This document shows, piece by piece, positions 1-64,000 of a DNA stretch of 64,000 nucleotides; the stretch's first letter is position 1; each line of letters starts with the position of its first letter. The notes beneath the pieces are model-generated. The model was not told the origin of the DNA, searched no databases, and was given only the letters and a program-made list of their open reading frames with translations. A program made the position numbers and the translations under genes. The stretch spans positions 62,001 through 126,000 of the forward strand of contig NZ_CP094974.1 of assembly GCF_022869805.1 (NCBI RefSeq), given 5' to 3'. This DNA comes from Halosolutus halophilus (lineage in GTDB: Archaea > Halobacteriota > Halobacteria > Halobacteriales > Natrialbaceae).

Positions 1-810
1 GATCTGCGAATCGCGGAGGATCGGGGTTCGTTCCTCGAGGTAGCCCCACTGGGAGTCCAGTTCCCGCATCGCGGCGGTGAGCCACTGGTCGTGGCGGGCC
101 TGTCCCTCCACGTAGTCGCGAAGCCGGCCGTCCCGGATCCGCCGGCGGACGATCCCCAGTTCCGCTCGCAGAGCGTTGACGTTGTGCTCGGCGCAGTCCT
201 CGCGGGTAAATTCCTCGCGCGGTTGCTGGCAGGCCGGGCAGGAACACGGCAACTCCTCCAGGTCTTCGAGGAAGTACGCCTCGTCGGTCGTGAGGTACCG
301 GCCCTCGGTGCCCTTCACGACGGCCGCGGTCTCGTCGAACAGGTCGACGCCGGCGTAGGCGAGCAGGGCGACGTTCCGGGGGGTCGCGACGCCCGAGAAG
401 AGGAGGGCCGTGTCGGTGGGAATCGCCTCGCGGACGTTCACGACGGCCTCGACGAGCGCCGCACCGTGGCCCGTTACGGACTGGCCGTTCGAGAGCGCGT
501 AGGCGTCGGTGCCCTGGGCTTCCGCACCGTCGCTCGAGACGACGGCGACGCTGGGGTAGTCGACGTCCGGGTGCTCGACGGCGAACGATTCCCGGACCTC
601 CGCGGCGGTGCCGCCGGGAAACGCCCGGTGGGGCAGGACGGTGAGCGTCGACTCGTCGCCCTCGGGGACCTCGCGGGCCGCCGACCAGAGCGATCCCGCG
701 TCCTCGAGGACGTCGTCGACGAGCGCGGGCGTCGTCCGGGGCGACGCGAGGCGGAGTTCGCCCACGCGCGCGGCCCCGTCGCGTGCGTGTACTTCGAAGT
801 ACTCGGTCAT
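1..810 (-). CDS. arcS: Archaeosine synthase ArcS (TgtA2), N-terminal 270 residues; gene runs off the window
   Basis: ArcS completes archaeosine (G+) at position 15 of archaeal tRNAs by converting the preQ0 base already inserted by TgtA. The visible 270 residues resemble the TgtA fold: a zinc-type CSCPAC motif at about residues 189-194, a following AEHN segment, and the same order of landmarks as the full TgtA encoded 6 kb away (6629-8110). The ATG at 808-810 is the first sensible start. The C-terminal half, with the PUA domain and the lysine-rich core typical of ArcS, lies beyond base 1. The short N-terminal catalytic part lacks the TDSGSFQ nucleophile motif of TgtA, which separates it from a true transglycosylase. 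Partial only because of the window edge. Confidence 0.88.
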   Translation of the reverse strand, partial: MTEYFEVHARDGAARVGELRLASPRTTPALVDDVLEDAGSLWSAAREVPEGDESTLTVLPHRAFPGGTAAEVRESFAVEHPDVDYPSVAVVSSDGAEAQGTDAYALSNGQSVTGHGAALVEAVVNVREAIPTDTALLFSGVATPRNVALLAYAGVDLFDETAAVVKGTEGRYLTTDEAYFLEDLEELPCSCPACQQPREEFTREDCAEHNVNALRAELGIVRRRIRDGRLRDYVEGQARHDQWLTAAMRELDSQWGYLEERTPILRDSQI

Positions 811-920
811 ACCCGATATGACCGCGGCGCGCGAAAGAGGTTGTCGATAGCCGTCGCGCCCCGATCGCCGACTGCACGCGGTCTCGAGTGCGCGATCGCT
901 CGTGACGTCGCGACGGTGAC

Positions 921-1316
921 TCACGCACTCGCCGATCGGCGGGACCGCGGCCAGATCGCGACGAGCACGTAACAGAGACCGAGCAGTCGGGTCGCGGGGA
1001 CCACCCACGGCTTCGGCTCGATCTCGTCGGGGTTCTCGTAGGCCGTTCGCAACGCAGCGTCGAGGAACGCCTCCGGGAGCACGAGCGCCGGCAGCCCGAC
1101 GGTGCCGAACAGGGGCCGCAGGCCGGGCCACGCCGACTCCCAGTTCCACGCGAGCCACAGTCCGACGACCCCCTCGACCCGGGCTATCGGGAGCGTCCAG
1201 ACCCGCAGTCGGGCGGTCCCGGGGTTCTCGAACGCGAGCAGTTCGCCCCGGGTCACGATCCGATCAGGGGCGGCGATCTCGACGGTGGCGAGGAGCGCGA
1301 GCAGCAGTCGTCTCAT
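921..1316 (-). CDS. Hypothetical small membrane protein
   Basis: A 131-residue protein of unknown function. It starts with a hydrophobic segment (MRRLLLALLATVEI), has a hydrophobic centre (VEGVVGLWLAWNW, GLPALVLPEAFLDAAL) and ends with a last membrane segment (LLGLCYVLVAIWP), so two to four membrane passes are likely. The ATG at 1314-1316 gives the hydrophobic N-terminus; the reading frame stays open upstream but that part is arginine-rich and looks like antisense noise. It lies about 110 bases downstream of arcS on the same strand. No catalytic motif is seen. Confidence 0.65.
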   Translation of the reverse strand: MRRLLLALLATVEIAAPDRIVTRGELLAFENPGTARLRVWTLPIARVEGVVGLWLAWNWESAWPGLRPLFGTVGLPALVLPEAFLDAALRTAYENPDEIEPKPWVVPATRLLGLCYVLVAIWPRSRRSASA

Positions 1317-1420
1317 AGGGGGAGGGACACCGCCCGGAAGGAAAATACCTCCACCCATCCCCGGGTCCGATCGACTGGCGCATCCCGCGAGTTCAACAGC
1401 AGCGGACTCGTACGGATCGT

Positions 1421-1681
1421 ATGGCCCCAGCATCGAATCGCGGTTCGGACGGCGACCGTTCGGGCCAGCCGATCGATCCGGATCGAATCGTCGCGACGAT
1501 CCGTGCCGCTCCGCGGCCGGTCGTGAACACGCGATACCTCGCGAACGAACTCGACGTCCCGGTGGATGTCCTGTTCGATCGGCTCGAGTCGATGGCCGAC
1601 GACGGCCGTCTCGAGACGTTCGAGATCCGGGACCGGTTCCACTGCTGGTATCTATCGCTCGACGAGGACCTCGAAGCATAG
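1421..1681 (+). CDS. Hypothetical small winged-helix-like protein
   Basis: An 86-residue acidic protein. After a disordered start it reads PIDPDRIVATIRAA, then TRYLANELDVPVDVLFDRLE and ADDGRLETFEI, the usual pattern of a winged helix-turn-helix (recognition helix followed by a short wing). Domain-only proteins of this kind are common in haloarchaea and usually have unknown targets. A DNA-binding role is inference from pattern only. It stands alone between two genes on the other strand. Confidence 0.6.
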   Translation: MAPASNRGSDGDRSGQPIDPDRIVATIRAAPRPVVNTRYLANELDVPVDVLFDRLESMADDGRLETFEIRDRFHCWYLSLDEDLEA

Positions 1682-1717
1682 CGAGCGGTGGCCCTCGTGC
1701 TGGTGCCGACAGCGGTC

Positions 1718-2077
1718 TCAGTCCCGATCGACGAAGGTCGCCGTCGCGGAGGTGTGCCCGCGGTTGAACGAGAGAATCTTGGCCCGGATCACGTCCGTCT
1801 CGGCGAGTCCGCCGGGCAGGTCCTCGACGAAGACGACGAACCCCTCGACCTTGCAGACGGCCTGGCGCTCGCCGGAGTGGTGGGTGGTGAACTCCTCGAT
1901 CGCGACCGTCCGGACGTCGCCGATCTCGACCGGCGGGTCGCGTTCCTGGGCTTCCCTGTGTCGGTCCCAGGACTCCCGTTGCTCTCCGGATCGTCCGCCG
2001 CGGAAGCGCCTGACCAGCCACGACGCGAACAGCACCGTCGCGAGCACGCCGAGAGCGATCGCTGTTGCCCCGATCAT
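1718..2077 (-). CDS. Membrane-anchored TRAM-domain protein
   Basis: A 119-residue protein with one N-terminal membrane segment (ATAIALGVLATVLFASWLV) followed by a basic stretch and, from about residue 50, a TRAM-type beta-barrel: PVEIGDVRTVAIEEF, then KVEGFVVFVEDL, VIRAKILSF and TSATATFV. TRAM domains bind RNA; stand-alone haloarchaeal TRAM proteins are common, some act as RNA chaperones. The membrane anchor would put the RNA-binding domain at the cytoplasmic face. The substrate is unknown. The start places the hydrophobic segment right at the N-terminus. Confidence 0.78.
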   Translation of the reverse strand: MIGATAIALGVLATVLFASWLVRRFRGGRSGEQRESWDRHREAQERDPPVEIGDVRTVAIEEFTTHHSGERQAVCKVEGFVVFVEDLPGGLAETDVIRAKILSFNRGHTSATATFVDRD

Positions 2078-2205
2078 ACGGGGAGTGTACGGGGCCTCGT
2101 CTTTGTCTTTCTGGTGTCGGCGCGTCTCGGGACCCGGTACCGAGGGCGCGACTACGATCGCGACCCGGTGCGTCGGTCACCCATTCGTGAATTGGACCAG
2201 ATCAG

Positions 2206-2212
2206 GTTTACT
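2206..2212 (+). promoter_or_regulatory. TATA box of nosL
   Basis: GTTTACT sits about 25 bases before the nosL ATG at 2234, the spacing of a haloarchaeal TATA box to a leaderless start. Confidence 0.5.
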
Positions 2213-2233
2213 CCGACACTCCCAAGATCCGGT

Positions 2234-2824
2234 ATGGACGAACGACCCGCATCGTTCGGTACCGAACGAAGATCGACCCGTCGAACCGTGCTGGGCGCCG
2301 TCGGGGCCGGCGCGCTCGGATCGATCGCCGGCTGCCTCGGCGGGGACGAGACGGCGGACGTCCCGGAACCGATCAGTATCGCCGAAGACCGGGGATGTGA
2401 CAACTGCACGATGGTCATCGGGAACTATCCCGGCCCGGCCGGACAGGCCCATTACGAGGACCCGACGGCGGTGCTCGACGAGGACCGCCCGGCCCAGTTC
2501 TGTAGTTCGCTGTGTACGTACACGTTCACCCTCGACCAGGACGTCGATCCCACGGTCAGCTACCTGACGGATTACTCGACGGTCGAGTACGACATCGAAG
2601 AGGGTGACGAGGGTCCCGTGATCTCTCGCCACCTCGACGCCGACGGGTTCGGGGACCGATCGGGCCTGACGCTGATCGCCGACAGCGACGTGGGCGGTGC
2701 CATGGGGGACTCGCTCGTTCCGTTCAGCGACGGCGACGACGCCGCGGCGTTTCAGGAGGAATACGGCGGCGATAGCTACGAGGACGGCGAGGTCACGCGA
2801 GAACTCATCATGTCGCTGATGTAG
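2234..2824 (+). CDS. nosL: NosL family copper-binding lipoprotein
   Basis: NosL delivers copper for maturation of extracytoplasmic copper enzymes, classically nitrous oxide reductase NosZ. The 196-residue protein begins with a twin-arginine region (STRRTVLGAVGAG) and a lipobox ending SIAGC (Cys34), so it should be a Tat-exported lipoprotein. The copper site is intact: CDNCTM (Cys55, Cys58, Met60), then FCSSLC (Cys90, Cys94). The C-terminus has the family signature AMGDSLVPFSDGDDAAAF. It faces nosDFY, which converge on it. The ATG at 2234 is chosen because it gives the Tat signal; the frame is open upstream but without sense. No nosZ is present in the window, so the client enzyme is unknown. 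Confidence 0.9.
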   Translation: MDERPASFGTERRSTRRTVLGAVGAGALGSIAGCLGGDETADVPEPISIAEDRGCDNCTMVIGNYPGPAGQAHYEDPTAVLDEDRPAQFCSSLCTYTFTLDQDVDPTVSYLTDYSTVEYDIEEGDEGPVISRHLDADGFGDRSGLTLIADSDVGGAMGDSLVPFSDGDDAAAFQEEYGGDSYEDGEVTRELIMSLM

Positions 2825-2918
2825 GTGTCGCCGCCTGCGTCACGATCGGAGGTATCGCGGTTGCGAGGGATCCGCCGACCGGATCCAGGACTCGGACCGA
2901 CGCACTCTTTTCGGGGAT

Positions 2919-3815
2919 TCACCGGTTCAGTACCCACGCCGCGAATCCGAGCGAACCGAGCGTCCAGACGGCGAGGCTCGCCAGGCTCGCGATCGGCGAG
3001 GCGACCGCCGGCCCGGTCCCCGCCGCGACGACGATCGCACTCTCGAAGACGAGCCCCCGATACGCGCTGAGGGGGCTGGCCGCGAGCGAGTAGACGAGTT
3101 CCGCGTCGCCGATCGCGCCGGCCGACACCCCGAACGCGATCGCCAGGTCGAGGCCGACCAGCAGGACGACGAGCGCGACGACCGCCAGCGCGAGCGCGCT
3201 CCGCGTGCCGCTGACCGCGGCCGAGATCGCGATCGCGACGGCGAGCACCGCCAGCGCGAACAGGGCTGTCAGGACGACGAATCGGGCGAACAGGACCGGG
3301 GAATCGGCCCCCGAGTGGGACGCGTAGAGCGATAGCGCGTCGTCCTCGAAGCGGAACACCGCGGCGGCGACGACCGCGAGCGGGACGACGACGGTGACGA
3401 GGAGGCCGATCGCCCGCCCGGCGTAGACGCCGAGGACGATCTCGCGGTGGGAGACGGGGTAGGTCTCCAGCACGTCGAGTTCGCCGCGTTGCTCGTCGCC
3501 GAGGATGGCGCGATAGCCGAAGGCGACGGCGACTACCGGCACGAGTAACTCCAGGGGCGTGAGCAGGTCGACCAGCGTCGGGACGTAGCCGGCCCGGACG
3601 CTCCCGCCCACCCAGGCGATCCCCAGGAGGACGGCGGCGAACGCCAGCCCGAGCACGAAGAACGTCCGGGTCCGGACGATCGTCCGGAGTTCCCGACCGA
3701 CGATCGTCGCGAGACGGCGTTTCGGGTCGGGGGCGGCCGGCCGCGCGCGATCGGTCTCGCTCGCGTCCTCCCGGACGGCCGTCCGGGGTTCCGAAGACTG
3801 TAGCTCGCCGCTCAT
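2919..3815 (-). CDS. nosY: ABC transporter permease NosY
   Basis: The membrane subunit of the NosDFY ABC complex that works in copper-centre maturation. The 298-residue protein has a cytoplasmic N-terminus with RRLATIVGRELRTIVRTRTF followed by six predicted membrane segments (FFVLGLAFAAVLLGIAWV; LLVPVVAVAFGYRA; LLVTVVVPLAVVAAAVF; VVLTALFALAVLAVAIAI; ALALAVVALVVLLVGLDLAIAF; the C-terminal LASLAVWTLGSLGFAAWVL). The motif RGELDVLETYPVSHREIVLG is the coupling region typical of ABC-2/NosY permeases. Its ATG overlaps the nosF stop codon by four bases, so translation is probably coupled. Third gene of the nosD-nosF-nosY operon. Confidence 0.88.
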   Translation of the reverse strand: MSGELQSSEPRTAVREDASETDRARPAAPDPKRRLATIVGRELRTIVRTRTFFVLGLAFAAVLLGIAWVGGSVRAGYVPTLVDLLTPLELLVPVVAVAFGYRAILGDEQRGELDVLETYPVSHREIVLGVYAGRAIGLLVTVVVPLAVVAAAVFRFEDDALSLYASHSGADSPVLFARFVVLTALFALAVLAVAIAISAAVSGTRSALALAVVALVVLLVGLDLAIAFGVSAGAIGDAELVYSLAASPLSAYRGLVFESAIVVAAGTGPAVASPIASLASLAVWTLGSLGFAAWVLNR

Positions 3816-4549
3816 GCGTGTCCCCCCTGTACCCGGACGGTATCGAGATCGCCGCCGATCGCGGCCTCGTAGACCGACCACAGCGAGTCGGCGTCGAGTT
3901 CGTCCCGCAGTTCCGCGGTCGAGCCCCGCCGCACGATCCGTCCGTCCGCGAGCACCAGCACGCGATCGGCGACCCGTTCGACGAGTTCCAGGTCGTGGGA
4001 ACTCAGCAGGACCGCGATTCCGTCGTCGGCGAGGTCCGCCACGACATCGAACACGTGCATGCTCATCCCCGGATCGAGGCCGCTGCCGGGTTCGTCGAGG
4101 ACGACGACGGGCGGGTCGCCGATCGTCGCCTGTGCGATGCCGAGCAACCGCGTCATGCCGCCGGAGAGCGCCTCGACCGGTCGATCGGCCGCGTCAGCGA
4201 GTCCGACCCGATCGAGGTGAGCCGTCGCGGCGGTTTCGTCGCCCCCCACGAGCGACGCGTAGAACTCGAGCGTCTCGAGGCACGTGAACCCGGGCCGGAA
4301 CGCGGGGTGTTGGGGAAGGTAGCCGATCCGCCGCGCCGTCTCGGGACCGTGGTACGCGATCTCGCCCGCCGTCGGCTCGTGGAGGCCGGCGAGCGATCGG
4401 ATCAGCGTCGTCTTGCCGGAGCCGTTCGGGCCGATCAGGGCCGTCACGGTCCCGCGCCGGAGGGTCGCGGAGACGTTCTCCAGGACGGAGATCGTCCCGT
4501 AGTCGTGATCGATGTCGGTCGCGTCGAGTATCGGTGGCGTGTCAGTCAT
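3812..4549 (-). CDS. nosF: ABC transporter ATP-binding protein NosF
   Basis: The ATPase of NosDFY. All ABC motifs are visible in the 245 residues: Walker A GPNGSGKTT, Q-loop GYLPQHP, signature LSGGM, Walker B VVVLDEPGSGLDP and the switch histidine in LLSSHDLELV. The LSGGMTRLLGIAQA region is typical of ABC-2 type ATPases. It begins eight bases before the nosD stop and ends overlapping nosY by four bases, so the three genes form a tightly packed operon. The start codon is ATG at 4547-4549. Confidence 0.92.
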   Translation of the reverse strand: MTDTPPILDATDIDHDYGTISVLENVSATLRRGTVTALIGPNGSGKTTLIRSLAGLHEPTAGEIAYHGPETARRIGYLPQHPAFRPGFTCLETLEFYASLVGGDETAATAHLDRVGLADAADRPVEALSGGMTRLLGIAQATIGDPPVVVLDEPGSGLDPGMSMHVFDVVADLADDGIAVLLSSHDLELVERVADRVLVLADGRIVRRGSTAELRDELDADSLWSVYEAAIGGDLDTVRVQGGHA

Positions 4550-6479
4550 GGGTCGTCCGTGTCGTCTCGTAGCATGTCCAGGCGTGCTCGGCCCACTCGG
4601 TGCGATCGAGCAGTTCCGGGTTGTTCGGTTCGCAGGTCGGTGCCTGGTCGACGATACTGCCGGTTCGCATCCCGGGGACCGAGCCCTCGAGTCCGGCGAG
4701 GGCCCTGAGTGCGGGTGCCCGGACGAGCGTCGGCGCACCGTCCGTCCGGTGCAAGCGCCCGTCGATGGCGTCCGTGGGGGAGTACGACAGGTCGGCCCGG
4801 TCGCCGTCGGCGACGGTGGCACTGCCCTGCCAGTAGTTCCCGGTGTCGCCATCGCTCCAGACCCGGAGCGGCCCCGACCTCGCGTCGGCGTGTGCGTCGT
4901 TCCCGACGAAGTCGTTCCCGACGACGCGGTTCGTCGGGAGCATGGCGGAGACCTCCGCACCCACGTCGTTGCCGACGATCACGTTGTCCTCGTAGATCGA
5001 CGCGGTCGAGCCGACGAGAAGCCCGAGTTCGGAGTCCGCGACGAGGTTCGATGCGACGTAGGTGTCGCTTCCGCCCGTACTGAGGGCGAGCGCCGTGTCC
5101 CGGACCGTGTTCCCGACGACCGCGTTTCGCACGGGTCCAGTCATGATGTAGATTCCGGCGTTCTGCTGGCCACGAAGCTCGTTGTCCGCGATCAGGGCGT
5201 CGTTCGTGTGCATCAGGTGGACGCCGAGCTGGTTCCCCTCGACCACGTTCGAGCGAATGACGGCGGTCGGTGAGCGGAAGAAGTAAATGCCGTTCCTGCC
5301 GCCCAGAACCGTCGAATCCTCGACGACGACCGGCGAGTGGTACAGCAGCATGCCGGCGAGCCCGTCGGACGGGTCCTCGGGCCCTCTCACCGTAACGTTC
5401 CGGATGACGGCGTCCGTGCTCTCGTACGTGATGATCCCGCTCGCCGGGGTGTCGATTCGGACGTCCTCGACCAGGAGTTCCTCGGCGGTATAGGCCCCGA
5501 TCCCGGCGTCGGTGCCGGCGTAGTACTTCGTGAAGGTGGCGTCCCAGGCCTCGTCGTCCATCTCGACGGGGAGTTCCTCGCCGCCTTTCGTCCTGTTTCC
5601 GACGCCCTCGATATCGAGCCCCTGGATCGCGGCCCGATCGGTCGTGACGGTAATCACCGTGCCGTTGCCGTCGCCACGGATCGTCGCGTTCCCCTCGCCG
5701 GCGAGCGTGATCGGGCGATCGATCTCGATCGTCTCCGCGTAGGTCCCCTCGGGAACGACGACGGTGGTGTTCGCCGGTGCGTCGTCGATCGCCGCCTGGA
5801 CGGTGTCCGCGTCCTCGCCGACGACGACCGACGTCGGTCGCTCCGCGAGCCGTGCGGTCGCGTCGACCCGCTCGTCAGCCAGGTCGCGCCGATCGTCGAC
5901 GCGGTTGCGGGCGACGGTCGCGTCGTCGCTCTCGAAGGGCACCTCGAGCAGCGAGTCCCACGCGTGGAGCGTGCCGCCGTGGGCCTCGGCGAACGCCGCC
6001 GCCTCGTCGCGATCGGCGAACGAGACGACGGTGTCCCCGGCGGGCGTTCGCGCGTCGCTGTCGACGACGTACCACGCCTCCTGGGCCTCGATCCAGCCGG
6101 GGGATCGATCGGTGACCGGGTACCCCTCCTCGGTCAACTCGATCCCCGTCTCGCTGTAGTCGGAGACGTACACCGCCAGCGGGTGGCCGAACCGCTGTTC
6201 GTGGTCCGGCTCGCGCTGATCCTCGACGAACGTTTCGACGCCGTAGTAGCCGACGACGTACCGGTACTGTGAGTAGAACACCTGTGTGCGGGGGAGTGCG
6301 ACGTCGTCGCCGAGCGCGTACTCGGCCTCGAGCGTGAGGCCGACGGGGACCGTCTCGTCGAACGCGACGGGATCGGGCGTCGTCGACCCGACGTCGACGG
6401 CGAACAGTCCGACGCCGCCGCCGAGAACGACGACGACGAGAAGACCCAGAAATATCGTGTTACGAGACAGGACGGGCAC
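4542..6479 (-). CDS. nosD: NosD beta-helix protein with an N-terminal NosL-like domain
   Basis: Extracytoplasmic partner of NosFY. The 645-residue protein has a signal-anchor (TIFLGLLVVVVLGGGVGLFAV, residues 8-28). Residues about 63-180 resemble NosL: VYVSDYSETGIE and VSFADRDEAAAFAEAHGGT line up with YLTDYSTVEYD and VPFSDGDDAAAFQEEYGG of the NosL at 2234-2824, but the metal cysteines are absent. Residues about 215-560 form a right-handed beta-helix (CASH/parallel repeats: TVQAAIDDAPANTTVVVPEG, then repeated I.DN.I.GN motifs). A C-terminal CEPNNPELLDRTEWAEHAWTC holds two cysteines. The start is GTG, 26 bases downstream of a clear TATA box, which fixes it. NosL-NosD fusions are reported as plausible from the two family profiles; I infer this one by direct comparison. 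Confidence 0.88.
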   Translation of the reverse strand: MPVLSRNTIFLGLLVVVVLGGGVGLFAVDVGSTTPDPVAFDETVPVGLTLEAEYALGDDVALPRTQVFYSQYRYVVGYYGVETFVEDQREPDHEQRFGHPLAVYVSDYSETGIELTEEGYPVTDRSPGWIEAQEAWYVVDSDARTPAGDTVVSFADRDEAAAFAEAHGGTLHAWDSLLEVPFESDDATVARNRVDDRRDLADERVDATARLAERPTSVVVGEDADTVQAAIDDAPANTTVVVPEGTYAETIEIDRPITLAGEGNATIRGDGNGTVITVTTDRAAIQGLDIEGVGNRTKGGEELPVEMDDEAWDATFTKYYAGTDAGIGAYTAEELLVEDVRIDTPASGIITYESTDAVIRNVTVRGPEDPSDGLAGMLLYHSPVVVEDSTVLGGRNGIYFFRSPTAVIRSNVVEGNQLGVHLMHTNDALIADNELRGQQNAGIYIMTGPVRNAVVGNTVRDTALALSTGGSDTYVASNLVADSELGLLVGSTASIYEDNVIVGNDVGAEVSAMLPTNRVVGNDFVGNDAHADARSGPLRVWSDGDTGNYWQGSATVADGDRADLSYSPTDAIDGRLHRTDGAPTLVRAPALRALAGLEGSVPGMRTGSIVDQAPTCEPNNPELLDRTEWAEHAWTCYETTRTTHD

Positions 6480-6500
6480 GTCCGATCGTTGGGACCTGCG

Positions 6501-6510
6501 AAAAATATAC
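6501..6510 (-). promoter_or_regulatory. TATA box of the nosDFY operon
   Basis: Read on the minus strand, GTATATTTTT lies about 26 bases before the GTG start of nosD. This supports a leaderless transcript and the GTG start. Confidence 0.65.
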
Positions 6511-6628
6511 AGTCTGGTTCACATCTCGAACGGAACCGTGCTCGTCCGCACAGGTAGTGGAACCGCCGACGGTGGGCGCTTGGCTGCTGGGCTGTACCGA
6601 TCGCCGACGGGACTCCTGTCCGGGCGGT

Positions 6629-8110
6629 TCACGCGCAGTCGTCGTCCAGGTCGATCAACGCCACGCCGTCCGGCACCCGTTCGAGCACGTCCGCGGGCCA
6701 CCCGCGGTGGGCGAGCGCGAACTCGGTCTCCGGATTCGCGTCGACGAGTCGCGCGACGCCGTCCGCCGCGGCCGCGAGGGCCGATCGATCGGTCCGTTCG
6801 GGGACCTCGGCGGTGAGCGGGTAGCTCTTCGAGAGGGCCCGCGGGAACGGGCCGAACGGTGGTTCGACGCGCCACGAATCGTCGAACCCGCTCCCGTCGG
6901 CCGATCGTCCCTCCGTGAGCAACAGCGAGTCGGGGACGGCCAGTCGATCGAGGCGCTGGTGGTGGCGGACGACTTCGGGCCGGCGGGCGCTCTCGTGGGA
7001 GGTGTAGAAGAACGACCCTTTCGAGACGGGATCGGTGCGCTCTAGCTGGGCGGCGTGATCCAGCAGGGTACGGTAACCGTCGAGCATGGCGGGGTGGGCG
7101 CGAGCGCGCTGTTCGACGAGTTCGAGGAGGTTGCCCGTGCGGATCGCCTCCTTGATCCGGCGGATCTCCGCGAAGGTGGCGTGGAGGTTGTGCGCGGCCA
7201 GTTCTTCCTCGCGATCCCGGTCGGGCAGCGCCCGCAGATCGGCGGGATCGTGCTCGAGACAGACCGGACAGGAGCAGGGGAGATACTCCAGGTCGTCGAG
7301 GTGCCGGGTACCGCGGACGGTGAGGTATCGATCGTCGCGGGCGTACAGGGCGTAGGCCGCCGAGTCGAAGAGGTCACAGCCCATCGCGACGGCGAGCGCG
7401 AACATCATCGGGTGGCCGGCACCGAAGAGGTGGACCGGCGCGTCCGCGCCCAGCCCGCGTTTGGCGCCGGCGACGACGTCGACCATGTCGTCGTAGCGGT
7501 AGTCGTTCATCAGGGGGACGACCGCGCCGACGGGGAAGACGTCGAGCCCGGTTCCGTCGGCGTCCCGACCCGCCTTCTCCCGGAGGTCCGGATAGGTCGA
7601 ACCCTGTACGGGTGCGTTGACGAGCATCTCACCCGTGTCGACGCGGTCGGCGATCTCGAGGCGTTCCTGGGTGGTCGCGAGTTCCCGTTCGGCCTGTTCG
7701 CGGGCGACGTCCGGCGGCGTCGGAATGTCGACCGGCGTTCCGATGTCCGAGCCGATCGCGTGCTGGAACTTGAGGATCTCCTCGGTGGTGACGTCGATCT
7801 CGCCGTATTCGGAGAGCTGAAAGGAACCGGAGTCGGTCATGATCGCGCCGGGGAAGTCGAGTACGTCGTGGAGGCCGTCTTCGAGGGCGGCGTCGCGGAC
7901 GTCGTCGGTTCCGTAGATGATGTAGGAGTTCGTGATGAGGATCTCGGCACCGAACTCCTCGGCGAGCCGGCGGGGGCTGATCGTGTCCAAATTCGGATTG
8001 ATCACCGGCAAGAGGGCGGGCGTCTCGACGGTGACGTCGGCGCGCGGCACCGTGAGTTCGCCGATTCGGCCGCCAGCGTCGGTATCCTGCAGTTCGAAGC
8101 ACTCGCGCAT
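6629..8110 (-). CDS. tgtA: tRNA-guanine(15) transglycosylase TgtA
   Basis: Exchanges guanine-15 for preQ0 in archaeal tRNAs, the step before ArcS. The 493 residues start with [20 protein letters not shown], typical of haloarchaeal TgtA. Catalytic landmarks: TDSGSFQ (Asp93), the nucleophile-bearing region PVDIPTPPD, and a zinc site CSCPVC (Cys279, Cys281, Cys284) with a later AAHNLH histidine. The C-terminal part carries the C1/C2 extension; a PUA domain is not obvious. The ATG at 8108-8110 is chosen over an in-frame ATG 84 bases upstream because homologues begin with this MRECFEL sequence. Partner arcS lies 5.8 kb away with the nos genes between. Confidence 0.94.
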
Positions 8111-8433
8111 CGATCGAGCGTTGGAGCGTCCGACGTAAGTCATGACGGTTTTCGACCGGACGCCGATCGAATTTCTGCGCCTCGATCGGTCCACTTGGAG
8201 ACGAGCGTGCTGGTAACGTCGTGTTCCGTCCCGTCAACGATAATCGAGAAGGGGGGTGCAAGCACAACTGACGTTCGTCACTATCCGGAGGCGAAACCAT
8301 CACCGGAGACACGCAATCCGACAAGTGAACTGAATATCAATACCGTTGTATGGGTTCCAATTGACGGTTTCACGAGGGCAATGCTGTAACAGTCACCTCG
8401 TTTTAGCCGGAAGACCGCTGTAAACCGGAGTGC
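8111..8433. other. Intergenic region between tgtA and the acidic secreted protein gene
   Basis: About 320 bases without a gene. It must hold the promoters of the divergent neighbours. TTTTAG at 8401-8406, about 30 bases before the ATG at 8434, is a plausible TATA element, and GGAG at 8427-8430 a possible ribosome binding site. No repeat or hairpin stands out. Confidence 0.5.
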
Positions 8434-9705
8434 ATGGTTTCACGACCGCAGACACTCGGTGTCGTTTTCGTGGCTCTGATGGTCGCACTCTCGGGGGGTC
8501 CCGCCCTCGCCGGTGCGGCGACATCGACCGCGAACGACGCCGGAGACGTGAGCGTAACACTCGAGAACGTCCAGGTCGGCACACTGGAACTCGATAACGT
8601 CACCGTCGAGAACGCGACGATCGAAGAATTGAACGTCGAGACTCTCCAGATCGCGGACGAGGAGGAACTCGGGGAGGCACTCAACGAGACGGACGACGAG
8701 CCAGCCGACGACGGGACTGGCGAGAACGCAACCGACGACGCGGGCAACGCGACCGCCGAAGACGTGACGATCTCCGACATCGAGATCGAATCGCTCGAAC
8801 TCGAGGACGTCTCGATCGAGGACCTCGAACTCGACGGCGAGGAGACGGACGCTGAAACGACGGACGATGCGACCGAAGCGGACGAGAACGCGACCGCCGC
8901 CGAGGACAACGCGACCGCCGAAGAGAATGGCAATGTCAGTGACGGGAACGTCACCGCCGAAGAGGACGGGACAGCGGATGGACAGGATCTGATCGACGAG
9001 GACGCCGACGAACTCACCGTCCAGAACCTCACCATCGAGACGATGGACGCCGAGGAACTGTCCATCGCCGAGTTGACCGTCGAGGAAGACAGTGGTATCC
9101 TCGACCGGATCGGCGACTTCTTCGAGGGTGTCCTCGGTGGCGACGACGAGGACGGCGATCAGGAGGACAACGAGACCGCCGGCGAAGACGGAAACGAAAC
9201 GCAGGAACAACAACTCGACGAACTCACGATCGAGCAGTTCGACGTCGACCAGATCGCGATCGACTCGATGACGATCCAGTCGCTCGAAGAGGCCGACGTG
9301 GCCGACGCACAGGCGGACGACGAGACGGCCCAGGAAGACGAGAACGCGACGGCCGAAGAGGACGACAACGCCACTGCGGAAGACGCGACCACGGAGACGG
9401 TCTCACAGGCGTCCGTCTCGTCGTTCACGATCGGGAACGCGGACGCAGAGACGCTGACGCTCGGCGACGCGTCCGAACTCGAAGACCAACTCGCCGGTGA
9501 CGAGGCCGCGGACAACGAGACGGAGGAGGCCGCGGACAACGAGACGGAGGAGGCTGCAGACAACGAGACGGAGGAGGCCGCGGACAACGAGACGGAGGAG
9601 GCTACAGACAACGAGACGGACGCGGCTGCAGACAACGAGACGGAGGAGGCCGCGGACAACGAGAGTGCAGACAACGAGACGGACGACGAGAGCGCAGGCG
9701 GCTAA
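8434..9705 (+). CDS. Secreted, highly acidic repeat protein (predicted beta-solenoid, N-glycosylated)
   Basis: 423 residues of unknown function. A Sec signal peptide (TLGVVFVALMVALSGGPALAGAA) leads into an extremely acidic protein. Five blocks show short-period alternation of hydrophobic and acidic residues, for example VTLENVQVGTLELDNVTVEN, VTISDIEIESLELEDVSIED, LTVQNLTIETMDAEELSIAE and LTIEQFDVDQIAIDSMTIQS, which suggests a small beta-solenoid. These alternate with disordered linkers rich in NAT, NET and NVT, that is, dozens of N-glycosylation sequons. A single amphipathic insert (GILDRIGDFFEGVLGG) occurs near residue 230. The C-terminus is seven to eight copies of an octapeptide (AADNETEE). 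No membrane anchor or PGF motif is seen, so it is probably released or bound to the S-layer. Function is unknown. Confidence 0.85.
   Translation: MVSRPQTLGVVFVALMVALSGGPALAGAATSTANDAGDVSVTLENVQVGTLELDNVTVENATIEELNVETLQIADEEELGEALNETDDEPADDGTGENATDDAGNATAEDVTISDIEIESLELEDVSIEDLELDGEETDAETTDDATEADENATAAEDNATAEENGNVSDGNVTAEEDGTADGQDLIDEDADELTVQNLTIETMDAEELSIAELTVEEDSGILDRIGDFFEGVLGGDDEDGDQEDNETAGEDGNETQEQQLDELTIEQFDVDQIAIDSMTIQSLEEADVADAQADDETAQEDENATAEEDDNATAEDATTETVSQASVSSFTIGNADAETLTLGDASELEDQLAGDEAADNETEEAADNETEEAADNETEEAADNETEEATDNETDAAADNETEEAADNESADNETDDESAGG
9502..9690 (+). repeat. 24-base tandem repeat encoding AADNETEE-type octapeptides
   Basis: Inside the acidic secreted protein gene, GAGGCCGCGGACAACGAGAC-type units repeat every 24 bases about seven times, with small changes (GCAGAC, GCTACAGAC) and a shorter last unit. 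Each unit gives one N-glycosylation sequon. Near-identical copies make replication slippage and copy-number variation likely. Confidence 0.9.
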
Positions 9706-9774
9706 CCGGAGCACGACCGACGCCGAGACGGTCGATCGGTCTACGGGACGATCGGCGACCGCTCCCGACGGGGC

Positions 9775-10326
9775 TCACCCGTCGCCGATGAGGTGATAGT
9801 AGGAGACGCCGAGGACCGCCCGGCCGTCGCGAATCGTCCCCTCGCGCACCGCCTCGAGCAACTCCTCGAACGGCATCGTCGAGACTCGGATACTCTCGTT
9901 GTGATCCAGTCGCTGCTCGGCGGTCGGTCGACAGCCGTGAGCGACGAAGAAGTGGAGGACGGCGTCAGCGATGCCGTTCGCCGGTTCGACCGTGACCAGC
10001 GACTCGAGCCGATCGGCCTCGTAGCCGGTTTCCTCCGCGAGTTCGCGACGGGCGGCGGCCTCGAGGTCCCCGTCGTCGGGTTCGGTGCCGCCGACGGGAA
10101 GCCCGCGGCTGACGCGGTCGACGGCCTGGCGCCACTCCTCGATACAGACGACGTCGCCGTCGGGTGTAAACGGGAGGATGCAGACGCTCGCCGGTTCCGA
10201 GAGGTAATCGAAGTCCGTTTCGGTTCCGTCGGGCAGACGAACGGACTCGTTAACCACGTCGAACCCCGGGCAGGTGTAGGCTACCCGTCGATCGAGCGTC
10301 TCCCAGGTGAGCGAATCTCTCGACAT
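9775..10326 (-). CDS. Nudix hydrolase, ADP-ribose pyrophosphatase type
   Basis: 183 residues. The N-terminal strand region (VYTCPGFDVVNESVRLPDGT-like) and the EEWRQAVDRVSRGLPVGG segment are typical of ADP-sugar pyrophosphatases, which cut ADP-ribose to AMP and ribose-5-phosphate. The Nudix box is GGTEPDDGDLEAAARRELAE followed by ETGY: the RE..EE core that binds metal is intact, but the glutamate normally eight residues before RE is glycine. The start is the ATG at 10324-10326; an in-frame ATG 27 bases upstream is possible. Monocistronic. Substrate assignment is family-level. Confidence 0.82.
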   Translation of the reverse strand: MSRDSLTWETLDRRVAYTCPGFDVVNESVRLPDGTETDFDYLSEPASVCILPFTPDGDVVCIEEWRQAVDRVSRGLPVGGTEPDDGDLEAAARRELAEETGYEADRLESLVTVEPANGIADAVLHFFVAHGCRPTAEQRLDHNESIRVSTMPFEELLEAVREGTIRDGRAVLGVSYYHLIGDG

Positions 10327-10536
10327 ATCGGCCGGTACGGTTGTCGTGATCAAAAACGCCGCGTCACGGTCGCCGCCGTCGTGGGGCGTGGCCGGCAGTT
10401 GCCTCCCGCTCCGACGTAGTACGTTCGGATGATGCGAAAGTGGCTTACCGTACTCCTACGTGGTGCGTTCGGGTGCGGGCTGGATCGTACCGCCTCTATA
10501 ACAAAACCACGAATCGGTGAAGGTTCGTTTTCAGAG

Positions 10537-10544
10537 GGTGATCC
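10537..10544 (+). promoter_or_regulatory. Strong Shine-Dalgarno match abutting the PadR start
   Basis: GGTGATCC directly before the ATG at 10545 is complementary to the conserved 3' end of 16S rRNA (GGATCACC). Zero spacing is unusual; an A/T element (CTATAACAAAA) lies about 40 bases further upstream. Confidence 0.4.
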
Positions 10545-10820
10545 ATGGATCAGCTAACTGGATTCCAGCGTGACTTGCTGTACGTCATCGCGGGCAAGGA
10601 ACGACCGTCCGGCCAGGAGATTCTCGACGACATCAACCACTACATCGATCAGCCGGTCACCCACGGCCGGCTGTATCCGAACCTCGACACCCTCGTCGAG
10701 AAGGAACTCGTCGAGAAAGGCCAACTCGATCGACGGACGAACTACTACGCACTGACGCCGAAAGGCCGACGCGAGTTGCAGCGACGCCAGGAGTGGGTCG
10801 ACCAGTACGTCGACGTCTAA
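10545..10820 (+). CDS. PadR family transcriptional regulator
   Basis: 91 residues forming a single winged helix: LTGFQRDLLYVIAGKE, GQEILDDINHYIDQPVTHGR, LYPNLDTLVEKELVEKGQLD and RRTNYYALTPKGRRELQRR. This is the compact PadR type without the C-terminal dimerisation domain, common in haloarchaea. It should bind DNA as a dimer; its ligand and targets are unknown. It has a Shine-Dalgarno-like GGTGATCC directly before the ATG. Neighbouring genes give no clue to the regulon. Confidence 0.9.
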   Translation: MDQLTGFQRDLLYVIAGKERPSGQEILDDINHYIDQPVTHGRLYPNLDTLVEKELVEKGQLDRRTNYYALTPKGRRELQRRQEWVDQYVDV

Positions 10821-10901
10821 ACTCCGGCGATCTCTTCCATCGACTCTCTCCCGCTCCAACAGGTCGTTAGAGACGCTGGCCCGACACCGGGACTCGTCGC
10901 G

Positions 10902-11630
10902 TCACTGACTGTCGAACGACACCTGCGAGAGATCAGCCTCGAGGTCGTCGACGTGGTCGTTGAACGCGTCGACGAACGCCGGGACGTCGTCCGCTAGTCG
11001 CCGCACGTCCGGCGCTGACGCCGGTCCGTACTGCGAGAGCAGGTAGGTCCCGTCGCTGCCGCCGACCCGCAGGTACGAGGCGACGTCGCCCTCCCACTTC
11101 AGCTCCCAGCGCTGTCCTCCCGCCGTCGTCGCGTAGGTTCCGTACTCCCCGTCGTAGCGGTGGAGTTCACACGCCATCGCGTTCGCCACGTCCCGGATCC
11201 GCTCGACGATCCGATCGCGCTCGGCCACCAGTTCCGCGGTCGACGCGATCGGCGGAAATTCGTCGGGCGTCTCCGCGAGCAGGCCGTCGAAGGAGTCGAT
11301 GTGGGCGTTGAACGCGGCGACGAAGGCCTCGTAGTCGGCCATCGCGGTTTCCAGCGGCCCCGGTTCCGGCGGCTGCTTGCTCGAGACGACGTAGGTCTCG
11401 GTCCCCGAGTTCGGCTCGAAGCGGAGGTACTGGACGTCGCCCGCCTCGTACTTGAGCGTCCAGGTGCCGCCGTCGGTGTCGAACGTCTCCTGTCCGTAAT
11501 CGCCGCCCTGCAGGACGGCCAGTTCCCGCGCCATCTGCCCCGCGTGGGTCCGGACGCGGGCCGCCAGTTCGTCCCGCCGCTCTGCGACGTCGGCCGCGTC
11601 TTCGATCTCCGCCTCGAGTCCATCGGTCAT
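10902..11630 (-). CDS. Haloarchaeal hypothetical protein made of two copies of one domain
   Basis: 242 acidic residues of unknown function. The protein is an internal duplication: residues 15-118 and 133-233 share the order helix (RDELAARVRTHAGQMAREL / RDRIVERIRDVANAMACEL), a Gly-rich turn (GDYGQETF / GEYGTYAT), two strands (GGTWTLKYEAGDVQYLRF / GGQRWELKWEGDVASYLRV), a TYVVS/TYLLS strand, and a C-terminal helix (YEAFVAAFNAHIDSF / VPAFVDAFNDHVDDL). No signal peptide, membrane segment or catalytic residue is seen. It is probably a soluble cytoplasmic protein. It stands alone and its own start is ATG at 11628-11630. Confidence 0.8.
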   Translation of the reverse strand: MTDGLEAEIEDAADVAERRDELAARVRTHAGQMARELAVLQGGDYGQETFDTDGGTWTLKYEAGDVQYLRFEPNSGTETYVVSSKQPPEPGPLETAMADYEAFVAAFNAHIDSFDGLLAETPDEFPPIASTAELVAERDRIVERIRDVANAMACELHRYDGEYGTYATTAGGQRWELKWEGDVASYLRVGGSDGTYLLSQYGPASAPDVRRLADDVPAFVDAFNDHVDDLEADLSQVSFDSQ

Positions 11631-12039
11631 CAGTGGACGGACGCGCCCGTGACCGGTAACGGTTGTGCCTCGAACGCGCGTCGATCGGGTCGAACGTCCC
11701 TCGCGAACCCGGCGACGCCCCGATCGATACCCGACCCCGACGCGGTCCGATCGCCGCCGCCGCGTGCTGCGGCCCGGTGAGCGACGGGTGTCGCACGGCC
11801 GTCTGACTGACTTTCAAGCCTCGTCGTGTTGGCATCGGTAGCATGGAACAGCACGAACGACTTCGGGGAATTCGGTCGTCCCGTTCCGGTGCTCGAGCAC
11901 GATCGCGTGGTGGCCGCGACGCGGCCGATCGGGATCGGACGGCCGTCACGGGGCGTCGTCGGGCGCCCCTCGCACATCGGTTCGAGAGCCGTATGGTCAG
12001 TGGATCGTTGCAGGCGTCGACACGGGGCCGGATCGACCG
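11631..12039. other. Gene-free stretch
   Basis: About 400 bases. Open frames here are arginine/serine-rich and look like noise of GC-rich DNA. I see no tRNA, repeat or clear promoter apart from whatever drives the flanking genes. Confidence 0.45.
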
Positions 12040-12195
12040 ATGAGCGCTCTCCACCAACTCGGGCGCACGATCCGCCCCCTCGTTCGAACGATCGTGCCGT
12101 TCGTCATCGTGATCGCCGTCACGATCGTCGCGCTGGTCGTCTACCTGGAACTCGTGGGCGTCCTCCTCGAGGTCCTCCCGGAACTGATCGGGTAA
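12040..12195 (+). CDS. Single-pass membrane microprotein (51 residues)
   Basis: A 51-residue ORF that starts SALHQLGRTIRPLVR and then runs through one long hydrophobic helix (TIVPFVIVIAVTIVALVVYL) into a short acidic/hydrophobic tail (ELVGVLLEVLPELIG). Basic residues before the helix predict an inside N-terminus. Haloarchaea encode many such microproteins, but none with a known job that I can match. Support is the clean membrane-helix pattern and codon use; there is no homology evidence. Oriented away from the gene at 10902-11630. Confidence 0.55.
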   Translation: MSALHQLGRTIRPLVRTIVPFVIVIAVTIVALVVYLELVGVLLEVLPELIG

Positions 12196-12393
12196 TCGAC
12201 CGCGCCGGACGGGCCGGTCGATCGGCGCGGAACGTGTGATACTGGCCGTTCCGTGGGATACGACGGGCTGTCCGGTTCGACATCCGCCGGCCTGGATCCG
12301 AATCGACCACGGCGCACGCGGTTCGCTCACAGTCGCGTCGACGTGACTACCACAACTATTACTATTCCATGGCTCACAACCAGTTCGCAGTCA

Positions 12394-12720
12394 ATGTCTG
12401 ATCGACCACCGTCGCCGTCGACACCGCCCACCTTCCCACCGATCGCGGCCGGTTCCGTCGCGGACCCCGACGGCGACCGTCGGCTCGTCGCGACGACGCC
12501 CCAGCTCGTCGAGGCGTTCGAGTCGTCGCTCGATTGCCGCCTCGACGAGGGAGTCGTCGAGGACCTCCTCGTCGAACTCGACCGCCGCGACTGCGTCGAG
12601 TGGGTGACCGTCACCCAGTCCGGGGCCGTCGCCTGGGACCTCACCGAGACGCCCGACCGACTCGCCGACGTGATCGCTGAGGCGGTCGCCGAACTGGTCA
12701 CGGCGTGGATCGACGGGTGA
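12394..12720 (+). CDS. Hypothetical protein
   Basis: 108 residues. A proline-rich start (SDRPPSPSTPPTFPPIAAG) leads into an acidic alpha/beta region (RRLVATTPQLVEAFESSL, CRLDEGVVEDLLVELDRRDC, VEWVTVTQSGAVAWDLTETP, ADVIAEAVAELVTAW) that could be a small winged-helix-like fold. The ATG at 12394 is preferred; the upstream in-frame extension is of low sense. An A/T-rich stretch (ACAACTATTACTATTCC, about 12352-12368) lies 25-40 bases before this start and may be its promoter. Function unknown. Confidence 0.65.
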   Translation: MSDRPPSPSTPPTFPPIAAGSVADPDGDRRLVATTPQLVEAFESSLDCRLDEGVVEDLLVELDRRDCVEWVTVTQSGAVAWDLTETPDRLADVIAEAVAELVTAWIDG

Positions 12721-13330
12721 GTCTACGACGCGAGCGGCTGCGGCGGAAGACTATAGGGGTCCGTCTGCTACGCGTCGAGGCTCCGTCAGTCGGTTCGGTG
12801 TCACCGTCACTGTGACTACCGGTGGCGATCGGACATATCGAGCCAGAACGGTCCCGTCGACGCCCCGCGTTCGCGAGTTGCAGCGGGATCGACCGGTTTC
12901 TGCACGCAGGCGTTCGCGCGGCGGTCGCACGATCGGCTGCCGGCCGCCGCTGCCCGCGTCGGGCGGGACGATCACCGATCGATACCCCTCGTCAGATCCA
13001 TGATACACGTCAACCAATAGCGTGGGATTGAAGAGCGACGTTGGCGAATCTGAAAGTGGGCCGGAACGAAACCACCACCTACCACTCCGGCCCATCCTCG
13101 AACTTGTACAGATACATGCATAATGGTTCTGCCTGATTACAGGCGGTTCGATCGCGATCGGCCCGATATTCTACCCGGTAGCAGATCTCTCAGTCTATCC
13201 GTCTTCCCTCACGACGAGTCGCCAATTCGTGCCGCACATACGGAACCGTGCCCCGTCCCCTTCGAAACGGGTCTCCGAACGTCAGTTACGATACCCCGTC
13301 GTCGAATACAGCCTCCTGCAGGACGAATCG
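12721..13330. other. Gene-poor stretch with one hairpin, island-like
   Basis: About 600 bases without a convincing gene, visibly richer in A/T than the surroundings near 13.1-13.3 kb. It contains a near-perfect inverted repeat (13056-13095). It marks the far side of the HNH gene and may be part of the element that sits next to tRNA-Pro. Confidence 0.45.
13056..13095. repeat. Inverted repeat / hairpin
   Basis: GTGGGCCGGA and TCCGGCCCAT pair over ten positions (one G-T) around a 20-base C/A-rich loop. There is no T-tract on either side, so a classical terminator is not supported; it could be a small RNA hairpin or a protein-binding site. Confidence 0.55.
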
Positions 13331-14155
13331 TCATGCCGCGGATTCGGTGAGTTTCCGCACTCTGGCTCGAAGCTTCGTTCTCGAAATCGCGCCACGGTCG
13401 GCCTTCGCGTGACAGCCGGCACAGAGAACGATGATGTTCGAGGGGTCGTTCGGTCCGCCTTCTCGACGCGGCTTGATGTGGTGGACCTCGGGTTGATCGA
13501 CCCGAATGTCACACCACTCGCAGTTCCGATTTGCACGGTTGAAATACAGTTCCTCTTTCAGCGATCGCGATGCGGGCAACGTCCGTTCGGAGTCCTCGCC
13601 GGCGACAGTAGCCGACGAGTCCGATCGATCGGGATCCCGTTTCGCGGTCAGGAACCGCACCGCTTCGGACGCGCCCCGCGACTTGTACAGGGCGCTCGCC
13701 CAGGCGACGATGCCGACGCCACCGAGAACCAGCGCACTGCCGAGATAGAACGCCGCCGAGCCGATCGCGAAGGCGGACGCGTAGAGGACACCCCCACCGA
13801 CGAGTACCAGCACCAGTGCAAGCCCACCGGGCGGGAGGTTGGTGATCCCGTTTCCGTGCGCTCCGTCGGACGGTCCGGATGGGTCGTCGAGAGCCGGTCC
13901 GTCAGCGGTCGTTCCGAACCGTTCCATCACGGATATCGTATCCTGCGCGGCTATCTCATCGAACAGGGACCGTGCTTCGACGTCCGAGTCGGCCTCGTAC
14001 GAAGGCGCGCTGACGGCGAATTGATCGCCGAAGGCGCCCGGTTCGTACTCGGGCGTGGTGATCGTCGCTTCTGCCGTCTCTTTGTACGTTACCTCGTACA
14101 GACCGTCTTCGATCTTCTCGAGACGCCAGTCCCCTTCTTGACGTACAACTCCCAT
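13331..14155 (-). CDS. Membrane-anchored HNH endonuclease-domain protein
   Basis: 274 residues. Residues 1-60 form a soluble region starting GVVRQEGDWRLEKIEDGLYE. A central stretch has two hydrophobic segments (GLALVLVLVGGGVLYASAFAI and AAFYLGSALVLGGVGIVAWA), then a linker, and the C-terminal about 60 residues hold an HNH nuclease module: CEWCDIRV, the HH of VHHIKPRREGG, N of DPSNIIVLC and CAGCHAKAD. Both zinc CxxC pairs and the catalytic His are present. The nuclease domain would sit on the cytoplasmic side. The ATG at 14153-14155 is chosen; an in-frame ATG 24 bases upstream is possible. It lies on the 3' side of tRNA-Pro in a gene-poor stretch, which hints at acquisition with an integrated element. 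Its role (defence, DNA processing) is unknown. Confidence 0.8.
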   Translation of the reverse strand: MGVVRQEGDWRLEKIEDGLYEVTYKETAEATITTPEYEPGAFGDQFAVSAPSYEADSDVEARSLFDEIAAQDTISVMERFGTTADGPALDDPSGPSDGAHGNGITNLPPGGLALVLVLVGGGVLYASAFAIGSAAFYLGSALVLGGVGIVAWASALYKSRGASEAVRFLTAKRDPDRSDSSATVAGEDSERTLPASRSLKEELYFNRANRNCEWCDIRVDQPEVHHIKPRREGGPNDPSNIIVLCAGCHAKADRGAISRTKLRARVRKLTESAA

Positions 14156-14649
14156 GCACAGACAGTCATGCTCGACCAAAATATAATCTCACATACGATC
14201 TTCTACGAATCCGATCTCGATACGACTCACTGGCGGCGTAGCGCGCACCGTTCGCACTCGTCGGATTCGACGAGACGGCACGTCGTTCACCCCCTTGCTT
14301 CGGGTGGAGTTCTCAGAACGTGATGACGAGCGCTCAATGTCAGTGTGTATTGAACAAGCGCCTCTGTTGGATTATGGACAAGTAATTGAACGATGCCCCC
14401 TCGATTCGACTGGATGCCCCGACTAGAGAGGCAGCTACCGGATCGGTGGCCCAACCACAATCCGATAGTCTGTGCCCCCTCATTGTCTCTGTTGCGATCA
14501 GTGCCGACCGAGGATGGACCGCCGTCGCGGGGTCCGCAGTGAAGACACGTCGATCGATCGTCCGTCGGCCCCGGTACGATCGTCACGCCGACCACCCCGT
14601 AGAGCGGCCGTTAAGTGGAAGGAAGGTGGGAAAAGGTATACGCATCTAG
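14156..14649. other. Gene-poor, A/T-richer stretch beside tRNA-Pro
   Basis: About 490 bases with no credible gene. Base composition is visibly more A/T-rich than the chromosome around it (for example AAAATATAATCTCACATACG near 14178). Fragments such as CACCCCCTTGCTTCGGGTGG at about 14289 look like decayed accessory sequence, but I cannot assign them. Confidence 0.45.
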
Positions 14650-14672
14650 TGGACCGGCGCAGATGTCGAACT
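14650..14672 (-). repeat. Degenerate copy of the tRNA-Pro 3' end (possible attachment-site scar)
   Basis: TGGACCGGCGCAGATGTCGA at 14650 repeats the tRNA-Pro 3' end TGGGCCGGCGCAGATTCGAA at 14792 with one substitution and one inserted base, in the same orientation. Integrases of haloarchaeal elements commonly recombine at tRNA 3' ends, leaving such a copy at the far end of the insert. Confidence 0.6.
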
Positions 14673-14730
14673 CGCCGAGACGCGCTCACTGTGTTGCGCA
14701 CGCCTCGTCTACTCGAATCTGCTTGGATCA

Positions 14731-14792
14731 ATTTCTGCCCACTCACGAACGCGACTCGCTACGCTCGTCGGTTAGAGTTTGCGGGCAGAAAT
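14731..14792. repeat. Inverted repeat directly behind tRNA-Pro
   Basis: ATTTCTGCCC (14731-14740) and GGGCAGAAAT (14783-14792) are perfect inverted copies, the second touching the tRNA 3' end. It could form a trailer hairpin in the tRNA transcript or mark a recombination boundary. Confidence 0.7.
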
Positions 14793-14864
14793 GGGCCGGC
14801 GCAGATTCGAACTGCGGTTACGGCCACCCGAAGGCCGAAGGATACCAAGCTACCCCACCGGCCC
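14792..14864 (-). tRNA. tRNA-Pro (anticodon CGG)
   Basis: Read on the minus strand the 73 bases fold as a normal cloverleaf: acceptor GGGCCGG pairs with CCGGCCC, discriminator A; D arm around GGGGTAGCTTGGTATCC; anticodon stem CGGCC/GGCCG closing the seven-base loop TTCGGGT, so the anticodon is CGG (reads CCG, proline); T arm CGCAG-TTCGAAT-CTGCG. No intron and no encoded CCA. The T-loop has U54, the target of Pus10/TrmY whose genes are within 4 kb. Confidence 0.93.
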
Positions 14865-14942
14865 GCATTCGAATTGTGAGCGCCGGATCGTTTAACGCTT
14901 CCGAAAGCTGCTGTCGAACTGCCCGATCGCGATTTTCCGCGG

Positions 14943-15539
14943 TCAAAAGTCCTCGTAGCCGGACGTATCCAGATAGTGGTGTGCGATCGTAATCGCCTGA
15001 TCGGCGTGTAACAGTTCGGGCCCCAGTCGCACCTGCCGATCGACTCGTTCCGCTACCGCGGCGTCCTCGGCCGCGGTGAAGTCCCGGTGGTCGGACAGCA
15101 CGAAGATCGGATCGGCAAGGTCGTCGACGTCCCCGATCGCGTCCCCCTCCTCGTGCAACTGGACGATCGTCCCGTCGTCGGTGAGGGCGTCGAGGGTGGC
15201 CTCGAGCCCGCGGCGGTAGACCTCGATCCCGGGGCTGGGTTCGGCCGGCAGCGCGCCGATCGCCTCGTCGCGGTGCTCCAGCGCGGTGCGTACCAGCGCG
15301 GCGGTACTTCGCTCGTCGGGGTTCAGTCGCCGCAGTTCGCTGCCGTCGAAGCTGATGGTGAGTTCGTCCTGTACGACGAGGTGGGTGCGGACGTCCTCGC
15401 GGATCCCGTGGGAGGTGACGAACGACGCGGTGATCGATCGGCAGAGCGCGTCGAGTCGTCCGGCCCCGCCGGCGAGGTCGTCGAGCGAGAAGTCGGGTTC
15501 CGTGGGGACCTCGTGGGCGATGAGTACGAACTGGCGCAT
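14943..15539 (-). CDS. trmY: tRNA (pseudouridine(54)-N1)-methyltransferase TrmY
   Basis: A SPOUT-class methyltransferase that methylates N1 of pseudouridine-54 in the T-loop of archaeal tRNA with S-adenosylmethionine. The 198 residues begin RQFVLIAHEVPTEPDFSLDD, typical of the family, and end with the knot region FVLSDHRDFTAAEDAAV, LGPELLHADQAITIAHHYLD. Length matches the family (about 195-200). The ATG at 15537-15539 is 25-30 bases after CCCTTTGCGCGC, a haloarchaeal box-A type sequence. Its substrate pseudouridine is made by Pus10, encoded at 18692-20074. Confidence 0.93.
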   Translation of the reverse strand: MRQFVLIAHEVPTEPDFSLDDLAGGAGRLDALCRSITASFVTSHGIREDVRTHLVVQDELTISFDGSELRRLNPDERSTAALVRTALEHRDEAIGALPAEPSPGIEVYRRGLEATLDALTDDGTIVQLHEEGDAIGDVDDLADPIFVLSDHRDFTAAEDAAVAERVDRQVRLGPELLHADQAITIAHHYLDTSGYEDF

Positions 15540-15667
15540 AGCGATACAAGACCGACGGCGCGCAAAGGGGTCACGGTTTCTCGAAGTCGGCGGCCGGAGG
15601 TGGTGTCGTCGACGGGTGTCGATCATCGGTCCGATCGACTCCCTGTGCATCGGTCCGATCGACTGTC

Positions 15668-16243
15668 TCAGGATCGGACCAACCGGCCGAGCCGATCGAT
15701 CGACGTTCGCACGAGCCCGAGACCGGGCCGGCCGTCGTGGTACCAGACGAGGGCGGCGACGACGAACAGGCCCAACTGGAACACCTCGTACGGTCCCATC
15801 GCGTAGTAGTGGAGGATGGCGTCGAGGAGCCCGTCGACGGGTTCCTCCGGCGGCTGGTCGACGAGGGGCCACAGGAGGAACGCGATCCCCGAGAGGTCAC
15901 CGGTGAACGCCGCGGGCGGGACGTCCGCGAGAAGGTGTGAGACGTGCCCCAGGACGAACGCCGTGCCGACCTCGCGCCGATCGAGGTGGATCGCAACCGC
16001 GACGACTGCCGGCACGAGCAGGGCAGCGACCAGTAGCGAGTGGGCGAACGTCCGGCCCCCGGGGAGGACGCCGAACGTCCACGCGAGGGGTTTGTCGATC
16101 AGGTCGGGAAACTGGGTGCCGAGGGCGAGGGCCAGGAGGGGCCAGGCACGCGGGACTCGATCGAACCGGGACGTCGTGATGCCGGTGTACAGGAGGTACG
16201 CGACGGCGAGATGTCCCCAGGGCCACATCCTGCGGGGATTCAT
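15668..16243 (-). CDS. Membrane metal-dependent hydrolase (YdjM/DUF457 type)
   Basis: 191 residues with five or so membrane segments (HLAVAYLLYTGI; WPLLALALGTQFPDL; SLLVAALLVPAVVAVAI; the C-terminal VFQLGLFVVAALVWY). Conserved polar residues inside the membrane region (WGHLAVAY, FPDLIDK, TFAHSLLV, GHVSHLLADV) match the His/Asp metal sites of the LexA-regulated YdjM/DUF457 family. The enzyme reaction is unknown for the family. The ATG at 16241-16243 or the in-frame ATG five codons later are both possible. Confidence 0.8.
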   Translation of the reverse strand: MNPRRMWPWGHLAVAYLLYTGITTSRFDRVPRAWPLLALALGTQFPDLIDKPLAWTFGVLPGGRTFAHSLLVAALLVPAVVAVAIHLDRREVGTAFVLGHVSHLLADVPPAAFTGDLSGIAFLLWPLVDQPPEEPVDGLLDAILHYYAMGPYEVFQLGLFVVAALVWYHDGRPGLGLVRTSIDRLGRLVRS

Positions 16244-16355
16244 CCGTCGGGGAAATAGCCCTGTCGACTCGCGTCGATCGGCGAGAGCGATTGTCCGGAG
16301 TGCGTTGCATAGGCAGGGCCAACGGTTTCGCTGCTGTCGGGTATGGAATGGCTAC

Positions 16356-16529
16356 ATGGCGAAATTACAGCCCTCGCAGTCCGACAGCCACGAGACGAAG
16401 TTGCTGTCGATGCTCGCGGGTCGATCGTGTCCCCACTGTTCGGACGGGGAACTCGAGCGGGGCATCTACAAGGACAACAGGGCGGTCATCTGTGACACCT
16501 GTGAGACGCCTCGCGTGCAACTCTGGTAG
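16356..16529 (+). CDS. 57-residue zinc-finger microprotein
   Basis: AKLQPSQSDSHETKLLSMLA is followed by CPHC and CDTC, two CxxC knuckles 18 residues apart, so one zinc ribbon. The sequence ends TPRVQLW. It matches the general design of haloarchaeal small zinc-finger proteins (one or two CxxC pairs, under 60 residues), some of which affect biofilm formation and swarming in Haloferax; this one's function is unknown. The ATG at 16356 gives the family-like start; it is divergent from the DUF457 gene. Confidence 0.8.
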   Translation: MAKLQPSQSDSHETKLLSMLAGRSCPHCSDGELERGIYKDNRAVICDTCETPRVQLW

Positions 16530-16623
16530 GTACGTTATCGTTACCGGGACCGTTCGAGCGCTCCGATTCAGACGTCCTCACCGTGAACGGCACGCCACGA
16601 TCGATCGCGGAGTCGCGGTGCGA

Positions 16624-16812
16624 TCACCGCGTTCGGGAGCCGTCGTACTCGTGACCGACGACGAGCGCGAGGGCGTGGAGGGCGAGCAATCCGACGAACA
16701 GCGAGAACCGGCTCATGGAGTCGATTCCGATCAGGATCACGGGCACGTAGGCGATGGGCAGGAGGGTCCCGAGCCAGAAGCCGACGGCCGTGACGGAGTG
16801 ATCCAGCGCCAT
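16624..16812 (-). CDS. Two-pass membrane microprotein (62 residues)
   Basis: ALDHSVTAVGFWLGTLLPIA and LFVGLLALHALALVVGHEYD form two hydrophobic helices separated by a short loop (GIDSMSRF). The start is four bases behind the stop of the DUF7511 gene upstream, so the two are almost certainly co-transcribed. Function unknown. Confidence 0.75.
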   Translation of the reverse strand: MALDHSVTAVGFWLGTLLPIAYVPVILIGIDSMSRFSLFVGLLALHALALVVGHEYDGSRTR

Positions 16813-16816
16813 GGGC

Positions 16817-17011
16817 TTAGCACATCGCGGTGAGGGCGACGAACGAGTCGTCGTGTGCCACGATCCAGTTGGTCATCTGGTCGAGGTCGCTCGACTCGGA
16901 GGGAAAGATGGCACATTCGTTGGGCGCGTCCTCGTTCTCGATAGTAACGTGGTCGAGTTCGGTCGTCGATTCGGTCGGCCGGTGGGGCACGATGTCGGGA
17001 TCGGTCGTCAT
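16817..17011 (-). CDS. DUF7511-type haloarchaeal small protein
   Basis: 64 residues. The block LDHVTIENEDAPNECAIFPS and the end TNWIVAHDDSFVALTAMC are recognised by me as the small haloarchaeal domain annotated DUF7511; that family name is recalled, not searched. No known function. First gene of a two-gene operon with the membrane microprotein 16624-16812 (four bases between stop and start). The clear conservation pattern Cys-Ala-Ile-Phe-Pro suggests a compact fold. Confidence 0.75.
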   Translation of the reverse strand: MTTDPDIVPHRPTESTTELDHVTIENEDAPNECAIFPSESSDLDQMTNWIVAHDDSFVALTAMC

Positions 17012-17366
17012 GGGAGGCCAGGCGGCAGTGGGTTGCGCCGACCGATTTTACTCGATACCGACCTATTGTTATCGACCGGCTAAACGCTGCGAGCGATCCG
17101 GAACGTCTGGTTTCGGTCCGTTTCGGGAGAGCCATTCCGAGGTACGTGACCGTCACGAATCTCGACGTGTACGAGGTCGCTACGGCACTCCCGTGCCGAG
17201 AACGGTAATCCCGAGCGCGGTAGGGACCCCTTTCAGCGGGCTGTTTACCCGACGAACTCCGTCGACTGTACTCACCCGAGCCGATCGATCGCGACTGCTC
17301 ACGTCGTCCGATCGTTCGCAACGCTGTCTCGCCTCGTTCGCGACGCTCCGTCACGATCCGATCGGC
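17012..17366. other. Gene-free stretch between divergent/convergent genes
   Basis: About 350 bases. The right part is the terminator side of the HtrA gene, the left part the promoter of the DUF7511 operon. I see no hairpin, repeat or additional gene. Confidence 0.45.
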
Positions 17367-18479
17367 CTACACTTCGGGTCGCGACCCGAGCGTCAGAGTC
17401 GTCGACTGCTCGCTGCCGTCGCGCCAGTAGTCGACGGTGATCGTGTCGTCGGGGCTGGTCTCGAGTGCGAGGAACGTCGACAGCGCGTGCCGGTCCGGGA
17501 TCGGAGCACCGTCCAGCGCGAGGATGACGTCGCCGCCGACCGGGATCGGTTCGCCGCGGCGTTCGACGGTCTCGTCGCTCCCCCGGAGGCCGGCGGCTGC
17601 GGCGGCTTCGCCCGCGAAGACGTCGGTGACGATGACGCCGGTCGCCGCCGAGAGATCGTTCGCCTCGGCGACGAGTCGATCGACCGTCCGGAGCCCGATA
17701 CCCATGTAGGGGTGCTCGTACGTGCCGTCCGCGATGAGCGACGGGACGACTCGACTCGCCAGCGTCGCCGAGACCGCGAAGCCGATGTTCTCCCCGCTGG
17801 TGGCGTTGACGACGCCGACCACGTCGCCGTCGAGGTCGACGAGCGGGCCGCCGCTGTTGCCGGGATTGACGGCCGCGTCGGTCTGGACCACGTCCGAGAA
17901 GGAGAACTGTCGGCCGGGCGGACTCAGCGTTCGTTCGACGCCGCTGACGATCCCCGCCGACATCGATCCCTCGAGTCCGTAGGGGTTGCCGATCGCGACG
18001 ACCTGCTGGCCGACGACGGGCCGCTCGTCGTCGAGCGAGAGCGGTGTCGCGGCGTCGGGGACGTGATCGGCGTCGAGCACCGCGAGGTCGCTGTAGTAGT
18101 CGGTCCCGACGAGTCGAGTGCTCGACCAGTCGCCGTTGATGTACTGGAGGTCGACGTCCTCCGCCCCGGCGACGACGTGCTGGTTGGTGACGACGTGGCT
18201 GTCGTCGATGACGAAGCCGGATCCCTGTCCGCGTCCCTCTTCCCCGGTGACCGGATCGTCGACGCCGAAGGCCCGGATCTGGGTGACCGAATCGATGATC
18301 CCCTCGTAGACGTCGGTGTAGGTCGATCCGTCGGCGAGGTTGTCCCGATCGATCCCGTGCGAGGAATTCCCCTCGATCGAGTTATCGGCCCGGGGCTCGG
18401 TGCAGCCGGCGACGGCACCGGCGAATCCGGCACTCGCCGCGGCGAGCAACCCGCGACGACTCAGTCGCGTCTCGTCCAT
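17367..18479 (-). CDS. HtrA-type serine protease, Tat lipoprotein
   Basis: 370 residues. A twin-arginine start (TRLSRRGLLAAASAG) and lipobox AVAGC (Cys26) predict a Tat-exported lipoprotein. The trypsin-like domain has a full catalytic triad: His101 in VVTNQHVVAG, Asp131 in YYSDLAVL, Ser209 in GNSGGPL. A single PDZ domain follows (about residues 255-355: PYMGIGLRTVD, GVIVTDVFAGEAAAAAGLRG, GGDVILALDGAPI). HtrA proteins degrade misfolded extracytoplasmic proteins; the Tat/lipoprotein form is a haloarchaeal variation. The ATG at 18477-18479 fixes the Tat signal. Confidence 0.93.
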   Translation of the reverse strand: MDETRLSRRGLLAAASAGFAGAVAGCTEPRADNSIEGNSSHGIDRDNLADGSTYTDVYEGIIDSVTQIRAFGVDDPVTGEEGRGQGSGFVIDDSHVVTNQHVVAGAEDVDLQYINGDWSSTRLVGTDYYSDLAVLDADHVPDAATPLSLDDERPVVGQQVVAIGNPYGLEGSMSAGIVSGVERTLSPPGRQFSFSDVVQTDAAVNPGNSGGPLVDLDGDVVGVVNATSGENIGFAVSATLASRVVPSLIADGTYEHPYMGIGLRTVDRLVAEANDLSAATGVIVTDVFAGEAAAAAGLRGSDETVERRGEPIPVGGDVILALDGAPIPDRHALSTFLALETSPDDTITVDYWRDGSEQSTTLTLGSRPEV

Positions 18480-18691
18480 GTCCGCCGGCTAGAACCCCAC
18501 CTATATGAACCTCTGGAAGACTATCCAGCCGATCGATCGAACGACGAAACGGCTCTTCGGTCCGTTCGCCCGGTGGGATCGAGCCGGATCGACGCGTCCA
18601 CTGATCGGTCCCGCACTGGCCGCGGATCCGTCGTCACCCGGCACTCGCCAGAAGGGAAAGCGTGTTACCCGCGGCCACCCGAGTCACGGCC

Positions 18692-20074
18692 ATGCTTACG
18701 GACGACGCCCGTGCGCTGCTGGCGACGGGGCCGGTCTGTGACTCCTGTCTCGGCCGCCCCTTCGCCGATCGGAGTTTCGGGCTGACCAACGCCGAGCGTG
18801 GGCGGGCGCTGCGCACGACGGCCGCGATGGAAGACGACGAGGACTTCGAACCGGTCGATCCCGAGGAGTGCTGGGTCTGCGAGGGTTACTGTGGCACCTT
18901 CGACGCGATCGCCGAAACGATCGTCGACGCCCTCGAGGGGATCGAGTTCGACACCTACCAGGTGGGGACGCAGGTGCCGCCGCTGGTCGAGGAGAACGAG
19001 CGCCTCCTCCGGGAGGACGCCGACCTCGACCCCGAGGCCGGCGAGTCGATAAAGCGCGAGACGAACCGCGAGGTCGGCCGTCGCGTCGGCGCGACGACGG
19101 GTGCCGAGGTCGGGTTCGAACGTCCAGACGTGCTCGCGGTCGTCGACCTCGAGGGGTTCGACCCGTTCGACGTCCTCGCGGGCGGGGACGTGACGAGCCA
19201 CGCGATCGACCTGCAGGTCAACCCGGCGTTCGTCTACGGCCGCTACCGCAAACTCGAGCGGGACGTTCCCCAGACGGAGTGGCCCTGCCGGGAGTGTGGC
19301 GGCAGCGGCGTCCAGCTGGGCGACGCCGGGGAGGAACCCTGCGACTACTGCGGGGGATCGGGCTACATGTACGAGACCAGCGTCGAACAGACGGTTCGTC
19401 CGCACGTCGTCGACGCGATGGACGGCGAGGAGGGCACCTTCCACGGCGCGGGCCGGGAGGACGTCGATGCGCGGATGCTCGGCGAGGGCCGGCCGTTCGT
19501 CCTCGAGGTCAAGCGGCCCCGGAAGCGCGACCCCGATCCGGCTGCCCTCGAACGCGAGATCAACGAGGCGGCCGAGGGGAGCGTCGAGGTCGAGGGACTG
19601 CGATTGGCGACCTACGAGATGGTCGAGCGCGTCAAAGAACACGACGCGAGCAAGCACTACCGCGCGGACGTCGCGTTCGCCGACCCGATCGACGAGGACG
19701 ACTTCGAGGACGCGCTGGAAACCCTCGACGGGGCGACCGTCGAGCAGGACACGCCCCAGCGGGTCGATCACCGCCGGGCGAGTCTGACCCGCGAGCGGAC
19801 GGTCCACGCGATCGAGGGCGAGTTGCGCGAACCGACCCGGGCCGAGGTGCGAGTTCACGGCGAGGGCGGCCTCTACATCAAGGAACTCGTCAGCAGCGAC
19901 GACGGCCGGACGGAGCCGAGTCTCGCCGGCCTCCTCGACACGGGCGCCGAGGTGACGGCGCTCGACGTCACCGGCGTCGAGGGCGAGGACGAACCCTTCG
20001 AACTGGAGGCGTACTTCCGGGACGATCCGCGTGCCGAGGACGAGAACGAGGACGCCGTCGAAGCGACCGACTGA
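18692..20074 (+). CDS. pus10: tRNA pseudouridine(54/55) synthase Pus10
   Basis: Isomerises uridines 54 and 55 of archaeal tRNA. The 460 residues start with the THUMP-linked zinc part (CDSCLGRPF, Cys16/19, and CWVCEGYC, Cys60/63) and end with the pseudouridine synthase domain, whose catalytic motif is GAGREDVDARML, Asp257 aligning with the GRTD of TruA. Between them, residues 199-223 hold an extra zinc-knuckle pair (CRECGGSG and CDYCGGSG), of the type seen in DnaJ zinc fingers. The ATG at 18692 is preferred over one ten codons upstream because homologues start LTDDARALL. Product pseudouridine-54 is the substrate of TrmY. rnhB follows after 53 bases and is probably co-transcribed. Confidence 0.93.
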   Translation: MLTDDARALLATGPVCDSCLGRPFADRSFGLTNAERGRALRTTAAMEDDEDFEPVDPEECWVCEGYCGTFDAIAETIVDALEGIEFDTYQVGTQVPPLVEENERLLREDADLDPEAGESIKRETNREVGRRVGATTGAEVGFERPDVLAVVDLEGFDPFDVLAGGDVTSHAIDLQVNPAFVYGRYRKLERDVPQTEWPCRECGGSGVQLGDAGEEPCDYCGGSGYMYETSVEQTVRPHVVDAMDGEEGTFHGAGREDVDARMLGEGRPFVLEVKRPRKRDPDPAALEREINEAAEGSVEVEGLRLATYEMVERVKEHDASKHYRADVAFADPIDEDDFEDALETLDGATVEQDTPQRVDHRRASLTRERTVHAIEGELREPTRAEVRVHGEGGLYIKELVSSDDGRTEPSLAGLLDTGAEVTALDVTGVEGEDEPFELEAYFRDDPRAEDENEDAVEATD

Positions 20075-20127
20075 TTCCGCCACGGCGAGTCACAACGACT
20101 TTTGCGTCCCTCGACGACGATCGGGAC

Positions 20128-20790
20128 ATGCCATTCGGCGTCGACGAGGCGGGGAAGGGACCGGCGATCGGGTCGATGTTCGCGGCCGCGATCTGGCTCG
20201 AGACGCCGGACGCGCTGCCCGACGGAATCGCCGACTCGAAGCGACTCGCTCCCGATCGACGCGAGGAACTGGCCGCCGCGCTCCGCGAGGACGATCGCGT
20301 CGGCGTCGGCGTCGGCGAAATCACGCCCGAGCGGATCGACGATCCCGCGACGGACATGAACTCGCTGACGGTGCGGGCCCACGCCGACGCGATCGAGGCA
20401 GCCCTCCCCGACGCTCACGGTTCCGACTCCGGCGTCCCGTCCGGGCTCTGTGACGCCTGTGACACCGACGCCGATCGGTTCGCCCGTCGCGTGACCGACG
20501 CCTGCTCGCTGTCGATCGACGTCGACGCGAGACACGGAGCCGACGACGACTCCCGGATCGTCGGCGCAGCGAGTATCGTCGCCAAGGTCGAACGCGATGC
20601 CCACGTCGCCAGACTCGCCGAGGCGTACGGCCCGATCGGGAGCGGCTATCCGAGCGATCCGACCACGCGCGAGTTCCTCGAAAGCTACGTCGCCGACCAC
20701 GGCGAGTTACCACCCGTCGCCCGCGCGTCGTGGTCGACCTGCGAGGACGTGCTCGCGGCGGCCCAGCAGACGGGTCTCGGGCAGTTCTAG
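20128..20790 (+). CDS. rnhB: Ribonuclease HII
   Basis: Removes RNA from RNA/DNA hybrids and ribonucleotides from DNA. 220 residues. The N-terminal PFGVDEAGKGPAIGSMFAAA gives the catalytic Asp-Glu of RNase HII; DSKRLAPDRREELA and HGADDDSRIVGAASIVAKVERD are the further acidic and basic family motifs; the end YPSDPTTREFLESYV is standard. A short acidic insertion with CDACDTDADRF occurs around residue 110. The ATG at 20128 is 25-30 bases behind ACGACTTTTGCG, a promoter-like sequence, so it may also be transcribed alone. Confidence 0.94.
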   Translation: MPFGVDEAGKGPAIGSMFAAAIWLETPDALPDGIADSKRLAPDRREELAAALREDDRVGVGVGEITPERIDDPATDMNSLTVRAHADAIEAALPDAHGSDSGVPSGLCDACDTDADRFARRVTDACSLSIDVDARHGADDDSRIVGAASIVAKVERDAHVARLAEAYGPIGSGYPSDPTTREFLESYVADHGELPPVARASWSTCEDVLAAAQQTGLGQF

Positions 20791-20935
20791 CGGCCCGATC
20801 CGGCACGGTGACGATCGAGTCGGTTGGATCGTTCGGTTTACATTCGTCCGTCCTCCGCCTCCAGCATATCAGTCCTCCGCCGCCTCCAGCCTATCTTTCT
20901 CCCACCGCTCCAGCACGTCCGTTACCTGTCGATCG

Positions 20936-20943
20936 TTTTATAC
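20936..20943 (+). promoter_or_regulatory. TATA box of the cation antiporter gene
   Basis: TTTTATAC lies 25 bases before the GTG start at 20961, the expected position for a leaderless haloarchaeal transcript. Confidence 0.65.
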
Positions 20944-20960
20944 GCCCCCTGGACGCACGA

Positions 20961-21977
20961 GTGACCGTGCTCGAGATCGTTACGTTCCTCGTGCTCGCCG
21001 CCGCCGCAACGGCCGTCGTCTGGAAGGGAAGCACGTGGCTCGAGACGTCCGCAAATCGGCTCGCGACCGGCTACGGCGTGCCGGCAGTCGTCCAGGGTGC
21101 GATCATCGCCGCCGTCGGGTCGAGCATGCCGGAACTGGCGAGCGTCCTCGTCGCGACGCTGTTACACGGCGAGTTCGAACTCGGCGTCGGCGCGATCGTC
21201 GGCTCCGCCGTGTTCAACCTCCTCGTCATCCCGGCCGCCGCAGCCCTCGCAGGTGGCGGCGGCATGGAGACCGGTCGCGACCTGGTGTACAAGGAGGCAC
21301 TGTTCTACATGCTCGCGGTCGCCGTCCTTCTGCTGACGTTCTCGATGGCGATAATCTACAATCCGCTCGAGGGAACAGGTCTCCGGGGCTCGGTCACGCG
21401 TCCGCTCGCGCTGTTTCCGCTGGTCCTCTACGGACTCTACGTGTTCACCCAGTACCTCGACACCGCCGATTCCGCCGAGGAGGCGGACACCACCGTCGAT
21501 CGGTTCCGGGCCTGGCTGTGGTTCGGCGTCGGCCTGGTGCTCATCGTGGTCGGCGTCGAGGGCCTCGTCCGGGCGGCGATCGGCCTCGGCGAGGCGTTCG
21601 GTACGCCCGCGTTCCTGTGGGGCATGACCGTCGTGGCCGCCGGATCGAGTATTCCGGACGCGTTCGTCAGTATCTCCGCTGCCCGGTCGGGTCGGCCGGC
21701 GGTCAGTCTCGCGAACGTACTGGGGAGCAACGTGTTCGACCTGCTCGTCGCGGTACCGATCGGCGTGCTCGTCGCCGGAACCCTGGCGATCACCTTCGCG
21801 CACATCGTTCCGATGATGGGGTTCCTGATCCTCGCGACGGTCGTCTTCTTCACGATCATGCGTACTGGGATGCTCCTGTCCCGTCGGGAAGCCTGGACGT
21901 TGCTCGTCATCTACGGGCTGTTCGTCGCGTGGCTGATACTCGAGAGCGTCGGCGTGACGACCGTCGTCCCGACCTGA
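20961..21977 (+). CDS. Calcium/cation antiporter (CaCA family), GTG start
   Basis: 338 residues with about ten membrane segments in two inverted halves. The two alpha-repeats that form the ion site are clear: AIIAAVGSSMPELASVLVA in the first half and VVAAGSSIPDAFVSISAARS in the second, both with the conserved acidic residue and GSN/GSS glycines. A further GSNVFDLLVAVPIGV motif follows. CaCA proteins exchange Ca2+ (or K+) for Na+ or H+, fitting a halophile. The start is GTG 25 bases behind the TATA box TTTTATAC; no ATG fits. Monocistronic. Confidence 0.9.
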   Translation: MTVLEIVTFLVLAAAATAVVWKGSTWLETSANRLATGYGVPAVVQGAIIAAVGSSMPELASVLVATLLHGEFELGVGAIVGSAVFNLLVIPAAAALAGGGGMETGRDLVYKEALFYMLAVAVLLLTFSMAIIYNPLEGTGLRGSVTRPLALFPLVLYGLYVFTQYLDTADSAEEADTTVDRFRAWLWFGVGLVLIVVGVEGLVRAAIGLGEAFGTPAFLWGMTVVAAGSSIPDAFVSISAARSGRPAVSLANVLGSNVFDLLVAVPIGVLVAGTLAITFAHIVPMMGFLILATVVFFTIMRTGMLLSRREAWTLLVIYGLFVAWLILESVGVTTVVPT

Positions 21978-22022
21978 GCCGGATCTCGATCGGCGTGGTG
22001 TGGCCCCGGTGGGACGGTGCAA

Positions 22023-22049
22023 CAGCAGGCTGACCGCTATTGCCTGCTG
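22023..22049 (+). terminator. Hairpin behind the antiporter gene
   Basis: CAGCAGGC and GCCTGCTG pair perfectly around an 11-base loop, 45 bases behind the stop of the antiporter gene and 20 bases before the next microprotein start. No T-tract follows, so it may end or protect the mRNA. Confidence 0.5.
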
Positions 22050-22069
22050 GCGCTGTCACCGTAGTACCG

Positions 22070-22177
22070 ATGCCGATCTGTACACGATGTGAGAGCCAGG
22101 TCTCGCTCGATTTTGCGCGCGTCTACGGTGACGGCGACGGAACAGTCGACTGGTGTCCGCGGTGTCGAACCGGGTGA
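22070..22177 (+). CDS. 35-residue zinc-finger microprotein (DUF7563 type)
   Basis: PICTRCESQVSLDFARVYGD is followed by WCPRC, giving two CxxC pairs in only 35 residues. The FARVYGD core matches a family of tiny haloarchaeal zinc proteins I know as DUF7563 (recalled). One zinc per protein is expected. The function is unknown. It lies in the gap between the antiporter and secD, just after a hairpin at 22023-22049, and is too short to be called by default gene finders. Confidence 0.85.
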   Translation: MPICTRCESQVSLDFARVYGDGDGTVDWCPRCRTG

Positions 22178-22199
22178 CCGACGAGAACGGGCGATCGCG

Positions 22200-23825
22200 T
22201 CAGCGATCGGTCAGCAGGTACTCCAGGATGTCACCGTAGGCCGGGCGGGTGACGAGCACCCCGACGAGGACGCCGAGGATCGTGATGATCGCGAACCCCT
22301 GGAGGTCGCCGAGGCTCAACACGGCCAGCGGCGACATGGCGATGATCGTCGTCGCCGCGGCGGCACCGATGACCCAGAACGCTTTGCGGAAGCGTGACTC
22401 GAAGACACGCCGCGAACTGACGTCGCCCTCGTCCATCACCTCGTCGGCGATGATGACGAGGTCGTCCACCCCCGTCCCGACGACGGCGATGAACCCGGCG
22501 ATGTGTGAGAGATCCAGCGGCATGCGTATCAGCGCGACGAAGCCGAGCAGGATCACCACCTCCGACATGGCCGTGAGGATCATCGGCGCGGCGACCCGGG
22601 CGTTCGTGTACCGCAGGTAGACCACGCCGCTGACGGTCACCACCGAGAGCAGGCCGATCAGCAGCGAGTAGATCTTGTAGTCGTCGGCCAGCGCCGGGGT
22701 GATGGAGAACACCTCGCCCTTATCGAAATCCAGCGGCGCGGGGAGGCTGCCCGCGCGGAGGTTGACCGACAGCGAGTGGGCGTCGCCCTGCGTGGGGACG
22801 ATCATCCGGAACGAGGGATCGTTCTCGAACGTACCGTCCTGCATTCCCCGTGCGAGGTCGCCGCCCATACTGTGGGCGTCGACGGGTTCGCCGTCGACTT
22901 CGGTGACCAGACACCACTGGTCGTCCTCGTGGTCGAAATTGAACTCGCCGGTCTGTCGGTCGTGGATTCCACACTGGCCGACGCCCTCGCCGGTGAAGCC
23001 GTACTCGTTCATCTTCGCCTGGTACTCCGACGCGGCCTCGTCGGTGAGCGTGACGGAGACGTAGTGCTGGTCCCGTTGATCGTCGTAGGCCGCGAAGCCG
23101 ATGGAGTCGAAGTCGTCCCGCTCGAGGACGGTCTCGTTGACCTGCGTTCCGTTCTCGGGATAGTACGCGACGACCGTCACGACGCCCCGCTCGGTGAGCA
23201 GTTCCCGCAGTTCCTGTTCGTTCATGTCGTCGCCCCGTTCGGGGACCTCGACGACGATGTGTGGGGTAGTGCCGGATCGTTCCGAGACGTCGCCACCCGT
23301 CAGCCCGGCTTCGTTGATCTTCGAATCGATCGCCTGGACCGTATCGTCGCGCGTCGACTGGGTGACGCCGTCCCGGACCTCGCCGTAGTCCGCGGCGCTG
23401 TCGGCGCTGTCGAGCGCGCTGGCGAGTTGGTCCGTGGAGACGTTCTTCACGAACACCTCGGCGGTGTATCCGCCGCCTTCGGCGGGTTCGACGCGCACGT
23501 CCGTCGCTTCGACGTCGAGTTCCGCGGCGATGTCGCCCTCGAGTGTGCTCGGGTCGGCGGAATCGGTCAGTTCGACGTCCTCGGCGGTTACGCCGACGAC
23601 GGGCGCGCTGATCCGCGTTCCGCCGTCGAGTCCGAGCCCGTACACGAGATTCGTCCAGCCGTCGTCGTCGGCGGCCTGCGCACTCTCGTTCGCCGCCGGC
23701 TCTCCCTCGGGGCCCTGTTCGGCGAAGACGCCGCCGGGGATGAAGAGCGCGACCACTGCGAACGTCACGAAGACGACCAACAGCAGGACGCGCCAGTTGG
23801 AGACGATCGTGTCCTTGACGTTCAT
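22200..23825 (-). CDS. secD: Protein translocase subunit SecD
   Basis: 541 residues. With SecF it uses the ion gradient to pull exported proteins across the membrane after SecYEG. One N-terminal membrane segment (WRVLLLVVFVTFAVVALFI), a large extracytoplasmic domain (residues about 40-330), then five membrane segments in the C-terminal part. Family motifs include GLGLDGGTRI and, in the membrane part, VVGTGVDDLVIIADEVMDEG. Its ATG overlaps the secF stop by four bases, so secF-secD form an operon with secF first, the usual archaeal order reversed from bacteria. Confidence 0.94.
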   Translation of the reverse strand: MNVKDTIVSNWRVLLLVVFVTFAVVALFIPGGVFAEQGPEGEPAANESAQAADDDGWTNLVYGLGLDGGTRISAPVVGVTAEDVELTDSADPSTLEGDIAAELDVEATDVRVEPAEGGGYTAEVFVKNVSTDQLASALDSADSAADYGEVRDGVTQSTRDDTVQAIDSKINEAGLTGGDVSERSGTTPHIVVEVPERGDDMNEQELRELLTERGVVTVVAYYPENGTQVNETVLERDDFDSIGFAAYDDQRDQHYVSVTLTDEAASEYQAKMNEYGFTGEGVGQCGIHDRQTGEFNFDHEDDQWCLVTEVDGEPVDAHSMGGDLARGMQDGTFENDPSFRMIVPTQGDAHSLSVNLRAGSLPAPLDFDKGEVFSITPALADDYKIYSLLIGLLSVVTVSGVVYLRYTNARVAAPMILTAMSEVVILLGFVALIRMPLDLSHIAGFIAVVGTGVDDLVIIADEVMDEGDVSSRRVFESRFRKAFWVIGAAAATTIIAMSPLAVLSLGDLQGFAIITILGVLVGVLVTRPAYGDILEYLLTDR

Positions 23826-24697
23826 CGTCGCACCCCCTCGAACTTGTACCAGCGAAGGAGACTCAGGTTGAGCATGTACGTATTCATCAGGTCGGCCGCG
23901 AGTCCGACGAAGAGGATGGTCCCGATCGACGCGAGGAGCCCGATCCCGAGCGCGTACGAGACGACCGCCATGACGAGCATCGCCGCCATCGACGTCACCG
24001 TCATCACGACGCCGGTCCGCATCGCCCGGTGGGTGCTCTCGTAGAAGTCACCGCTCCGCCGGAGAATGTGGTTGTTCAGCAGGATGTCCGAGTCGACGGA
24101 GTAGCCGATCAGCAGTAACAGCCCGGCGACGGTGCCGAGCGTGAGTTCGATCCCGACGAGATTCATGAACGCGAGCGGGATCACGAGATCGGAGAACGCC
24201 GAGACGACGATCGCGATCGAGGGGACGAACGTCCGGAACAGCAGGAACGCGAGCACGCTCATCCCGAGGAACGCGATGGTCACTCCGAACAGCGCCGTCG
24301 TTTTGAGCTGATCCCCGAAGCTTTCGGAGACGCCCGACAGCGACTGGACGACGTCGTCGTTGGACGCCGTCGGCTCGAGGCCGTCCTCGGCCTGCGACCG
24401 CAACTCGCCCTGGTCGGTGGCGGTGAACTGGATGATGTACCGGTCGTTCGCCGTTTGCTGGACGGACGACGGATCCTCGTCGAACGCGGCCGGGATCTCG
24501 CTTCCCGGGGTCGACGTCTCGACGGTCATCTCCGTGCCGCCGGCGAATTCGATCCCGTAATTGGCCGGTGCACCGGTAAACAGGTACCAGCCGCCGATCA
24601 CGGTTATCGCGACGAGCAAAACGGCGAGCGGCACCGCCGCAAGCTGCCGATTACTGTACCGGGTGTAGTTAAATTCCGGTACGTCGAAATACCCCAT
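23822..24697 (-). CDS. secF: Protein translocase subunit SecF
   Basis: 291 residues, the partner of SecD. Six membrane segments: one after the N-terminus (LAAVPLAVLLVAITVIGGWYLF) and five in the C-terminal part. The signature GIEFAGGTEMTVET near residue 50 and IGYSVDSDILLNNHILR near residue 205 are typical of SecF. The ATG at 24695-24697 is about 30 bases behind CTTACACGG, a weak TATA-like element on the minus strand. First gene of the secF-secD operon. Confidence 0.94.
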   Translation of the reverse strand: MGYFDVPEFNYTRYSNRQLAAVPLAVLLVAITVIGGWYLFTGAPANYGIEFAGGTEMTVETSTPGSEIPAAFDEDPSSVQQTANDRYIIQFTATDQGELRSQAEDGLEPTASNDDVVQSLSGVSESFGDQLKTTALFGVTIAFLGMSVLAFLLFRTFVPSIAIVVSAFSDLVIPLAFMNLVGIELTLGTVAGLLLLIGYSVDSDILLNNHILRRSGDFYESTHRAMRTGVVMTVTSMAAMLVMAVVSYALGIGLLASIGTILFVGLAADLMNTYMLNLSLLRWYKFEGVRR

Positions 24698-24815
24698 ATA
24701 CCCGACCTCTGTTGGTCAGCCCGTGTAAGCCTTCTCAATTTCTGCAGCATGTTCCGAGAATAATACTGTCGAAAAATACGACGCCCTGAAGCCGCTCGAG
24801 CCCGTACGCTGGACC

Positions 24816-25253
24816 ATGTCGCCGGAACAAGGGCAGAACGCCGATCGATTCGCAACGCCGACCGGATCGACCCGGGACGAAACCGTCGATCCGCCGGACG
24901 CGTCCGAGGTCGACTCCGCCGACCGGCCGTCGGACTCGTCCCCCAGCGCCGATCGGGTCGTGATCTCGTACCCGGCGGACCTCTCGAACTGGGGCCGCTT
25001 CCAGGTCGAGAAGCCGTCGTTCCAGGCGTTTCTCCGCAAGACCCGCGAACAGGCCCGCGAGGGCGACGTCTGGGAGGAGTTCGTCGGCGTCGGTTGCTGT
25101 GGCAACACGCTCGACGTGCCGTTGCGCGTCGAACGGGTCGACGGTGGCGAGCGCATCGACGCGGACACCGAGATCAGGTACGAGGTCCGCGAAGCCTGCG
25201 GGATCGAAGGAAGTTGGCAGGTCCAGAGCGCCGGCGGCCCGAGTCAGGGGTGA
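24816..25253 (+). CDS. Conserved haloarchaeal hypothetical protein
   Basis: 145 acidic residues. The first 45 look disordered (many Asp, Ser, Pro); the rest is a compact domain: DLSNWGRFQVEKPSFQAFLR, VWEEFVGVGCCGNTLDVPLR and TEIRYEVREACGIEGSWQVQ. A CC pair (GCCGN) and one further Cys might bind metal or form a disulfide, but this is speculative. Divergent from secF. No function can be assigned. Confidence 0.75.
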   Translation: MSPEQGQNADRFATPTGSTRDETVDPPDASEVDSADRPSDSSPSADRVVISYPADLSNWGRFQVEKPSFQAFLRKTREQAREGDVWEEFVGVGCCGNTLDVPLRVERVDGGERIDADTEIRYEVREACGIEGSWQVQSAGGPSQG

Positions 25254-25314
25254 CGGAGCCGGCTGAATCGGTCGTCCGATCGCCCAGTCGCCTCGAACGC
25301 CGCAGAATCGTCCG

Positions 25315-25788
25315 TCAGTCCGGGAGGTATCGCACGCTCACCACGCCGTCGTCGGCCGATCGGCGCACCTCGACGCGGACCGCCCCGAGCTGTGCCGCGC
25401 GTGCGATCGTCTCCTCGTCGTCGAGGACGTCCCTGGCGGCGGGATCGACCTCGTCCTCCGGAAGGCTGAGGACGTGAATCTCCCCCGTTCCGGCCCGCTG
25501 TTCCGTGACGAGGTCGCCCACGTCGGCCTCGGCCGCGAGGGACTTCTCCTGCGTCGTCGGCTCCAGGTCGCTGTCGATCAGGTCGATCGAGCGTCTGTTC
25601 TCGACCTCGACCACCTGCCAAGCGACCTCGAGCGGCGGCTCCGGCGCGACGGTTCCCTCGAGGACGTCGTGGACTTCGAAGCCGGGGTTCGACGCGAGCG
25701 TGTGAACCTGTGCGGTCTCGACGTCGCGGACGACGGCCGACTCCGATTCGGCGTGCGTGACGACGAACGTGCCGGTCTTCTCGCTCAT
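25315..25788 (-). CDS. DUF5812-type haloarchaeal protein
   Basis: 157 acidic residues. SEKTGTFVVTHAESESAVVR, VHTLASNPGFEVHDVLEGTV and ATREEQ-like segments LVTEQRAGTGEIHVLSLPED are recalled by me as the haloarchaeal family DUF5812; the family has no known function. The ATG at 25786-25788 (SEKTG) is chosen over an upstream in-frame ATG. It sits between genes of unrelated function. Confidence 0.75.
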   Translation of the reverse strand: MSEKTGTFVVTHAESESAVVRDVETAQVHTLASNPGFEVHDVLEGTVAPEPPLEVAWQVVEVENRRSIDLIDSDLEPTTQEKSLAAEADVGDLVTEQRAGTGEIHVLSLPEDEVDPAARDVLDDEETIARAAQLGAVRVEVRRSADDGVVSVRYLPD

Positions 25789-25859
25789 GGGGAGTGATAG
25801 GTGGCTCCCGGGTTTCCGGGTTTCGACTTTCGGGTACCGGACCTCCGATCGGCCCCTCA

Positions 25860-26333
25860 TCAGAAGTCGACGTCGTCGCCGACGGCGATCGATCCCGAAT
25901 CGACGATATTCGCGTTCAGCCCGCCGCGGTGGACCAGCGCATCGACCGCTCCCGCCGTTCCGGCCAGCGATTCCATGTAGCTGCAGGGTTCACAGAGCCG
26001 AACGCCGACGAGCGTCGCGTCCCCGACCCGGAACTCGCGATCGACGAGGTGGTTCAGTGGAACCCCCCGCGTCAGGACGTTCCGTCGCGTCTCGCGGGGG
26101 TGAAGCTCCGTTCCCTCGTCGCGCGTCGCCGCGTCGAGCGCTTCCCGTTCGACGAGCGTGATATCGGTCGCCTCCGGCAGGTCGTCGCGTCGATCGTACA
26201 GCCCCCGCTCGCGGAAGTATCGATCGCCCCAAAGCCCTCGACCCGCGACTGCCTCGACGGAATCGCGTTCCCGCATCGGGTCGCCGGAGTCCGGCGCGAC
26301 GTAGATCCCCTCGACGGTTCCTCGGGCGTGCAT
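25860..26333 (-). CDS. MOSC domain protein
   Basis: 157 residues. MOSC domains bind molybdopterin-linked or sulfur-transfer groups. The core is clear: GTVEGIYVAPDSGDPMRERD, GLWGDRYFRERG, DITLVEREALDA, RRNVLTRGVPLNHLVDREFR, then VRLCEPCSYMESL with the conserved cysteine (in CEPC) expected to carry sulfur. No beta-barrel N-domain or iron-sulfur extension is present, so this is the stand-alone bacterial/archaeal type (YiiM-like). A moaB-type molybdopterin gene lies 11 kb away, but no operon link exists. Confidence 0.88.
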   Translation of the reverse strand: MHARGTVEGIYVAPDSGDPMRERDSVEAVAGRGLWGDRYFRERGLYDRRDDLPEATDITLVEREALDAATRDEGTELHPRETRRNVLTRGVPLNHLVDREFRVGDATLVGVRLCEPCSYMESLAGTAGAVDALVHRGGLNANIVDSGSIAVGDDVDF

Positions 26334-26474
26334 GGACGAGAGTTGATCGATCGGGACTAAACTGTTTGGAGACGCCGGACCGGCCCACCGAAGCCGACCC
26401 GCGGTCGATCGATCGCGTGACGCGACGCCTCGCGTGACGCAACGCCTTTACACCCGGCCGTCGCCCGCACAGGT

Positions 26475-27818
26475 ATGAACGTCGACATCGGAAACGCGCT
26501 CGCGTCGGTCGCGTCGCCGGGCGTCTCCCGCGAGGCCCTCGATCGGCTGGACGAGCAGGTCGCGGACGCACACGATCGCATCGAACGGGGGATGGCGAAC
26601 GGGGACCACGGCTACGAAGCGCTGAACCTCCCGCAGCGGACCGATCCCGACGCGATCCGATCGGCCGTCGAACCGGTGTCCGACGCCGAGGCGCTGATCA
26701 CGATCGGCATCGGCGGGAGTTCGCTGGGGGCGGCGACGATCGTCGACGCGCTCGATAGCGTCGAGCGTGGCTCGATGGAGTCCGACGGCACGGAGACCGT
26801 CTTCCTCGACAACGTCGATCCCGAGTGGGTCACCGCGCACCTCGATCGGCTTCCGCTCGAGAACACGGCGATCAACGTGGTCTCCCGGTCCGGGACGACG
26901 GCGGAGACGCTCGCGAACTTCCTCGTCGTCCGCGAGGCGTTCGAGTCGGCGACCATTGACTGGACCGAACGAACGATCGTGACGACGGGCGAGTCCGGGC
27001 CGCTTCGCGACCTCGCCGATCGTCACGACCTGCCCTCGTTGAAGGTTCCGGACGGCGTCCCCGGGCGCTTCTCCGCGCTCTCTGCGGTCGGGATGGTCGC
27101 CGCGGCCGTCTGCGGCCACGACCTCGACGCCTTGCTCGAGGGGGCCGCCGCCGAGGCCGAGACGCTCTCGGGATCGCTGTTCGAGTGCCCCGCTTACGCG
27201 TACGGCGCGACGACCTACGCGCTCGACGCCCGCGGGGCCGGGATGAACGCGATGGTGCCCTACGCCGAGTCGCTCGAGACCTACTCCGAGTGGTTCGCCC
27301 AGCTATGGGCCGAGAGCCTCGGCAAGGACGACCTCGGCCAGACGCCGCTGCGCGCGCTCGGCGTGACGGACCAGCACTCGCAACTCCAGCTCTACCGCGC
27401 CGGCCCGCGCGACAAGGTCGTCACGTTCGTCAGCCCTCGCGAGACCGCGGATCGATCGATCCCCGCGACCGACGTCGCGGAGCTCGCCTATCTCGGCGAC
27501 GCGTCGCTCGGCGACCTTCTCGCGGCGGAGTTCGAGGCGACCGAGGCGAGCCTCGCCGCCGCCGGCCGGCCGACCGTTCGCGTCGAGATCGATCGGGTCG
27601 ACGAGTACGAACTGGGCGGCCTGCTGTACGGGATGGAAGCAGCCTGCGTGCTCGCGGGCGAACTCTACGGCGTGAACACGTTCGAACAGCCGGCCGTCGA
27701 GTGGGCGAAGAAGGCCACGCGGGGGCTGCTCGGCGGCGTCTCGGAATCGGATTCCGACGGCGAGTTCGCGGAAGCCGACGCGGTCGCCGAGAAGACCGAA
27801 CTTCGGATCGAGCGCTGA
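26475..27818 (+). CDS. pgi: Glucose-6-phosphate isomerase
   Basis: 447 residues of the phosphoglucose isomerase superfamily with SIS folds, converting glucose-6-phosphate and fructose-6-phosphate. Motifs: TIGIGGSSLGAATIVDAL, VVSRSGTTAETLANFLV, WAESLGKDDLG with the catalytic Glu (about residue 280), TDQHSQLQLY (His, about 299) and FEQPAVEWAKKATRG (Lys, about 401). Haloarchaea use it mainly for gluconeogenesis and polymer synthesis. The ATG is 25 bases behind CTTTACACC, a plausible TATA box. Monocistronic. Confidence 0.93.
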   Translation: MNVDIGNALASVASPGVSREALDRLDEQVADAHDRIERGMANGDHGYEALNLPQRTDPDAIRSAVEPVSDAEALITIGIGGSSLGAATIVDALDSVERGSMESDGTETVFLDNVDPEWVTAHLDRLPLENTAINVVSRSGTTAETLANFLVVREAFESATIDWTERTIVTTGESGPLRDLADRHDLPSLKVPDGVPGRFSALSAVGMVAAAVCGHDLDALLEGAAAEAETLSGSLFECPAYAYGATTYALDARGAGMNAMVPYAESLETYSEWFAQLWAESLGKDDLGQTPLRALGVTDQHSQLQLYRAGPRDKVVTFVSPRETADRSIPATDVAELAYLGDASLGDLLAAEFEATEASLAAAGRPTVRVEIDRVDEYELGGLLYGMEAACVLAGELYGVNTFEQPAVEWAKKATRGLLGGVSESDSDGEFAEADAVAEKTELRIER

Positions 27819-27940
27819 CGCTGGGGAACCGATTCGATCGGTGACGCTGAACTCCGGTTCGAGCGTTGAGTACGGGGTCCGCCCGGTATGGCGCTGTCCG
27901 CTTGCGGAGGCCATATGTGGGTGCGCACGAAAGTTGGGCT

Positions 27941-29062
27941 ATGAACGAGACAGCACGGGCCGACGACGCCGGCTCGTACTCCTCCGGGGCCGCTCCCGCC
28001 GTGGGGACCGGCCTCGCCGCCATCACGGTCGCCGCGATGGCGGTCCCCGTTCGCCGCGGTGTCGACGATCCGATCGTCTGGACCGGCGCAGCGTTCGCGC
28101 TGGCAGCCGTCTTCGCCTTTCTCGGCAGTCGATACGGACGGATAGATCGTCGGATCGCGGGCTCGATCGCGGCCGCTTCGAGTCTCGCGGTGGTCTTGCT
28201 CTCGGGTTACGCACTGAATCAGGGGGTGTCGGTCCCGGTGACGCTCCCGACGCTCGGATGGTCGATTTCGCTGCTGTTTACGGCCTTCCTCACGGCGGGG
28301 TTCGCCACGGGTATCGGGATCGCCGATTACTTCGGGATCGGCGGTCATGGGCTCAAGGTTCGCAGTCTCCGCATCACCCTGTTGCTCGTCGTCGGACTCA
28401 CGGGGCTGATCGCGGCACAGGTCGCGATGCTCCTGCTCGCCCTTCCCGTCTTGCTCGTCGCCGACTCGCTCTCACAGTTGCAACGCGTCGCGATCAGCCA
28501 GTTCGGGATGGCACTCGGGACGGCGGTCGTCGCAGGGGGGTATCTCGCGTTCCGGGAGTACGATCTCTCGTACCTCGATCTCAGACTGCCGACGATACGG
28601 CAGGTCGTCTGGACGGTCGGTGGACTCGTCGTCCTGTTCGGCACGCTGTTTTCGATTTCGGTCCTGTTCCAGTCCGCCGGCGTCGAGAGCGCCGATCACG
28701 GGACGGCCCAGCAGGCCCAGGAGAACCCCGAGATCATGCTGGTGTTGATCCCCGCTGCGATCCTGATCATCGGTCCCTTCGAGGAGTTGCTCTACCGGAA
28801 CGTCATCCAGAAATCACTCTACGAGACGTTCTCGCGCTACGGGGCCGTCGTCGCCGGGAGCGTGATTTTCGCCGTCGTCCACGTACTGGCCTACGGCACC
28901 GCCGGGGCGGGACAGATCATCGCGAGCCTGACCGTGATCTTCGGGCTCTCGATCGTCCTCGGGACGCTGTACGAACGGACGGATAACCTCCTCGTTCCGG
29001 CGCTCGTCCACGGGCTGTACGACGCGATCCTGTTCGCGAACCTGTACCTGACCTACGGCTGA
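27941..29062 (+). CDS. CPBP family intramembrane metalloprotease
   Basis: 373 residues with about nine membrane segments. The CPBP (CAAX prenyl protease/bacteriocin-processing, Abi) active site is complete: EELLYRNVIQKSLYETF (EExxYR), FAVVHVLAYG (His) and a final HGLYDAILFAN (His). Substrates are unknown in archaea. The first membrane segments (GTGLAAITVAAMAVPV; AAVFAFLGSRYG) precede the catalytic half. The ATG at 27941 is chosen over an upstream in-frame start with no membrane sense. Monocistronic. Confidence 0.88.
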   Translation: MNETARADDAGSYSSGAAPAVGTGLAAITVAAMAVPVRRGVDDPIVWTGAAFALAAVFAFLGSRYGRIDRRIAGSIAAASSLAVVLLSGYALNQGVSVPVTLPTLGWSISLLFTAFLTAGFATGIGIADYFGIGGHGLKVRSLRITLLLVVGLTGLIAAQVAMLLLALPVLLVADSLSQLQRVAISQFGMALGTAVVAGGYLAFREYDLSYLDLRLPTIRQVVWTVGGLVVLFGTLFSISVLFQSAGVESADHGTAQQAQENPEIMLVLIPAAILIIGPFEELLYRNVIQKSLYETFSRYGAVVAGSVIFAVVHVLAYGTAGAGQIIASLTVIFGLSIVLGTLYERTDNLLVPALVHGLYDAILFANLYLTYG

Positions 29063-29139
29063 CGACGAACGATCGGCTCCGTCCCCTTGTGTGCCTTCGA
29101 CGGTGTTCTACAGACAGTGACGGATACCGTGTCCGTCTC

Positions 29140-29598
29140 CTACGACGGATTCTTCCGGGCGAGCTGTGAGCCACAGATCGGGCATCGATCCTTCTCCTCG
29201 TCGAACTCACGGCCACAGCCCTGGCACTGGTAGTGCCACTGGCGCTGTTCGTCGATGCCCTCGCGCGCGATCACCTGCACGTCGACGTTCAGTTTCTCGG
29301 CGACGTTCTGCATCGCGTAGTCGTCGGTGACGAGGGTCCCGTCGAGTTCGAAACTGGCTGCGACGAGTCGAACGTCCGTCTCCGAGAGTACTTCGAGATC
29401 ACCGGATTCCCTGGCCGCACGCTGGACCTTCTCCGTGGTGTCCTCGTTCGGGATGTGGATGTGCATGCCCGAACCTTCCATCGCGTCGTAGCGGTAGGCA
29501 CTCTCGTCCTCAAGTTCGTCGCGGACGAGCGGGATAGTCGCAGTCTGTTCTGTCGTGTGGAAGTCGTGAATAAAAGCCGAGGAGTCGAGAACGTACAT
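29140..29598 (-). CDS. Endonuclease Nob1 (rRNA maturation)
   Basis: 152 residues. A PIN nuclease domain starts YVLDSSAFIHDF (Asp5) with further acidic residues in SETDVRLVAAS and LVTDDYAMQNVA, followed by a zinc ribbon CQGCGREF / CPICG (Cys125, 128, 139, 142). Nob1 cuts the 3' end of 16S rRNA precursor in archaea and eukaryotes. The gene follows the PRC-barrel gene by four bases, an arrangement common in haloarchaea, and lies next to infB, a translation neighbourhood. Confidence 0.9.
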   Translation of the reverse strand: MYVLDSSAFIHDFHTTEQTATIPLVRDELEDESAYRYDAMEGSGMHIHIPNEDTTEKVQRAARESGDLEVLSETDVRLVAASFELDGTLVTDDYAMQNVAEKLNVDVQVIAREGIDEQRQWHYQCQGCGREFDEEKDRCPICGSQLARKNPS

Positions 29599-29602
29599 AC
29601 CG

Positions 29603-29848
29603 TTAGCGCTGGACGACGATGTAATCTTTCACCGCCTGGACGCGGCCGACGGGGACCAGGAAGCGGCCGGTGTCGTCGAGATCGAAATCGACGTTCCGGG
29701 GGGACAGTTCTGCGTCCGGTTCGATGACGAGGTCGTGGAGTTTCCCCGACTTGAGGTCCATCGTGATGTTGTAGAGCATTCCCAGTTCAGTTCCGTCGGA
29801 TCCCATGACGGATTTCCCCGAGAGGTTTTCAGCGAGTATATCGCTCAT
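29603..29848 (-). CDS. PRC-barrel domain protein
   Basis: 81 residues forming one PRC barrel: SDILAENLSGKSVMGSDGTE, LGMLYNITMDLKSGKLHDLV, then RFLVPVGRVQAVKDYIVVQ. PRC barrels occur in RimM and in photosynthetic reaction centres; archaeal single-domain ones are linked to RNA metabolism and cell division (for example CdpB proteins of haloarchaea, which form part of the divisome). Which job this one has is not clear from sequence. Leaderless: TATA box 27 bases before the ATG. First gene of an operon with nob1. Confidence 0.88.
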   Translation of the reverse strand: MSDILAENLSGKSVMGSDGTELGMLYNITMDLKSGKLHDLVIEPDAELSPRNVDFDLDDTGRFLVPVGRVQAVKDYIVVQR

Positions 29849-29870
29849 GCATACCCGTATTTACTAATCG

Positions 29871-29880
29871 GTATTAAAAA
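29871..29880 (-). promoter_or_regulatory. TATA box of the PRC-barrel/nob1 operon
   Basis: On the minus strand TTTTTAATAC sits about 27 bases before the ATG at 29848, so the transcript is probably leaderless. Confidence 0.65.
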
Positions 29881-30098
29881 CAAGGGGGTTGATGTGGTGC
29901 GCTGTCACGTTCGGACCGACCACCGACGCTCGGCGGACTGCCCCAGGACCGATCGGCGGCGATCCCGTGGTGGAGGGAGTCGTATGGCCAGTCGACGTCG
30001 ACCGATCGGTCGCGCGCGGCGACCGGCGAACGCGGATGACGATGGGTTTAACTACCGCTCTGCCGACGCGTTAGACAAGACCTTCTCGGGTGGTCACC

Positions 30099-31898
30099 AT
30101 GTCTGATTCGGATCCAAACGACCCTACATCTCTGCGAACCCCGATCGTCGCTGTCCTCGGGCACGTCGATCACGGCAAGACGAGTCTCCTCGACAAGATC
30201 CGCGGCTCAGCGGTCATCGAGGGCGAAGCAGGGGCGATTACCCAGCACATCGGTGCGACGGCGGTTCCGCTGGACATCGTCTCTTCGATCGCGGGCGAAC
30301 TCGTCGATCCCGACGACTTCGACCTCCCCGGCCTGCTGTTCATCGACACGCCGGGCCACCACTCCTTTACCACGCTGCGCTCCCGCGGTGGCGCGCTCGC
30401 GGACATCGCCATCCTCGTCGTCGACGTCAACGACGGCTTCCAGCCCCAGACGCTCGAAGCGCTCGACATCCTCCGCCGGTCCGAGACGCCCTTTATCGTC
30501 GCGGCGAACAAGATCGACACCGTTCCGGGGTGGAACGAAAACGAGAACTCCCCGATCAACGCGACCTACGACGACCAGTCCGATCGGGTCAGGTCGCGAC
30601 TCGACGAGAAACTCTACGAGATCATCGGGAACCTCTCCGACGAAGGGTTCTCCGCGGACCTCTACTGGCGGGTCCAGAACTTCCAGCGGAACGTCGGCGT
30701 CGTCCCCGTCTCGGCGATGACCGGCGAGGGGGTTCCGGACCTGCTCGCCGTGATGATGGGCCTCTCCCAGCGGTACATGAAAGAGGAGATGGAGATCGAC
30801 GTCGCCGGCCCCGGCGTCGGCACCGTTCTCGAGGTCAAAGAGGAGAAAGGCTTCGGGAAGACGATCGACATCGTCCTCTACGACGGGACGATCAGGGCCG
30901 ACGACACGATCGTCGTCGGCGGCCAGAACGATCCGATCGTCACCGAGGTCCGGGCGCTGCTCCAGCCGCGTCCGCTCGCCGAGATCCGGACCGAGAGTCG
31001 CTTCGAGAAGGTCGACGAGGTCTCGGCGGCCGCCGGGATCAAGGTCGCCGCACCGGACCTCGGCGGGGCGATGGCCGGTGCACCCGTCCGCGTCGTCCGC
31101 GATCGGGACCTCGAGGACGTCATCGACGAGGTCGAGGCCGAACTCGCGGACATCGCCGTCGACACCGAAGAACAGGGCGTCGTCGTCAAGGCCGACACGC
31201 TCGGGAGTCTCGAAGCGATGGCCGACGCCCTCGAAGACGCGGAGGTGCCGATCGTTCGCGCGGAGGTCGGCGACGTCGCGCCGCGTGACGTCTCGGTCGC
31301 TTCGACGGCGGAGGATCCGAAACAGCAGGTCATCCTCGGGTTCAACGTCGACGTCCTGAGCGACGCCGACCAGCGCGCCGAAATCGAGGACGTGACGGTC
31401 TTCACGGACGAGGTCATCTACCAGCTCGTCGAGGAGTACGAGGAGCACGTCGAGGAGATCGAACGTGCTCAGCAGGACACCATCCTCGAGAACATCGTAC
31501 GGCCCGCCCGGTTCCGCATCCTGCCGGATCACACCTTCCGCCAGAACGACCCCGCAGTCGTCGGCGTCGAGGTCAACTCCGGCACCGTCCAGAACAACAC
31601 GAACGTCGTCAAATTCGAGGGCAACGAACCCGAACGCGTCGGCCAGATCAAGGGTATCCAGGAACAGGGCGAGGACGTCGACGAGGCCCGCGCAGGCAAC
31701 CGCGTCTCGGTCGCGATCGACGGCCCCACCGTCGGCCGCCAGATCGAGGAGGACGACGAACTCTGGGCCGAGATCCCCGAGAAACACGCGAAGATCCTCG
31801 AACAGGAACTGGCCAGCGAGATCCCCGGCGACGAACTCGAGGCGCTGAACATGTACCTCGACAAGCAGCGCAGTCGCGATCCGTTCTGGGGCAAGTAG
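30099..31898 (+). CDS. infB: Translation initiation factor aIF5B (IF2)
   Basis: 599 residues. GTPase that helps subunit joining and Met-tRNA placement. G1 GHVDHGKTSLLD (residues 21-32), G2/G3 FIDTPGHHSFTTL, G4 AANKIDTVPGW, then beta-barrel domain II (GTVLEVKEEKGFGKTIDIVL), domain III and a C-terminal barrel ending IPGDELEALNMYLDKQRSRD. No intein is present although archaeal IF5B genes often carry one. ATG 30099 (SDSDPNDPT) or the ATG three codons upstream could be used. Long antisense frames in this gene are noise. Confidence 0.95.
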   Translation: MSDSDPNDPTSLRTPIVAVLGHVDHGKTSLLDKIRGSAVIEGEAGAITQHIGATAVPLDIVSSIAGELVDPDDFDLPGLLFIDTPGHHSFTTLRSRGGALADIAILVVDVNDGFQPQTLEALDILRRSETPFIVAANKIDTVPGWNENENSPINATYDDQSDRVRSRLDEKLYEIIGNLSDEGFSADLYWRVQNFQRNVGVVPVSAMTGEGVPDLLAVMMGLSQRYMKEEMEIDVAGPGVGTVLEVKEEKGFGKTIDIVLYDGTIRADDTIVVGGQNDPIVTEVRALLQPRPLAEIRTESRFEKVDEVSAAAGIKVAAPDLGGAMAGAPVRVVRDRDLEDVIDEVEAELADIAVDTEEQGVVVKADTLGSLEAMADALEDAEVPIVRAEVGDVAPRDVSVASTAEDPKQQVILGFNVDVLSDADQRAEIEDVTVFTDEVIYQLVEEYEEHVEEIERAQQDTILENIVRPARFRILPDHTFRQNDPAVVGVEVNSGTVQNNTNVVKFEGNEPERVGQIKGIQEQGEDVDEARAGNRVSVAIDGPTVGRQIEEDDELWAEIPEKHAKILEQELASEIPGDELEALNMYLDKQRSRDPFWGK

Positions 31899-31926
31899 CG
31901 CCATCGACTCCTCCCTCTCGGTTCTC

Positions 31927-32223
31927 TCAGTTCGCTCGATTCGATCGCCCGTCCGGGAGAGTCCCCACACCGTTCGAAACGGTTCCGCCGTCCGAATCGA
32001 CCTCCTGGCGACCGAGATGCGTGATCCTGTAGACGGTTTGTCGCCCGTCTTCGCCCTCGGGAGCACCGGTCCGTGCGACGAATCCGACGTCGACGAGGTC
32101 TCCGAGGTGGTGGCTGAGGTCGAAGCGGTCGTCGTCGATCGCGGCGGCGAGTTCTTTTCGAGCGACCTCTTCTCGCTCCCACAGCAGGAACAGGACGGCA
32201 TACCAAAATAAGTACGATATCAT
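31927..32223 (-). CDS. Winged-helix protein with a hydrophobic N-terminus
   Basis: 98 residues. ISYLFWYAVLFLLWEREEVA is a hydrophobic helix; then KELAAAIDDDRFDLSHHLGD, LVDVGFVARTGAPEGEDGRQ and TVYRITHLGRQEV look like a winged helix-turn-helix with a sensor-like wing. It may be a regulator with a buried first helix rather than a true membrane protein. An in-frame ATG 63 bases upstream exists but would start inside a tandem repeat; the ATG at 32221-32223 is preferred. Divergent from the gene at 32331; the shared promoter has a 21-base direct repeat that could be its operator. Confidence 0.65.
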   Translation of the reverse strand: MISYLFWYAVLFLLWEREEVARKELAAAIDDDRFDLSHHLGDLVDVGFVARTGAPEGEDGRQTVYRITHLGRQEVDSDGGTVSNGVGTLPDGRSNRAN

Positions 32224-32253
32224 CTCTCCGTAACTCCTCTGTCGGGTCGGGAG

Positions 32254-32298
32254 AGCAAGCAACTGTCCCGTCCAGGAAGCAAGCAACTGCCCCGTCCA
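32254..32298. repeat. Tandem 21-base direct repeat between divergent genes
   Basis: AGCAAGCAACTGTCCCGTCCA (32254-32274) and AGCAAGCAACTGCCCCGTCC (32278-32297) differ at one base and lie 24 bases apart, in the space between the winged-helix gene and the gene at 32331. Twenty-four bases is just over two helix turns, fitting a double operator site. Confidence 0.75.
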
Positions 32299-32330
32299 AA
32301 ATTAACACGCTGCGCGTGGTTGATCCGTCG

Positions 32331-32684
32331 ATGCTCGTACAACTTCGACAGTACAAACACGAGGAGGTCCAGTTCGACGACAACCGGACGACCGGCGAGT
32401 CCCAGACCGAGGACACGGTGAACCCGGACTCGGGGGAATACTTCGACAAAGACTTCGACGAGTTCGACGTCGAGACGTGGGAAACCGTCGACCACGAGGG
32501 TGACCCGATTCAGCGCCGGTCCGTCACGATCGACGGGGTCACCGCCGTCTCCGTCCCGCAGGATTCGATCGACGAGGGCGATCCGGATCTCCCCGGACAG
32601 ACGATCCAGGTTCGGATGGAGGGCGGCATCGAACAGCTCGATCGGGCCGCGATCGTCGAGGTTCAGGACGAAAATCCCGAGTAG
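32331..32684 (+). CDS. Acidic hypothetical protein
   Basis: 117 acidic residues: LVQLRQYKHEEVQFDDNRTT, TVNPDSGEYFDKDFDEFDVE, SVTIDGVTAVSVPQDSIDEG and DLPGQTIQVRMEGGIEQLDR. The pattern suggests a small all-beta domain. No signal peptide or motif. The A/T element CAAAATTAACACG at 32296-32308 is 25-30 bases before the ATG at 32331; an in-frame ATG exists 15 bases upstream. Divergent from the winged-helix gene. Function unknown. Confidence 0.7.
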   Translation: MLVQLRQYKHEEVQFDDNRTTGESQTEDTVNPDSGEYFDKDFDEFDVETWETVDHEGDPIQRRSVTIDGVTAVSVPQDSIDEGDPDLPGQTIQVRMEGGIEQLDRAAIVEVQDENPE

Positions 32685-32824
32685 CCATCGGACCAGAGAT
32701 CGGTCTCCGGGGGACGGCATCGCGACGCCGGAGGGTCCGAACCTGTCACGTACGAGAATGACAGCCTCTCCCGGAGCTGATCGGGTCCCGAAATCGTTTT
32801 CAACTCGTCACTCGGACAGTCGGT

Positions 32825-34498
32825 ATGCCGACGGAATCGGACACTCATTATGACCCCTCGCTGGGGAACAAGTTCATCTTCGTCACCGGCGGCGTGATGT
32901 CTGGACTCGGCAAGGGGATCACGGCCGCGAGCACCGGCCGTCTTCTCAAGAACGCCGGGTTCGACGTCACCGCCGTCAAGATCGACCCGTATCTGAACGT
33001 CGATGCGGGGACGATGAACCCCTACCAGCACGGGGAGGTATACGTCCTGGAAGACGGCGGCGAGGTCGACCTTGACCTGGGGAACTACGAGCGGTTCCTC
33101 GACGTCGACATGACCTCGGACCACAACATCACCACCGGGAAGACCTACCAGCACGTCATCGAGAAAGAACGCGCCGGCGACTATCTGGGGAAGACGGTCC
33201 AGATCATCCCGCACATCACGGACGACATCAAGCGTCGAATCCGTGAGGCCGCCGACGGCACCGACGTCTGTATCGTCGAGGTCGGCGGTACCGTGGGCGA
33301 CATCGAGGGAATGCCCTATCTCGAGGCGCTTCGCCAGTTCGCCCACGAGGAACCGGAGGAGAACGTCCTGTTCGTCCACGTCACGCTCGTCCCCTACTCG
33401 AAAAACGGCGAGCAAAAGACCAAGCCCACGCAACACAGCGTCAAGGAGGTCCGATCGATCGGCCTCCAGCCCGACGTGATCGTCGGCCGCTGTGACGATC
33501 GACTCGATCAGCAGACCAAAGAGAAGATCGCGCTCTTCTGTGACATCCCGACGGAGGCTGTCTTCTCGAACCCGGACGTCGAGGACGTCTATCACGTCCC
33601 GCTGATGGTCGAGGACGAGGGCCTCGACCAGTACGTACTGGAGCGGTTCGGCATCGCCGACGAGGCCCTGCCGGAGAGCGAGCGGACGAACGACTGGCGC
33701 GAGATCGTCACGACGGAGAAAGACGGCGCGGTCGACGTCGCGCTGGTCGGCAAGTACGACCTGGAGGACGCCTACATGTCGATTCACGAGTCGCTCAAGC
33801 ACGCCGGCTTCGAACTCGGCGTCGACGTGAACGTCCACTGGGTGTCCGCCGGTGAGATGGCCGAGGGCCACGACGGCCAACTCGACGACGTCGACGGCGT
33901 CATCGTCCCCGGCGGGTTCGGAATGCGCGGCTCGGAGGGCAAAATCGAGGCCGTCCGCTATGCCCGCGAGAACGACGTGCCGTTCCTGGGACTCTGCCTG
34001 GGCTTCCAGATGGCCGTCGTCGAGTACGCCCGGAACGTGCTGGGACTCGAGGACGCTCACTCGGCGGAGATGGACGGAGAGACGCCCCATCCCGTCATCG
34101 ACATCCTGCCCGAACAGTACGAGGTCGAGGACATGGGCGGCACGATGCGCCTGGGCGAGCACACGACCGTTATCGAACCCGAAACGCTCGCTTACGACCT
34201 CTACGGCGACACGTCCTGTTCCGAACGCCACCGCCACCGCTACGAGGTCAATCCCGAGTACTTCGATCGGTTCGAGGACGAACCGCTGGTGTTCTCGGGG
34301 ACTGCCGGCAACCGGATGGAGATCCTCGAACTCGAGGACCACCCGTACTTCCTCGGGACGCAGTTCCATCCCGAGTACACGTCCCGGCCGGGCCAGCCGA
34401 GTCCACCGTTCCTCGGACTGGTCGAGGCCGTCCACGAGCAGACGGACGCGTCGCCCGACGACGCGGAAACGGACGCCGAAACGGAGGTAACCCACTGA
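32825..34498 (+). CDS. pyrG: CTP synthase
   Basis: 557 residues. Amidates UTP to CTP with glutamine and ATP. The synthetase half starts [20 protein letters not shown] (P-loop), with [20 protein letters not shown] and [10 protein letters not shown] motifs; the glutaminase half carries GLCLGFQ (Cys391) and [20 protein letters not shown] with the catalytic His and Glu. The last residues of the gene overlap the ATG of guaA by one base, so translation is coupled. TATA-like GTTTTCAAC lies 25-30 bases before the ATG. Confidence 0.96.
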
Positions 34499-35415
34499 TG
34501 GTAGACACGGACACGTTCGTCCCGGACGCAGTCGCAGAGATCGAAGACCAAATCGACGACGCCAACGCCGTCATCGCGCTCTCGGGCGGTGTCGACTCCT
34601 CGGTCGCCGCCGCTCTGGCCTACGAGGCCATCGGCGATCGCCTCACTCCGGTCTACGTCGACACCGGCCTCATGCGCAGGGGCGAGACCGACCAGATCCG
34701 CGAGACGTTCGACTACATGGAGTCGCTGCGGATCGTCGACGCGAAAGATCGGTTCCTCGACGCGCTCTCCGGCGTCACCGACCCCGAGGAGAAACGCGAG
34801 GTCATCGGCGAGCAGTTCATCCGCGAGTTCGAGCGCGAGGCCACGGACGCGGACGCGGACTACCTCGTCCAGGGGACGATCTACCCCGATCGCATCGAGA
34901 GCGAGGGCGGGATCAAGTCCCACCACAACGTGGGCGGACTCCCGGAGGTCGTCGACTTCGAGGGCATCGTCGAGCCAGTACGCGACCTCTACAAGGACGA
35001 GGTCCGCGAGGTGGCGCGTCACCTCGGCCTCGACGAAATCGTCGCCGAGCGGATGCCGTTCCCCGGTCCCGGCCTGGCGGTGCGCGTGATCGGCGAGGTC
35101 ACCGAGGAGAAACTCGAGGTCGCCCGCCACGCCTGTCACGTGGTCGAGGAAGAACTCGAGGAGTACGACCCCTGGCAAGCGCTCGCGGCGGTGATCGGCA
35201 AGGCGACCGGCGTGAAAGGCGACAACCGGGTACACGGGTGGGTCGTCTCCGTGCGATCGGTCGACTCGCGGGACGGGATGACCGCCCGCGCCCAGGAGAT
35301 CGACTGGGAGACGCTCCAGCGCATCCAGTCCCGTATCACCGGCCAGAACGAGAACGTCGCCCGCGTCGTCTACGACGTGACGCACAAACCGCCCGCGACG
35401 ATCGAGTACGAATGA
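34498..35415 (+). CDS. guaA: GMP synthase subunit B (ATP pyrophosphatase)
   Basis: 305 residues. The ATP-PPase half of the archaeal two-subunit GMP synthase: SGGVDSS (residues 29-35) binds pyrophosphate, [20 protein letters not shown] and [20 protein letters not shown] bind [26 protein letters not shown] and the C-terminal [20 protein letters not shown] are standard. The glutaminase subunit is encoded elsewhere and not in this window. Start overlaps pyrG stop; end overlaps the next gene by four bases, so pyrG, guaA and DUF7126 form one operon coupling CTP and GMP synthesis. Confidence 0.95.
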
Positions 35416-35738
35416 GCATGGACGCGATCGTCGCCGGCCCGGACGAGGACGGTATCGCGGACGCACTCGAGGCCGAAGGCGTCGACGTGGCCCGCGTTAC
35501 CGGCGTCGTCTCGCGGCCCGCACTCGAGGAGGCGGGCATCTGCGAGGCGGACCTGTACGTCCTGACCGACGTCGGACAGGCGACCACCATCCCGATCGCA
35601 CACGACCTCAACGACGACCTGCGGACGGTCACCTACGCGCGGGAGACGATCCCCGAGTTCGTCAAGGGACAACTCGATCTCGCGATCGATCCCCAGTTGA
35701 TGAACGCCACCGTCGTCGCCGAAGAACTGGCCGGTTGA
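35412..35738 (+). CDS. DUF7126-type protein, third gene of the pyrG operon
   Basis: 108 acidic residues: [80 protein letters not shown]. The pattern is a Rossmann-like or TIM-fragment nucleotide-binding fold with no obvious catalytic residue. In haloarchaea it is often found directly behind guaA and is sometimes mis-annotated as CTP synthetase; I recall the family as DUF7126. Its ATG overlaps the guaA stop by four bases (ATGA), so it is co-translated. Function unknown. Confidence 0.85.
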
Positions 35739-35896
35739 CGGAACCGGGGCCGGAGTCCGATCGGCATCTAGCTGTCAGCAGCTGATAATGTTAATTTAAA
35801 ACAATTATAAATTCGTACAGTTACGGGATAAACGTTCTCGACTCGGTTTTCGATCGGATAAACTCGGGTTAAATTCGGGAGAATTCGACGTAAGAC

Positions 35897-36133
35897 TCCT
35901 ATACCGTCTCCCCCGTTCAAGTGGATCCCGCCACAAGTCCCGGGTGGAGGTCGACGGGCAGACCCCACCGAAGGCACCCCACAGCCTTTCCCCGTGACTT
36001 CCAGCAACCCCACCACAGCACCCTTCCCCCCACCATTGCCACACCGTTCCCGTTCGACGCAGGTTCGCTGCACCGGCCTGCATCGTCCTGCGGTTCTGGC
36101 ACCGGGGCGTCCCCGCGCCCCGGATGCGTTTTC
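35897..36133 (+). ncRNA. Candidate structured non-coding RNA (unassigned)
   Basis: On the plus strand a promoter-like GGTTAAATTCGG (about 35868-35879) lies some 25 bases before 35897. The region then shows GTGG-ATCCCG-CCAC (35921-35934), a strong stem GGTGGaGGTC / GACCCCACC around an eight-base loop (35943-35969), a long C-rich single-stranded middle (about 35970-36050), a CGCAGG / CCTGCG pairing (36058-36092), and ends in a GC-rich hairpin with a TTTT tail (36102-36132). No reading frame is convincing. I compared it by eye with haloarchaeal 7S RNA and RNase P RNA as I know them and found neither signature, so it is unassigned. Confidence 0.45.
36102..36132 (+). terminator. GC-rich hairpin with T-tail
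   Basis: CCGGGGCG (36102-36109) and CGCCCCGG (36116-36123) pair perfectly around TCCCCG, followed by ATGCG and TTTT (36129-36132). It could end the candidate RNA on the plus strand and also the convergent transcript from 36936. Confidence 0.6.
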
Positions 36134-36150
36134 GTACCCGGAAGACGTGG

Positions 36151-36936
36151 CTATCCGTCCGAGCGATCGCGGAGTTGCCGTAACACCGGGATTTCCTCGC
36201 GCCGCTCCTCGTCGAGTAGCGTCCAGTCGATTCCCGACGGCTGACGTTGCTCCGGTGGTCGCCGTACCCGATCGGGCGTGACGACCAGCGTCATCGTGAC
36301 GTCGTGACGTCCGATCGCGACCGGGTCGTCGATCAGTTGTCGCTCGTGCACCGTAGTCGCGACCGACGTCTCGTCGTCGACCAGCCCGAGATCACGGAGG
36401 ACGGCGTACTCGAGATCGCTGTAGCCCTCGCCTTTTCCGATGCGACTGCCGTCTTCGGTCACTGCTACGCTGCCCGAAACGATCAGATCGATCGGCTCGA
36501 CGTCCTCCGGCCCGACCTGGTCGCCGTGCGTCGACGATCCCGAGACCGTCGTCGCCGCGTCGTAGTCGTCGAGGGCGTCGGGATCGAGTTTCAGGAAACA
36601 CCGCTCGTCCGCGAGTCTGGGGACTGCCATGTAGACCGTCTTGCCGTCCCGCAGGGCCCGCCGGCGGACGGGTAACTGCGGTGCGTCGGGATTCGCCTTG
36701 ATCGTCGTCGCCGCCTCCCACTCGGGCTGGTCGGCCAGCCGATCGGCGGCCCGGTTCGCGTTTTCGAAATTCGGAATGCGGCCGTGGGGCGGGAATGGAA
36801 ACCGGGCGACGCCGCTCTCCTCCAGATCGTCCCAGATGCGCTGTCTGATGGTCGCCTTGTCGATGGCGTCGTCGGTCCGATCGCCGCCGCTACGGTCGTC
36901 GATCCGATCGTCGTCGGCGTCGATCGGCCCCATCAT
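36151..36936 (-). CDS. 5-formyltetrahydrofolate cyclo-ligase
   Basis: 261 residues. Converts 5-formyl-THF to methenyl-THF with ATP. The family pattern is clear: TIRQRIWDDLEESGVARFPF, RIPNFENANRAADRLADQPE, TTIKANPDAPQLPVRRRALR, VYMAVPRLADERCFLKLDPD, DLIVSGSVAVTEDGSRIGKG, GYSDLEYAVLRDLGLVDDET, ATTVHERQLID. The last block with KGEGYSDLEY is the nucleotide-binding motif. The N-terminal 25 residues (DADDDRIDDRSGGDRTDD) are a haloarchaeal acidic extension. It starts within the stop of the moaB gene (four-base overlap), so the two are co-translated. Confidence 0.88.
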   Translation of the reverse strand: MMGPIDADDDRIDDRSGGDRTDDAIDKATIRQRIWDDLEESGVARFPFPPHGRIPNFENANRAADRLADQPEWEAATTIKANPDAPQLPVRRRALRDGKTVYMAVPRLADERCFLKLDPDALDDYDAATTVSGSSTHGDQVGPEDVEPIDLIVSGSVAVTEDGSRIGKGEGYSDLEYAVLRDLGLVDDETSVATTVHERQLIDDPVAIGRHDVTMTLVVTPDRVRRPPEQRQPSGIDWTLLDEERREEIPVLRQLRDRSDG

Positions 36937-37484
36937 TCATCACCGTTTACGTCGTCGTCGTCGTCCGCGGTCCGGTCTTCCCGAGCGAGGTCGACGAGGG
37001 CGGCCGCCTCCGGGAGGATGATGTCCTCGATCGCGAGCGACGCCGCATCGGGGTCGCCGGGGAGACAGAATACGAGGACCTGCTCGGAGACGCCGGCGAG
37101 CGTGCGCGTCGCGACGATTTGCGAGCCGATCAGCTCGTATCCGATCTGTGTGAACAGTTCGTCGAAGGCGGTTATCTCCTGCTCTAGCAACGGCTCGACG
37201 GCGTCGAGGGTGACGTCCTCGGGTTCGATACTCGTCGCGCCGGCGGTGACCACGAAGTCGACGTCGTCCCGATCGATCATCCGCTCGACGATCGACTGGA
37301 CCTTGTCGTAGTCGGGCCCGACGTGTTCGCGCATGGCGATCTCGTGTCCCTCGGCTTCGAAACCCGTGACGACGGCTTTACCGGCCTCGTCCGACGCGAG
37401 GTCGCGGTCGGCGGCGATCGTGACGACGCCGACGCAGAACGTGCGCTCACCGGCGTCAGTCGCGTCCGCGTTTTGCTCGCTCAT
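36933..37484 (-). CDS. MoaB/MogA-type molybdopterin adenylyltransferase family protein
   Basis: 183 residues. The fold is recognisable from CVGVVTIAADRDLASDEAGK, FVVTAGATSIEPEDVTLDAV, FDELFTQIGYELIGSQIVAT and LVFCLPGDPDAASLAIEDII. In canonical MoaB/MogA the motif is T-G-G-T-G before the PEDVT; here it is T-A-G-A-T, so one glycine and the serine/threonine pattern differ. It may still bind molybdopterin, or may be a divergent paralogue with another job. A C-terminal acidic tail is haloarchaeal. First gene of the pair with the cyclo-ligase (four-base overlap). Confidence 0.8.
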   Translation of the reverse strand: MSEQNADATDAGERTFCVGVVTIAADRDLASDEAGKAVVTGFEAEGHEIAMREHVGPDYDKVQSIVERMIDRDDVDFVVTAGATSIEPEDVTLDAVEPLLEQEITAFDELFTQIGYELIGSQIVATRTLAGVSEQVLVFCLPGDPDAASLAIEDIILPEAAALVDLAREDRTADDDDDVNGDE

Positions 37485-37590
37485 ATCCCGTCGTTCCACC
37501 GGGAGCGGATAAAACGCATGGCAACCCGACCGGACGTGCGGGGCAGCGGGGCCAAACTGTTATGCCCGCGGTTTCCGTCACTCCGAGTGT

Positions 37591-38631
37591 ATGCAAGCGG
37601 TCAAGATCACCGAACACGGCGACACGGACGTCATCGAGTACGGCGACTATCCCGATCCCGAGATCGGCCGGGACGAGGTCCTGGTCGACGTGAAGGCGGG
37701 AGCGCTGAACCACCTCGACGTCTGGGTTCGCCGTGGGCTGCCGACGCTCGACCTCGAGATGCCGCACGTCCCGGGCAGCGACGCGGCCGGGGTCGTCGAG
37801 GAAACCGGTCCCGACGTCACCCGGTTCGATGAGGGCGATCGGGTCGCGCTCACCGCCGGGGTCAACTGCGGCGAGTGCGAGTTCTGTCGCCACGGGGATC
37901 CGACGCTCTGTGTCAACTTCCACCTGATCGGCGAACACGTCACCGGGGTCCACTCCGAGTACGCGGCGATCCCCGAGGACAACCTGATCCCCGTCCCCGA
38001 GGGCGTCGACTGGGTCACTGCGGGGGCCTCGTCGCTCGTCTTCCAGACCGCCTGGCGGATGCTGATCGATCGGGCGGACATCGAGTCCGGCGAAAAGGTC
38101 CTCGTCCTCGGGGCGAGCGGCGGCGTCGGGCACGCCGCCGTCCAGATCGCCGACTACGCCGGTGCGGAGGTGTACGCGACGGGGAGCACCGAAGAAAAGC
38201 TCGCTCACGCGACCGATCTCGGTGCGGATCACGTCGTCAACTACGAGGAGCAGAACTTCGCGAGCTGGGTTCGCGAGGAGACCGGCGGCCGCGGCGTCGA
38301 CGTCGTCGTCGACTACATCGGAGCCGGCACCTGGCGCGATTCGATCAAGAGCCTGGCGAAGAACGGTCGGCTGGTCACCTGCGGCGGGACCGCCGGGCCG
38401 AACCCCGAGACGGACATTCCGCGGATCTTCTGGAACCAGTTGCAGATCATCGGCTCGACCATGGGGACGCCGGGTCAGGTCGACGACGTGATGGAACTCG
38501 TCTGGGACGGCACCTTCGAACCCGCGATCCGCGAGGTGATGCCGATGAGCGAGACGCCACGCGCCCACGAGATGATCGAGGGCCGCGAGGGCTTCGGTAA
38601 GGTCGTCGTGCGACCCGATAGCGAACTGTAG
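37591..38631 (+). CDS. Zinc-dependent alcohol dehydrogenase / quinone reductase (MDR) protein
   Basis: 346 residues of the medium-chain dehydrogenase superfamily. Zinc-binding loop NCGECEFCRHGDPTLC with four cysteines of the structural site; nicotinamide site VLGASGGVGHAAVQIADYAG (Rossmann, GxGGxG-like). The N-terminal barrel has LNHLDVWVRRG and VPGSDAAGVVE. Length and motifs match NADPH-dependent quinone oxidoreductase or alcohol dehydrogenase type; the substrate is not predictable. Monocistronic; the ATG is 30-35 bases behind a weak promoter (AACTGTTATGC). Confidence 0.88.
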   Translation: MQAVKITEHGDTDVIEYGDYPDPEIGRDEVLVDVKAGALNHLDVWVRRGLPTLDLEMPHVPGSDAAGVVEETGPDVTRFDEGDRVALTAGVNCGECEFCRHGDPTLCVNFHLIGEHVTGVHSEYAAIPEDNLIPVPEGVDWVTAGASSLVFQTAWRMLIDRADIESGEKVLVLGASGGVGHAAVQIADYAGAEVYATGSTEEKLAHATDLGADHVVNYEEQNFASWVREETGGRGVDVVVDYIGAGTWRDSIKSLAKNGRLVTCGGTAGPNPETDIPRIFWNQLQIIGSTMGTPGQVDDVMELVWDGTFEPAIREVMPMSETPRAHEMIEGREGFGKVVVRPDSEL

Positions 38632-38779
38632 CGGCGCGCGGCGAACTGCCGTGAAGTGCGGTAAACTGTCGCGGCACACGGGCCGAACGGTGGCCACAGC
38701 AGGTTCGTTCGCCGCGGGTCCGACCCCGATCGAGACCGGAACCGTGAGGGCTTTCTTTGCGCGGTCGAAACGTTCGCTC

Positions 38780-39115
38780 GTGACCTCGAGCGACGACAGC
38801 GGCTACGTGCACGACCCCTCGGCGTTCGACGACGAACCCCGACGCGAGTCGGCAGACGACTCGCCAGCGGCGGGGTCGGCCGCGGCCGACGACCGGGTCC
38901 ACGGTTCGCCCCATCCCGAGGCGGCCGATCGGGAGTTCGACTGGCGCGGCTGGACGCTCGTCGCCGTCATCGTCTTCGCCTTCGTCGTCGCACCGGCGAC
39001 GATCCTTCTCGTGCCGCCGAGCGGCGAGGGATACCGGTTCGCCCTGTTGATCCTGCCGCTCGTCCCCGCCGTGTTGCTGGCGGTGACGGCCGTCTGGGCG
39101 ACGACGCGGCCCTGA
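38780..39115 (+). CDS. Two-pass membrane protein, GTG start
   Basis: 111 residues. A disordered acidic head (TSSDDSGYVHDPSAFDDEPR) is followed by FDWRGWTLVAVIVFAFVVAP and FALLILPLVPAVLLAVTAVW, two hydrophobic helices. The conserved-looking ATILLVPPSGEG between the helices is typical of a family I have seen in haloarchaea. The GTG at 38780 fits better than upstream in-frame ATG positions. Function unknown; the loop between helices faces outside. Confidence 0.7.
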   Translation: MTSSDDSGYVHDPSAFDDEPRRESADDSPAAGSAAADDRVHGSPHPEAADREFDWRGWTLVAVIVFAFVVAPATILLVPPSGEGYRFALLILPLVPAVLLAVTAVWATTRP

Positions 39116-39263
39116 TACTGTGCCGGACGTCGGTGAGCCGGCCGACGGTGGAACACTCGGTGCGAAGCCGATCGCAGCGTCTCGGCCGGTATCGCTGGAA
39201 GCGGCCGGAGGCAAACGCCGGCTCTTCGAGCAGTTCCGTCCGCTCGTCTGAAAAATCGCGATG

Positions 39264-39575
39264 TCAGTGCTCGGCGTCGAGGATCTCCGCGAGCCGGGTC
39301 AGGACGGTCGATCCGTGGACGAGGTCCTGTCGTGGTGTCGCGTCCCGATCGACGTACTCGGCGAGTGTGTCGTGGAGGCGACGCGCCTGATAGCCGGTGA
39401 GCGTCTCCGAATCGGATTCGATCGTCTCGACCAGTTCGAGCGTCCACGTCGGTGGCGATTCGTCGTCGTCGATCGCCTCGTCGACGCGCTCCGACAGAAC
39501 GTGGTGGACGACCCATTGTTCTTCTCTGGAGAGCGTAACATCGTACGTCTCGGTTTCCGGGGGTGTGGAACTCAT
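39264..39575 (-). CDS. DUF7853-type haloarchaeal protein
   Basis: 103 acidic residues: SSTPPETETYDVTLSREEQW, VVHHVLSERVDEAIDDDESP, TWTLELVETIESDSETLTGY, ARRLHDTLAEYVDRDATPRQ. A compact helical domain repeated under different names in haloarchaea; I recall it as DUF7853, unconfirmed. The minus-strand TATA (GGTTTATTATACC, 39628-39640) is about 60 bases before the ATG, giving a short leader. Function unknown. Confidence 0.75.
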   Translation of the reverse strand: MSSTPPETETYDVTLSREEQWVVHHVLSERVDEAIDDDESPPTWTLELVETIESDSETLTGYQARRLHDTLAEYVDRDATPRQDLVHGSTVLTRLAEILDAEH

Positions 39576-39772
39576 TACGTCACACGGACCGATTTCGTCG
39601 GCCCTCGGACGACGCTACGAAGGGTGGTATAATAAACCTTGTTACCAATTCGCATGGTTCGGGGGAACACGTCGACCTCGGCGACGGTCGACCGGGCCAG
39701 ACGATCGATCAGGTCAGGCAACCGGTCAGATCCGGCAGCCGTCGGTGACGGCCGGTCGATCGCGCCCGTTCC

Positions 39773-40336
39773 TCAGTCCGAACGGACGTCCCGCCGCATC
39801 GCGATCTCGAACCACGGGCAGAGACGCAACTGGCGGTACCACTCGGGGTTCGAGTGCAGGCGCTCGTAGGGGACCCACATGAGGCCGGCGACCTCCTCCT
39901 CGTCGGGATCGAGCGTCGTGTCCGTCAGCGTGAGTTGCAGGACGGCACAGACCTCGTGTTCGACGCCCGCGTTCTCGAAGTAGCGCTTGTACTCGAAGCG
40001 ATCGGTCAGGCGCAGGTCGTCGTACTGGTCGGGCGTGATCCCGAGTTCTTCCCGGAGGCGCTGGCGGGTCGCCTGTTCCTGACTCTGTCCCTCGACCGGG
40101 TGAGAGGCGACGGTGCCGTCCCAGTACGTTCCCCAGAGGCGTTTCCCCGGGGCACGCTGGGCGAGCAGGATGTTGTCCTCCTCGTCGAACACGAGCGAGG
40201 TGAACGCTCGATGACGGATGCCGTCACCCGTGTGGGCCTCGAGGCGGTTGACGAGGTTGAGTTCGGTGTCGTCTTCGTCGACGGCGATGACGTCCTGCGC
40301 TGCGTTCTCGTGCGGGAGGTCCTCCGGCGTGCTCAT
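39773..40336 (-). CDS. idi: Isopentenyl-diphosphate isomerase (type 1)
   Basis: 187 residues of the Nudix-like type 1 family, which turns IPP into DMAPP for archaeal lipid synthesis. Expected motifs: NLVNRLEAHTGDGIRHRAFT, NILLAQRAPGKRLWGTYWDG, then the position that is cysteine in E. coli (Cys67) reads Ala77 in TVASHP; EHEVC gives Glu126 and Glu128 of the metal/active site. The cysteine is required in the E. coli enzyme (established for that enzyme), so this protein may use another residue or catalyse differently. Haloarchaea may also carry a type 2 enzyme elsewhere. Monocistronic. Confidence 0.87.
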   Translation of the reverse strand: MSTPEDLPHENAAQDVIAVDEDDTELNLVNRLEAHTGDGIRHRAFTSLVFDEEDNILLAQRAPGKRLWGTYWDGTVASHPVEGQSQEQATRQRLREELGITPDQYDDLRLTDRFEYKRYFENAGVEHEVCAVLQLTLTDTTLDPDEEEVAGLMWVPYERLHSNPEWYRQLRLCPWFEIAMRRDVRSD

Positions 40337-40411
40337 ACGCCCACAATCACGACGACTCTTGAAACCAGTATCGTCTTGGCCGCTTCGATCGTGGGCCGTG
40401 CGTTACTGAGG

Positions 40412-41389
40412 TCACCGATCGCCGTCGCCCGATACCGAGATCGGCCACAGATCGCCGCCGTCGGGATTCGGTCGATAGCCGTCCCCGACGGCGACCGTGA
40501 GCGTCTCCGCGTTCGTCTCGAGGTGCAGCGTCTGGGTCTCGAGCATTTCCCCGTCGAGACTGTACTCGACGGCGTCCCGACGGCTCTCGAGAACGAGCGA
40601 TGGCGTCCGCCGCCGGACGATGTGCGTGCTGTCCGCGCCGAACAGCCCCTCGAGGGCCGCACCGCCGAGCAGATTGGTCGTCGCGGCGTCTTCGACGATC
40701 GTCACCTCGAACAGGCCGTCCTCGACGTTGGCCTGCGCAGCGCGCGTCCCGGTGAACCGCCGGCAGTTTCCGACCAGGACGAACAGAGCCTCGCCCTCCC
40801 AGGTCCGTGCCACTTTCCCGTTCGGTCCCGCGGCCGTCTCCACCCGTAGCGGGAGCGAGTCGAACGACCCGATCGTCTTCAGGGTGTTCTTGACGTACGC
40901 GAGCACGCCCAACTCCTGTTTGCTCTCCGAGGTCGTCTCGCTGCTCGCTTCGGCGGTGACGCCCCCGACACAGGAGTTGACGAAGACCCGGTCGTTCGCA
41001 ATTCCGATGTCGATCGATCGGCGTCGGCCGTTCTCGATCACGGAAAACGCGTGTTCGATCCCCTGGATCCCGACGTTCGTCGCGAAGTTGTTCCCCGTCC
41101 CGGTGGGGACGACGGCGACGGTCGTCGCGTCGAACGCGTTCGCGGCAGCGATCCCGTTGACGACCTCGTTGAGGGTCCCGTCGCCGCCGACCGCGGCGAC
41201 GAGGTCGGCGTCGGGCGCGGCGTCACGGGCCATGCGCTTCGCGTCACCGCTATCCTCGGTCTTTCGAATCTCGAAGCCGTGCTTGGCTGCGAGTTCGATC
41301 ACGTCGTCGACGTGGTCCTCGCTCCCGCTTACGGGATTGAGGACGAGAACGCGTTCGTTCGCTCCGTCGGGTCCCATGCTGCGATTCAT
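40412..41389 (-). CDS. Diacylglycerol/lipid kinase family protein
   Basis: 325 residues. The kinase domain has the GGDGTLNEV motif (VAAVGGDGTLNEVVNGI), preceded by RVLVLNPVSGSEDHVDDVIE, and TVAVVPTGTGNNFATNVGIQ; the C-terminal beta-sandwich holds ALFVLVGNCRRFTGTRAAQA and VEYSLDGEMLETQTLHLETN. Family members phosphorylate lipids or related alcohols (YegS, BmrU types). ATG at 41387-41389, with an in-frame ATG four codons later, is the start. It is divergent from the PHP gene with 42 bases between, so promoters must overlap. Confidence 0.9.
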   Translation of the reverse strand: MNRSMGPDGANERVLVLNPVSGSEDHVDDVIELAAKHGFEIRKTEDSGDAKRMARDAAPDADLVAAVGGDGTLNEVVNGIAAANAFDATTVAVVPTGTGNNFATNVGIQGIEHAFSVIENGRRRSIDIGIANDRVFVNSCVGGVTAEASSETTSESKQELGVLAYVKNTLKTIGSFDSLPLRVETAAGPNGKVARTWEGEALFVLVGNCRRFTGTRAAQANVEDGLFEVTIVEDAATTNLLGGAALEGLFGADSTHIVRRRTPSLVLESRRDAVEYSLDGEMLETQTLHLETNAETLTVAVGDGYRPNPDGGDLWPISVSGDGDR

Positions 41390-41431
41390 GCCGGCCGTGC
41401 GCAAAAGGGCCTCCCCGGCGTTTGCCCCTGT

Positions 41432-42145
41432 ATGTACGCCGTCGACCTGCATACGCACACGCGGTTCTTCCACGGGCGTCGCCCTCTCGGGGATCGGTTC
41501 GACCCGCTCGGCGTTCGACTGCTCGCCACGGCGGCCCGGCGTCGCGGCCTCGACGGGATCGCGACGACCAACCACGATTACTACACGGCGTTCGACCCGT
41601 CCCCGGACGTCGAAACGCTGCCGGGGATCGAGATCACGACCGATCGCGGCCACGTCCTCGTCGTCGGCCCCGATCCGCCGGCGGCGACGAAACCCGGCGC
41701 GCTCTCGCCGCGAGAGGCAGTCGCGCTGGCACACGACTGCGACTGCGCCGCGATCGTCGCCCACCCGTACCGCAACAGTACGGTGCGGGAACTCGAGGAC
41801 GTCCCGTTCGACGCGATCGAGGTCAACGGTAAACACCCGCGTTCGCAACCGCTCGTCGAGGAGTTAGCCGGCGAGCGGGACCTGCCACTGGTCGGCGGCA
41901 GCGACGCCCACTACCCCTTCGAGGTGGGGCGGGCGTACACGGTCGTCGACGCCGATCGGCTCACGCCCGAGTCGGTCGTCGACGCGATCCGCGACGGGAA
42001 CGTCAGCGCGCGCGTCTCCCGCTCGTGGCTCGATCGAACACTGCGCCGGGGGTATCAGGCGATTCACCGCCGCAAGCACGTGATCGACGCGATCGAACGG
42101 CCGACGCCCGGCGTGGGGACCCCGCCGGGAGAGGACGGAACCTGA
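41432..42145 (+). CDS. PHP domain phosphoesterase
   Basis: 237 residues. The PHP metal sites are in order: AVDLHTHTRFFHG, then GIATTNHDYYTAFD, CAAIVAHPYR, GSDAHYPFEVGRAY. PHP phosphoesterases hydrolyse nucleotides or phosphorylated sugars; the C-terminal extension (RSWLDRTLRRGYQAIHRRKH) is basic. Substrate unknown. Start ATG at 41432, 42 bases from the divergent lipid kinase start; promoters overlap. Confidence 0.87.
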   Translation: MYAVDLHTHTRFFHGRRPLGDRFDPLGVRLLATAARRRGLDGIATTNHDYYTAFDPSPDVETLPGIEITTDRGHVLVVGPDPPAATKPGALSPREAVALAHDCDCAAIVAHPYRNSTVRELEDVPFDAIEVNGKHPRSQPLVEELAGERDLPLVGGSDAHYPFEVGRAYTVVDADRLTPESVVDAIRDGNVSARVSRSWLDRTLRRGYQAIHRRKHVIDAIERPTPGVGTPPGEDGT

Positions 42146-42150
42146 GCGAC

Positions 42151-42564
42151 TCAGCCGAGTTGCTCGTCCAGAATCAGGCGCGTCTTCGTGCTCACGACCT
42201 CGTCCTGGTCGCGGGCCTGCGTGATGAGATCGTTCACGCCGCGCGTGTCCGCGGCGTCGACGACGAGCACGATGTCCTGTTCGCCCGAGACCATCCAGAC
42301 GAAGTCGACCTCTTCCCACTCGGCCATCCGTTCGGAGACCGCCTTCGTATCGACGTCGACCGCGACGCCGATTTCGAGCATCGCCTTGACGTTGCCCGTC
42401 CGGGTCGAGATCGTAAAGCGTTCGATGACGTCGTCGTCCATCATTCGCTCGACGCGGTTGCGGACGGTGCCTTCGCTCGTTCCGACCTCGTCTGCGATCT
42501 CCGTGTACGGCGTCCGGGCGTCACGACGGAGGATATCGAGGATCTGTCGGTCCAGGTCGTCCAT
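42151..42564 (-). CDS. Lrp/AsnC family transcriptional regulator
   Basis: 137 residues. N-terminal helix-turn-helix (LDRQILDILRRDARTPYTEI, EVGTSEGTVRNRVERMMDDD) and C-terminal RAM/ligand domain (AVDVDTKAVSERMAEWEEVD, VVDAADTRGVNDLITQARDQ). Lrp proteins sense amino acids and control amino-acid metabolism. It is divergent from carA with 102 bases between; the gap holds a perfect 15-base palindrome and a half-site, so carA and this gene are its likely targets. Confidence 0.92.
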   Translation of the reverse strand: MDDLDRQILDILRRDARTPYTEIADEVGTSEGTVRNRVERMMDDDVIERFTISTRTGNVKAMLEIGVAVDVDTKAVSERMAEWEEVDFVWMVSGEQDIVLVVDAADTRGVNDLITQARDQDEVVSTKTRLILDEQLG

Positions 42565-42600
42565 GGAGATGCGTGACTACGTGTGTCCTGCACTTACCGA

Positions 42601-42667
42601 TTACGAATTTCGTAACTCAGTTTCGAAGACAACACTTATGCCGGTAGGATCAATACGTAGTTCGTAA
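42601..42667. promoter_or_regulatory. Palindromic operator between lrp and carA
   Basis: TTACGAATTTCGTAA (42601-42615) is a perfect palindrome with one central base. A half-site TTCGTAA recurs at 42661-42667, overlapping the carA start. The TATA-like CTTATG (42635-42640) lies between them, 27 bases before the carA ATG. The regulator bound here would block or activate carA and its own gene. Confidence 0.65.
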
Positions 42668-43743
42668 TGACAGCAGCCTACGTTGCGCTGGAAGGGGGCC
42701 ACGTAATCGAGGGCCGTGGTCGTGCTCCGGGAACGGCTCGTGGCGAACTGGTTTTCACGACGGCGTACACCGGCTACGAAGAAAGTCTGACCGACCCGTC
42801 CTACGAGGAACAGGTCCTGACGTTCTCGTACCCGCTGATCGGCAACTACGGCGTCCGCGAGGAGCGGTTCGAGTCCGATCGCGTCCACCCGCGTGCGGTT
42901 CTCGCGCGCGAACTCACCGAAGACGTCGCCGAGTGGCTCGCGAGCGAAGGCGTGCCGGCGATCGACCACCTCGACACGCGAGAGGTCGTCACCGACATCC
43001 GCGACGGCGGCGCGATGAAGTGTGGAATCGCCGTCGGCGAGGACGTCACCGAAGCGGACGCCCTCGCGGAACTCGAGGAATGCAAGGCGATGAGCGACCA
43101 CACGGAGATCGGTGCGCAGGTCAGCGTCGACGAGCCGATCGTCCACGGCGAGGACAACGACGGCGAGACCGTCGCGCTGATCGACTGCGGCGCGAAGGGA
43201 TCGATCGTCGACTCGCTGCTCGCCCGCGACGCGACCGTCCACGTTCTGCCCCACGACGCGAGCGTCGCCGACGTCGAGGCCGTCGACCCCGACGTCCTGT
43301 TCATCTCGAACGGTCCCGGCGACCCCGCGAACTACGAGGGATCGATCGCGCTCGTCGAGGCATTCGTCGAGGACACGCCCGTGGCCGGCATCTGTCTCGG
43401 ACAGCAGATCGTCGCCGAAGCGCTCGGCGGCACCACCGAGAAGATGACGTTCGGTCACCGCGGCGTCAACCAGCCCGTCCTCGACCTCGAGTCGGGGCAG
43501 GTCGTCATGACGACCCAGAACCACGGCTACACCGTGGCCGACCCCGGCGACCACCTCGAGGTTACGCAGATCAACGTCAACGACGACACGCCGGAGGGGA
43601 TCGACGGCATCGAGTACGACGTCATCACCCGCCAGTACCACCCCGAGGCCAATCCCGGACCGGAGGACACCCTCGACTTCTTCGACGACGTCCTCGCGAT
43701 GGCGAACGGCCGGAGCCAGCGACCCGTTCCCGCCGACGACTGA
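42667..43743 (+). CDS. carA: Carbamoyl-phosphate synthase small subunit
   Basis: 358 residues. The N-terminal part (AYVALEGGHVIEGRGRAPGT, VFTTAYTGYEESLTDPSYEE) and the GATase part with GICLGQQIVAEALGG (Cys about 243) and QYHPEANPGPEDTLDFFDDV are standard. It supplies ammonia to CarB for arginine and pyrimidine synthesis. carB is not in the window. ATG at 42667 overlaps a half-palindrome that could be the Lrp operator. Monocistronic. Confidence 0.95.
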   Translation: MTAAYVALEGGHVIEGRGRAPGTARGELVFTTAYTGYEESLTDPSYEEQVLTFSYPLIGNYGVREERFESDRVHPRAVLARELTEDVAEWLASEGVPAIDHLDTREVVTDIRDGGAMKCGIAVGEDVTEADALAELEECKAMSDHTEIGAQVSVDEPIVHGEDNDGETVALIDCGAKGSIVDSLLARDATVHVLPHDASVADVEAVDPDVLFISNGPGDPANYEGSIALVEAFVEDTPVAGICLGQQIVAEALGGTTEKMTFGHRGVNQPVLDLESGQVVMTTQNHGYTVADPGDHLEVTQINVNDDTPEGIDGIEYDVITRQYHPEANPGPEDTLDFFDDVLAMANGRSQRPVPADD

Positions 43744-43833
43744 CGCCGTTTCGACGTTTTGCCGTCTCTCGATTCGTCTCGCTGGACCTCATCAGTGAGA
43801 GCCGACCGTGGGACTCTGACGCCGTCCTCTCGC

Positions 43834-44577
43834 CTACCGCTCGAACTCGTAGACGACCGTCACGCTCGCGCTCACGGTCACCGGGCCGGCGTCGAACTCG
43901 GTCTCTGGCGCGGCGGCGTCGGCTTCCGCGACTTCGGCGGCCCCGTACCGGACCGAGCCGACCCGGACGTCGCTCGTCGTCACCGATTTCGTGCCGGTGA
44001 TCTCGACCTCGCGGTTGGCCGCGACGTGGTCGGCCTCGCTGTCTGCGTTTGCGAGCGCGTCGTCGAGCGCGTCGTTGCGGAGTTCGCTCCGCGTCTCCTC
44101 CTGCAGGGTAAAATTCACGCGGCCGACGTCGTCCGCACCGGCGGCGATCGATTCGTCGACGACCTCGCCGACGCGGTCCACGTCGTCGATCGTGAGGGTG
44201 AACGATCGCGACCCGCGGAAGCCGTCCTCGGAACCGTCCCTGTCCCGATCGGGGTGGACGCGATATCGGCCTTCCTCGACGTTCTCGTCGGGGAGTCCGA
44301 GGTCGTCGAACGTCTCCCGGAGCGGCTCCGATCGGGTGGCCAGTTCGTCACGCACCGCCTCGGCCGTGTCGCCGCGTGCTCGGATGCCGATGCTGATCGT
44401 CGCCCTGTCAGGTTCCGTTTCGACCTCGCCGTCGGCGCTGACGGTAATCTCGTACTCGGCGTCGCCGGTGGTCGTCGCTCCCTCGTTTCCGTCGCTGCTG
44501 AGCGCACTGCTTGCACAGCCTGCCATCGCCGTTGCGACACCGACGCTCGATGCCGCGAGGAACTGTCGTCGATCCAT
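43834..44577 (-). CDS. SIMPL domain lipoprotein (DUF541)
   Basis: 247 residues. A twin-arginine start (MDRRQFLAASSVGVATAMAG) with Cys21 of the lipobox predicts a Tat lipoprotein. The SIMPL domain follows (ITVSADGEVETEPDRATISI, TLTIDDVDRVGEVVDESIAA, FTLQEETRSELRNDALDDAL). Such proteins are found at cell surfaces and interact with partners such as kinases or oxidative-stress proteins; function here is unknown. The ATG at 44575-44577 is the clear start. Monocistronic, divergent from the Usp gene. Confidence 0.87.
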   Translation of the reverse strand: MDRRQFLAASSVGVATAMAGCASSALSSDGNEGATTTGDAEYEITVSADGEVETEPDRATISIGIRARGDTAEAVRDELATRSEPLRETFDDLGLPDENVEEGRYRVHPDRDRDGSEDGFRGSRSFTLTIDDVDRVGEVVDESIAAGADDVGRVNFTLQEETRSELRNDALDDALANADSEADHVAANREVEITGTKSVTTSDVRVGSVRYGAAEVAEADAAAPETEFDAGPVTVSASVTVVYEFER

Positions 44578-44718
44578 ACCGGAGCGATCTCATGCCAGTG
44601 AAAAAACACCTCGTCTAGCTCAAATGCATCTTTGAGTGAGGGTCCATCTGCCGGAATCCGGGACAGGTACTTGTCGCGACACGTCGTCACTGTCACCACG
44701 GCTGGTTCGAACTCGCTC

Positions 44719-45582
44719 ATGCCCGACGATCGACTCCTCCTCCCCGTCGCGAACCCCGACACCGCCGATCGACTGCTCGGTACGGCGATCGACGTCGCCC
44801 GCGACCGTAGCCTCGAGATTCTCGTGCTCTCGGTCGTCACCGTCCCGGTTCAGCTCTCGCTCGAGCAGGCGCGCCGCGAACTGGAGATCGACGATCGCAA
44901 GGCGCTCGTCGACGACGCGGTCGAGCAGTCCCGGGCGAACGGGATCGAGGCGACGGGACGGATCAGGTTCGCCCGTAGCGCGGCGACTGCGATCTGCGGG
45001 CTCGCCGAGGACGATTCCGTGTCGACGATCCTGCTCGGGTGGCGCGGCCGCCCGCGTCGGCAAGACGTCGTCCTCGGGAGCACGATCGACGCGGTGCTCG
45101 CGGACGCACCGTGTGACGTGCTCGTCGAACGGCTCGACGAGGGGCCGATCCGCGTCTCGTCGCTGCTCGTCCCCGTCGCAGGCGGACCCAACACCGAACT
45201 CGCCGCCGAGGTCGCCGGGTCGCTCGCGCGGGCACGCGAGGCGCACGTCGAACTCGTCACGGTTACTGCCGATCGCGACGACGAAACGGTCGCCGAGGCT
45301 CGCGAACTGCTCGACCGTACGGAACCGTCACTGGGCGCCGTCGAGTCCGTCGAACGGACCGTCCTCGCGGGCCCGGTCGTCGAGACGATCGTCGATCGGA
45401 CGGCGCGCCACGACGTGACCGTCATCGGTGCCGCCGAGGGTGGGTTCCTCCGACGCGTGCTCGTGGGCAGCGTCCCGGAAGCCGTCGGGCGCGAGGCCGA
45501 CAGTACGGTCATCATGGCCAGGCGCAACGAACCCGTTTCGCAGGCGCTGTGGCGGCGGCTTCGCGATCGGGTCCGGTGGTGA
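44719..45582 (+). CDS. Universal stress protein with two Usp domains
   Basis: 287 residues in two tandem Usp domains: residues about 1-150 (DDRLLLPVANPDTADRLLGT ... STILLGWRGRPRRQDVVLGS) and 160-287 (SSLLVPVAGGPNTELAAEVA ... VTVIGAAEGGFLRRVLVGSV). The G-x2-G-x9-GS ATP-binding motif appears in both halves (GWRGRPRRQDVVLGST and GAAEGGFLRRVLVGSV). Tandem Usp proteins are common stress-response proteins of haloarchaea. The ATG at 44719 is chosen; the upstream in-frame extension looks like noise. Confidence 0.88.
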   Translation: MPDDRLLLPVANPDTADRLLGTAIDVARDRSLEILVLSVVTVPVQLSLEQARRELEIDDRKALVDDAVEQSRANGIEATGRIRFARSAATAICGLAEDDSVSTILLGWRGRPRRQDVVLGSTIDAVLADAPCDVLVERLDEGPIRVSSLLVPVAGGPNTELAAEVAGSLARAREAHVELVTVTADRDDETVAEARELLDRTEPSLGAVESVERTVLAGPVVETIVDRTARHDVTVIGAAEGGFLRRVLVGSVPEAVGREADSTVIMARRNEPVSQALWRRLRDRVRW

Positions 45583-45708
45583 TCGGCCCCGGCGGACGCC
45601 GTTTTCGAAGCGAGCGCAACGGCAGCCCCCACGCGATCGGGGAAATCGATCGGCGGCCGAAGGTATTCGGGACAACTGGGACTGCGGCCGTCCCTGTTCG
45701 ATCAACTG

Positions 45709-46650
45709 ATGGATCGGACTGTAGACGTCGACGGTGAACCGTACGTCGTGGACGCCCTCGACGAACTGATCGGCGAGACGCCGCTGGTACGACTGGACGC
45801 CTTCGCCGACAATCTCTTCGGGAAAGTCGAGGCGGGAAACCCGTACTCGGTGAAGGATCGTATCGCCCGCGAGATGCTCGACGCCGCCGAACGCGAGGGT
45901 GTACTCGAACCGGGTGACACCGTGGTCGAATCGACGAGCGGCAATACGGGCATCGGGCTCGCGGCGGTCTCTGCCGCGCGCGGATACGACTGCGTGCTGA
46001 CGATGCCATCCTCGATGTCGACGGAACGACGGCAACTCCTGCGGGCGCTCGGGGCAGAACTCGAACTGACGGCCGCAGAGAACGGGATGGCGGGAGCCAA
46101 CGAACGCGCCGAGGAGATCGTCGCCGGACGCGACGACGCAATCATGGCTCGCCAGTTCGAAAACGAGGCGAATCCCGCGGCCCACCGACGAACGACGGGG
46201 CCGGAAATCTGGGCCGATACGAACGGCGAGGTCGACGCAGTCGTCGCCGGCGTCGGAACCGGGGGTACGATCACCGGCGTCTCGGAGCACCTGAAAGAAG
46301 ATCGAGGAAAATCGGCGGTCACGGCGGTCGCGGTCGAACCCGCCGCGTCGCCGACGCTGTCCGAACTCAGCGACGACAGCCACGACATCCAGGGGATCGG
46401 CCCGGGATTCGTGCCGGACGTCCTCCGAACCGACCTCGTCGACGAAATCCGTGCCGTCGACGCCACGGCAGCCAGAGACGCGGCTCGGCAACTGGGTCGG
46501 ACCGAGGGGCTCCTCGTCGGAATCTCTTCCGGCGCGGCGCTTGCTGGCGCCGCCGAGTACGCGAACGAGCATCCGGACGAGTCGACGGTCGTCGTCCTCC
46601 CGGATACCGGCGAGCGGTACCTCTCGACCGACCTCTACGCGATCGAGTGA
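45709..46650 (+). CDS. cysK: Cysteine synthase A (O-acetylserine sulfhydrylase type)
   Basis: 313 residues. PLP enzyme with lysine in GNPYSVKDRIAREML (about residue 51), the phosphate loop STSGNTGIGLA, the GVGTGGTITGV loop and the C-terminal GISSGAALAGAAEYANEHPD. Makes cysteine from O-acetylserine and sulfide. A small adaptor or regulator is not fused. The ATG at 45709 follows a weak promoter; the GDPD gene is convergent. Monocistronic. Confidence 0.93.
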   Translation: MDRTVDVDGEPYVVDALDELIGETPLVRLDAFADNLFGKVEAGNPYSVKDRIAREMLDAAEREGVLEPGDTVVESTSGNTGIGLAAVSAARGYDCVLTMPSSMSTERRQLLRALGAELELTAAENGMAGANERAEEIVAGRDDAIMARQFENEANPAAHRRTTGPEIWADTNGEVDAVVAGVGTGGTITGVSEHLKEDRGKSAVTAVAVEPAASPTLSELSDDSHDIQGIGPGFVPDVLRTDLVDEIRAVDATAARDAARQLGRTEGLLVGISSGAALAGAAEYANEHPDESTVVVLPDTGERYLSTDLYAIE

Positions 46651-46708
46651 CCGATCGAAATCGAGACGCCGGGGTCGAGACGGATCGCTCTCGCGTGCAG
46701 AATTCGGC

Positions 46709-47521
46709 TCAGTTCGCGTCCAGCACGTCGAACGCGTAATCCGGCCGATTCGTGACGAGGATATCGAGGTCGTGCTCGAGCACGTCGCGGATCGTCTCTT
46801 TCGTATCGACGAGTTTCCAGATGCCGGCAGTGAGCCCCGCGTCCCGTGCGTCGCTGACGAAGGTCGATACGCCGTGGGGCGCGTAGTGACTGAACGCCAC
46901 GTCGGCGCCGGCGGCCGCAGCGTCCTCCGCGAGCCACGGCGTCGGCACCGAACCGACCAGCCCGGTCGAAACGCCGTCCTCCTGTGCCGGATCGAGCGCC
47001 GCGGTTTCGAACGAAATTATCGTGACGCGATCGCTGAGACCGTGTCGGACGACGGTCTCGAGGACCACGTCGGTGTAGCCGCCGGCTTTCAGTTCGAGGT
47101 AGATCGACGCGCTGGTCGGCGCGATAGTTTCGAGCGCCTGGTCGAGCGTGATGAGCGGTTCGCCGTCGATCCGCGCCCCTCGAATCTCGTCCCAGGGCCG
47201 GTTCCGGATCCAGCCGTGTCCCGTCGAATCCCAGTCGAGGACGGGATCGTGGAACAACACCAGTTCGTCGTCGCTGGTCGGTCGCACGTCGAGTTCCACC
47301 CCGTCGACGCCGACGTCGAGTGCGCGACGGATCGCGGCTTCCGTGTTCGGCGGTGCGAGCCCTTCAGCGCCACGGTGGCCGACGATCGTCGGGCGATCGG
47401 CCGGCACCGATCCGGACCCGATCAGCGGCGACATCCCCCAGACCGCGACCGCCGAGAGTCCCGCTCCCATCCCGGCGAGCAGGCGTCGTCGAGAAACCTC
47501 GGGACGAGAGCAAAGCGACAT
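46709..47521 (-). CDS. Glycerophosphodiester phosphodiesterase, Tat-exported
   Basis: 270 residues. The N-terminus VSRRRLLAGMGAGLSAVAVW predicts a Tat signal, so the protein acts outside or at the membrane, hydrolysing glycerophosphodiesters released from lipids. Motifs: VGHRGAEGLAPPNTEAAIRR (catalytic His-Arg), GVDGVELDVRPTSDDELVLF, HDPVLDW, then SIYLELKAGG and GIWKLVDTKETIRDVLEHDL. The ATG at 47519-47521 gives the Tat signal. Convergent with cysK. Confidence 0.92.
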   Translation of the reverse strand: MSLCSRPEVSRRRLLAGMGAGLSAVAVWGMSPLIGSGSVPADRPTIVGHRGAEGLAPPNTEAAIRRALDVGVDGVELDVRPTSDDELVLFHDPVLDWDSTGHGWIRNRPWDEIRGARIDGEPLITLDQALETIAPTSASIYLELKAGGYTDVVLETVVRHGLSDRVTIISFETAALDPAQEDGVSTGLVGSVPTPWLAEDAAAAGADVAFSHYAPHGVSTFVSDARDAGLTAGIWKLVDTKETIRDVLEHDLDILVTNRPDYAFDVLDAN

Positions 47522-47699
47522 AAACGAGATAATTCACCGCATCCATATCAACTTTCTTACGACGGAATTGCGGTGGATGGTAGCACACTGAAAGATATCT
47601 CGGCCGATCGAGCGCTCCAAGTGCGCGTCCGGTCCCGGTTCGAACCGCGGCGCATCCGAATCCGGAACAGCTTTGCTGTCAAATTCCCAAGGTCGCTCC

Positions 47700-48056
47700 G
47701 TGAGTCGACTCGAACGCGTCACCGCCTGGCTACGGGCCCGACCAGTCATCACGGTCTTCCTGTTGCTCGCAGCCGTGCCGACCGGTCTCGCGGCCCTTTC
47801 CTTTCGCCAGCCGATCGGGATCCCCCCCGCCGTCCTCTCCGGTCTCGAACTGCTGTTCTGGCTGCTCGTCTACGCGCCAGTCGCCGGTATCAAATCGTGG
47901 CTACTCGAACCGATCGGACTCGACGCGCTCTTTGCCGTTCCCGGTCTCCAGCAGGCCATCGTGTTCGCCCTCCTGCTCGGATTCTATTACGCTCTTAGTC
48001 TCACGCTCGTTCGGATCGGCGCGGTGGTTCGCGCCCACTACCGGACGAGGCCGTGA
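47700..48056 (+). CDS. Membrane protein of unknown function
   Basis: 118 residues with three predicted membrane segments: VITVFLLLAAVPTGLAALSF, LSGLELLFWLLVYAPVAGI and IVFALLLGFYYALSLTLVRI. The middle loop has SWLLEPIGLDALFAVPGLQQ. GTG at 47700 is the most natural start; TTG 27 bases upstream is an alternative. A small hydrophobic protein with no domain match. Convergent with the gene at 48067. Confidence 0.7.
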   Translation: MSRLERVTAWLRARPVITVFLLLAAVPTGLAALSFRQPIGIPPAVLSGLELLFWLLVYAPVAGIKSWLLEPIGLDALFAVPGLQQAIVFALLLGFYYALSLTLVRIGAVVRAHYRTRP

Positions 48057-48066
48057 CGTCCGACGG

Positions 48067-48495
48067 TCAGAAACGCACCGCCCCGATCAGGACGGCGACG
48101 AGCGGAACGGCGACGGCGGCGTGAACGATCACCAGCACCGTCTGCCCGGCCGTCGAGACGCCCATCGAGGGGGCGACGAGGAGCACCGGGGCCAGCATGG
48201 CCACGAAGACGACGGCGGCGAGTGCGACGAAGTTCCGGGTCGGGCGGGCAGTCACGCGAGCCAGTACCGCGTAGGCGACTGCGGCCCCAGCACCGGCGAC
48301 GACGATACTCGCGACCGTCGGTCCGGCGGCGAACGGGCTGTCCGGCCCGGAAACGCCCAGGTCGACCCCGAGGAGGGTGACGGCCCCGAGAACGAGCAGG
48401 CTGGCGGCGATGGCAACCACGATGCCGAGCGTCGTCCGGCGAACGAGACTGCTCGCACTCGTGGCTACTGGGTATCGTGTGTTTGTAGTTCCCAT
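48067..48495 (-). CDS. DUF6069-type membrane protein
   Basis: 142 residues with four hydrophobic helices (LGIVVAIAASLLVLGAVTLL; TVASIVVAGAGAAVAYAVLA; NFVALAAVVFVAMLAPVLLV; TVLVIVHAAVAVPLVAVLIG). It resembles the small membrane family DUF6069 (recalled). Starts with TTNTRYPVATSASSLVRRTT. The minus-strand neighbours make it a single gene. Function unknown. Confidence 0.75.
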   Translation of the reverse strand: MGTTNTRYPVATSASSLVRRTTLGIVVAIAASLLVLGAVTLLGVDLGVSGPDSPFAAGPTVASIVVAGAGAAVAYAVLARVTARPTRNFVALAAVVFVAMLAPVLLVAPSMGVSTAGQTVLVIVHAAVAVPLVAVLIGAVRF

Positions 48496-48551
48496 GCAAG
48501 TGGTAGGCAGGGGGCGGCTATAAACTATGCACTCGCCGATCGGGCCCGCGC

Positions 48552-50183
48552 TCAGTCGTGCCTGAACGATCGCTGGCCCGTAAACGCCATCGTCATGCCG
48601 TGATCGTTCGCGGCCGCGATCACGTCGTCGTCGTTGACCGATCCGCCGGGTTGGACGACCGCTTCGATCCCCGCCTTCGCGGCTTCCTCGATGCCGTCCG
48701 GGAACGGGAAGAACGCGTCGGAGGCCATGACGGCGCCCTCGGCGTCCTTGCCCTCGGCGTGTTCGTCGGCCTTCATCGCCGCGAGTCGAACCGCGTCGAC
48801 GCGGGACACCTGCCCCATTCCGATCCCGACCGTCTCGGTGCCGTCGGCGAAGAGGATCCCGTTCGATTTGACGTGCTTGAGCGTCTGCCACGCGAACACC
48901 ATCGACTCGAGTTCCTCGTCGGTCGGTTCGCGCTCCGTGACGACTTCGAGGTCGTCGACCGAAATCGACTGCAGGTCGCGCTCCTGGACGAGTCGGCCAC
49001 CGACGATCGGTTTCTCGGTGAAGCGTTCGGTGCGATCGCCGAGTTCTCCGACGTCCAGCACTCGCAGATTGTCTTTTTCGAAGAGCACGTCGAGCGCGTC
49101 GTCGGTGTAGCCCGGCGCGACGACGACCTCCTTGAAGGAGTCGATAATCCGCTCGGCTGTCTCCGCGTCGCACTCCCGGTTGAGGGCGACGATCCCGCCG
49201 AAGGCGCTCATCGGGTCCGTCGAGAGCGCCTTCTCGTAGGCCTCGGCGATCGAATCCGCCGTCGCACAGCCCGCGGGATTGGTGTGCTTGATCACCGCGG
49301 CGGCGGGGTCGTCGAACTCCTTGATGAGGTTCAGCGCGCCGTCGGCGTCGTTGTAGTTGTTGTACGACAGCGCCTTCGCGCCCTCGTTCAGTTGCTCGGC
49401 GTGGACGACGTTCGCCTCGTCACAGGTGTAGTCGGCATAGACCGCGGCGTTCTGGTGTGGGTTTTCGCCGTAGCGGAGGGTGTCCGCGCGATCGCTCGAG
49501 ACGAGTCGGCGAGCGGGTAGCCCCTCGGCGTCCGGCGCTGTCGGGGAGTCCGCGTCGACCGTCACCTCGCCTGCCTCCGTATCCACGTCGACCGCACCCT
49601 CGGCGAACCACTTCACCGCACGCGGGTAGGCGCGGAACTCGCCCTCGTAAAGGACGCGCTCTTTGAGACTCTCCTCGTCGTCGCCCTCGTAGACCGGGAT
49701 CGGCTCCTGGGTGACGATCGGGCCGCCGTCGACCTCGTCCCGGACGACGGTCCCGTCCTCGTCGGTCGCGTCGGTGACCACGTGGACCGTACAGCCCGTG
49801 ACCGAGACGCCGGCCTCCAGCGCGTCGCCCCAGGCGTCCATGCCGGGGAACGACGGCAACAGTGCGGGATGGACGTTCAGCGTCGTCGGCTGAGCGTCGA
49901 GGAAGGTATCCGAGAGGATCCGCATGTAGCCGTCCAGACAGACGAGGTCGAACTCGTACTCGACGAGCGCCTGGTTGACGGCCCGTTCGTGTTCGCGGCG
50001 GCTCATCCCCTCTTCCAGGGGAACGACCTCGGTCGGAATCCCGCGGTCGGCGGCGGACTCGAGGACCGGCGCGTCCTCGCTGTTCGTCAGCACGACGGCG
50101 AGTTCCGCCCCGCCCGGCGCTCGATCGGCGATGTTCAACAGGTTGCGCCCTCGGTTGCCGGCCATCCCGGCGATTCGCGTCAT
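48552..50183 (-). CDS. purH: Fused phosphoribosylglycinamide formyltransferase-AICAR formyltransferase (PurN-PurH)
   Basis: 543 residues joining two steps of purine synthesis. Residues 1-200 are PurN (GAR transformylase): LNVHPALLPSFPG (Asn103, His105) and DGGPIVTQE (Asp152) are the catalytic residues. Residues about 230-543 are the AICAR formyltransferase half of PurH: LRYGENPHQNAAVYADYTCD, VIKHTNPAGCATADSIAEAY (Lys299, His300), DPMSAFGGIVALNRECDAE. The IMP cyclohydrolase half of bacterial PurH is absent, as expected in archaea, which use PurO. The ATG at 50181-50183 fits PurN better than an in-frame extension. Divergent from purB with 167 bases of promoter. Confidence 0.9.
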   Translation of the reverse strand: MTRIAGMAGNRGRNLLNIADRAPGGAELAVVLTNSEDAPVLESAADRGIPTEVVPLEEGMSRREHERAVNQALVEYEFDLVCLDGYMRILSDTFLDAQPTTLNVHPALLPSFPGMDAWGDALEAGVSVTGCTVHVVTDATDEDGTVVRDEVDGGPIVTQEPIPVYEGDDEESLKERVLYEGEFRAYPRAVKWFAEGAVDVDTEAGEVTVDADSPTAPDAEGLPARRLVSSDRADTLRYGENPHQNAAVYADYTCDEANVVHAEQLNEGAKALSYNNYNDADGALNLIKEFDDPAAAVIKHTNPAGCATADSIAEAYEKALSTDPMSAFGGIVALNRECDAETAERIIDSFKEVVVAPGYTDDALDVLFEKDNLRVLDVGELGDRTERFTEKPIVGGRLVQERDLQSISVDDLEVVTEREPTDEELESMVFAWQTLKHVKSNGILFADGTETVGIGMGQVSRVDAVRLAAMKADEHAEGKDAEGAVMASDAFFPFPDGIEEAAKAGIEAVVQPGGSVNDDDVIAAANDHGMTMAFTGQRSFRHD

Positions 50184-50350
50184 GGTCGGATGCCCGCCCG
50201 CGAGGGCCAAAGTGGTTGCGGTCTCGCCCACCGAAGTATACATGTTCGTGGACATATATGCTACTATAATCGATTGCGAACGTCGAAATATACACACTCG
50301 TGGCTTCGCCTATCGACACGCTTTTGCGCCGCGCTGGAAAGACTCGGACG

Positions 50351-51739
50351 ATGACCGACACCGACGCCCTGTACGCCGTCTCGCCCCTCGACGGCCGCTA
50401 CGGTAGCCGGACCGCGCCGCTGTCACCGTACGCCAGCGAAGCCGCGCTCATGCGGGCCCGCGTCCGCGTCGAGGTCGAGTACCTGATCGCCCTCGCGGAC
50501 CTGGGGGCGACGCCGCTCGAACTCGACATCGACGATCGCGAACACCTCCGCGGACTGTACAAACACTTCGCCGAAGAGGACGCCCAGTTGATCAAGAAAC
50601 TCGAGACGGAGGGCCACGCCGGCTTCGATGCGACGAACCACGACGTCAAGGCGGTCGAGTACTTCGTCCGCCACCGGCTCCCGGAAGACAGCGACGCCTC
50701 GGCGTGGATTCACTTCGGCCTGACCAGCGAGGACGTGAACAACCTCGCCCACCGCCTGCTCGTTCGCGACGCCGTCGACGAGGTGCTCCTGCCGGAACTG
50801 TACGCGGTGCAGGACGCCCTCGCAGACATGGCGCGGGAGTACCGGGACCTTCCGATGCTCGCGCGAACGCACGGCCAGCCCGCGACCCCGACGACGTTCG
50901 GCAAGGAGATGGCCGTCTACGCCGCCCGCCTCGGCCGCGCGACGGGCCGAATCCGCGTGGCGACGGACGGACTCCGTGGCAAACTCGGCGGCGCCTCCGG
51001 AACCTACGCCGCCCACGTCGCAGCCTATCCCGACGTCGACTGGCGGGATTTCGCCGAGGCGATCGTCACCGGGCTCGGCCTCGAGTTCGAACCCCTCACC
51101 ACGCAGGTCAACCCCTGTGACGATCTCGCCGCACTGTTCGACGCCGTCCGCGGCGCGAACGACGTGCTGCTCGACCTGGACCGGGATATGTGGCTCTACG
51201 TCTCCGATCGTTACCTCGGTCAGGAGGCCGTCGAGGGCGAAACCGGCTCCTCGACGATGCCCCACAAGGTCAACCCGATCGACTTCGAGAACAGCGAGGG
51301 GAACCTCTCGAAGGCCAACGCCGATCTCACCTTCCTCGCGGACTACGTGACGACCTCGCGGCTCCAGCGTGACCTCTCGGACTCGACGGTCAAGCGGAAC
51401 ATCGGCGCCGCGTTCGCGCACTGTCTGATCGGCTACGGCAAGACCGCCGCCGGCCTCTCGAAGGTCGTCCCGACCGAACAGGTCATGCGCGACGACCTGG
51501 CAGACACGCCCGAGATCATCGGCGAGGCCGTCCAGACGATCCTCCGGCGGGAGGGCCAGGAAGACGCCTACGAGCGCGTCAAGGCCGTCACCCGTGGGAA
51601 GGACGTCTCCCTCGAGGACTTCCGCGAACTGTTCGACGAACTCGACGTCGACGAGGACGTCCGCGAGGAACTGCACGCGCTCACGCCCGAGGGATACACC
51701 GGCGTCGCGAGCGACCTCGTCGACGACCTCGAACGGTAG
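50351..51739 (+). CDS. purB: Adenylosuccinate lyase
   Basis: 462 residues. Acts twice in purine synthesis (SAICAR to AICAR, adenylosuccinate to AMP). Signatures: ALYAVSPLDGRYGSRTAPLS, LARTHGQPATPTTFGKEMAV, the catalytic GSSTMPHKVNPIDFENSEGN and TSRLQRDLSDSTVKRNIGAA. Regulated divergently from purNH. TATA-like CTTTTGCGC lies 25-30 bases before the ATG at 50351, which fits homologue starts (TDTDALYAVSPLDGRYG). Confidence 0.95.
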   Translation: MTDTDALYAVSPLDGRYGSRTAPLSPYASEAALMRARVRVEVEYLIALADLGATPLELDIDDREHLRGLYKHFAEEDAQLIKKLETEGHAGFDATNHDVKAVEYFVRHRLPEDSDASAWIHFGLTSEDVNNLAHRLLVRDAVDEVLLPELYAVQDALADMAREYRDLPMLARTHGQPATPTTFGKEMAVYAARLGRATGRIRVATDGLRGKLGGASGTYAAHVAAYPDVDWRDFAEAIVTGLGLEFEPLTTQVNPCDDLAALFDAVRGANDVLLDLDRDMWLYVSDRYLGQEAVEGETGSSTMPHKVNPIDFENSEGNLSKANADLTFLADYVTTSRLQRDLSDSTVKRNIGAAFAHCLIGYGKTAAGLSKVVPTEQVMRDDLADTPEIIGEAVQTILRREGQEDAYERVKAVTRGKDVSLEDFRELFDELDVDEDVREELHALTPEGYTGVASDLVDDLER

Positions 51740-51899
51740 CGATTCCGACGCTCGTGTGTCCCGCGGCAGTCGGTACGGGAGCGGCGATTCGTTCCGAGCG
51801 CATCGGTTCGACCGCCTCGGCCGAGACGGGGAACCGATCGCCGTATCGGAGTGCTTGTAAGCCAATACGCGGTACTGCGAGCGTACGAACGCAACTGCT

Positions 51900-52787
51900 A
51901 TGAGAGGATACGTCACCCGTCGGGCCATCGACGCCGAACACGTCGGCATCGTACTGGTTCTCGTGTCGGCGGTCGGGTTCGGGACGCTCGGTATTTTCGG
52001 GATTTACGCCCAGCGGGCAAACCTCTCGATTCCGACGGTGCTCGTCTTTCGCTTTCTGCTCGCCGGTGTGCTCATCTGGGCCTTCCTCGCGTGGCGGGGG
52101 CAGGTGACGATCCTCCGCGGCCGACCGCTACTGATCGCCGTCGCACTCGGCGCGTTCGGGTATACGGCACAGAGCGGCCTCTACTTCCTCGGCCTGGAGT
52201 TCATGACCGCCGGACTGGTCGCGATCGTCCTCTACACGTACCCCGCGTTCGTCGTCGTTCTCGCGATCGTCACGATCGGCGAGCGAATGAGTCGGTCGAT
52301 GCTGGTCGCGCTCTGTCTGGCCTTCGCGGGAATCGTCCTCGTCACCGGCGCGAACCCGGCCGGTGCATCGCTGGTCGGTGTGGTCGTCGTCCTCGGCGGC
52401 GCGCTCGCGTACGCCTTCTACATCACCGGCTCGAGAGCGGTGCTCACGACGGTCGATCCGATGGTCCTGACCGCGTACGTGTTACCCGCCGCCGGCGCTT
52501 CGTACGTCGTCATCGGAACCGCGACGGGGCAACTCGAGGTCCCGACCGCACCGATTGCGTGGACGATCCTGCTCTGCATCGCCGTCTTCGCGACGGCCGT
52601 CCCGGTCGTGACGTTCTTCGCGGGGCTGAAGTACATCGGAGCCAGCCGAGCGAGCATCGTCAGCACCGTCGAACCGCCCGTCACGGTCGCCCTCGGCGCC
52701 GTGCTGTTCGCCGAACCGGTCACCCTGACGACTATCGTCGGGGGTGTGTCGATCCTGGCCGGTGTAATCGTGCTGGAACGCGAGTGA
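51900..52787 (+). CDS. EamA/DMT family transporter
   Basis: 295 residues with ten membrane segments in two EamA repeats (residues about 15-145 and 155-290). The typical patterns VLVLVSAVGFGTLGIFGIYA, VFRFLLAGVLIWAFLAWRG and the second-half LKYIGASRASIVSTVEPPVT are clear. Exports metabolites of unknown identity. The ATG at 51900 is natural. Monocistronic. Confidence 0.87.
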   Translation: MRGYVTRRAIDAEHVGIVLVLVSAVGFGTLGIFGIYAQRANLSIPTVLVFRFLLAGVLIWAFLAWRGQVTILRGRPLLIAVALGAFGYTAQSGLYFLGLEFMTAGLVAIVLYTYPAFVVVLAIVTIGERMSRSMLVALCLAFAGIVLVTGANPAGASLVGVVVVLGGALAYAFYITGSRAVLTTVDPMVLTAYVLPAAGASYVVIGTATGQLEVPTAPIAWTILLCIAVFATAVPVVTFFAGLKYIGASRASIVSTVEPPVTVALGAVLFAEPVTLTTIVGGVSILAGVIVLERE

Positions 52788-52905
52788 CGAACCGCGAACC
52801 AGCCGTCGGCTGGGCGCCTCCGATCGGGTCCGGTGGGACGAGGCGCTCGGAGACGCGACCGATCGGTTCGTCAGTTACGTCGGAACTACCGGACCGACGA
52901 CTATC

Positions 52906-52913
52906 TTTTATTA
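52906..52913 (+). promoter_or_regulatory. TATA box of the acyl-CoA ligase gene
   Basis: TTTTATTA lies about 28-30 bases before the ATG at 52942. A nested palindrome sits between it and the start. Confidence 0.6.
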
Positions 52914-52921
52914 CCTGTCAT

Positions 52922-52953
52922 GTGGTATGATGGTACGTACCATGGAATACCAC
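52922..52953. promoter_or_regulatory. Nested palindrome over the acyl-CoA ligase start
   Basis: GTGGTAT (52922-52928) and ATACCAC (52947-52953) enclose the perfect palindrome ATGGTACGTACCAT (52930-52943), at the predicted transcription and translation start. It is a strong candidate operator, or an RNA hairpin that gates translation. Confidence 0.7.
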
Positions 52954-54594
52954 CACGGGGATCGGCTCGCGCACGTGGGTGCGCTCCCGACGATGGCGGC
53001 CGATCGGTACGGGGAGAAGACGGCGTTTTCGTTCATGGGGAGCGAGCAGTCTTACGAGGAGTTCGAGTTCCAGGCCAACAGCGTCGCGAACGTTCTGGTC
53101 GACCACGGCGTGGAACCGGGCGATCGGGTCGGCCTGTTCGTCCCGAACACGACGCAGTTCCCGGCGGCGTACTTCGGGATCGTCAAGGCGGGTGCGGTCG
53201 CGACGCCGCTGAACCTGCGGATGGATCCCGATACGCTCGGGTACGTCATCCAGGACGCCGGCATCGACACGTTGATCGCCTCCGCGTTCCTCGCGGACGA
53301 GGCCCGGGAACTCGCGGCGGCCGCCGACGTCGAGACGCTGTTCCTGCCGGGCGTCGCCGACGAGGAGAGAGGGATCGTCAACTACTCGCACGCGACGATG
53401 GACGCCGACGAGGCGTTCGACCCGATCGACCGTGACGTGGACGACGTCTGCGTCCAGCCGTACACCAGCGGCACCACGGGGCGGCCGAAAGGGGTCCTGC
53501 TCAGCCACCGGAACATCCTCTCGACCCTCGAGAGCTACAGTCGGGGCGGGCTGGCGATCGACGCCGACGACTCGATCCTGCTCGTGTTGCCGATGTTCCA
53601 CATCTACGCGCTGAACGCGTTGCTCGGATCGTTCGTCTACCGCGGCGCGAAAATAGTGCTCCAGCCCGAACCCGACCCGGTCGACATGCTGACCGCGATC
53701 GACGACCACGACCTGACGAAGTTCGCCGGCGTGCCGGCGATGTACACCATGATGTTCCGGGAGTACCGCGAGAACCCCGACGAGTATGACGTCTCCTCGC
53801 TCGAGGACGTCACCTGCGCGGCCGCACCGCTTGCAGAGGAGGTCCGCCGACAGATCGAGGAGGCGTGGAACGTGCCCGTCGTCGAAGGGTGGGGAATGAC
53901 CGAGACGTCCCCTGCCGGCACCCTCGAACCGGCCCACGGGGTGCGCAAGGAAGCCGGCTGTATCGGTCCGCCGTTGCCGAACATCGAGTTGAAGATCGTC
54001 GATCCGGCGACCCGCGAGACGAAAATCGCGCCGGACGACCTCGAACCGTTTCCGGACCCGGCGATCGACTTCGACGACGAGGACGCGGTGACGGGCGAAC
54101 TCGCGATCCGCGGGCCGAACATCTTCGAGGGCTATCACAACCGCCCCGAGAAGACCGCCGAGGTGTTCGACGACGAGGGCTGGTTCTACACCGAGGACGT
54201 CGCGCGGGTCGACGAAGACGGCTACTTCTGGATGGTCGATCGGGCCGACGACATGATCATCACCGGCGGGAACAACGTCTACCCGGCGGAAGTCGAGGAC
54301 GCACTCTACGAACACCCCGACGTCGCGGAGGCCGCGGTCGTCGCCGCACCCCACGAGGTGAAAGGGGAAGCTCCGGTCGCGTTCGTCGTCTCCGAGGCGG
54401 GTGCTGACGTCTCGGAGGCCGACGTTCGCGGGTTCGCGCTCGATCGGGTCGCGACGTACGCGCATCCGCGGCGGGTCTTCGAGGTCGACGAACTCCCGCG
54501 GAGCGCGACCCAGAAGGTCCAGCGCTACGTCCTCGAAGAGGAGGTCGAGGAACGACTCGACGAACCGCTCCAGTCGAGCGAGGAAGCACTGTAG
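52942..54594 (+). CDS. Acyl-CoA synthetase (AMP-forming)
   Basis: 550 residues of the adenylate-forming superfamily. Motifs: YTSGTTGRPKGV (P-loop), WGMTETSPAGT, DGYFWMVDRADDMIITGGNN and the C-terminal catalytic Lys in RSATQKVQRYVLEEEVEERL. Activates fatty or branched acids for the acyl-CoA genes downstream. Two in-frame ATGs lie 12 and 15 bases upstream; the third, at 52942, is preferred because it is at the predicted leaderless start. The nested palindrome overlaps this region. Confidence 0.93.
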   Translation: MEYHHGDRLAHVGALPTMAADRYGEKTAFSFMGSEQSYEEFEFQANSVANVLVDHGVEPGDRVGLFVPNTTQFPAAYFGIVKAGAVATPLNLRMDPDTLGYVIQDAGIDTLIASAFLADEARELAAAADVETLFLPGVADEERGIVNYSHATMDADEAFDPIDRDVDDVCVQPYTSGTTGRPKGVLLSHRNILSTLESYSRGGLAIDADDSILLVLPMFHIYALNALLGSFVYRGAKIVLQPEPDPVDMLTAIDDHDLTKFAGVPAMYTMMFREYRENPDEYDVSSLEDVTCAAAPLAEEVRRQIEEAWNVPVVEGWGMTETSPAGTLEPAHGVRKEAGCIGPPLPNIELKIVDPATRETKIAPDDLEPFPDPAIDFDDEDAVTGELAIRGPNIFEGYHNRPEKTAEVFDDEGWFYTEDVARVDEDGYFWMVDRADDMIITGGNNVYPAEVEDALYEHPDVAEAAVVAAPHEVKGEAPVAFVVSEAGADVSEADVRGFALDRVATYAHPRRVFEVDELPRSATQKVQRYVLEEEVEERLDEPLQSSEEAL

Positions 54595-54852
54595 TTCTCG
54601 ACGACCGTGCGAAACTCCCGTTCGTTCGGCTCTGTGCTCTGTAGCAGCGTTGCTCACTACACGTGCCTATCGTCCGCCACGGGGTCTCTCAGCTACGGAT
54701 GATGGTGGCAGCGTCGTGCTGAATACGTGGCGCTTCTATACCGCCGAAACTACTGCAGGTCGTAGGGGATCTTCGCCGTTCGAATCGAGCAGTACCGGTT
54801 CACAGTCCAGGCGTCCTTTTCGGAGCAGTTCCCCACAAATCACAGCGCGTCG

Positions 54853-55122
54853 CTATTCCACGCGGACGTGACCGTCACCTCGGACGGTTACCGTGTGTCT
54901 CTCGTACTCGAACGCAACTCTCACTTCTCTCGGAGCGTGGCTGACCAGGTCGTTGAGTGCATCCGGATCGACGACCTCGGAGAGCAGGTCGAGATCCAGC
55001 GGATCGACGTTTTTCGCTCGCGCGACTTCCTCGACGACTCGCGTCGCGGGTTCGTCCCAGTTCTCTGCTCCGTCGTTCGTTCTGCAGGTGTCGATCTGCA
55101 CAATCTCCCGCACATGACACAT
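54853..55122 (-). CDS. HalOD1 output-domain protein
   Basis: 89 residues. The C-terminal part (DPLDLDLLSEVVDPDALNDL, then VRVAFEYERHTVTVRGDGHV) is the HalOD1 output domain, found fused to response regulators in haloarchaea and also alone, as here. The N-terminal part has several Cys and polar residues without an obvious motif. Function unknown. Its TATA region is A/T-rich (TTAAACAG). Confidence 0.8.
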   Translation of the reverse strand: MCHVREIVQIDTCRTNDGAENWDEPATRVVEEVARAKNVDPLDLDLLSEVVDPDALNDLVSHAPREVRVAFEYERHTVTVRGDGHVRVE

Positions 55123-55249
55123 CAAATAAACAGGTAACGATCGTTCAGCACTGTTTAATGTTGTCGCGAGAGCCGTGGAAGTCCCGCGTATCGGCGGTCT
55201 GGCGAGCATCGCCAACCGCAATTGGATCGTTCATAACAGTCAACCACAT

Positions 55250-55260
55250 TTAAATATAAG
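55250..55260 (+). promoter_or_regulatory. TATA box of the 31-residue microprotein gene
   Basis: TTTAAATATAA lies 24 bases before the ATG at 55279, the ideal spacing for a leaderless haloarchaeal transcript. This is among the best promoters in the window. Confidence 0.7.
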
Positions 55261-55278
55261 TGGTGGAATCTGCCATTG

Positions 55279-55374
55279 ATGTCCGAATCAGACACCGAAC
55301 ACGAGGCACAGGAATCGGACGCATCGAACGACGGACTTGTCGACCGAATTAAACGATTGGTCACTCGTCGGTGA
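55279..55374 (+). CDS. 31-residue microprotein, leaderless
   Basis: SESDTEHEAQESDASNDGLV followed by DRIKRLVTRR: an acidic head and a basic amphipathic tail. It starts exactly 24 bases behind a clear TATA box and ends overlapping the next gene's GTG start (GTGA), so the two are likely translated together. Too short for standard gene calling. Whether the peptide acts itself or only couples translation of the next gene is unknown. Confidence 0.6.
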   Translation: MSESDTEHEAQESDASNDGLVDRIKRLVTRR

Positions 55375-55604
55375 CCGAGGTCGGGACGAGACGAACCACT
55401 GGTCCGTTCGACCGACTACCACCGACGGTATTATTTGGTGTCAGAATGTCACCACGATCGGGATTGCTAAAGGTGAGCTGCAAACGGTGTGGAAAAGTAC
55501 AGATCGGCAGAAAGCCAAAGAAAGGCGGACTTCGACTGGTCGGCCGGCGGACCTGTCCCTGTGGTGGAACGGATTTCGTCGCCGCCAACGGCCGTCCCGA
55601 GTAG
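55371..55604 (+). CDS. Zinc-ribbon protein, GTG start
   Basis: 77 residues. CKRCGK and CPCGG form one zinc ribbon in SCKRCGKVQIGRKPKKGGLR / RRTCPCGGTDFVAANGRPE. It overlaps the upstream microprotein by four bases (GTGA). An alternative start is the ATG at 55446, just before the ribbon. A small nucleic-acid-binding role is plausible; nothing more can be said. Confidence 0.7.
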   Translation: MTEVGTRRTTGPFDRLPPTVLFGVRMSPRSGLLKVSCKRCGKVQIGRKPKKGGLRLVGRRTCPCGGTDFVAANGRPE

Positions 55605-55690
55605 CCCTTCGTTCGACGCTTCTCCAGGTTTCGAGTGAGAGCGTCTCTCGTCGGCCCGTTTCGAAGCGGGTAGAGGATTCACCACGACGT

Positions 55691-56092
55691 CTACGCCTCG
55701 AAGGCGCTCACCGTCTCGGGCCTGATCGAGATGATGACTCGTTCCGTCTCGATCGGGTTCGGATACTCCTCTTCGCCCATGTATCGCTGTGCTAACTCGT
55801 CGATGTGCTCGCGTGCACCCTCGGTCGTGAGTTCGTCGACCTCGCCCGTCACCGAGAGCATCCGGTAGGGATTGTCCGGATCGGTCATGCTGACGGCGAC
55901 CCGCGGGTCGTTGCGGGCGTTTTTCTCCTTTCGCCGATCGCGCTCGGTGTTCACGAGGAGTCGATCGGCGTCGGCGTCGTAATCGATCCACACCGGCGTC
56001 ACGTGTGGGGCGCCGTCGGGCAACAGAGTCGATACGTGGGCGAACGTCTCTTTCTCGAACAGGTCCTGAAAGTCGTCCGGGATCGATGCCAT
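55691..56092 (-). CDS. PPOX class F420-dependent enzyme
   Basis: 133 residues. A split beta-barrel flavin/F420-binding protein: PDDFQDLFEKETFAHVSTLL, PHVTPVWIDYDADADRLLVN, NARNDPRVAVSMTDPDNPYR and GEVDELTTEGAREHIDELAQ. F420-dependent reductases of this type are widespread in haloarchaea; substrates are usually unknown. The ATG at 56090-56092 fits the fold start; an extended frame runs upstream without sense. Confidence 0.85.
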   Translation of the reverse strand: MASIPDDFQDLFEKETFAHVSTLLPDGAPHVTPVWIDYDADADRLLVNTERDRRKEKNARNDPRVAVSMTDPDNPYRMLSVTGEVDELTTEGAREHIDELAQRYMGEEEYPNPIETERVIISIRPETVSAFEA

Positions 56093-56509
56093 ACTGACCG
56101 TGGTTCGTCTCCGTACTAATTTGCGTTCCCTTCGGTTGCAGATGCAGCGAACGGGTGGCCCGATCGAAACCGAGGCGAGTCGATTCAGGCGATCGATTCG
56201 TCCCGGGCACCGTCTGTCGGCCATCGCAGGCGCGTTCGTCGTCCATCACCGCGCTCGCATTGCAGAACGATACCGTTGCCTCCGACGCCGATCGGAACGT
56301 TCCAGGATCGACGGACCCATTCGGCACCGTCGGGAGTGGGGCGATCGATCGTTCTTTCGAGAGAACCGTCCCCTGGAAACGACGTATTACGCACACGCAA
56401 GAGAACCAGTAATCTCGACCTGTTTTCTGTTAGTACATGAATATACATGTGTTAGTGAATTATCATACGAGGATAATCACTGCGCAACCGTCGCAGTGAG
56501 GGTGTTCAG
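56093..56509. other. Intergenic region with two inverted repeats before the LVIVD gene
   Basis: About 415 bases. Near 56435 the sequence becomes A/T-rich and holds ACATG-AATATA-CATGT (56435-56450) and GTGAATTATC / GATAATCAC (56455-56480), both shortly before the ATG at 56510. They may be operators or a promoter with symmetry. No further gene is seen. Confidence 0.5.
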
Positions 56510-58519
56510 ATGTCAACGACAGATCCAACGGACGACGACCGGAACGCGACCGACTCCCGCTCGAGAACCGCCATATCGCGCCGATCGATGCTCGCATTGC
56601 TCGGTGTCAGCGGGACCGGCGTGATACCGTATGCCAGCCGGGCCCACCCGTCGACGGGAGTGACCGACGACTACGACGGGGAACTCGAACACAGGCTCGA
56701 CGACGTGGTTCGGGACCCCAGTCAACCGCTCATCGAACAGGACGCGGGCACCAACGACGTCGTCAGCGACGGGCCGTTCGCCGACGTCACCAAGAACCTC
56801 GCCGTCGCGGGCCGCGGAGAGCGGCTGCTCCCGAACGGGACGACGGACGTGTGGGCGCACGACGGCTACGCCTACCTCGGAACCTTCAACGAGCCGTGCG
56901 GTACCGGCGAAGGGTTCGGCGAGGATCGGCTCGTCGACGACCTGCTTGGCCCGGGAATTCCCGTCTTCGACGTCCACAACCGCAACAAGCCGGAGTACGT
57001 CGGGAGCATCCCGTCGGTCGAGGGGAGCCGGATCAACGACGTGAAAGTCGACGAGATGAACGCCGGTGATATCCTAGTCCACTCCAACGAGCCCTGTGAC
57101 GACGGGCCGGGCGGCTTCGAGGTGTACAATGTCGACGACCCGGAGAATCCGACGCATTTGGCGTCGGTGCGTATCGATGAAATCAACCCGATCAGCGACG
57201 CTCTCTTCGGCGGAGTTATCGACGTCGGCGTACACAACCTTTTCCTGTTCCAGCAGGGGGGACGCGACTACGTGTCCGCGGTGGCCGAAACGATCTTTCA
57301 CAACTTCCAGACGTGGGACATCACCGACCCCACCGACCCGCAGCGGGTGAGCGCCTGGGGTGCCGAGGAACTGTTCGACGACGGCGTCGGCGAGGAGACC
57401 GAGGACGTCAATCGGGTCCTGGAGGCCGCCCTCTGGCTGCTGGACGGGGTCGGCACCTCGCAAAACCGCTTCCTGCACGACGTCACGGTCAGCGACGACG
57501 GTACCCGCGCCTACCTCGCTAACTGGGACGCGGGGCTGGTGCTACACGACATCAGCGATCCGGCCGATCCGCAGGTACTCTCGGTCGCGATCGACCCCAC
57601 AGCGGGCGACGGCGAGGTCAACAGCCACCAGGCGTGGCCGTCCGAGGACGGTAACGTCGTCGTCGAGACCGAGGAGGACTTCGACCCGTTCGCGCTCTCG
57701 TTCGAGATCACCGAGGGGCCGAACGCCGGCGAGTACGACGCGGCCGAAGGGAACTTCACCGCTCCGATCGCCGACCTGCCCGACCAGACGCTGGCCGGCC
57801 CCACGACCTACCTGGGGCTGGCGTGCGAACCCGACGGGATCCCCGAGGCAACCGACGACGGCGAAATCGCGGTCATCCTCCGCGGCGAGTGTCGCTTCGA
57901 TCGCAAGGCCGAGATCGCGATCGACGCCGGCTACGATGGGATGGTGGTGGTCAACGAACCCGGTGACGATTCGCTGACCACCATGGGCGGCGATCCGCGC
58001 GACATCCCGGGCCTGTTCGTCGGTCACTCCACCGGCCTGGAGATCTTCGACGCTGACAGCGTCGCGGACCTCGAGGTCGGCGACACCGGCGCGAGTATCG
58101 AGGCGACGGTCGTACCCGAACGCTGGGGGAACGTACGTATCTGGGACTACTCCGACGAGGAGAACCCGGTGCTGGCCAGCGAGTTCGACACGCGCTGCAG
58201 CGCCGATCCGACCCACGAGGACTGCGATCCGCGAGGGACCTACTCGGTGCACAACACGATCGTCGAGGACGACAAGGCGTACTTCTCCTGGTACTCCGAC
58301 GGCGTGCTCATCCTCGACATCAGCGACCCGTACGATCCGGTCGAGACCGCCCGGTACAGCCCCGGCGGTCCCGAGTTCGAGGAACAGAACGGCGGGATCC
58401 AGGACGTCTGGGGTATCTACAAGGAGCCTCGCAAGCCCTGGCTCTACGCCTCCGATCGGAACGGCGGCCTGTACGTCCTCAAGGAGTACGGCGCCGATTC
58501 CGCGAAGGGCGGGAAGTAA
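56510..58519 (+). CDS. Tat-exported LVIVD repeat protein with a PA domain insertion
   Basis: 669 residues. A Tat signal (SRRSMLALLGVSGTGVIPYA) leads into a beta-propeller of LVIVD-type repeats, seen as repeated DISDP.DP / D.T.P.DPQ blocks (WDITDPTDPQRVSAWG, HDISDPADPQVLSVAI, LDISDPYDPVETARYS, VYNVDDPENPTHLASV). Residues about 430-525 insert a PA (protease-associated) domain (GEIAVILRGECRFDRKAEIA, DAGYDGMVVVNEPGDDSLTT). The protein has several cysteines and probably binds a partner or metal outside the cell. No catalytic motif is seen. Divergent operators near the promoter suggest regulation. Function unknown. Confidence 0.82.
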   Translation: MSTTDPTDDDRNATDSRSRTAISRRSMLALLGVSGTGVIPYASRAHPSTGVTDDYDGELEHRLDDVVRDPSQPLIEQDAGTNDVVSDGPFADVTKNLAVAGRGERLLPNGTTDVWAHDGYAYLGTFNEPCGTGEGFGEDRLVDDLLGPGIPVFDVHNRNKPEYVGSIPSVEGSRINDVKVDEMNAGDILVHSNEPCDDGPGGFEVYNVDDPENPTHLASVRIDEINPISDALFGGVIDVGVHNLFLFQQGGRDYVSAVAETIFHNFQTWDITDPTDPQRVSAWGAEELFDDGVGEETEDVNRVLEAALWLLDGVGTSQNRFLHDVTVSDDGTRAYLANWDAGLVLHDISDPADPQVLSVAIDPTAGDGEVNSHQAWPSEDGNVVVETEEDFDPFALSFEITEGPNAGEYDAAEGNFTAPIADLPDQTLAGPTTYLGLACEPDGIPEATDDGEIAVILRGECRFDRKAEIAIDAGYDGMVVVNEPGDDSLTTMGGDPRDIPGLFVGHSTGLEIFDADSVADLEVGDTGASIEATVVPERWGNVRIWDYSDEENPVLASEFDTRCSADPTHEDCDPRGTYSVHNTIVEDDKAYFSWYSDGVLILDISDPYDPVETARYSPGGPEFEEQNGGIQDVWGIYKEPRKPWLYASDRNGGLYVLKEYGADSAKGGK

Positions 58520-58567
58520 CGACTGACGACCCGTCCGCGCGGCGCCGCCGGTCTCCGAGAACGCCGC

Positions 58568-59734
58568 TCAGTACGATCGCGGCAGGCCGAGCGTGTGCTC
58601 CGCGAGGAAGTTCCGGACCATCTCGTTGGTGATCGGCACGGTCTTGAGCAGCCGGGAGTTCTGCCAGATGTCGTAGACCTCGTAGTCGGCCGAAAACCCG
58701 TTGCCGCCGTGGGTCTGGACCGCTTGGTCGGCCGCCTTCGTCGCGGCTTCGCTCGATCGGAGTTTGGCGATGTTCGCCTCCGCACCGGCGTCTTCGCCGT
58801 GGTCCCACTTCGAGGCCGCCTTGTAGGTCATCTCGCGGGCGCACATGAGTTCGGCGTAGGCGTCGGCCAACGGGTGCTGGATCGCCTGGTGGCCGCCGAT
58901 CTTCTGGCCGAAGACCGATCGCTCGTTCGCGTAGTCGACCGCGAGGTCGATCGCTCGCAGCCCGCCGCCGACCGCGCTGGCCGCGCCGGCGATCCGCTCG
59001 GTGTTCAGGGTGTCCCACAGGAGGTAGAGGCCGCCGTCTTCCGCGCCGAGGATGCGGTCCTCGTGGACCCGCAGGCCGTCGATGTCGACCTGGTACTGGG
59101 TTTCGAACCACGGCACCTCGACGTCGAGCGGGGTGAGCGAGATGCCGTCCCGCTCGGCGGGTTCGGGGACGAGGAACATCGAGACGCCGTGGGTCGGATC
59201 GTCCGGATCGAGGTCGGAGGTGCGGGCGATCAACAGCATCTCGTCGGCGTTCTCGACGCCGCTGATCCACATCTTCTGGCCGGAGATGACGAACTCCTCG
59301 CCGTCGCGTTCGGCCGACGTATCGATGTTGATCGTGTTCGTCCCGGCCCCGGCCTCCGTGAGTCCCATACAGAAGCGCATCTCGCCGTCGGCGATCGCCG
59401 GCAGGTACCGTTCCTTCTGTTCGTCGGTGCCGTGGCGCTGGATGCTGATCCCGCCGAAGACGGGCGTGAGGACGAAGATGATCCCGCCCTGTCCGCCGCC
59501 CCGGGAGAGTTCTTCGATCACCATCGACATCTCGAGCATCCCGAGGCCGGCCCCGCCGTACTCCTCCGGGATGGTGACCCCGAGCCAGCCGTCCCGCGCG
59601 AGGTCGGCCCAGTACTCCTCCGGGAACTCCTTGCCCTCGATCCGGCCCTTCCAGTACTCCCAGTCGTAGTCGCTGGCGATGTCCCGAACGCTCTCCCGGA
59701 TCAGCCGTTGTTCCTCGGTCTCCGTATAGTCCAT
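58568..59734 (-). CDS. Acyl-CoA dehydrogenase
   Basis: 388 residues. FAD enzyme of beta-oxidation: MGLTEAGAGTNTINIDTSAE, QKMWISGVENADEMLLIART, then NERSVFGQKIGGHQAIQHPL and the end QTHGGNGFSADYEVYDIWQN. The catalytic Glu position lies in this last block. The ATG at 59732-59734 fits homologue starts (DYTETEEQRLIRESV). Divergent from the carboxyltransferase gene across 157 bases that hold a TTGGTACCAA palindrome. Confidence 0.93.
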   Translation of the reverse strand: MDYTETEEQRLIRESVRDIASDYDWEYWKGRIEGKEFPEEYWADLARDGWLGVTIPEEYGGAGLGMLEMSMVIEELSRGGGQGGIIFVLTPVFGGISIQRHGTDEQKERYLPAIADGEMRFCMGLTEAGAGTNTINIDTSAERDGEEFVISGQKMWISGVENADEMLLIARTSDLDPDDPTHGVSMFLVPEPAERDGISLTPLDVEVPWFETQYQVDIDGLRVHEDRILGAEDGGLYLLWDTLNTERIAGAASAVGGGLRAIDLAVDYANERSVFGQKIGGHQAIQHPLADAYAELMCAREMTYKAASKWDHGEDAGAEANIAKLRSSEAATKAADQAVQTHGGNGFSADYEVYDIWQNSRLLKTVPITNEMVRNFLAEHTLGLPRSY

Positions 59735-59834
59735 GTCTACCGACACCAATCGGTGCACACGCTTGTTACAGTTTCCCACGATCGTGAACGACAACTGCGT
59801 TCAACCGACGTCGGGAGCCGAATACATTTGTCAC

Positions 59835-59844
59835 TTGGTACCAA
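59835..59844. promoter_or_regulatory. GGTACC palindrome between the acyl-CoA dehydrogenase and carboxyltransferase genes
   Basis: TTGGTACCAA is a perfect palindrome in the space between two divergent acyl-CoA genes and resembles the centre of the nested palindrome at 52930-52943 (GGTACGTACC). One regulator may control both. Confidence 0.5.
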
Positions 59845-59891
59845 TTCACCTCTATGAGCGATCGACGCCGTATCCACGGCGGGTGGTGGCG

Positions 59892-61598
59892 ATGAAGATC
59901 ACCGTCGACGCGGCGCCCGACGAAGAGACGGCCCGGGCGATCGCGAGCGCCCTCGCCGCCCACCTCGATCGGCGCGTCGAACTCGTCGTCGACGGGACCG
60001 AGGATCCCGTCGCGACTGCCGGCGACGGCGACGGCGGCTGGGACGACGCGGTGATCACCGAGCGCGAACGAGGGCTTCGCGAGGAGATCGAGGAGATCCT
60101 CTCCGGGGGTCCGAAACGAGGTCACGAGAAGATCGAGCAACTGGGAAAACTGTTCGTCCGCGATCGGCTGGACCTGCTCTTCGACGAGATCGAGTACGAG
60201 GACGGCACGTTCGCACGCAACGACGCGGACGGTGAACTCCCCGCGGACGGGATGATCACCGGCGTCGGGAAAATACACGGCCGGACCGTCTTCTTCGCAG
60301 CCAACGATTACACCGTCAAGGCGGGCTCGCTCGGCCAGATGGGTGTTGAGAAGGAGATTCGCCTCGCCGAGCGCGCGGCCGAGGCCGGCGCGCCGATCCT
60401 CCGGCTGATCGACTCCACCGGGGCGCGCCTGAACCTGGACGATCGGGAACCCGGCGACACCCACATGGACCGCTACCGCGGCGGCCGGATGTTCTACAAC
60501 CAGTGCATTCACTCCGGGCAGGTGCCCCAGATCGGCGTCCTCTACGGCCCCGACATCGCGGGCTCGGCGTACACGCCGGTGTTCTGTGACTACCTCGTCA
60601 TGGTCGAGGAGATCAGCGGGATGGCGATCGCCAGCCCGCGCGTCGTCGAGGCCGTGACGGGCGAGCGGACGACGATGGGGGAACTGGGCGGTCCCCAGGT
60701 CCACGCGACCCAGTCCGGCAGTGCCGACCTCGTCGTCGGCGACGAGCGCGCGGCCGCCGACGCCGTCCGGGACCTCCTGACGTACCTCCCGCAGCGCCAC
60801 GACGCGCCCCTTCCCACTCGCGACCCCGACACCCCCGCGGCGAACCCGAAGGGGCTCGACGCCGTCGTCCCCGAGGCCCCGAACGAGGCCTACGACGTGC
60901 AGGACGTGATCGATCGGCTGGTCGACGCCGACTCGTGGTTCGAACTCAAACCGCGGTTCGCACCCGAACTCGTGACCGGGTTCGGCCGCATCGAGGGCCG
61001 ACCCGTCGGCATCGTGGCGAACCAGCCCGCCGCGAAAAGCGGGGCGATCTTCCCCGATTCCGCCGAGAAGGGTGCCGGCTTCGTCTGGACCTGTGACGCG
61101 TTCGGCATCCCGCTGGTCTACCTCTGTGACACGCCGGGGTTCATGGTCGGCTCGCAGGTCGAACGCGAGGGCGTCCTCCAGAAGGGCCGGAAGTTCATCT
61201 ACGCGACCTCGAACGCCCAGGTGCCGAAACTGTGCGTGATCACCCGCAAGGCCTACGGTGCCGGCATCTACGCGATGGCCGGCCCCTCGTTCGATCCCGA
61301 CGCGACGCTCGCGCTTCCCAGCGCGGAGATCGCCGTGATGGGACCCGAAGCCGCCGTCAACGCGCTGTTCGCGGAACAGCTCGAAGAGATGGATCCGGAG
61401 TCACAGCAGGCTTTCAAAGCGAGCATGCGCGAGGAGTACGACAAGCACATCGACGTTCGCGCGCAGGCGGCGAAGATGCAGGTCGACGAACTGCTCCCCG
61501 CGGGCGACCTGCGGGACCAGCTCGCCGCCCGGCTGCGCGCGCTACGGAACAAGCGCCGGACGGAGCGCGATCGGTACCACGGGACGGTGCTGTTCTGA
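59892..61598 (+). CDS. Acyl-CoA carboxylase carboxyltransferase (PccB/AccD5 type)
   Basis: 568 residues. Biotin-dependent propionyl/acetyl-CoA carboxylase beta subunit with two crotonase-like halves: FFAANDYTVKAGSLGQMGVE, RLIDSTGARLNLDDREPGDT, VEEISGMAIASPRVVEAVTG and PDSAEKGAGFVWTCDAFGIP, VYLCDTPGFMVGSQVEREGV, KAYGAGIYAMAGPSFDPDAT. The first about 50 residues (ITVDAAPDEETARAIASALA, HLDRRVELVVDG) are an extra domain not found in most homologues and reminiscent of a small regulatory (epsilon-like) subunit. ATG at 59892 or GTG two codons upstream could be used. Confidence 0.9.
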   Translation: MKITVDAAPDEETARAIASALAAHLDRRVELVVDGTEDPVATAGDGDGGWDDAVITERERGLREEIEEILSGGPKRGHEKIEQLGKLFVRDRLDLLFDEIEYEDGTFARNDADGELPADGMITGVGKIHGRTVFFAANDYTVKAGSLGQMGVEKEIRLAERAAEAGAPILRLIDSTGARLNLDDREPGDTHMDRYRGGRMFYNQCIHSGQVPQIGVLYGPDIAGSAYTPVFCDYLVMVEEISGMAIASPRVVEAVTGERTTMGELGGPQVHATQSGSADLVVGDERAAADAVRDLLTYLPQRHDAPLPTRDPDTPAANPKGLDAVVPEAPNEAYDVQDVIDRLVDADSWFELKPRFAPELVTGFGRIEGRPVGIVANQPAAKSGAIFPDSAEKGAGFVWTCDAFGIPLVYLCDTPGFMVGSQVEREGVLQKGRKFIYATSNAQVPKLCVITRKAYGAGIYAMAGPSFDPDATLALPSAEIAVMGPEAAVNALFAEQLEEMDPESQQAFKASMREEYDKHIDVRAQAAKMQVDELLPAGDLRDQLAARLRALRNKRRTERDRYHGTVLF

Positions 61599-61688
61599 CG
61601 GCGGGGCCGACCCCGCACCCGGCCGTCGGAAATGCAAATCGAATCGATCGGCCGACTCGGTATCTCGCCCGATCACGGTCGCGAAACC

Positions 61689-61709
61689 GCCAGTGATTAC
61701 TTCACTGGC
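61689..61709. promoter_or_regulatory. Palindrome before the 5'-nucleotidase gene
   Basis: GCCAGTGA and TCACTGGC pair perfectly around TTACT, about 40 bases before the ATG at 61746. Probable operator or promoter element. Confidence 0.5.
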
Positions 61710-61745
61710 CAGTGTATCGAACGAATACAGATCGATCGGATTCCC

Positions 61746-63137
61746 ATGCCGCCCCGACTGCTCCACTACTCCGACGTCGAGAACGCGTACGACGATCCCG
61801 AACGGATCGGACGGTTGGCGAGGCTCCTTCGTCAGCGCCGCGACGAGACGACGCTGGTCTGCGGAACTGGCGACACGACTGCTCCGGGCGTCCTCGCGAT
61901 GGAGACCGACGGGAAACACGCGCGTCGATTTTTCGAGAGAGTCGGTCCCGACGTCTCGACGTTCGGGAACCACGAGTTCGACCACGGCCTCGAGTCGCTC
62001 CGCGAACTCGTGGCAGACACGCCCCAGCAGTGGGTGACGGCAAACCTGCGGACGGGGACCCGACCGCTCGCAGCCGACCGCGGCGTCCGACGGATCGCGG
62101 CGGTGTCGATCGGGGGCGAGCGTCTCGGTTTCGTCGGCGTCAGCGACCCGCAGTCGATCCGGGCACATCCCGCCGCCGACGGCGTCACCGTCGACGATCC
62201 GATCGCGGCGGTCGCCGACGCCGTCGCCGCTCTCGACGGGCGCGACGTGGACTCGATCGTCGTCCTCTCGCACGCGGGCGAACTGGACGACGAGATCGCC
62301 CGACTCGACGGCGTCGACGTCGTCCTCGGCGGCCACACCCACGACGTCCGCGCGGACGTCGTGGCGGGGACCCCGATCGTCCACCCCGGCGAGCGGGCGG
62401 CGCTGGTCGGCGAGGTTCGGTTCACGGGCGGGACCCCGGACGTCGTCCTGCACCGGGTGCCGGAGGTGCCGGTCGCGACGGACGTCGAAGCCGAGTATCG
62501 AGGCCTGTTCGCCGAGTGCGGCCTCACGGACACGGTCGCGACGATCGACGCGTCCCTGTCCCGGGACCCCGCGGCGTGTTTCCCCGAGAGTCGGATCGGA
62601 AACGTCGTCGCCGACGCCTACCGCTGGGCGGCCGACGCGGACGTCGCGGTGTACAACGCCAGGATGCTCCGCGCCGGGCCGCCGCTCGCCGGCGACGTGA
62701 CCGTCGGCGACCTTCGATCGCTGACGCCGTTCGACAACGAGATCCACACCGCAGGGCTGACCGGCGCGGAACTCCTGGATCTGTTCGAGAATCTCGTGGT
62801 TCCGGACGCCGTCGACGCCCACCTCGAAGTGTTCGCCCACGTCAGCGGCGCGAGTCTCGCGTGGCGGCGCACGGCCACCGATCTCGGACTCGCGTCGGCG
62901 ACGGTGGCTGGTTCGCCGCCCGATCCCGACGCCGTCTACGAGGTCGCAGCACCGACGTTCGCGTTCGAAAACGAGCTGTTCGCGCCGCTTTCACGGGACC
63001 GGATCGAGGCGACCCACGGCCACCAACACCACGTTCTCGCCGAGTACGTCCGCCGGCACGGATTCCCGGACGGATGCGACGGCCGAATGGAAGCGGTCAG
63101 CGATACCGCACCGGAGTCGGTACACTCGCTCCGGTGA
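61746..63137 (+). CDS. 5'-nucleotidase / metallophosphoesterase, cytoplasmic
   Basis: 463 residues of the UshA-like type. The metal-binding domain is modified: LHYSDVENAYDDPER (with S-D-V-E where D-x-H is usual), VCGTGDTTAPGVLA, FGNHEFDHGLESL, VLSHAGELDDEIA and GGHTHDVRADV, followed by the C-terminal 5'-nucleotidase domain (IGNVVADAYRWAADADVAVY, LTPFDNEIHTAGLTGAELLD). No signal peptide is present, so it acts inside the cell on nucleotides. Unlike bacterial UshA the first Asp-His pair is not canonical. Start ATG at 61746. Next to acyl-CoA genes but not clearly co-transcribed. Confidence 0.83.
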   Translation: MPPRLLHYSDVENAYDDPERIGRLARLLRQRRDETTLVCGTGDTTAPGVLAMETDGKHARRFFERVGPDVSTFGNHEFDHGLESLRELVADTPQQWVTANLRTGTRPLAADRGVRRIAAVSIGGERLGFVGVSDPQSIRAHPAADGVTVDDPIAAVADAVAALDGRDVDSIVVLSHAGELDDEIARLDGVDVVLGGHTHDVRADVVAGTPIVHPGERAALVGEVRFTGGTPDVVLHRVPEVPVATDVEAEYRGLFAECGLTDTVATIDASLSRDPAACFPESRIGNVVADAYRWAADADVAVYNARMLRAGPPLAGDVTVGDLRSLTPFDNEIHTAGLTGAELLDLFENLVVPDAVDAHLEVFAHVSGASLAWRRTATDLGLASATVAGSPPDPDAVYEVAAPTFAFENELFAPLSRDRIEATHGHQHHVLAEYVRRHGFPDGCDGRMEAVSDTAPESVHSLR

Positions 63138-63211
63138 CGCACCCGGCCCCCGCAGTCGTGACGTCTCGTGCTGGCGATCGGACCCGCCGCGAATTGCAGC
63201 CGAAGCCGCGA

Positions 63212-64000
63212 TCACATCGGCGTCGGAGCGAGCAACTGCCCGCCGTCGACCGCGTAGTACGAGCCGGTCACGTACGCTGCGGCGGGACTCGAGAGGAACA
63301 GCGCCACGGCGACGCAGTCGGCCGGCGTCCCGAGCCGATCGGCCGCCAGATCCTCCTCGACGACCTGCTGGGCGACGGCCTCGCCCATCACCTCCATCAC
63401 GCCCTCGGTCCGGATCACGCCGGGCGCGACCGTGTTCGCGCGGATCCCGTACTGCGCCCACTCCGCGGCGACGGTCTGCATGAGGTTGTGGACGCCGGCC
63501 TTTCCGGCACCGGAGTGTGCGTGATAGGGGGCACCCCGGACGGAGTTCGTCGCGCCCATCGAGACGATCGCGCCGTCGCCGCGATCGATCAGGTGCTCGC
63601 CGACGGCGAAGGTGCAGTTCGCGGTGCCGTCCAAGATCGTCCCCACGACGGAGCGCCAGCCGTTGGCCGACAGGTTCTCGGCGGGACAGAGGAAGTTCGC
63701 CCCCGCGTTGTTGACGAGGATCGAACAGTCGCCGAGTTCGTCGAGGACGGTCTCGACCATGTCCTCGACGTCGTCGGGGTTGCGCACGTCGACGGTGGTC
63801 GCACAGGCCGCCGCTCCGCGGTCCTCGATTTCTTCGGCGACCGGGTCGAGGTGCTCCATCGATCGGCTGGCGATCGCTACGTCGGCCCCGTGGTCGGCGT
63901 ACGCGAGCGCGAGTTTCCTGCCGATGCCGGTCCCACCGCCAGTCACCAGGGCGGTCTCTCCCTCGAGCAGGTCGTCGGCGAATATCTCGGTCGTGGGCGG
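63212..64000 (-). CDS. SDR family enzyme, 2,4-dienoyl-CoA reductase-like; 5' end outside window
   Basis: 263 codons visible; the start lies beyond base 64000. Rossmann core ALVTGGGTGIGRKLALAYAD, NNAGANFLCPAENLSANGWR, VSMGATNSVRGAPYHAHSGA, GKAGVHNLMQTVAAEWAQYG and IRANTVAPGVIRTEGVMEVM. The usual catalytic Tyr of the YxxxK motif is not in place (HSGAGKAG instead), the pattern of peroxisomal 2,4-dienoyl-CoA reductases, where the Lys remains. It likely reduces unsaturated fatty acyl-CoA, matching its neighbours. NNAGANFLCP and GGTGIG are strong evidence for SDR. Confidence 0.88.
   Translation of the reverse strand, partial: PPTTEIFADDLLEGETALVTGGGTGIGRKLALAYADHGADVAIASRSMEHLDPVAEEIEDRGAAACATTVDVRNPDDVEDMVETVLDELGDCSILVNNAGANFLCPAENLSANGWRSVVGTILDGTANCTFAVGEHLIDRGDGAIVSMGATNSVRGAPYHAHSGAGKAGVHNLMQTVAAEWAQYGIRANTVAPGVIRTEGVMEVMGEAVAQQVVEEDLAADRLGTPADCVAVALFLSSPAAAYVTGSYYAVDGGQLLAPTPM

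Follow-up and report, generated by a model that had tools for sequence, protein, structure and literature searches.

A conserved noncoding RNA with its own promoter class is predicted downstream of guaA-DUF7126 in Natrialbaceae

Comparison among haloarchaeal genomes shows a conserved, structured element that lacks coding potential and follows a promoter of its own class, located in an intergenic region of Halosolutus halophilus that an earlier note, made from the letters of this one genome, had singled out as a candidate new structured RNA. That proposal is supported by compensatory base changes, syntenic conservation, a dedicated promoter, absence from Rfam 15, and the presence of separate genes for the 7S and RNase P RNAs. 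On balance, we lean toward a reading in which the element would be an independently transcribed, conserved noncoding RNA of ~185 to 190 nt that acts in trans through a C-rich strand. Positions are those of the window, meaning the whole 64-kb stretch of DNA that was analyzed.

Results

Genomic location and distribution of the element

The element lies on the plus strand between the gene for DUF7126, which is the third gene after pyrG and guaA, and a convergent gene for 5-formyltetrahydrofolate (5-FTHF) cyclo-ligase. These Pfam-based gene calls agree with the intergenic position behind pyrG-guaA-DUF7126 given in the earlier note. A DNA search recovered homologs, nearly always in single copy, from 113 of 125 Natrialbaceae genomes representing 25 of 29 genera, and close homologs are found in Natrinema, Natrialba, Natronococcus, Natronorubrum, Halopiger, Halostagnicola, Halovivax, and other members of the family; the few scattered matches in bacteria appear to be due to chance. 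When 392 genomes of the order were searched with a covariance model of the core element (R1), 88 had a match, all of them Natrialbaceae. The neighbors are also retained. DUF7126 is upstream in almost all copies read, usually after guaA, and the FTHF cyclo-ligase gene is downstream in most. An origin from a plasmid or phage was considered and rejected, as the element has no match in either collection and its synteny is stable.

The sequence search missed two genera (g2 and g27), whose divergent versions were located via synteny. These share a layout wherein TTSAAGT is followed by 23 nt, GGAG, a stem of other sequence, and a C-rich tail. The stem of the g2 version is GGAGACCACG/CGTGGTCTCC, which differs from the core-family stem sequence. 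Behind DUF7126 in genus g7 and in two g2 genomes, no version was seen. The only tRNA found in the window is a tRNA-Pro (anticodon cgg) at 14792 to 14864 on the minus strand.

A predicted phased-repeat promoter precedes the RNA

Across 70 genomes, the region from 35813 to 35959 is nearly free of insertions and has few gaps, though many of its positions vary, and it reads as the promoter region of the RNA. Four elements can be distinguished.

35829–35838, plus strand: upstream box TRAACnnTCT; found family-wide at a fixed distance to the repeats, and absent in the most divergent genera.
35859–35899, plus strand: direct repeats phased at ~10.5 bp (TAAACTCGGG/TTAAATTCGGG/AGAATTCGAC/GTAAGACTCC), presumed activator sites; A-periodicity, an alignment of 70 genomes free of insertions and nearly free of gaps, and comparable arrays that precede unrelated genes in other families.
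35902–35908, plus strand: TACCRTC promoter element; conserved, with the consensus TACGGTC in other families.
35916–35922, plus strand: TTSAAGT, putative core promoter element and TATA-box equivalent, judged from its spacing to GGAG and to an ATG at +33 nt in other families.

The frequency of A in this region oscillates with a 10.4-bp period (permutation p = 0.002). The A/T element GGTTAAATTCGG at 35868 to 35879, described in the earlier note as promoter-like, is present as one unit of this phased array and is not likely to be a TATA box. TTSAAGT, which is TTCAAGT in this species, precedes GGAG by exactly 30 nt in 69 of the 70 genomes. Such a constant spacing, maintained without conserved sequence or pairing, fits a core promoter element.

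The position of the RNA 5′ end can be estimated from genes of other haloarchaeal families that carry the same promoter. In at least 16 of these, the first base of TTSAAGT is followed by an ATG at a distance of exactly 33 nt. These small-protein genes would be leaderless or nearly so, and their start codons would therefore place the transcription start ~29 to 33 nt after TTSAAGT. At the locus examined here, this distance leads to the first base of a conserved stem, and thus to a predicted 5′ end at ~35945/35946. The 5′ end at 35897 favored by the earlier note is probably ~49 nt too far upstream, inside the promoter-like region.

In its own genome the locus is the one strong match to the promoter class (R3 E-value of 3.9e-18, with the next at 0.04, both values being rough), and the strict spaced promoter pattern is unique to it. 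The sptA promoter of Natrinema J7-2 was considered as a known equivalent and rejected because its described architecture differs. For CdrS, the literature searched gave its motif as a text description only.

Conserved structures of the predicted RNA

The RNA most likely begins at ~35945/35946, extends for ~185 to 190 nt, and ends after a short T-run. Its features are as follows.

35945–36134, plus strand: predicted extent of the noncoding RNA gene, with transcript ends estimated; conservation, covariation, promoter geometry, and lack of coding.
35945–35958, plus strand: 5′ strand of the 5′-terminal stem (TGGAGGTCGACGGG); 96.6% of alignment cells are paired, and in divergent genera the sequence is replaced with pairing kept.
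35991–36003, plus strand: 3′ strand of the 5′-terminal stem (CCCGTGACTTCCA); pairing in the alignment.
36003–36041, plus strand: nearly invariant C-rich strand, predicted to be mostly unpaired; alignment conservation and fold prediction.
36056–36084, plus strand: hairpin B, with stem 36056–36064/36076–36084; compensatory changes at nine of nine pairs.
36102–36132, plus strand: 3′ GC hairpin with TTTT, terminator-like; eight perfect pairs, with many GC/AT exchanges that keep the stem in relatives.

Folding is favored on the plus strand (z = −2.35, versus +0.88 for the minus strand), and pairing starts at the first base when the RNA is folded from 35945. Among 54 sequences, 11 pairs of the 5′ stem and hairpin B are changed on both sides, compared with 5.3 in shuffled controls, none of 500 of which is as high; these shuffle counts ignore relatedness and are not probabilities. 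The same two stems have 93.9% of their cells paired, versus 38 to 55% when one strand is slid. Nine of the 11 doubly changed pairs sit in hairpin B. Most of the formal covariation comes from this hairpin because the 5′ stem barely varies in the core family, where it is nearly invariant and six of its 13 pairs never change. Comparative support for the 5′ stem comes instead from the divergent genera. The covariance analysis proposed in the earlier note thus finds that both stems covary in relatives. A joint alignment with the most divergent RNAs (A2) misaligned their 3′ halves and was excluded from model building.

The stems drawn by eye in the earlier note survive to different degrees. The stem at 35921 to 35934 is present in this species and not retained in relatives. 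That at 35943 to 35969 also exists here, yet it is unconserved (mean z of −1.0, and about 0 in divergent genera), and it shares its G-rich strand with the conserved stem 35945–35958/35991–36003, so the two compete. A bistable switch between them was considered and rejected. The complementarity is strong in this species but is not maintained in divergent genera. Structure is indeed present at 36058 to 36092, where it is better read as the covarying hairpin B. The perfect 8-bp hairpin CCGGGGCG/CGCCCCGG (36102–36109/36116–36123) stands as described, with TTTT at 36129 to 36132, five bases past the stem. The T-run is poorly conserved among relatives. In many species, TGCCA (36037–36041) and TGGCA (36097–36101) might form an extra stem around hairpin B. 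This pairing is absent from some genera and was left out of the pair counts.

The C-rich middle that the earlier note took to be single-stranded is near-invariant, and fold prediction agrees that it would be mostly unpaired, with a mean unpaired probability of 0.73 at 36004 to 36046 versus 0.38 elsewhere. Its best-conserved 17 nt have no extended antisense target in the same genome. The corresponding target pattern yields five chance-level matches at three mismatches, compared with 14 for a reversed control. Long antisense pairing by this segment is unlikely because an extended complementary target is lacking in the genome.

The element matches no Rfam family

A search of the window with Rfam 15 gave no match at the gathering score, and permissive thresholds gave nothing credible (the top match, ncS16, scored 13.9 bits against a cut-off of 48). 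The novelty suggested in the earlier note therefore stands, as does its judgment by eye that signatures of 7S and RNase P RNA are lacking, since neither RF01857 nor RF00373 matches in the window. The genome encodes its 7S RNA (C1:1177981–1178292) and its RNase P RNA (C1:4651762–4652133) elsewhere. No Rfam match identifies the element as a C/D or H/ACA guide RNA. A cis-acting riboswitch or leader was considered and rejected, as the next gene, for 5-FTHF cyclo-ligase, is convergent and not on the same strand. The open-access literature searched yielded no description of the element or of its promoter class.

By type, the nearest studied RNA is sRNA132 of Haloferax volcanii, an intergenic, monocistronic, 138-nt trans regulator with its own promoter and conserved neighbors (PMC6560208). 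The Natrialbaceae element is likewise a predicted intergenic haloarchaeal RNA of similar size with conserved neighbors and no conserved reading frame, and comparison points to a promoter of its own, a conserved region of a distinct class. However, sRNA132 is found in the genus Haloferax alone and is driven by a classical BRE/TATA promoter (PMC6560208), whereas the Natrialbaceae RNA spans at least 25 genera, has a phased-repeat promoter, and exhibits no sequence relation to sRNA132 that we could see. Archaeal 7S (SRP) RNA (RF01857) is similar in being a stable haloarchaeal RNA with an upstream promoter element, CTTAAGTA, that somewhat resembles TTSAAGT, but its gene is elsewhere and does not match the locus. 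RNase P RNA (RF00373), another structured RNA of this genome, is likewise encoded elsewhere and does not match the locus. We rate the element as a new family, distinctive in its promoter and distribution, within a known kind of RNA, the archaeal intergenic RNAs.

The promoter class occurs in other haloarchaea

Two sequence models were used to examine the promoter class more broadly. R2, a sequence-only model, had the Natrialbaceae region as its training set, with the divergent versions of g2, g27, and g10 included; R3 is a broader model whose training set consists partly of R2 matches, and the E-values of both are rough. ATG positions are part of neither. R2 recovered the same repeat array and TTSAAGT from further families of haloarchaea, in most cases ahead of genes for small proteins whose N-termini, judged by eye, resemble signal peptides. 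Of 293 genomes, 166 carry the class according to R3 at a rough E-value of ≤ 0.001, and these cover 58 of 88 genera. The link between this promoter class and genes for secreted-looking proteins comes from these other families. When five proteins with the same promoter were compared with Pfam and NCBIfam, none scored above the cut-off except one DUF7096 protein (L226). Many of the proteins at loci L215–L231 and L272–L309, outside Natrialbaceae, are small and acidic, begin with what resembles a signal peptide, and carry a recurring motif similar to PDHVSDIH...LGDAVSGLTPG.

Promoter matches without a convincing downstream gene occur in families f3, f5, f6, f8, and f17. Noncoding loci, including those of Natrialbaceae, have a longer 5′-terminal stem than coding loci (means of 8.6 and 4.8 bp; p = 2e-6, or 6e-5 when f17 counts as a single locus), which is individually significant in only 7 of the 20 noncoding loci. 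Ten f17 genomes have a consensus fold consisting of a 5′ stem and a 3′ hairpin, wherein five pairs are changed on both sides with no net covariation bonus, and the structural support for these loci is modest. The apparently noncoding loci of other families have a similar architecture, and their sequences are not convincingly alignable with the Natrialbaceae RNA. Some have DUF7126 in the neighborhood (L215, L272, L273, L277, and L307). Elsewhere, a gene for a small secreted-looking protein is found under the same promoter near DUF7126 (L216, L292, and L299) or near the FTHF cyclo-ligase gene (L275, L276, L279, and L296).

Discussion

Alternative explanations

Several other explanations bear on what this region is and where its RNA begins. 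One that we consider doubtful is that the RNA serves as a scaffold or structural component of a ribonucleoprotein, with a C-rich strand that binds protein and engages in no RNA pairing. Near-invariance of ~38 nt across the family exceeds the length of a typical pairing seed and would suit such a role, as would the lack of an extended complementary target; against this, the comparable strand in other families differs in sequence, which a conserved protein partner would not readily tolerate. It is unlikely that the boundaries of the earlier note are correct, such that 35868 to 35879 is a TATA box, the RNA starts near 35897, and TTSAAGT lies inside it. A conserved TTAAAT does occur ~25 nt upstream of 35897, but it is one unit of the phased array, and the leaderless start codons follow TTSAAGT by ~33 nt and not the A/T unit by ~25. 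Moreover, the nucleotides from 35897 to 35944 have neither conserved pairing nor indels.

We consider it highly improbable that the element is a processed 3′ UTR of the pyrG-guaA-DUF7126 mRNA with no promoter of its own. It is directly downstream on the same strand, as such a 3′ UTR would be, but the conserved promoter precedes unrelated genes elsewhere, and the noncoding loci L219, L222, L280, and L306 are not beside guaA or DUF7126 within the stretch examined. Least probable of all is that the region encodes a small protein. This possibility is raised by the small secreted-looking protein genes that occupy the same slot under the same promoter in some other families, and by a 95-codon frame with a GTG start that overlaps the core in this species. 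However, the length of the conserved core modulo 3 falls into all three classes (14, 22, and 34 genomes), so the frame shifts between species, and 16 of 70 genomes have GCG in place of the candidate GTG. There is also no ATG near the predicted RNA start, and covariation typical of RNA is present. A protein from the conserved core is thus very unlikely, in keeping with the earlier note, which found no believable protein.

A possible trans-acting RNA in an envelope or secretion regulon

Returning to an independently transcribed, trans-acting RNA, we envision a mechanism in which a multimeric activator would read the TnAAnCCGG repeats phased at ~10.5 bp, with TTSAAGT serving as the core element, and plus-strand transcription would initiate at ~35945/35946. 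The predicted RNA would start directly with a stem, followed by an exposed C-rich strand, the covarying hairpin, and the GC-rich 3′ hairpin. Once the regulon is switched on, the RNA may act in trans through its C-rich strand, which could form short seed duplexes with G-rich sites of other transcripts or bind a protein. As an outcome, envelope or secreted products would have their expression tuned in step with the other members of the regulon.

In other families the promoter class is associated with secreted-looking proteins, which suggests that this regulon may concern the envelope or secretion. More tentatively, the new promoter class could define a haloarchaea-wide regulon wherein, according to lineage, either a C-rich structured RNA or a small secreted protein is expressed from the conserved slot beside guaA-DUF7126, and the RNA would represent a deep, fast-diverging class that tunes the envelope or secreted proteins of the regulon. 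Bacterial envelope-stress small RNAs such as MicA and RybB are RNAs that share one regulon with envelope protein genes. They offer a possible working analogy only, with no homology and no sigma factor or Hfq logic shown.

To our knowledge, archaeal regulatory RNAs conserved as widely as a large family are rare. The RNA predicted here is near-universal in a whole family, sits at a constant genomic location, and has an unusual promoter, whereas the studied sRNA132 is limited to one genus. Cultured genera, Natrinema and Natrialba among them, carry the element, so deletion and 5′-end mapping are directly feasible. Beyond Natrialbaceae, the promoter class suggests that haloarchaea have an as yet undescribed regulon of secreted-looking proteins, along with a regulator that would read repeats phased at ~10.5 bp. 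In one genome (G063), two copies of the promoter region are closely spaced within positions 41308 to 41578 of contig C14, where locus L201 corresponds to 41449 to 41578.
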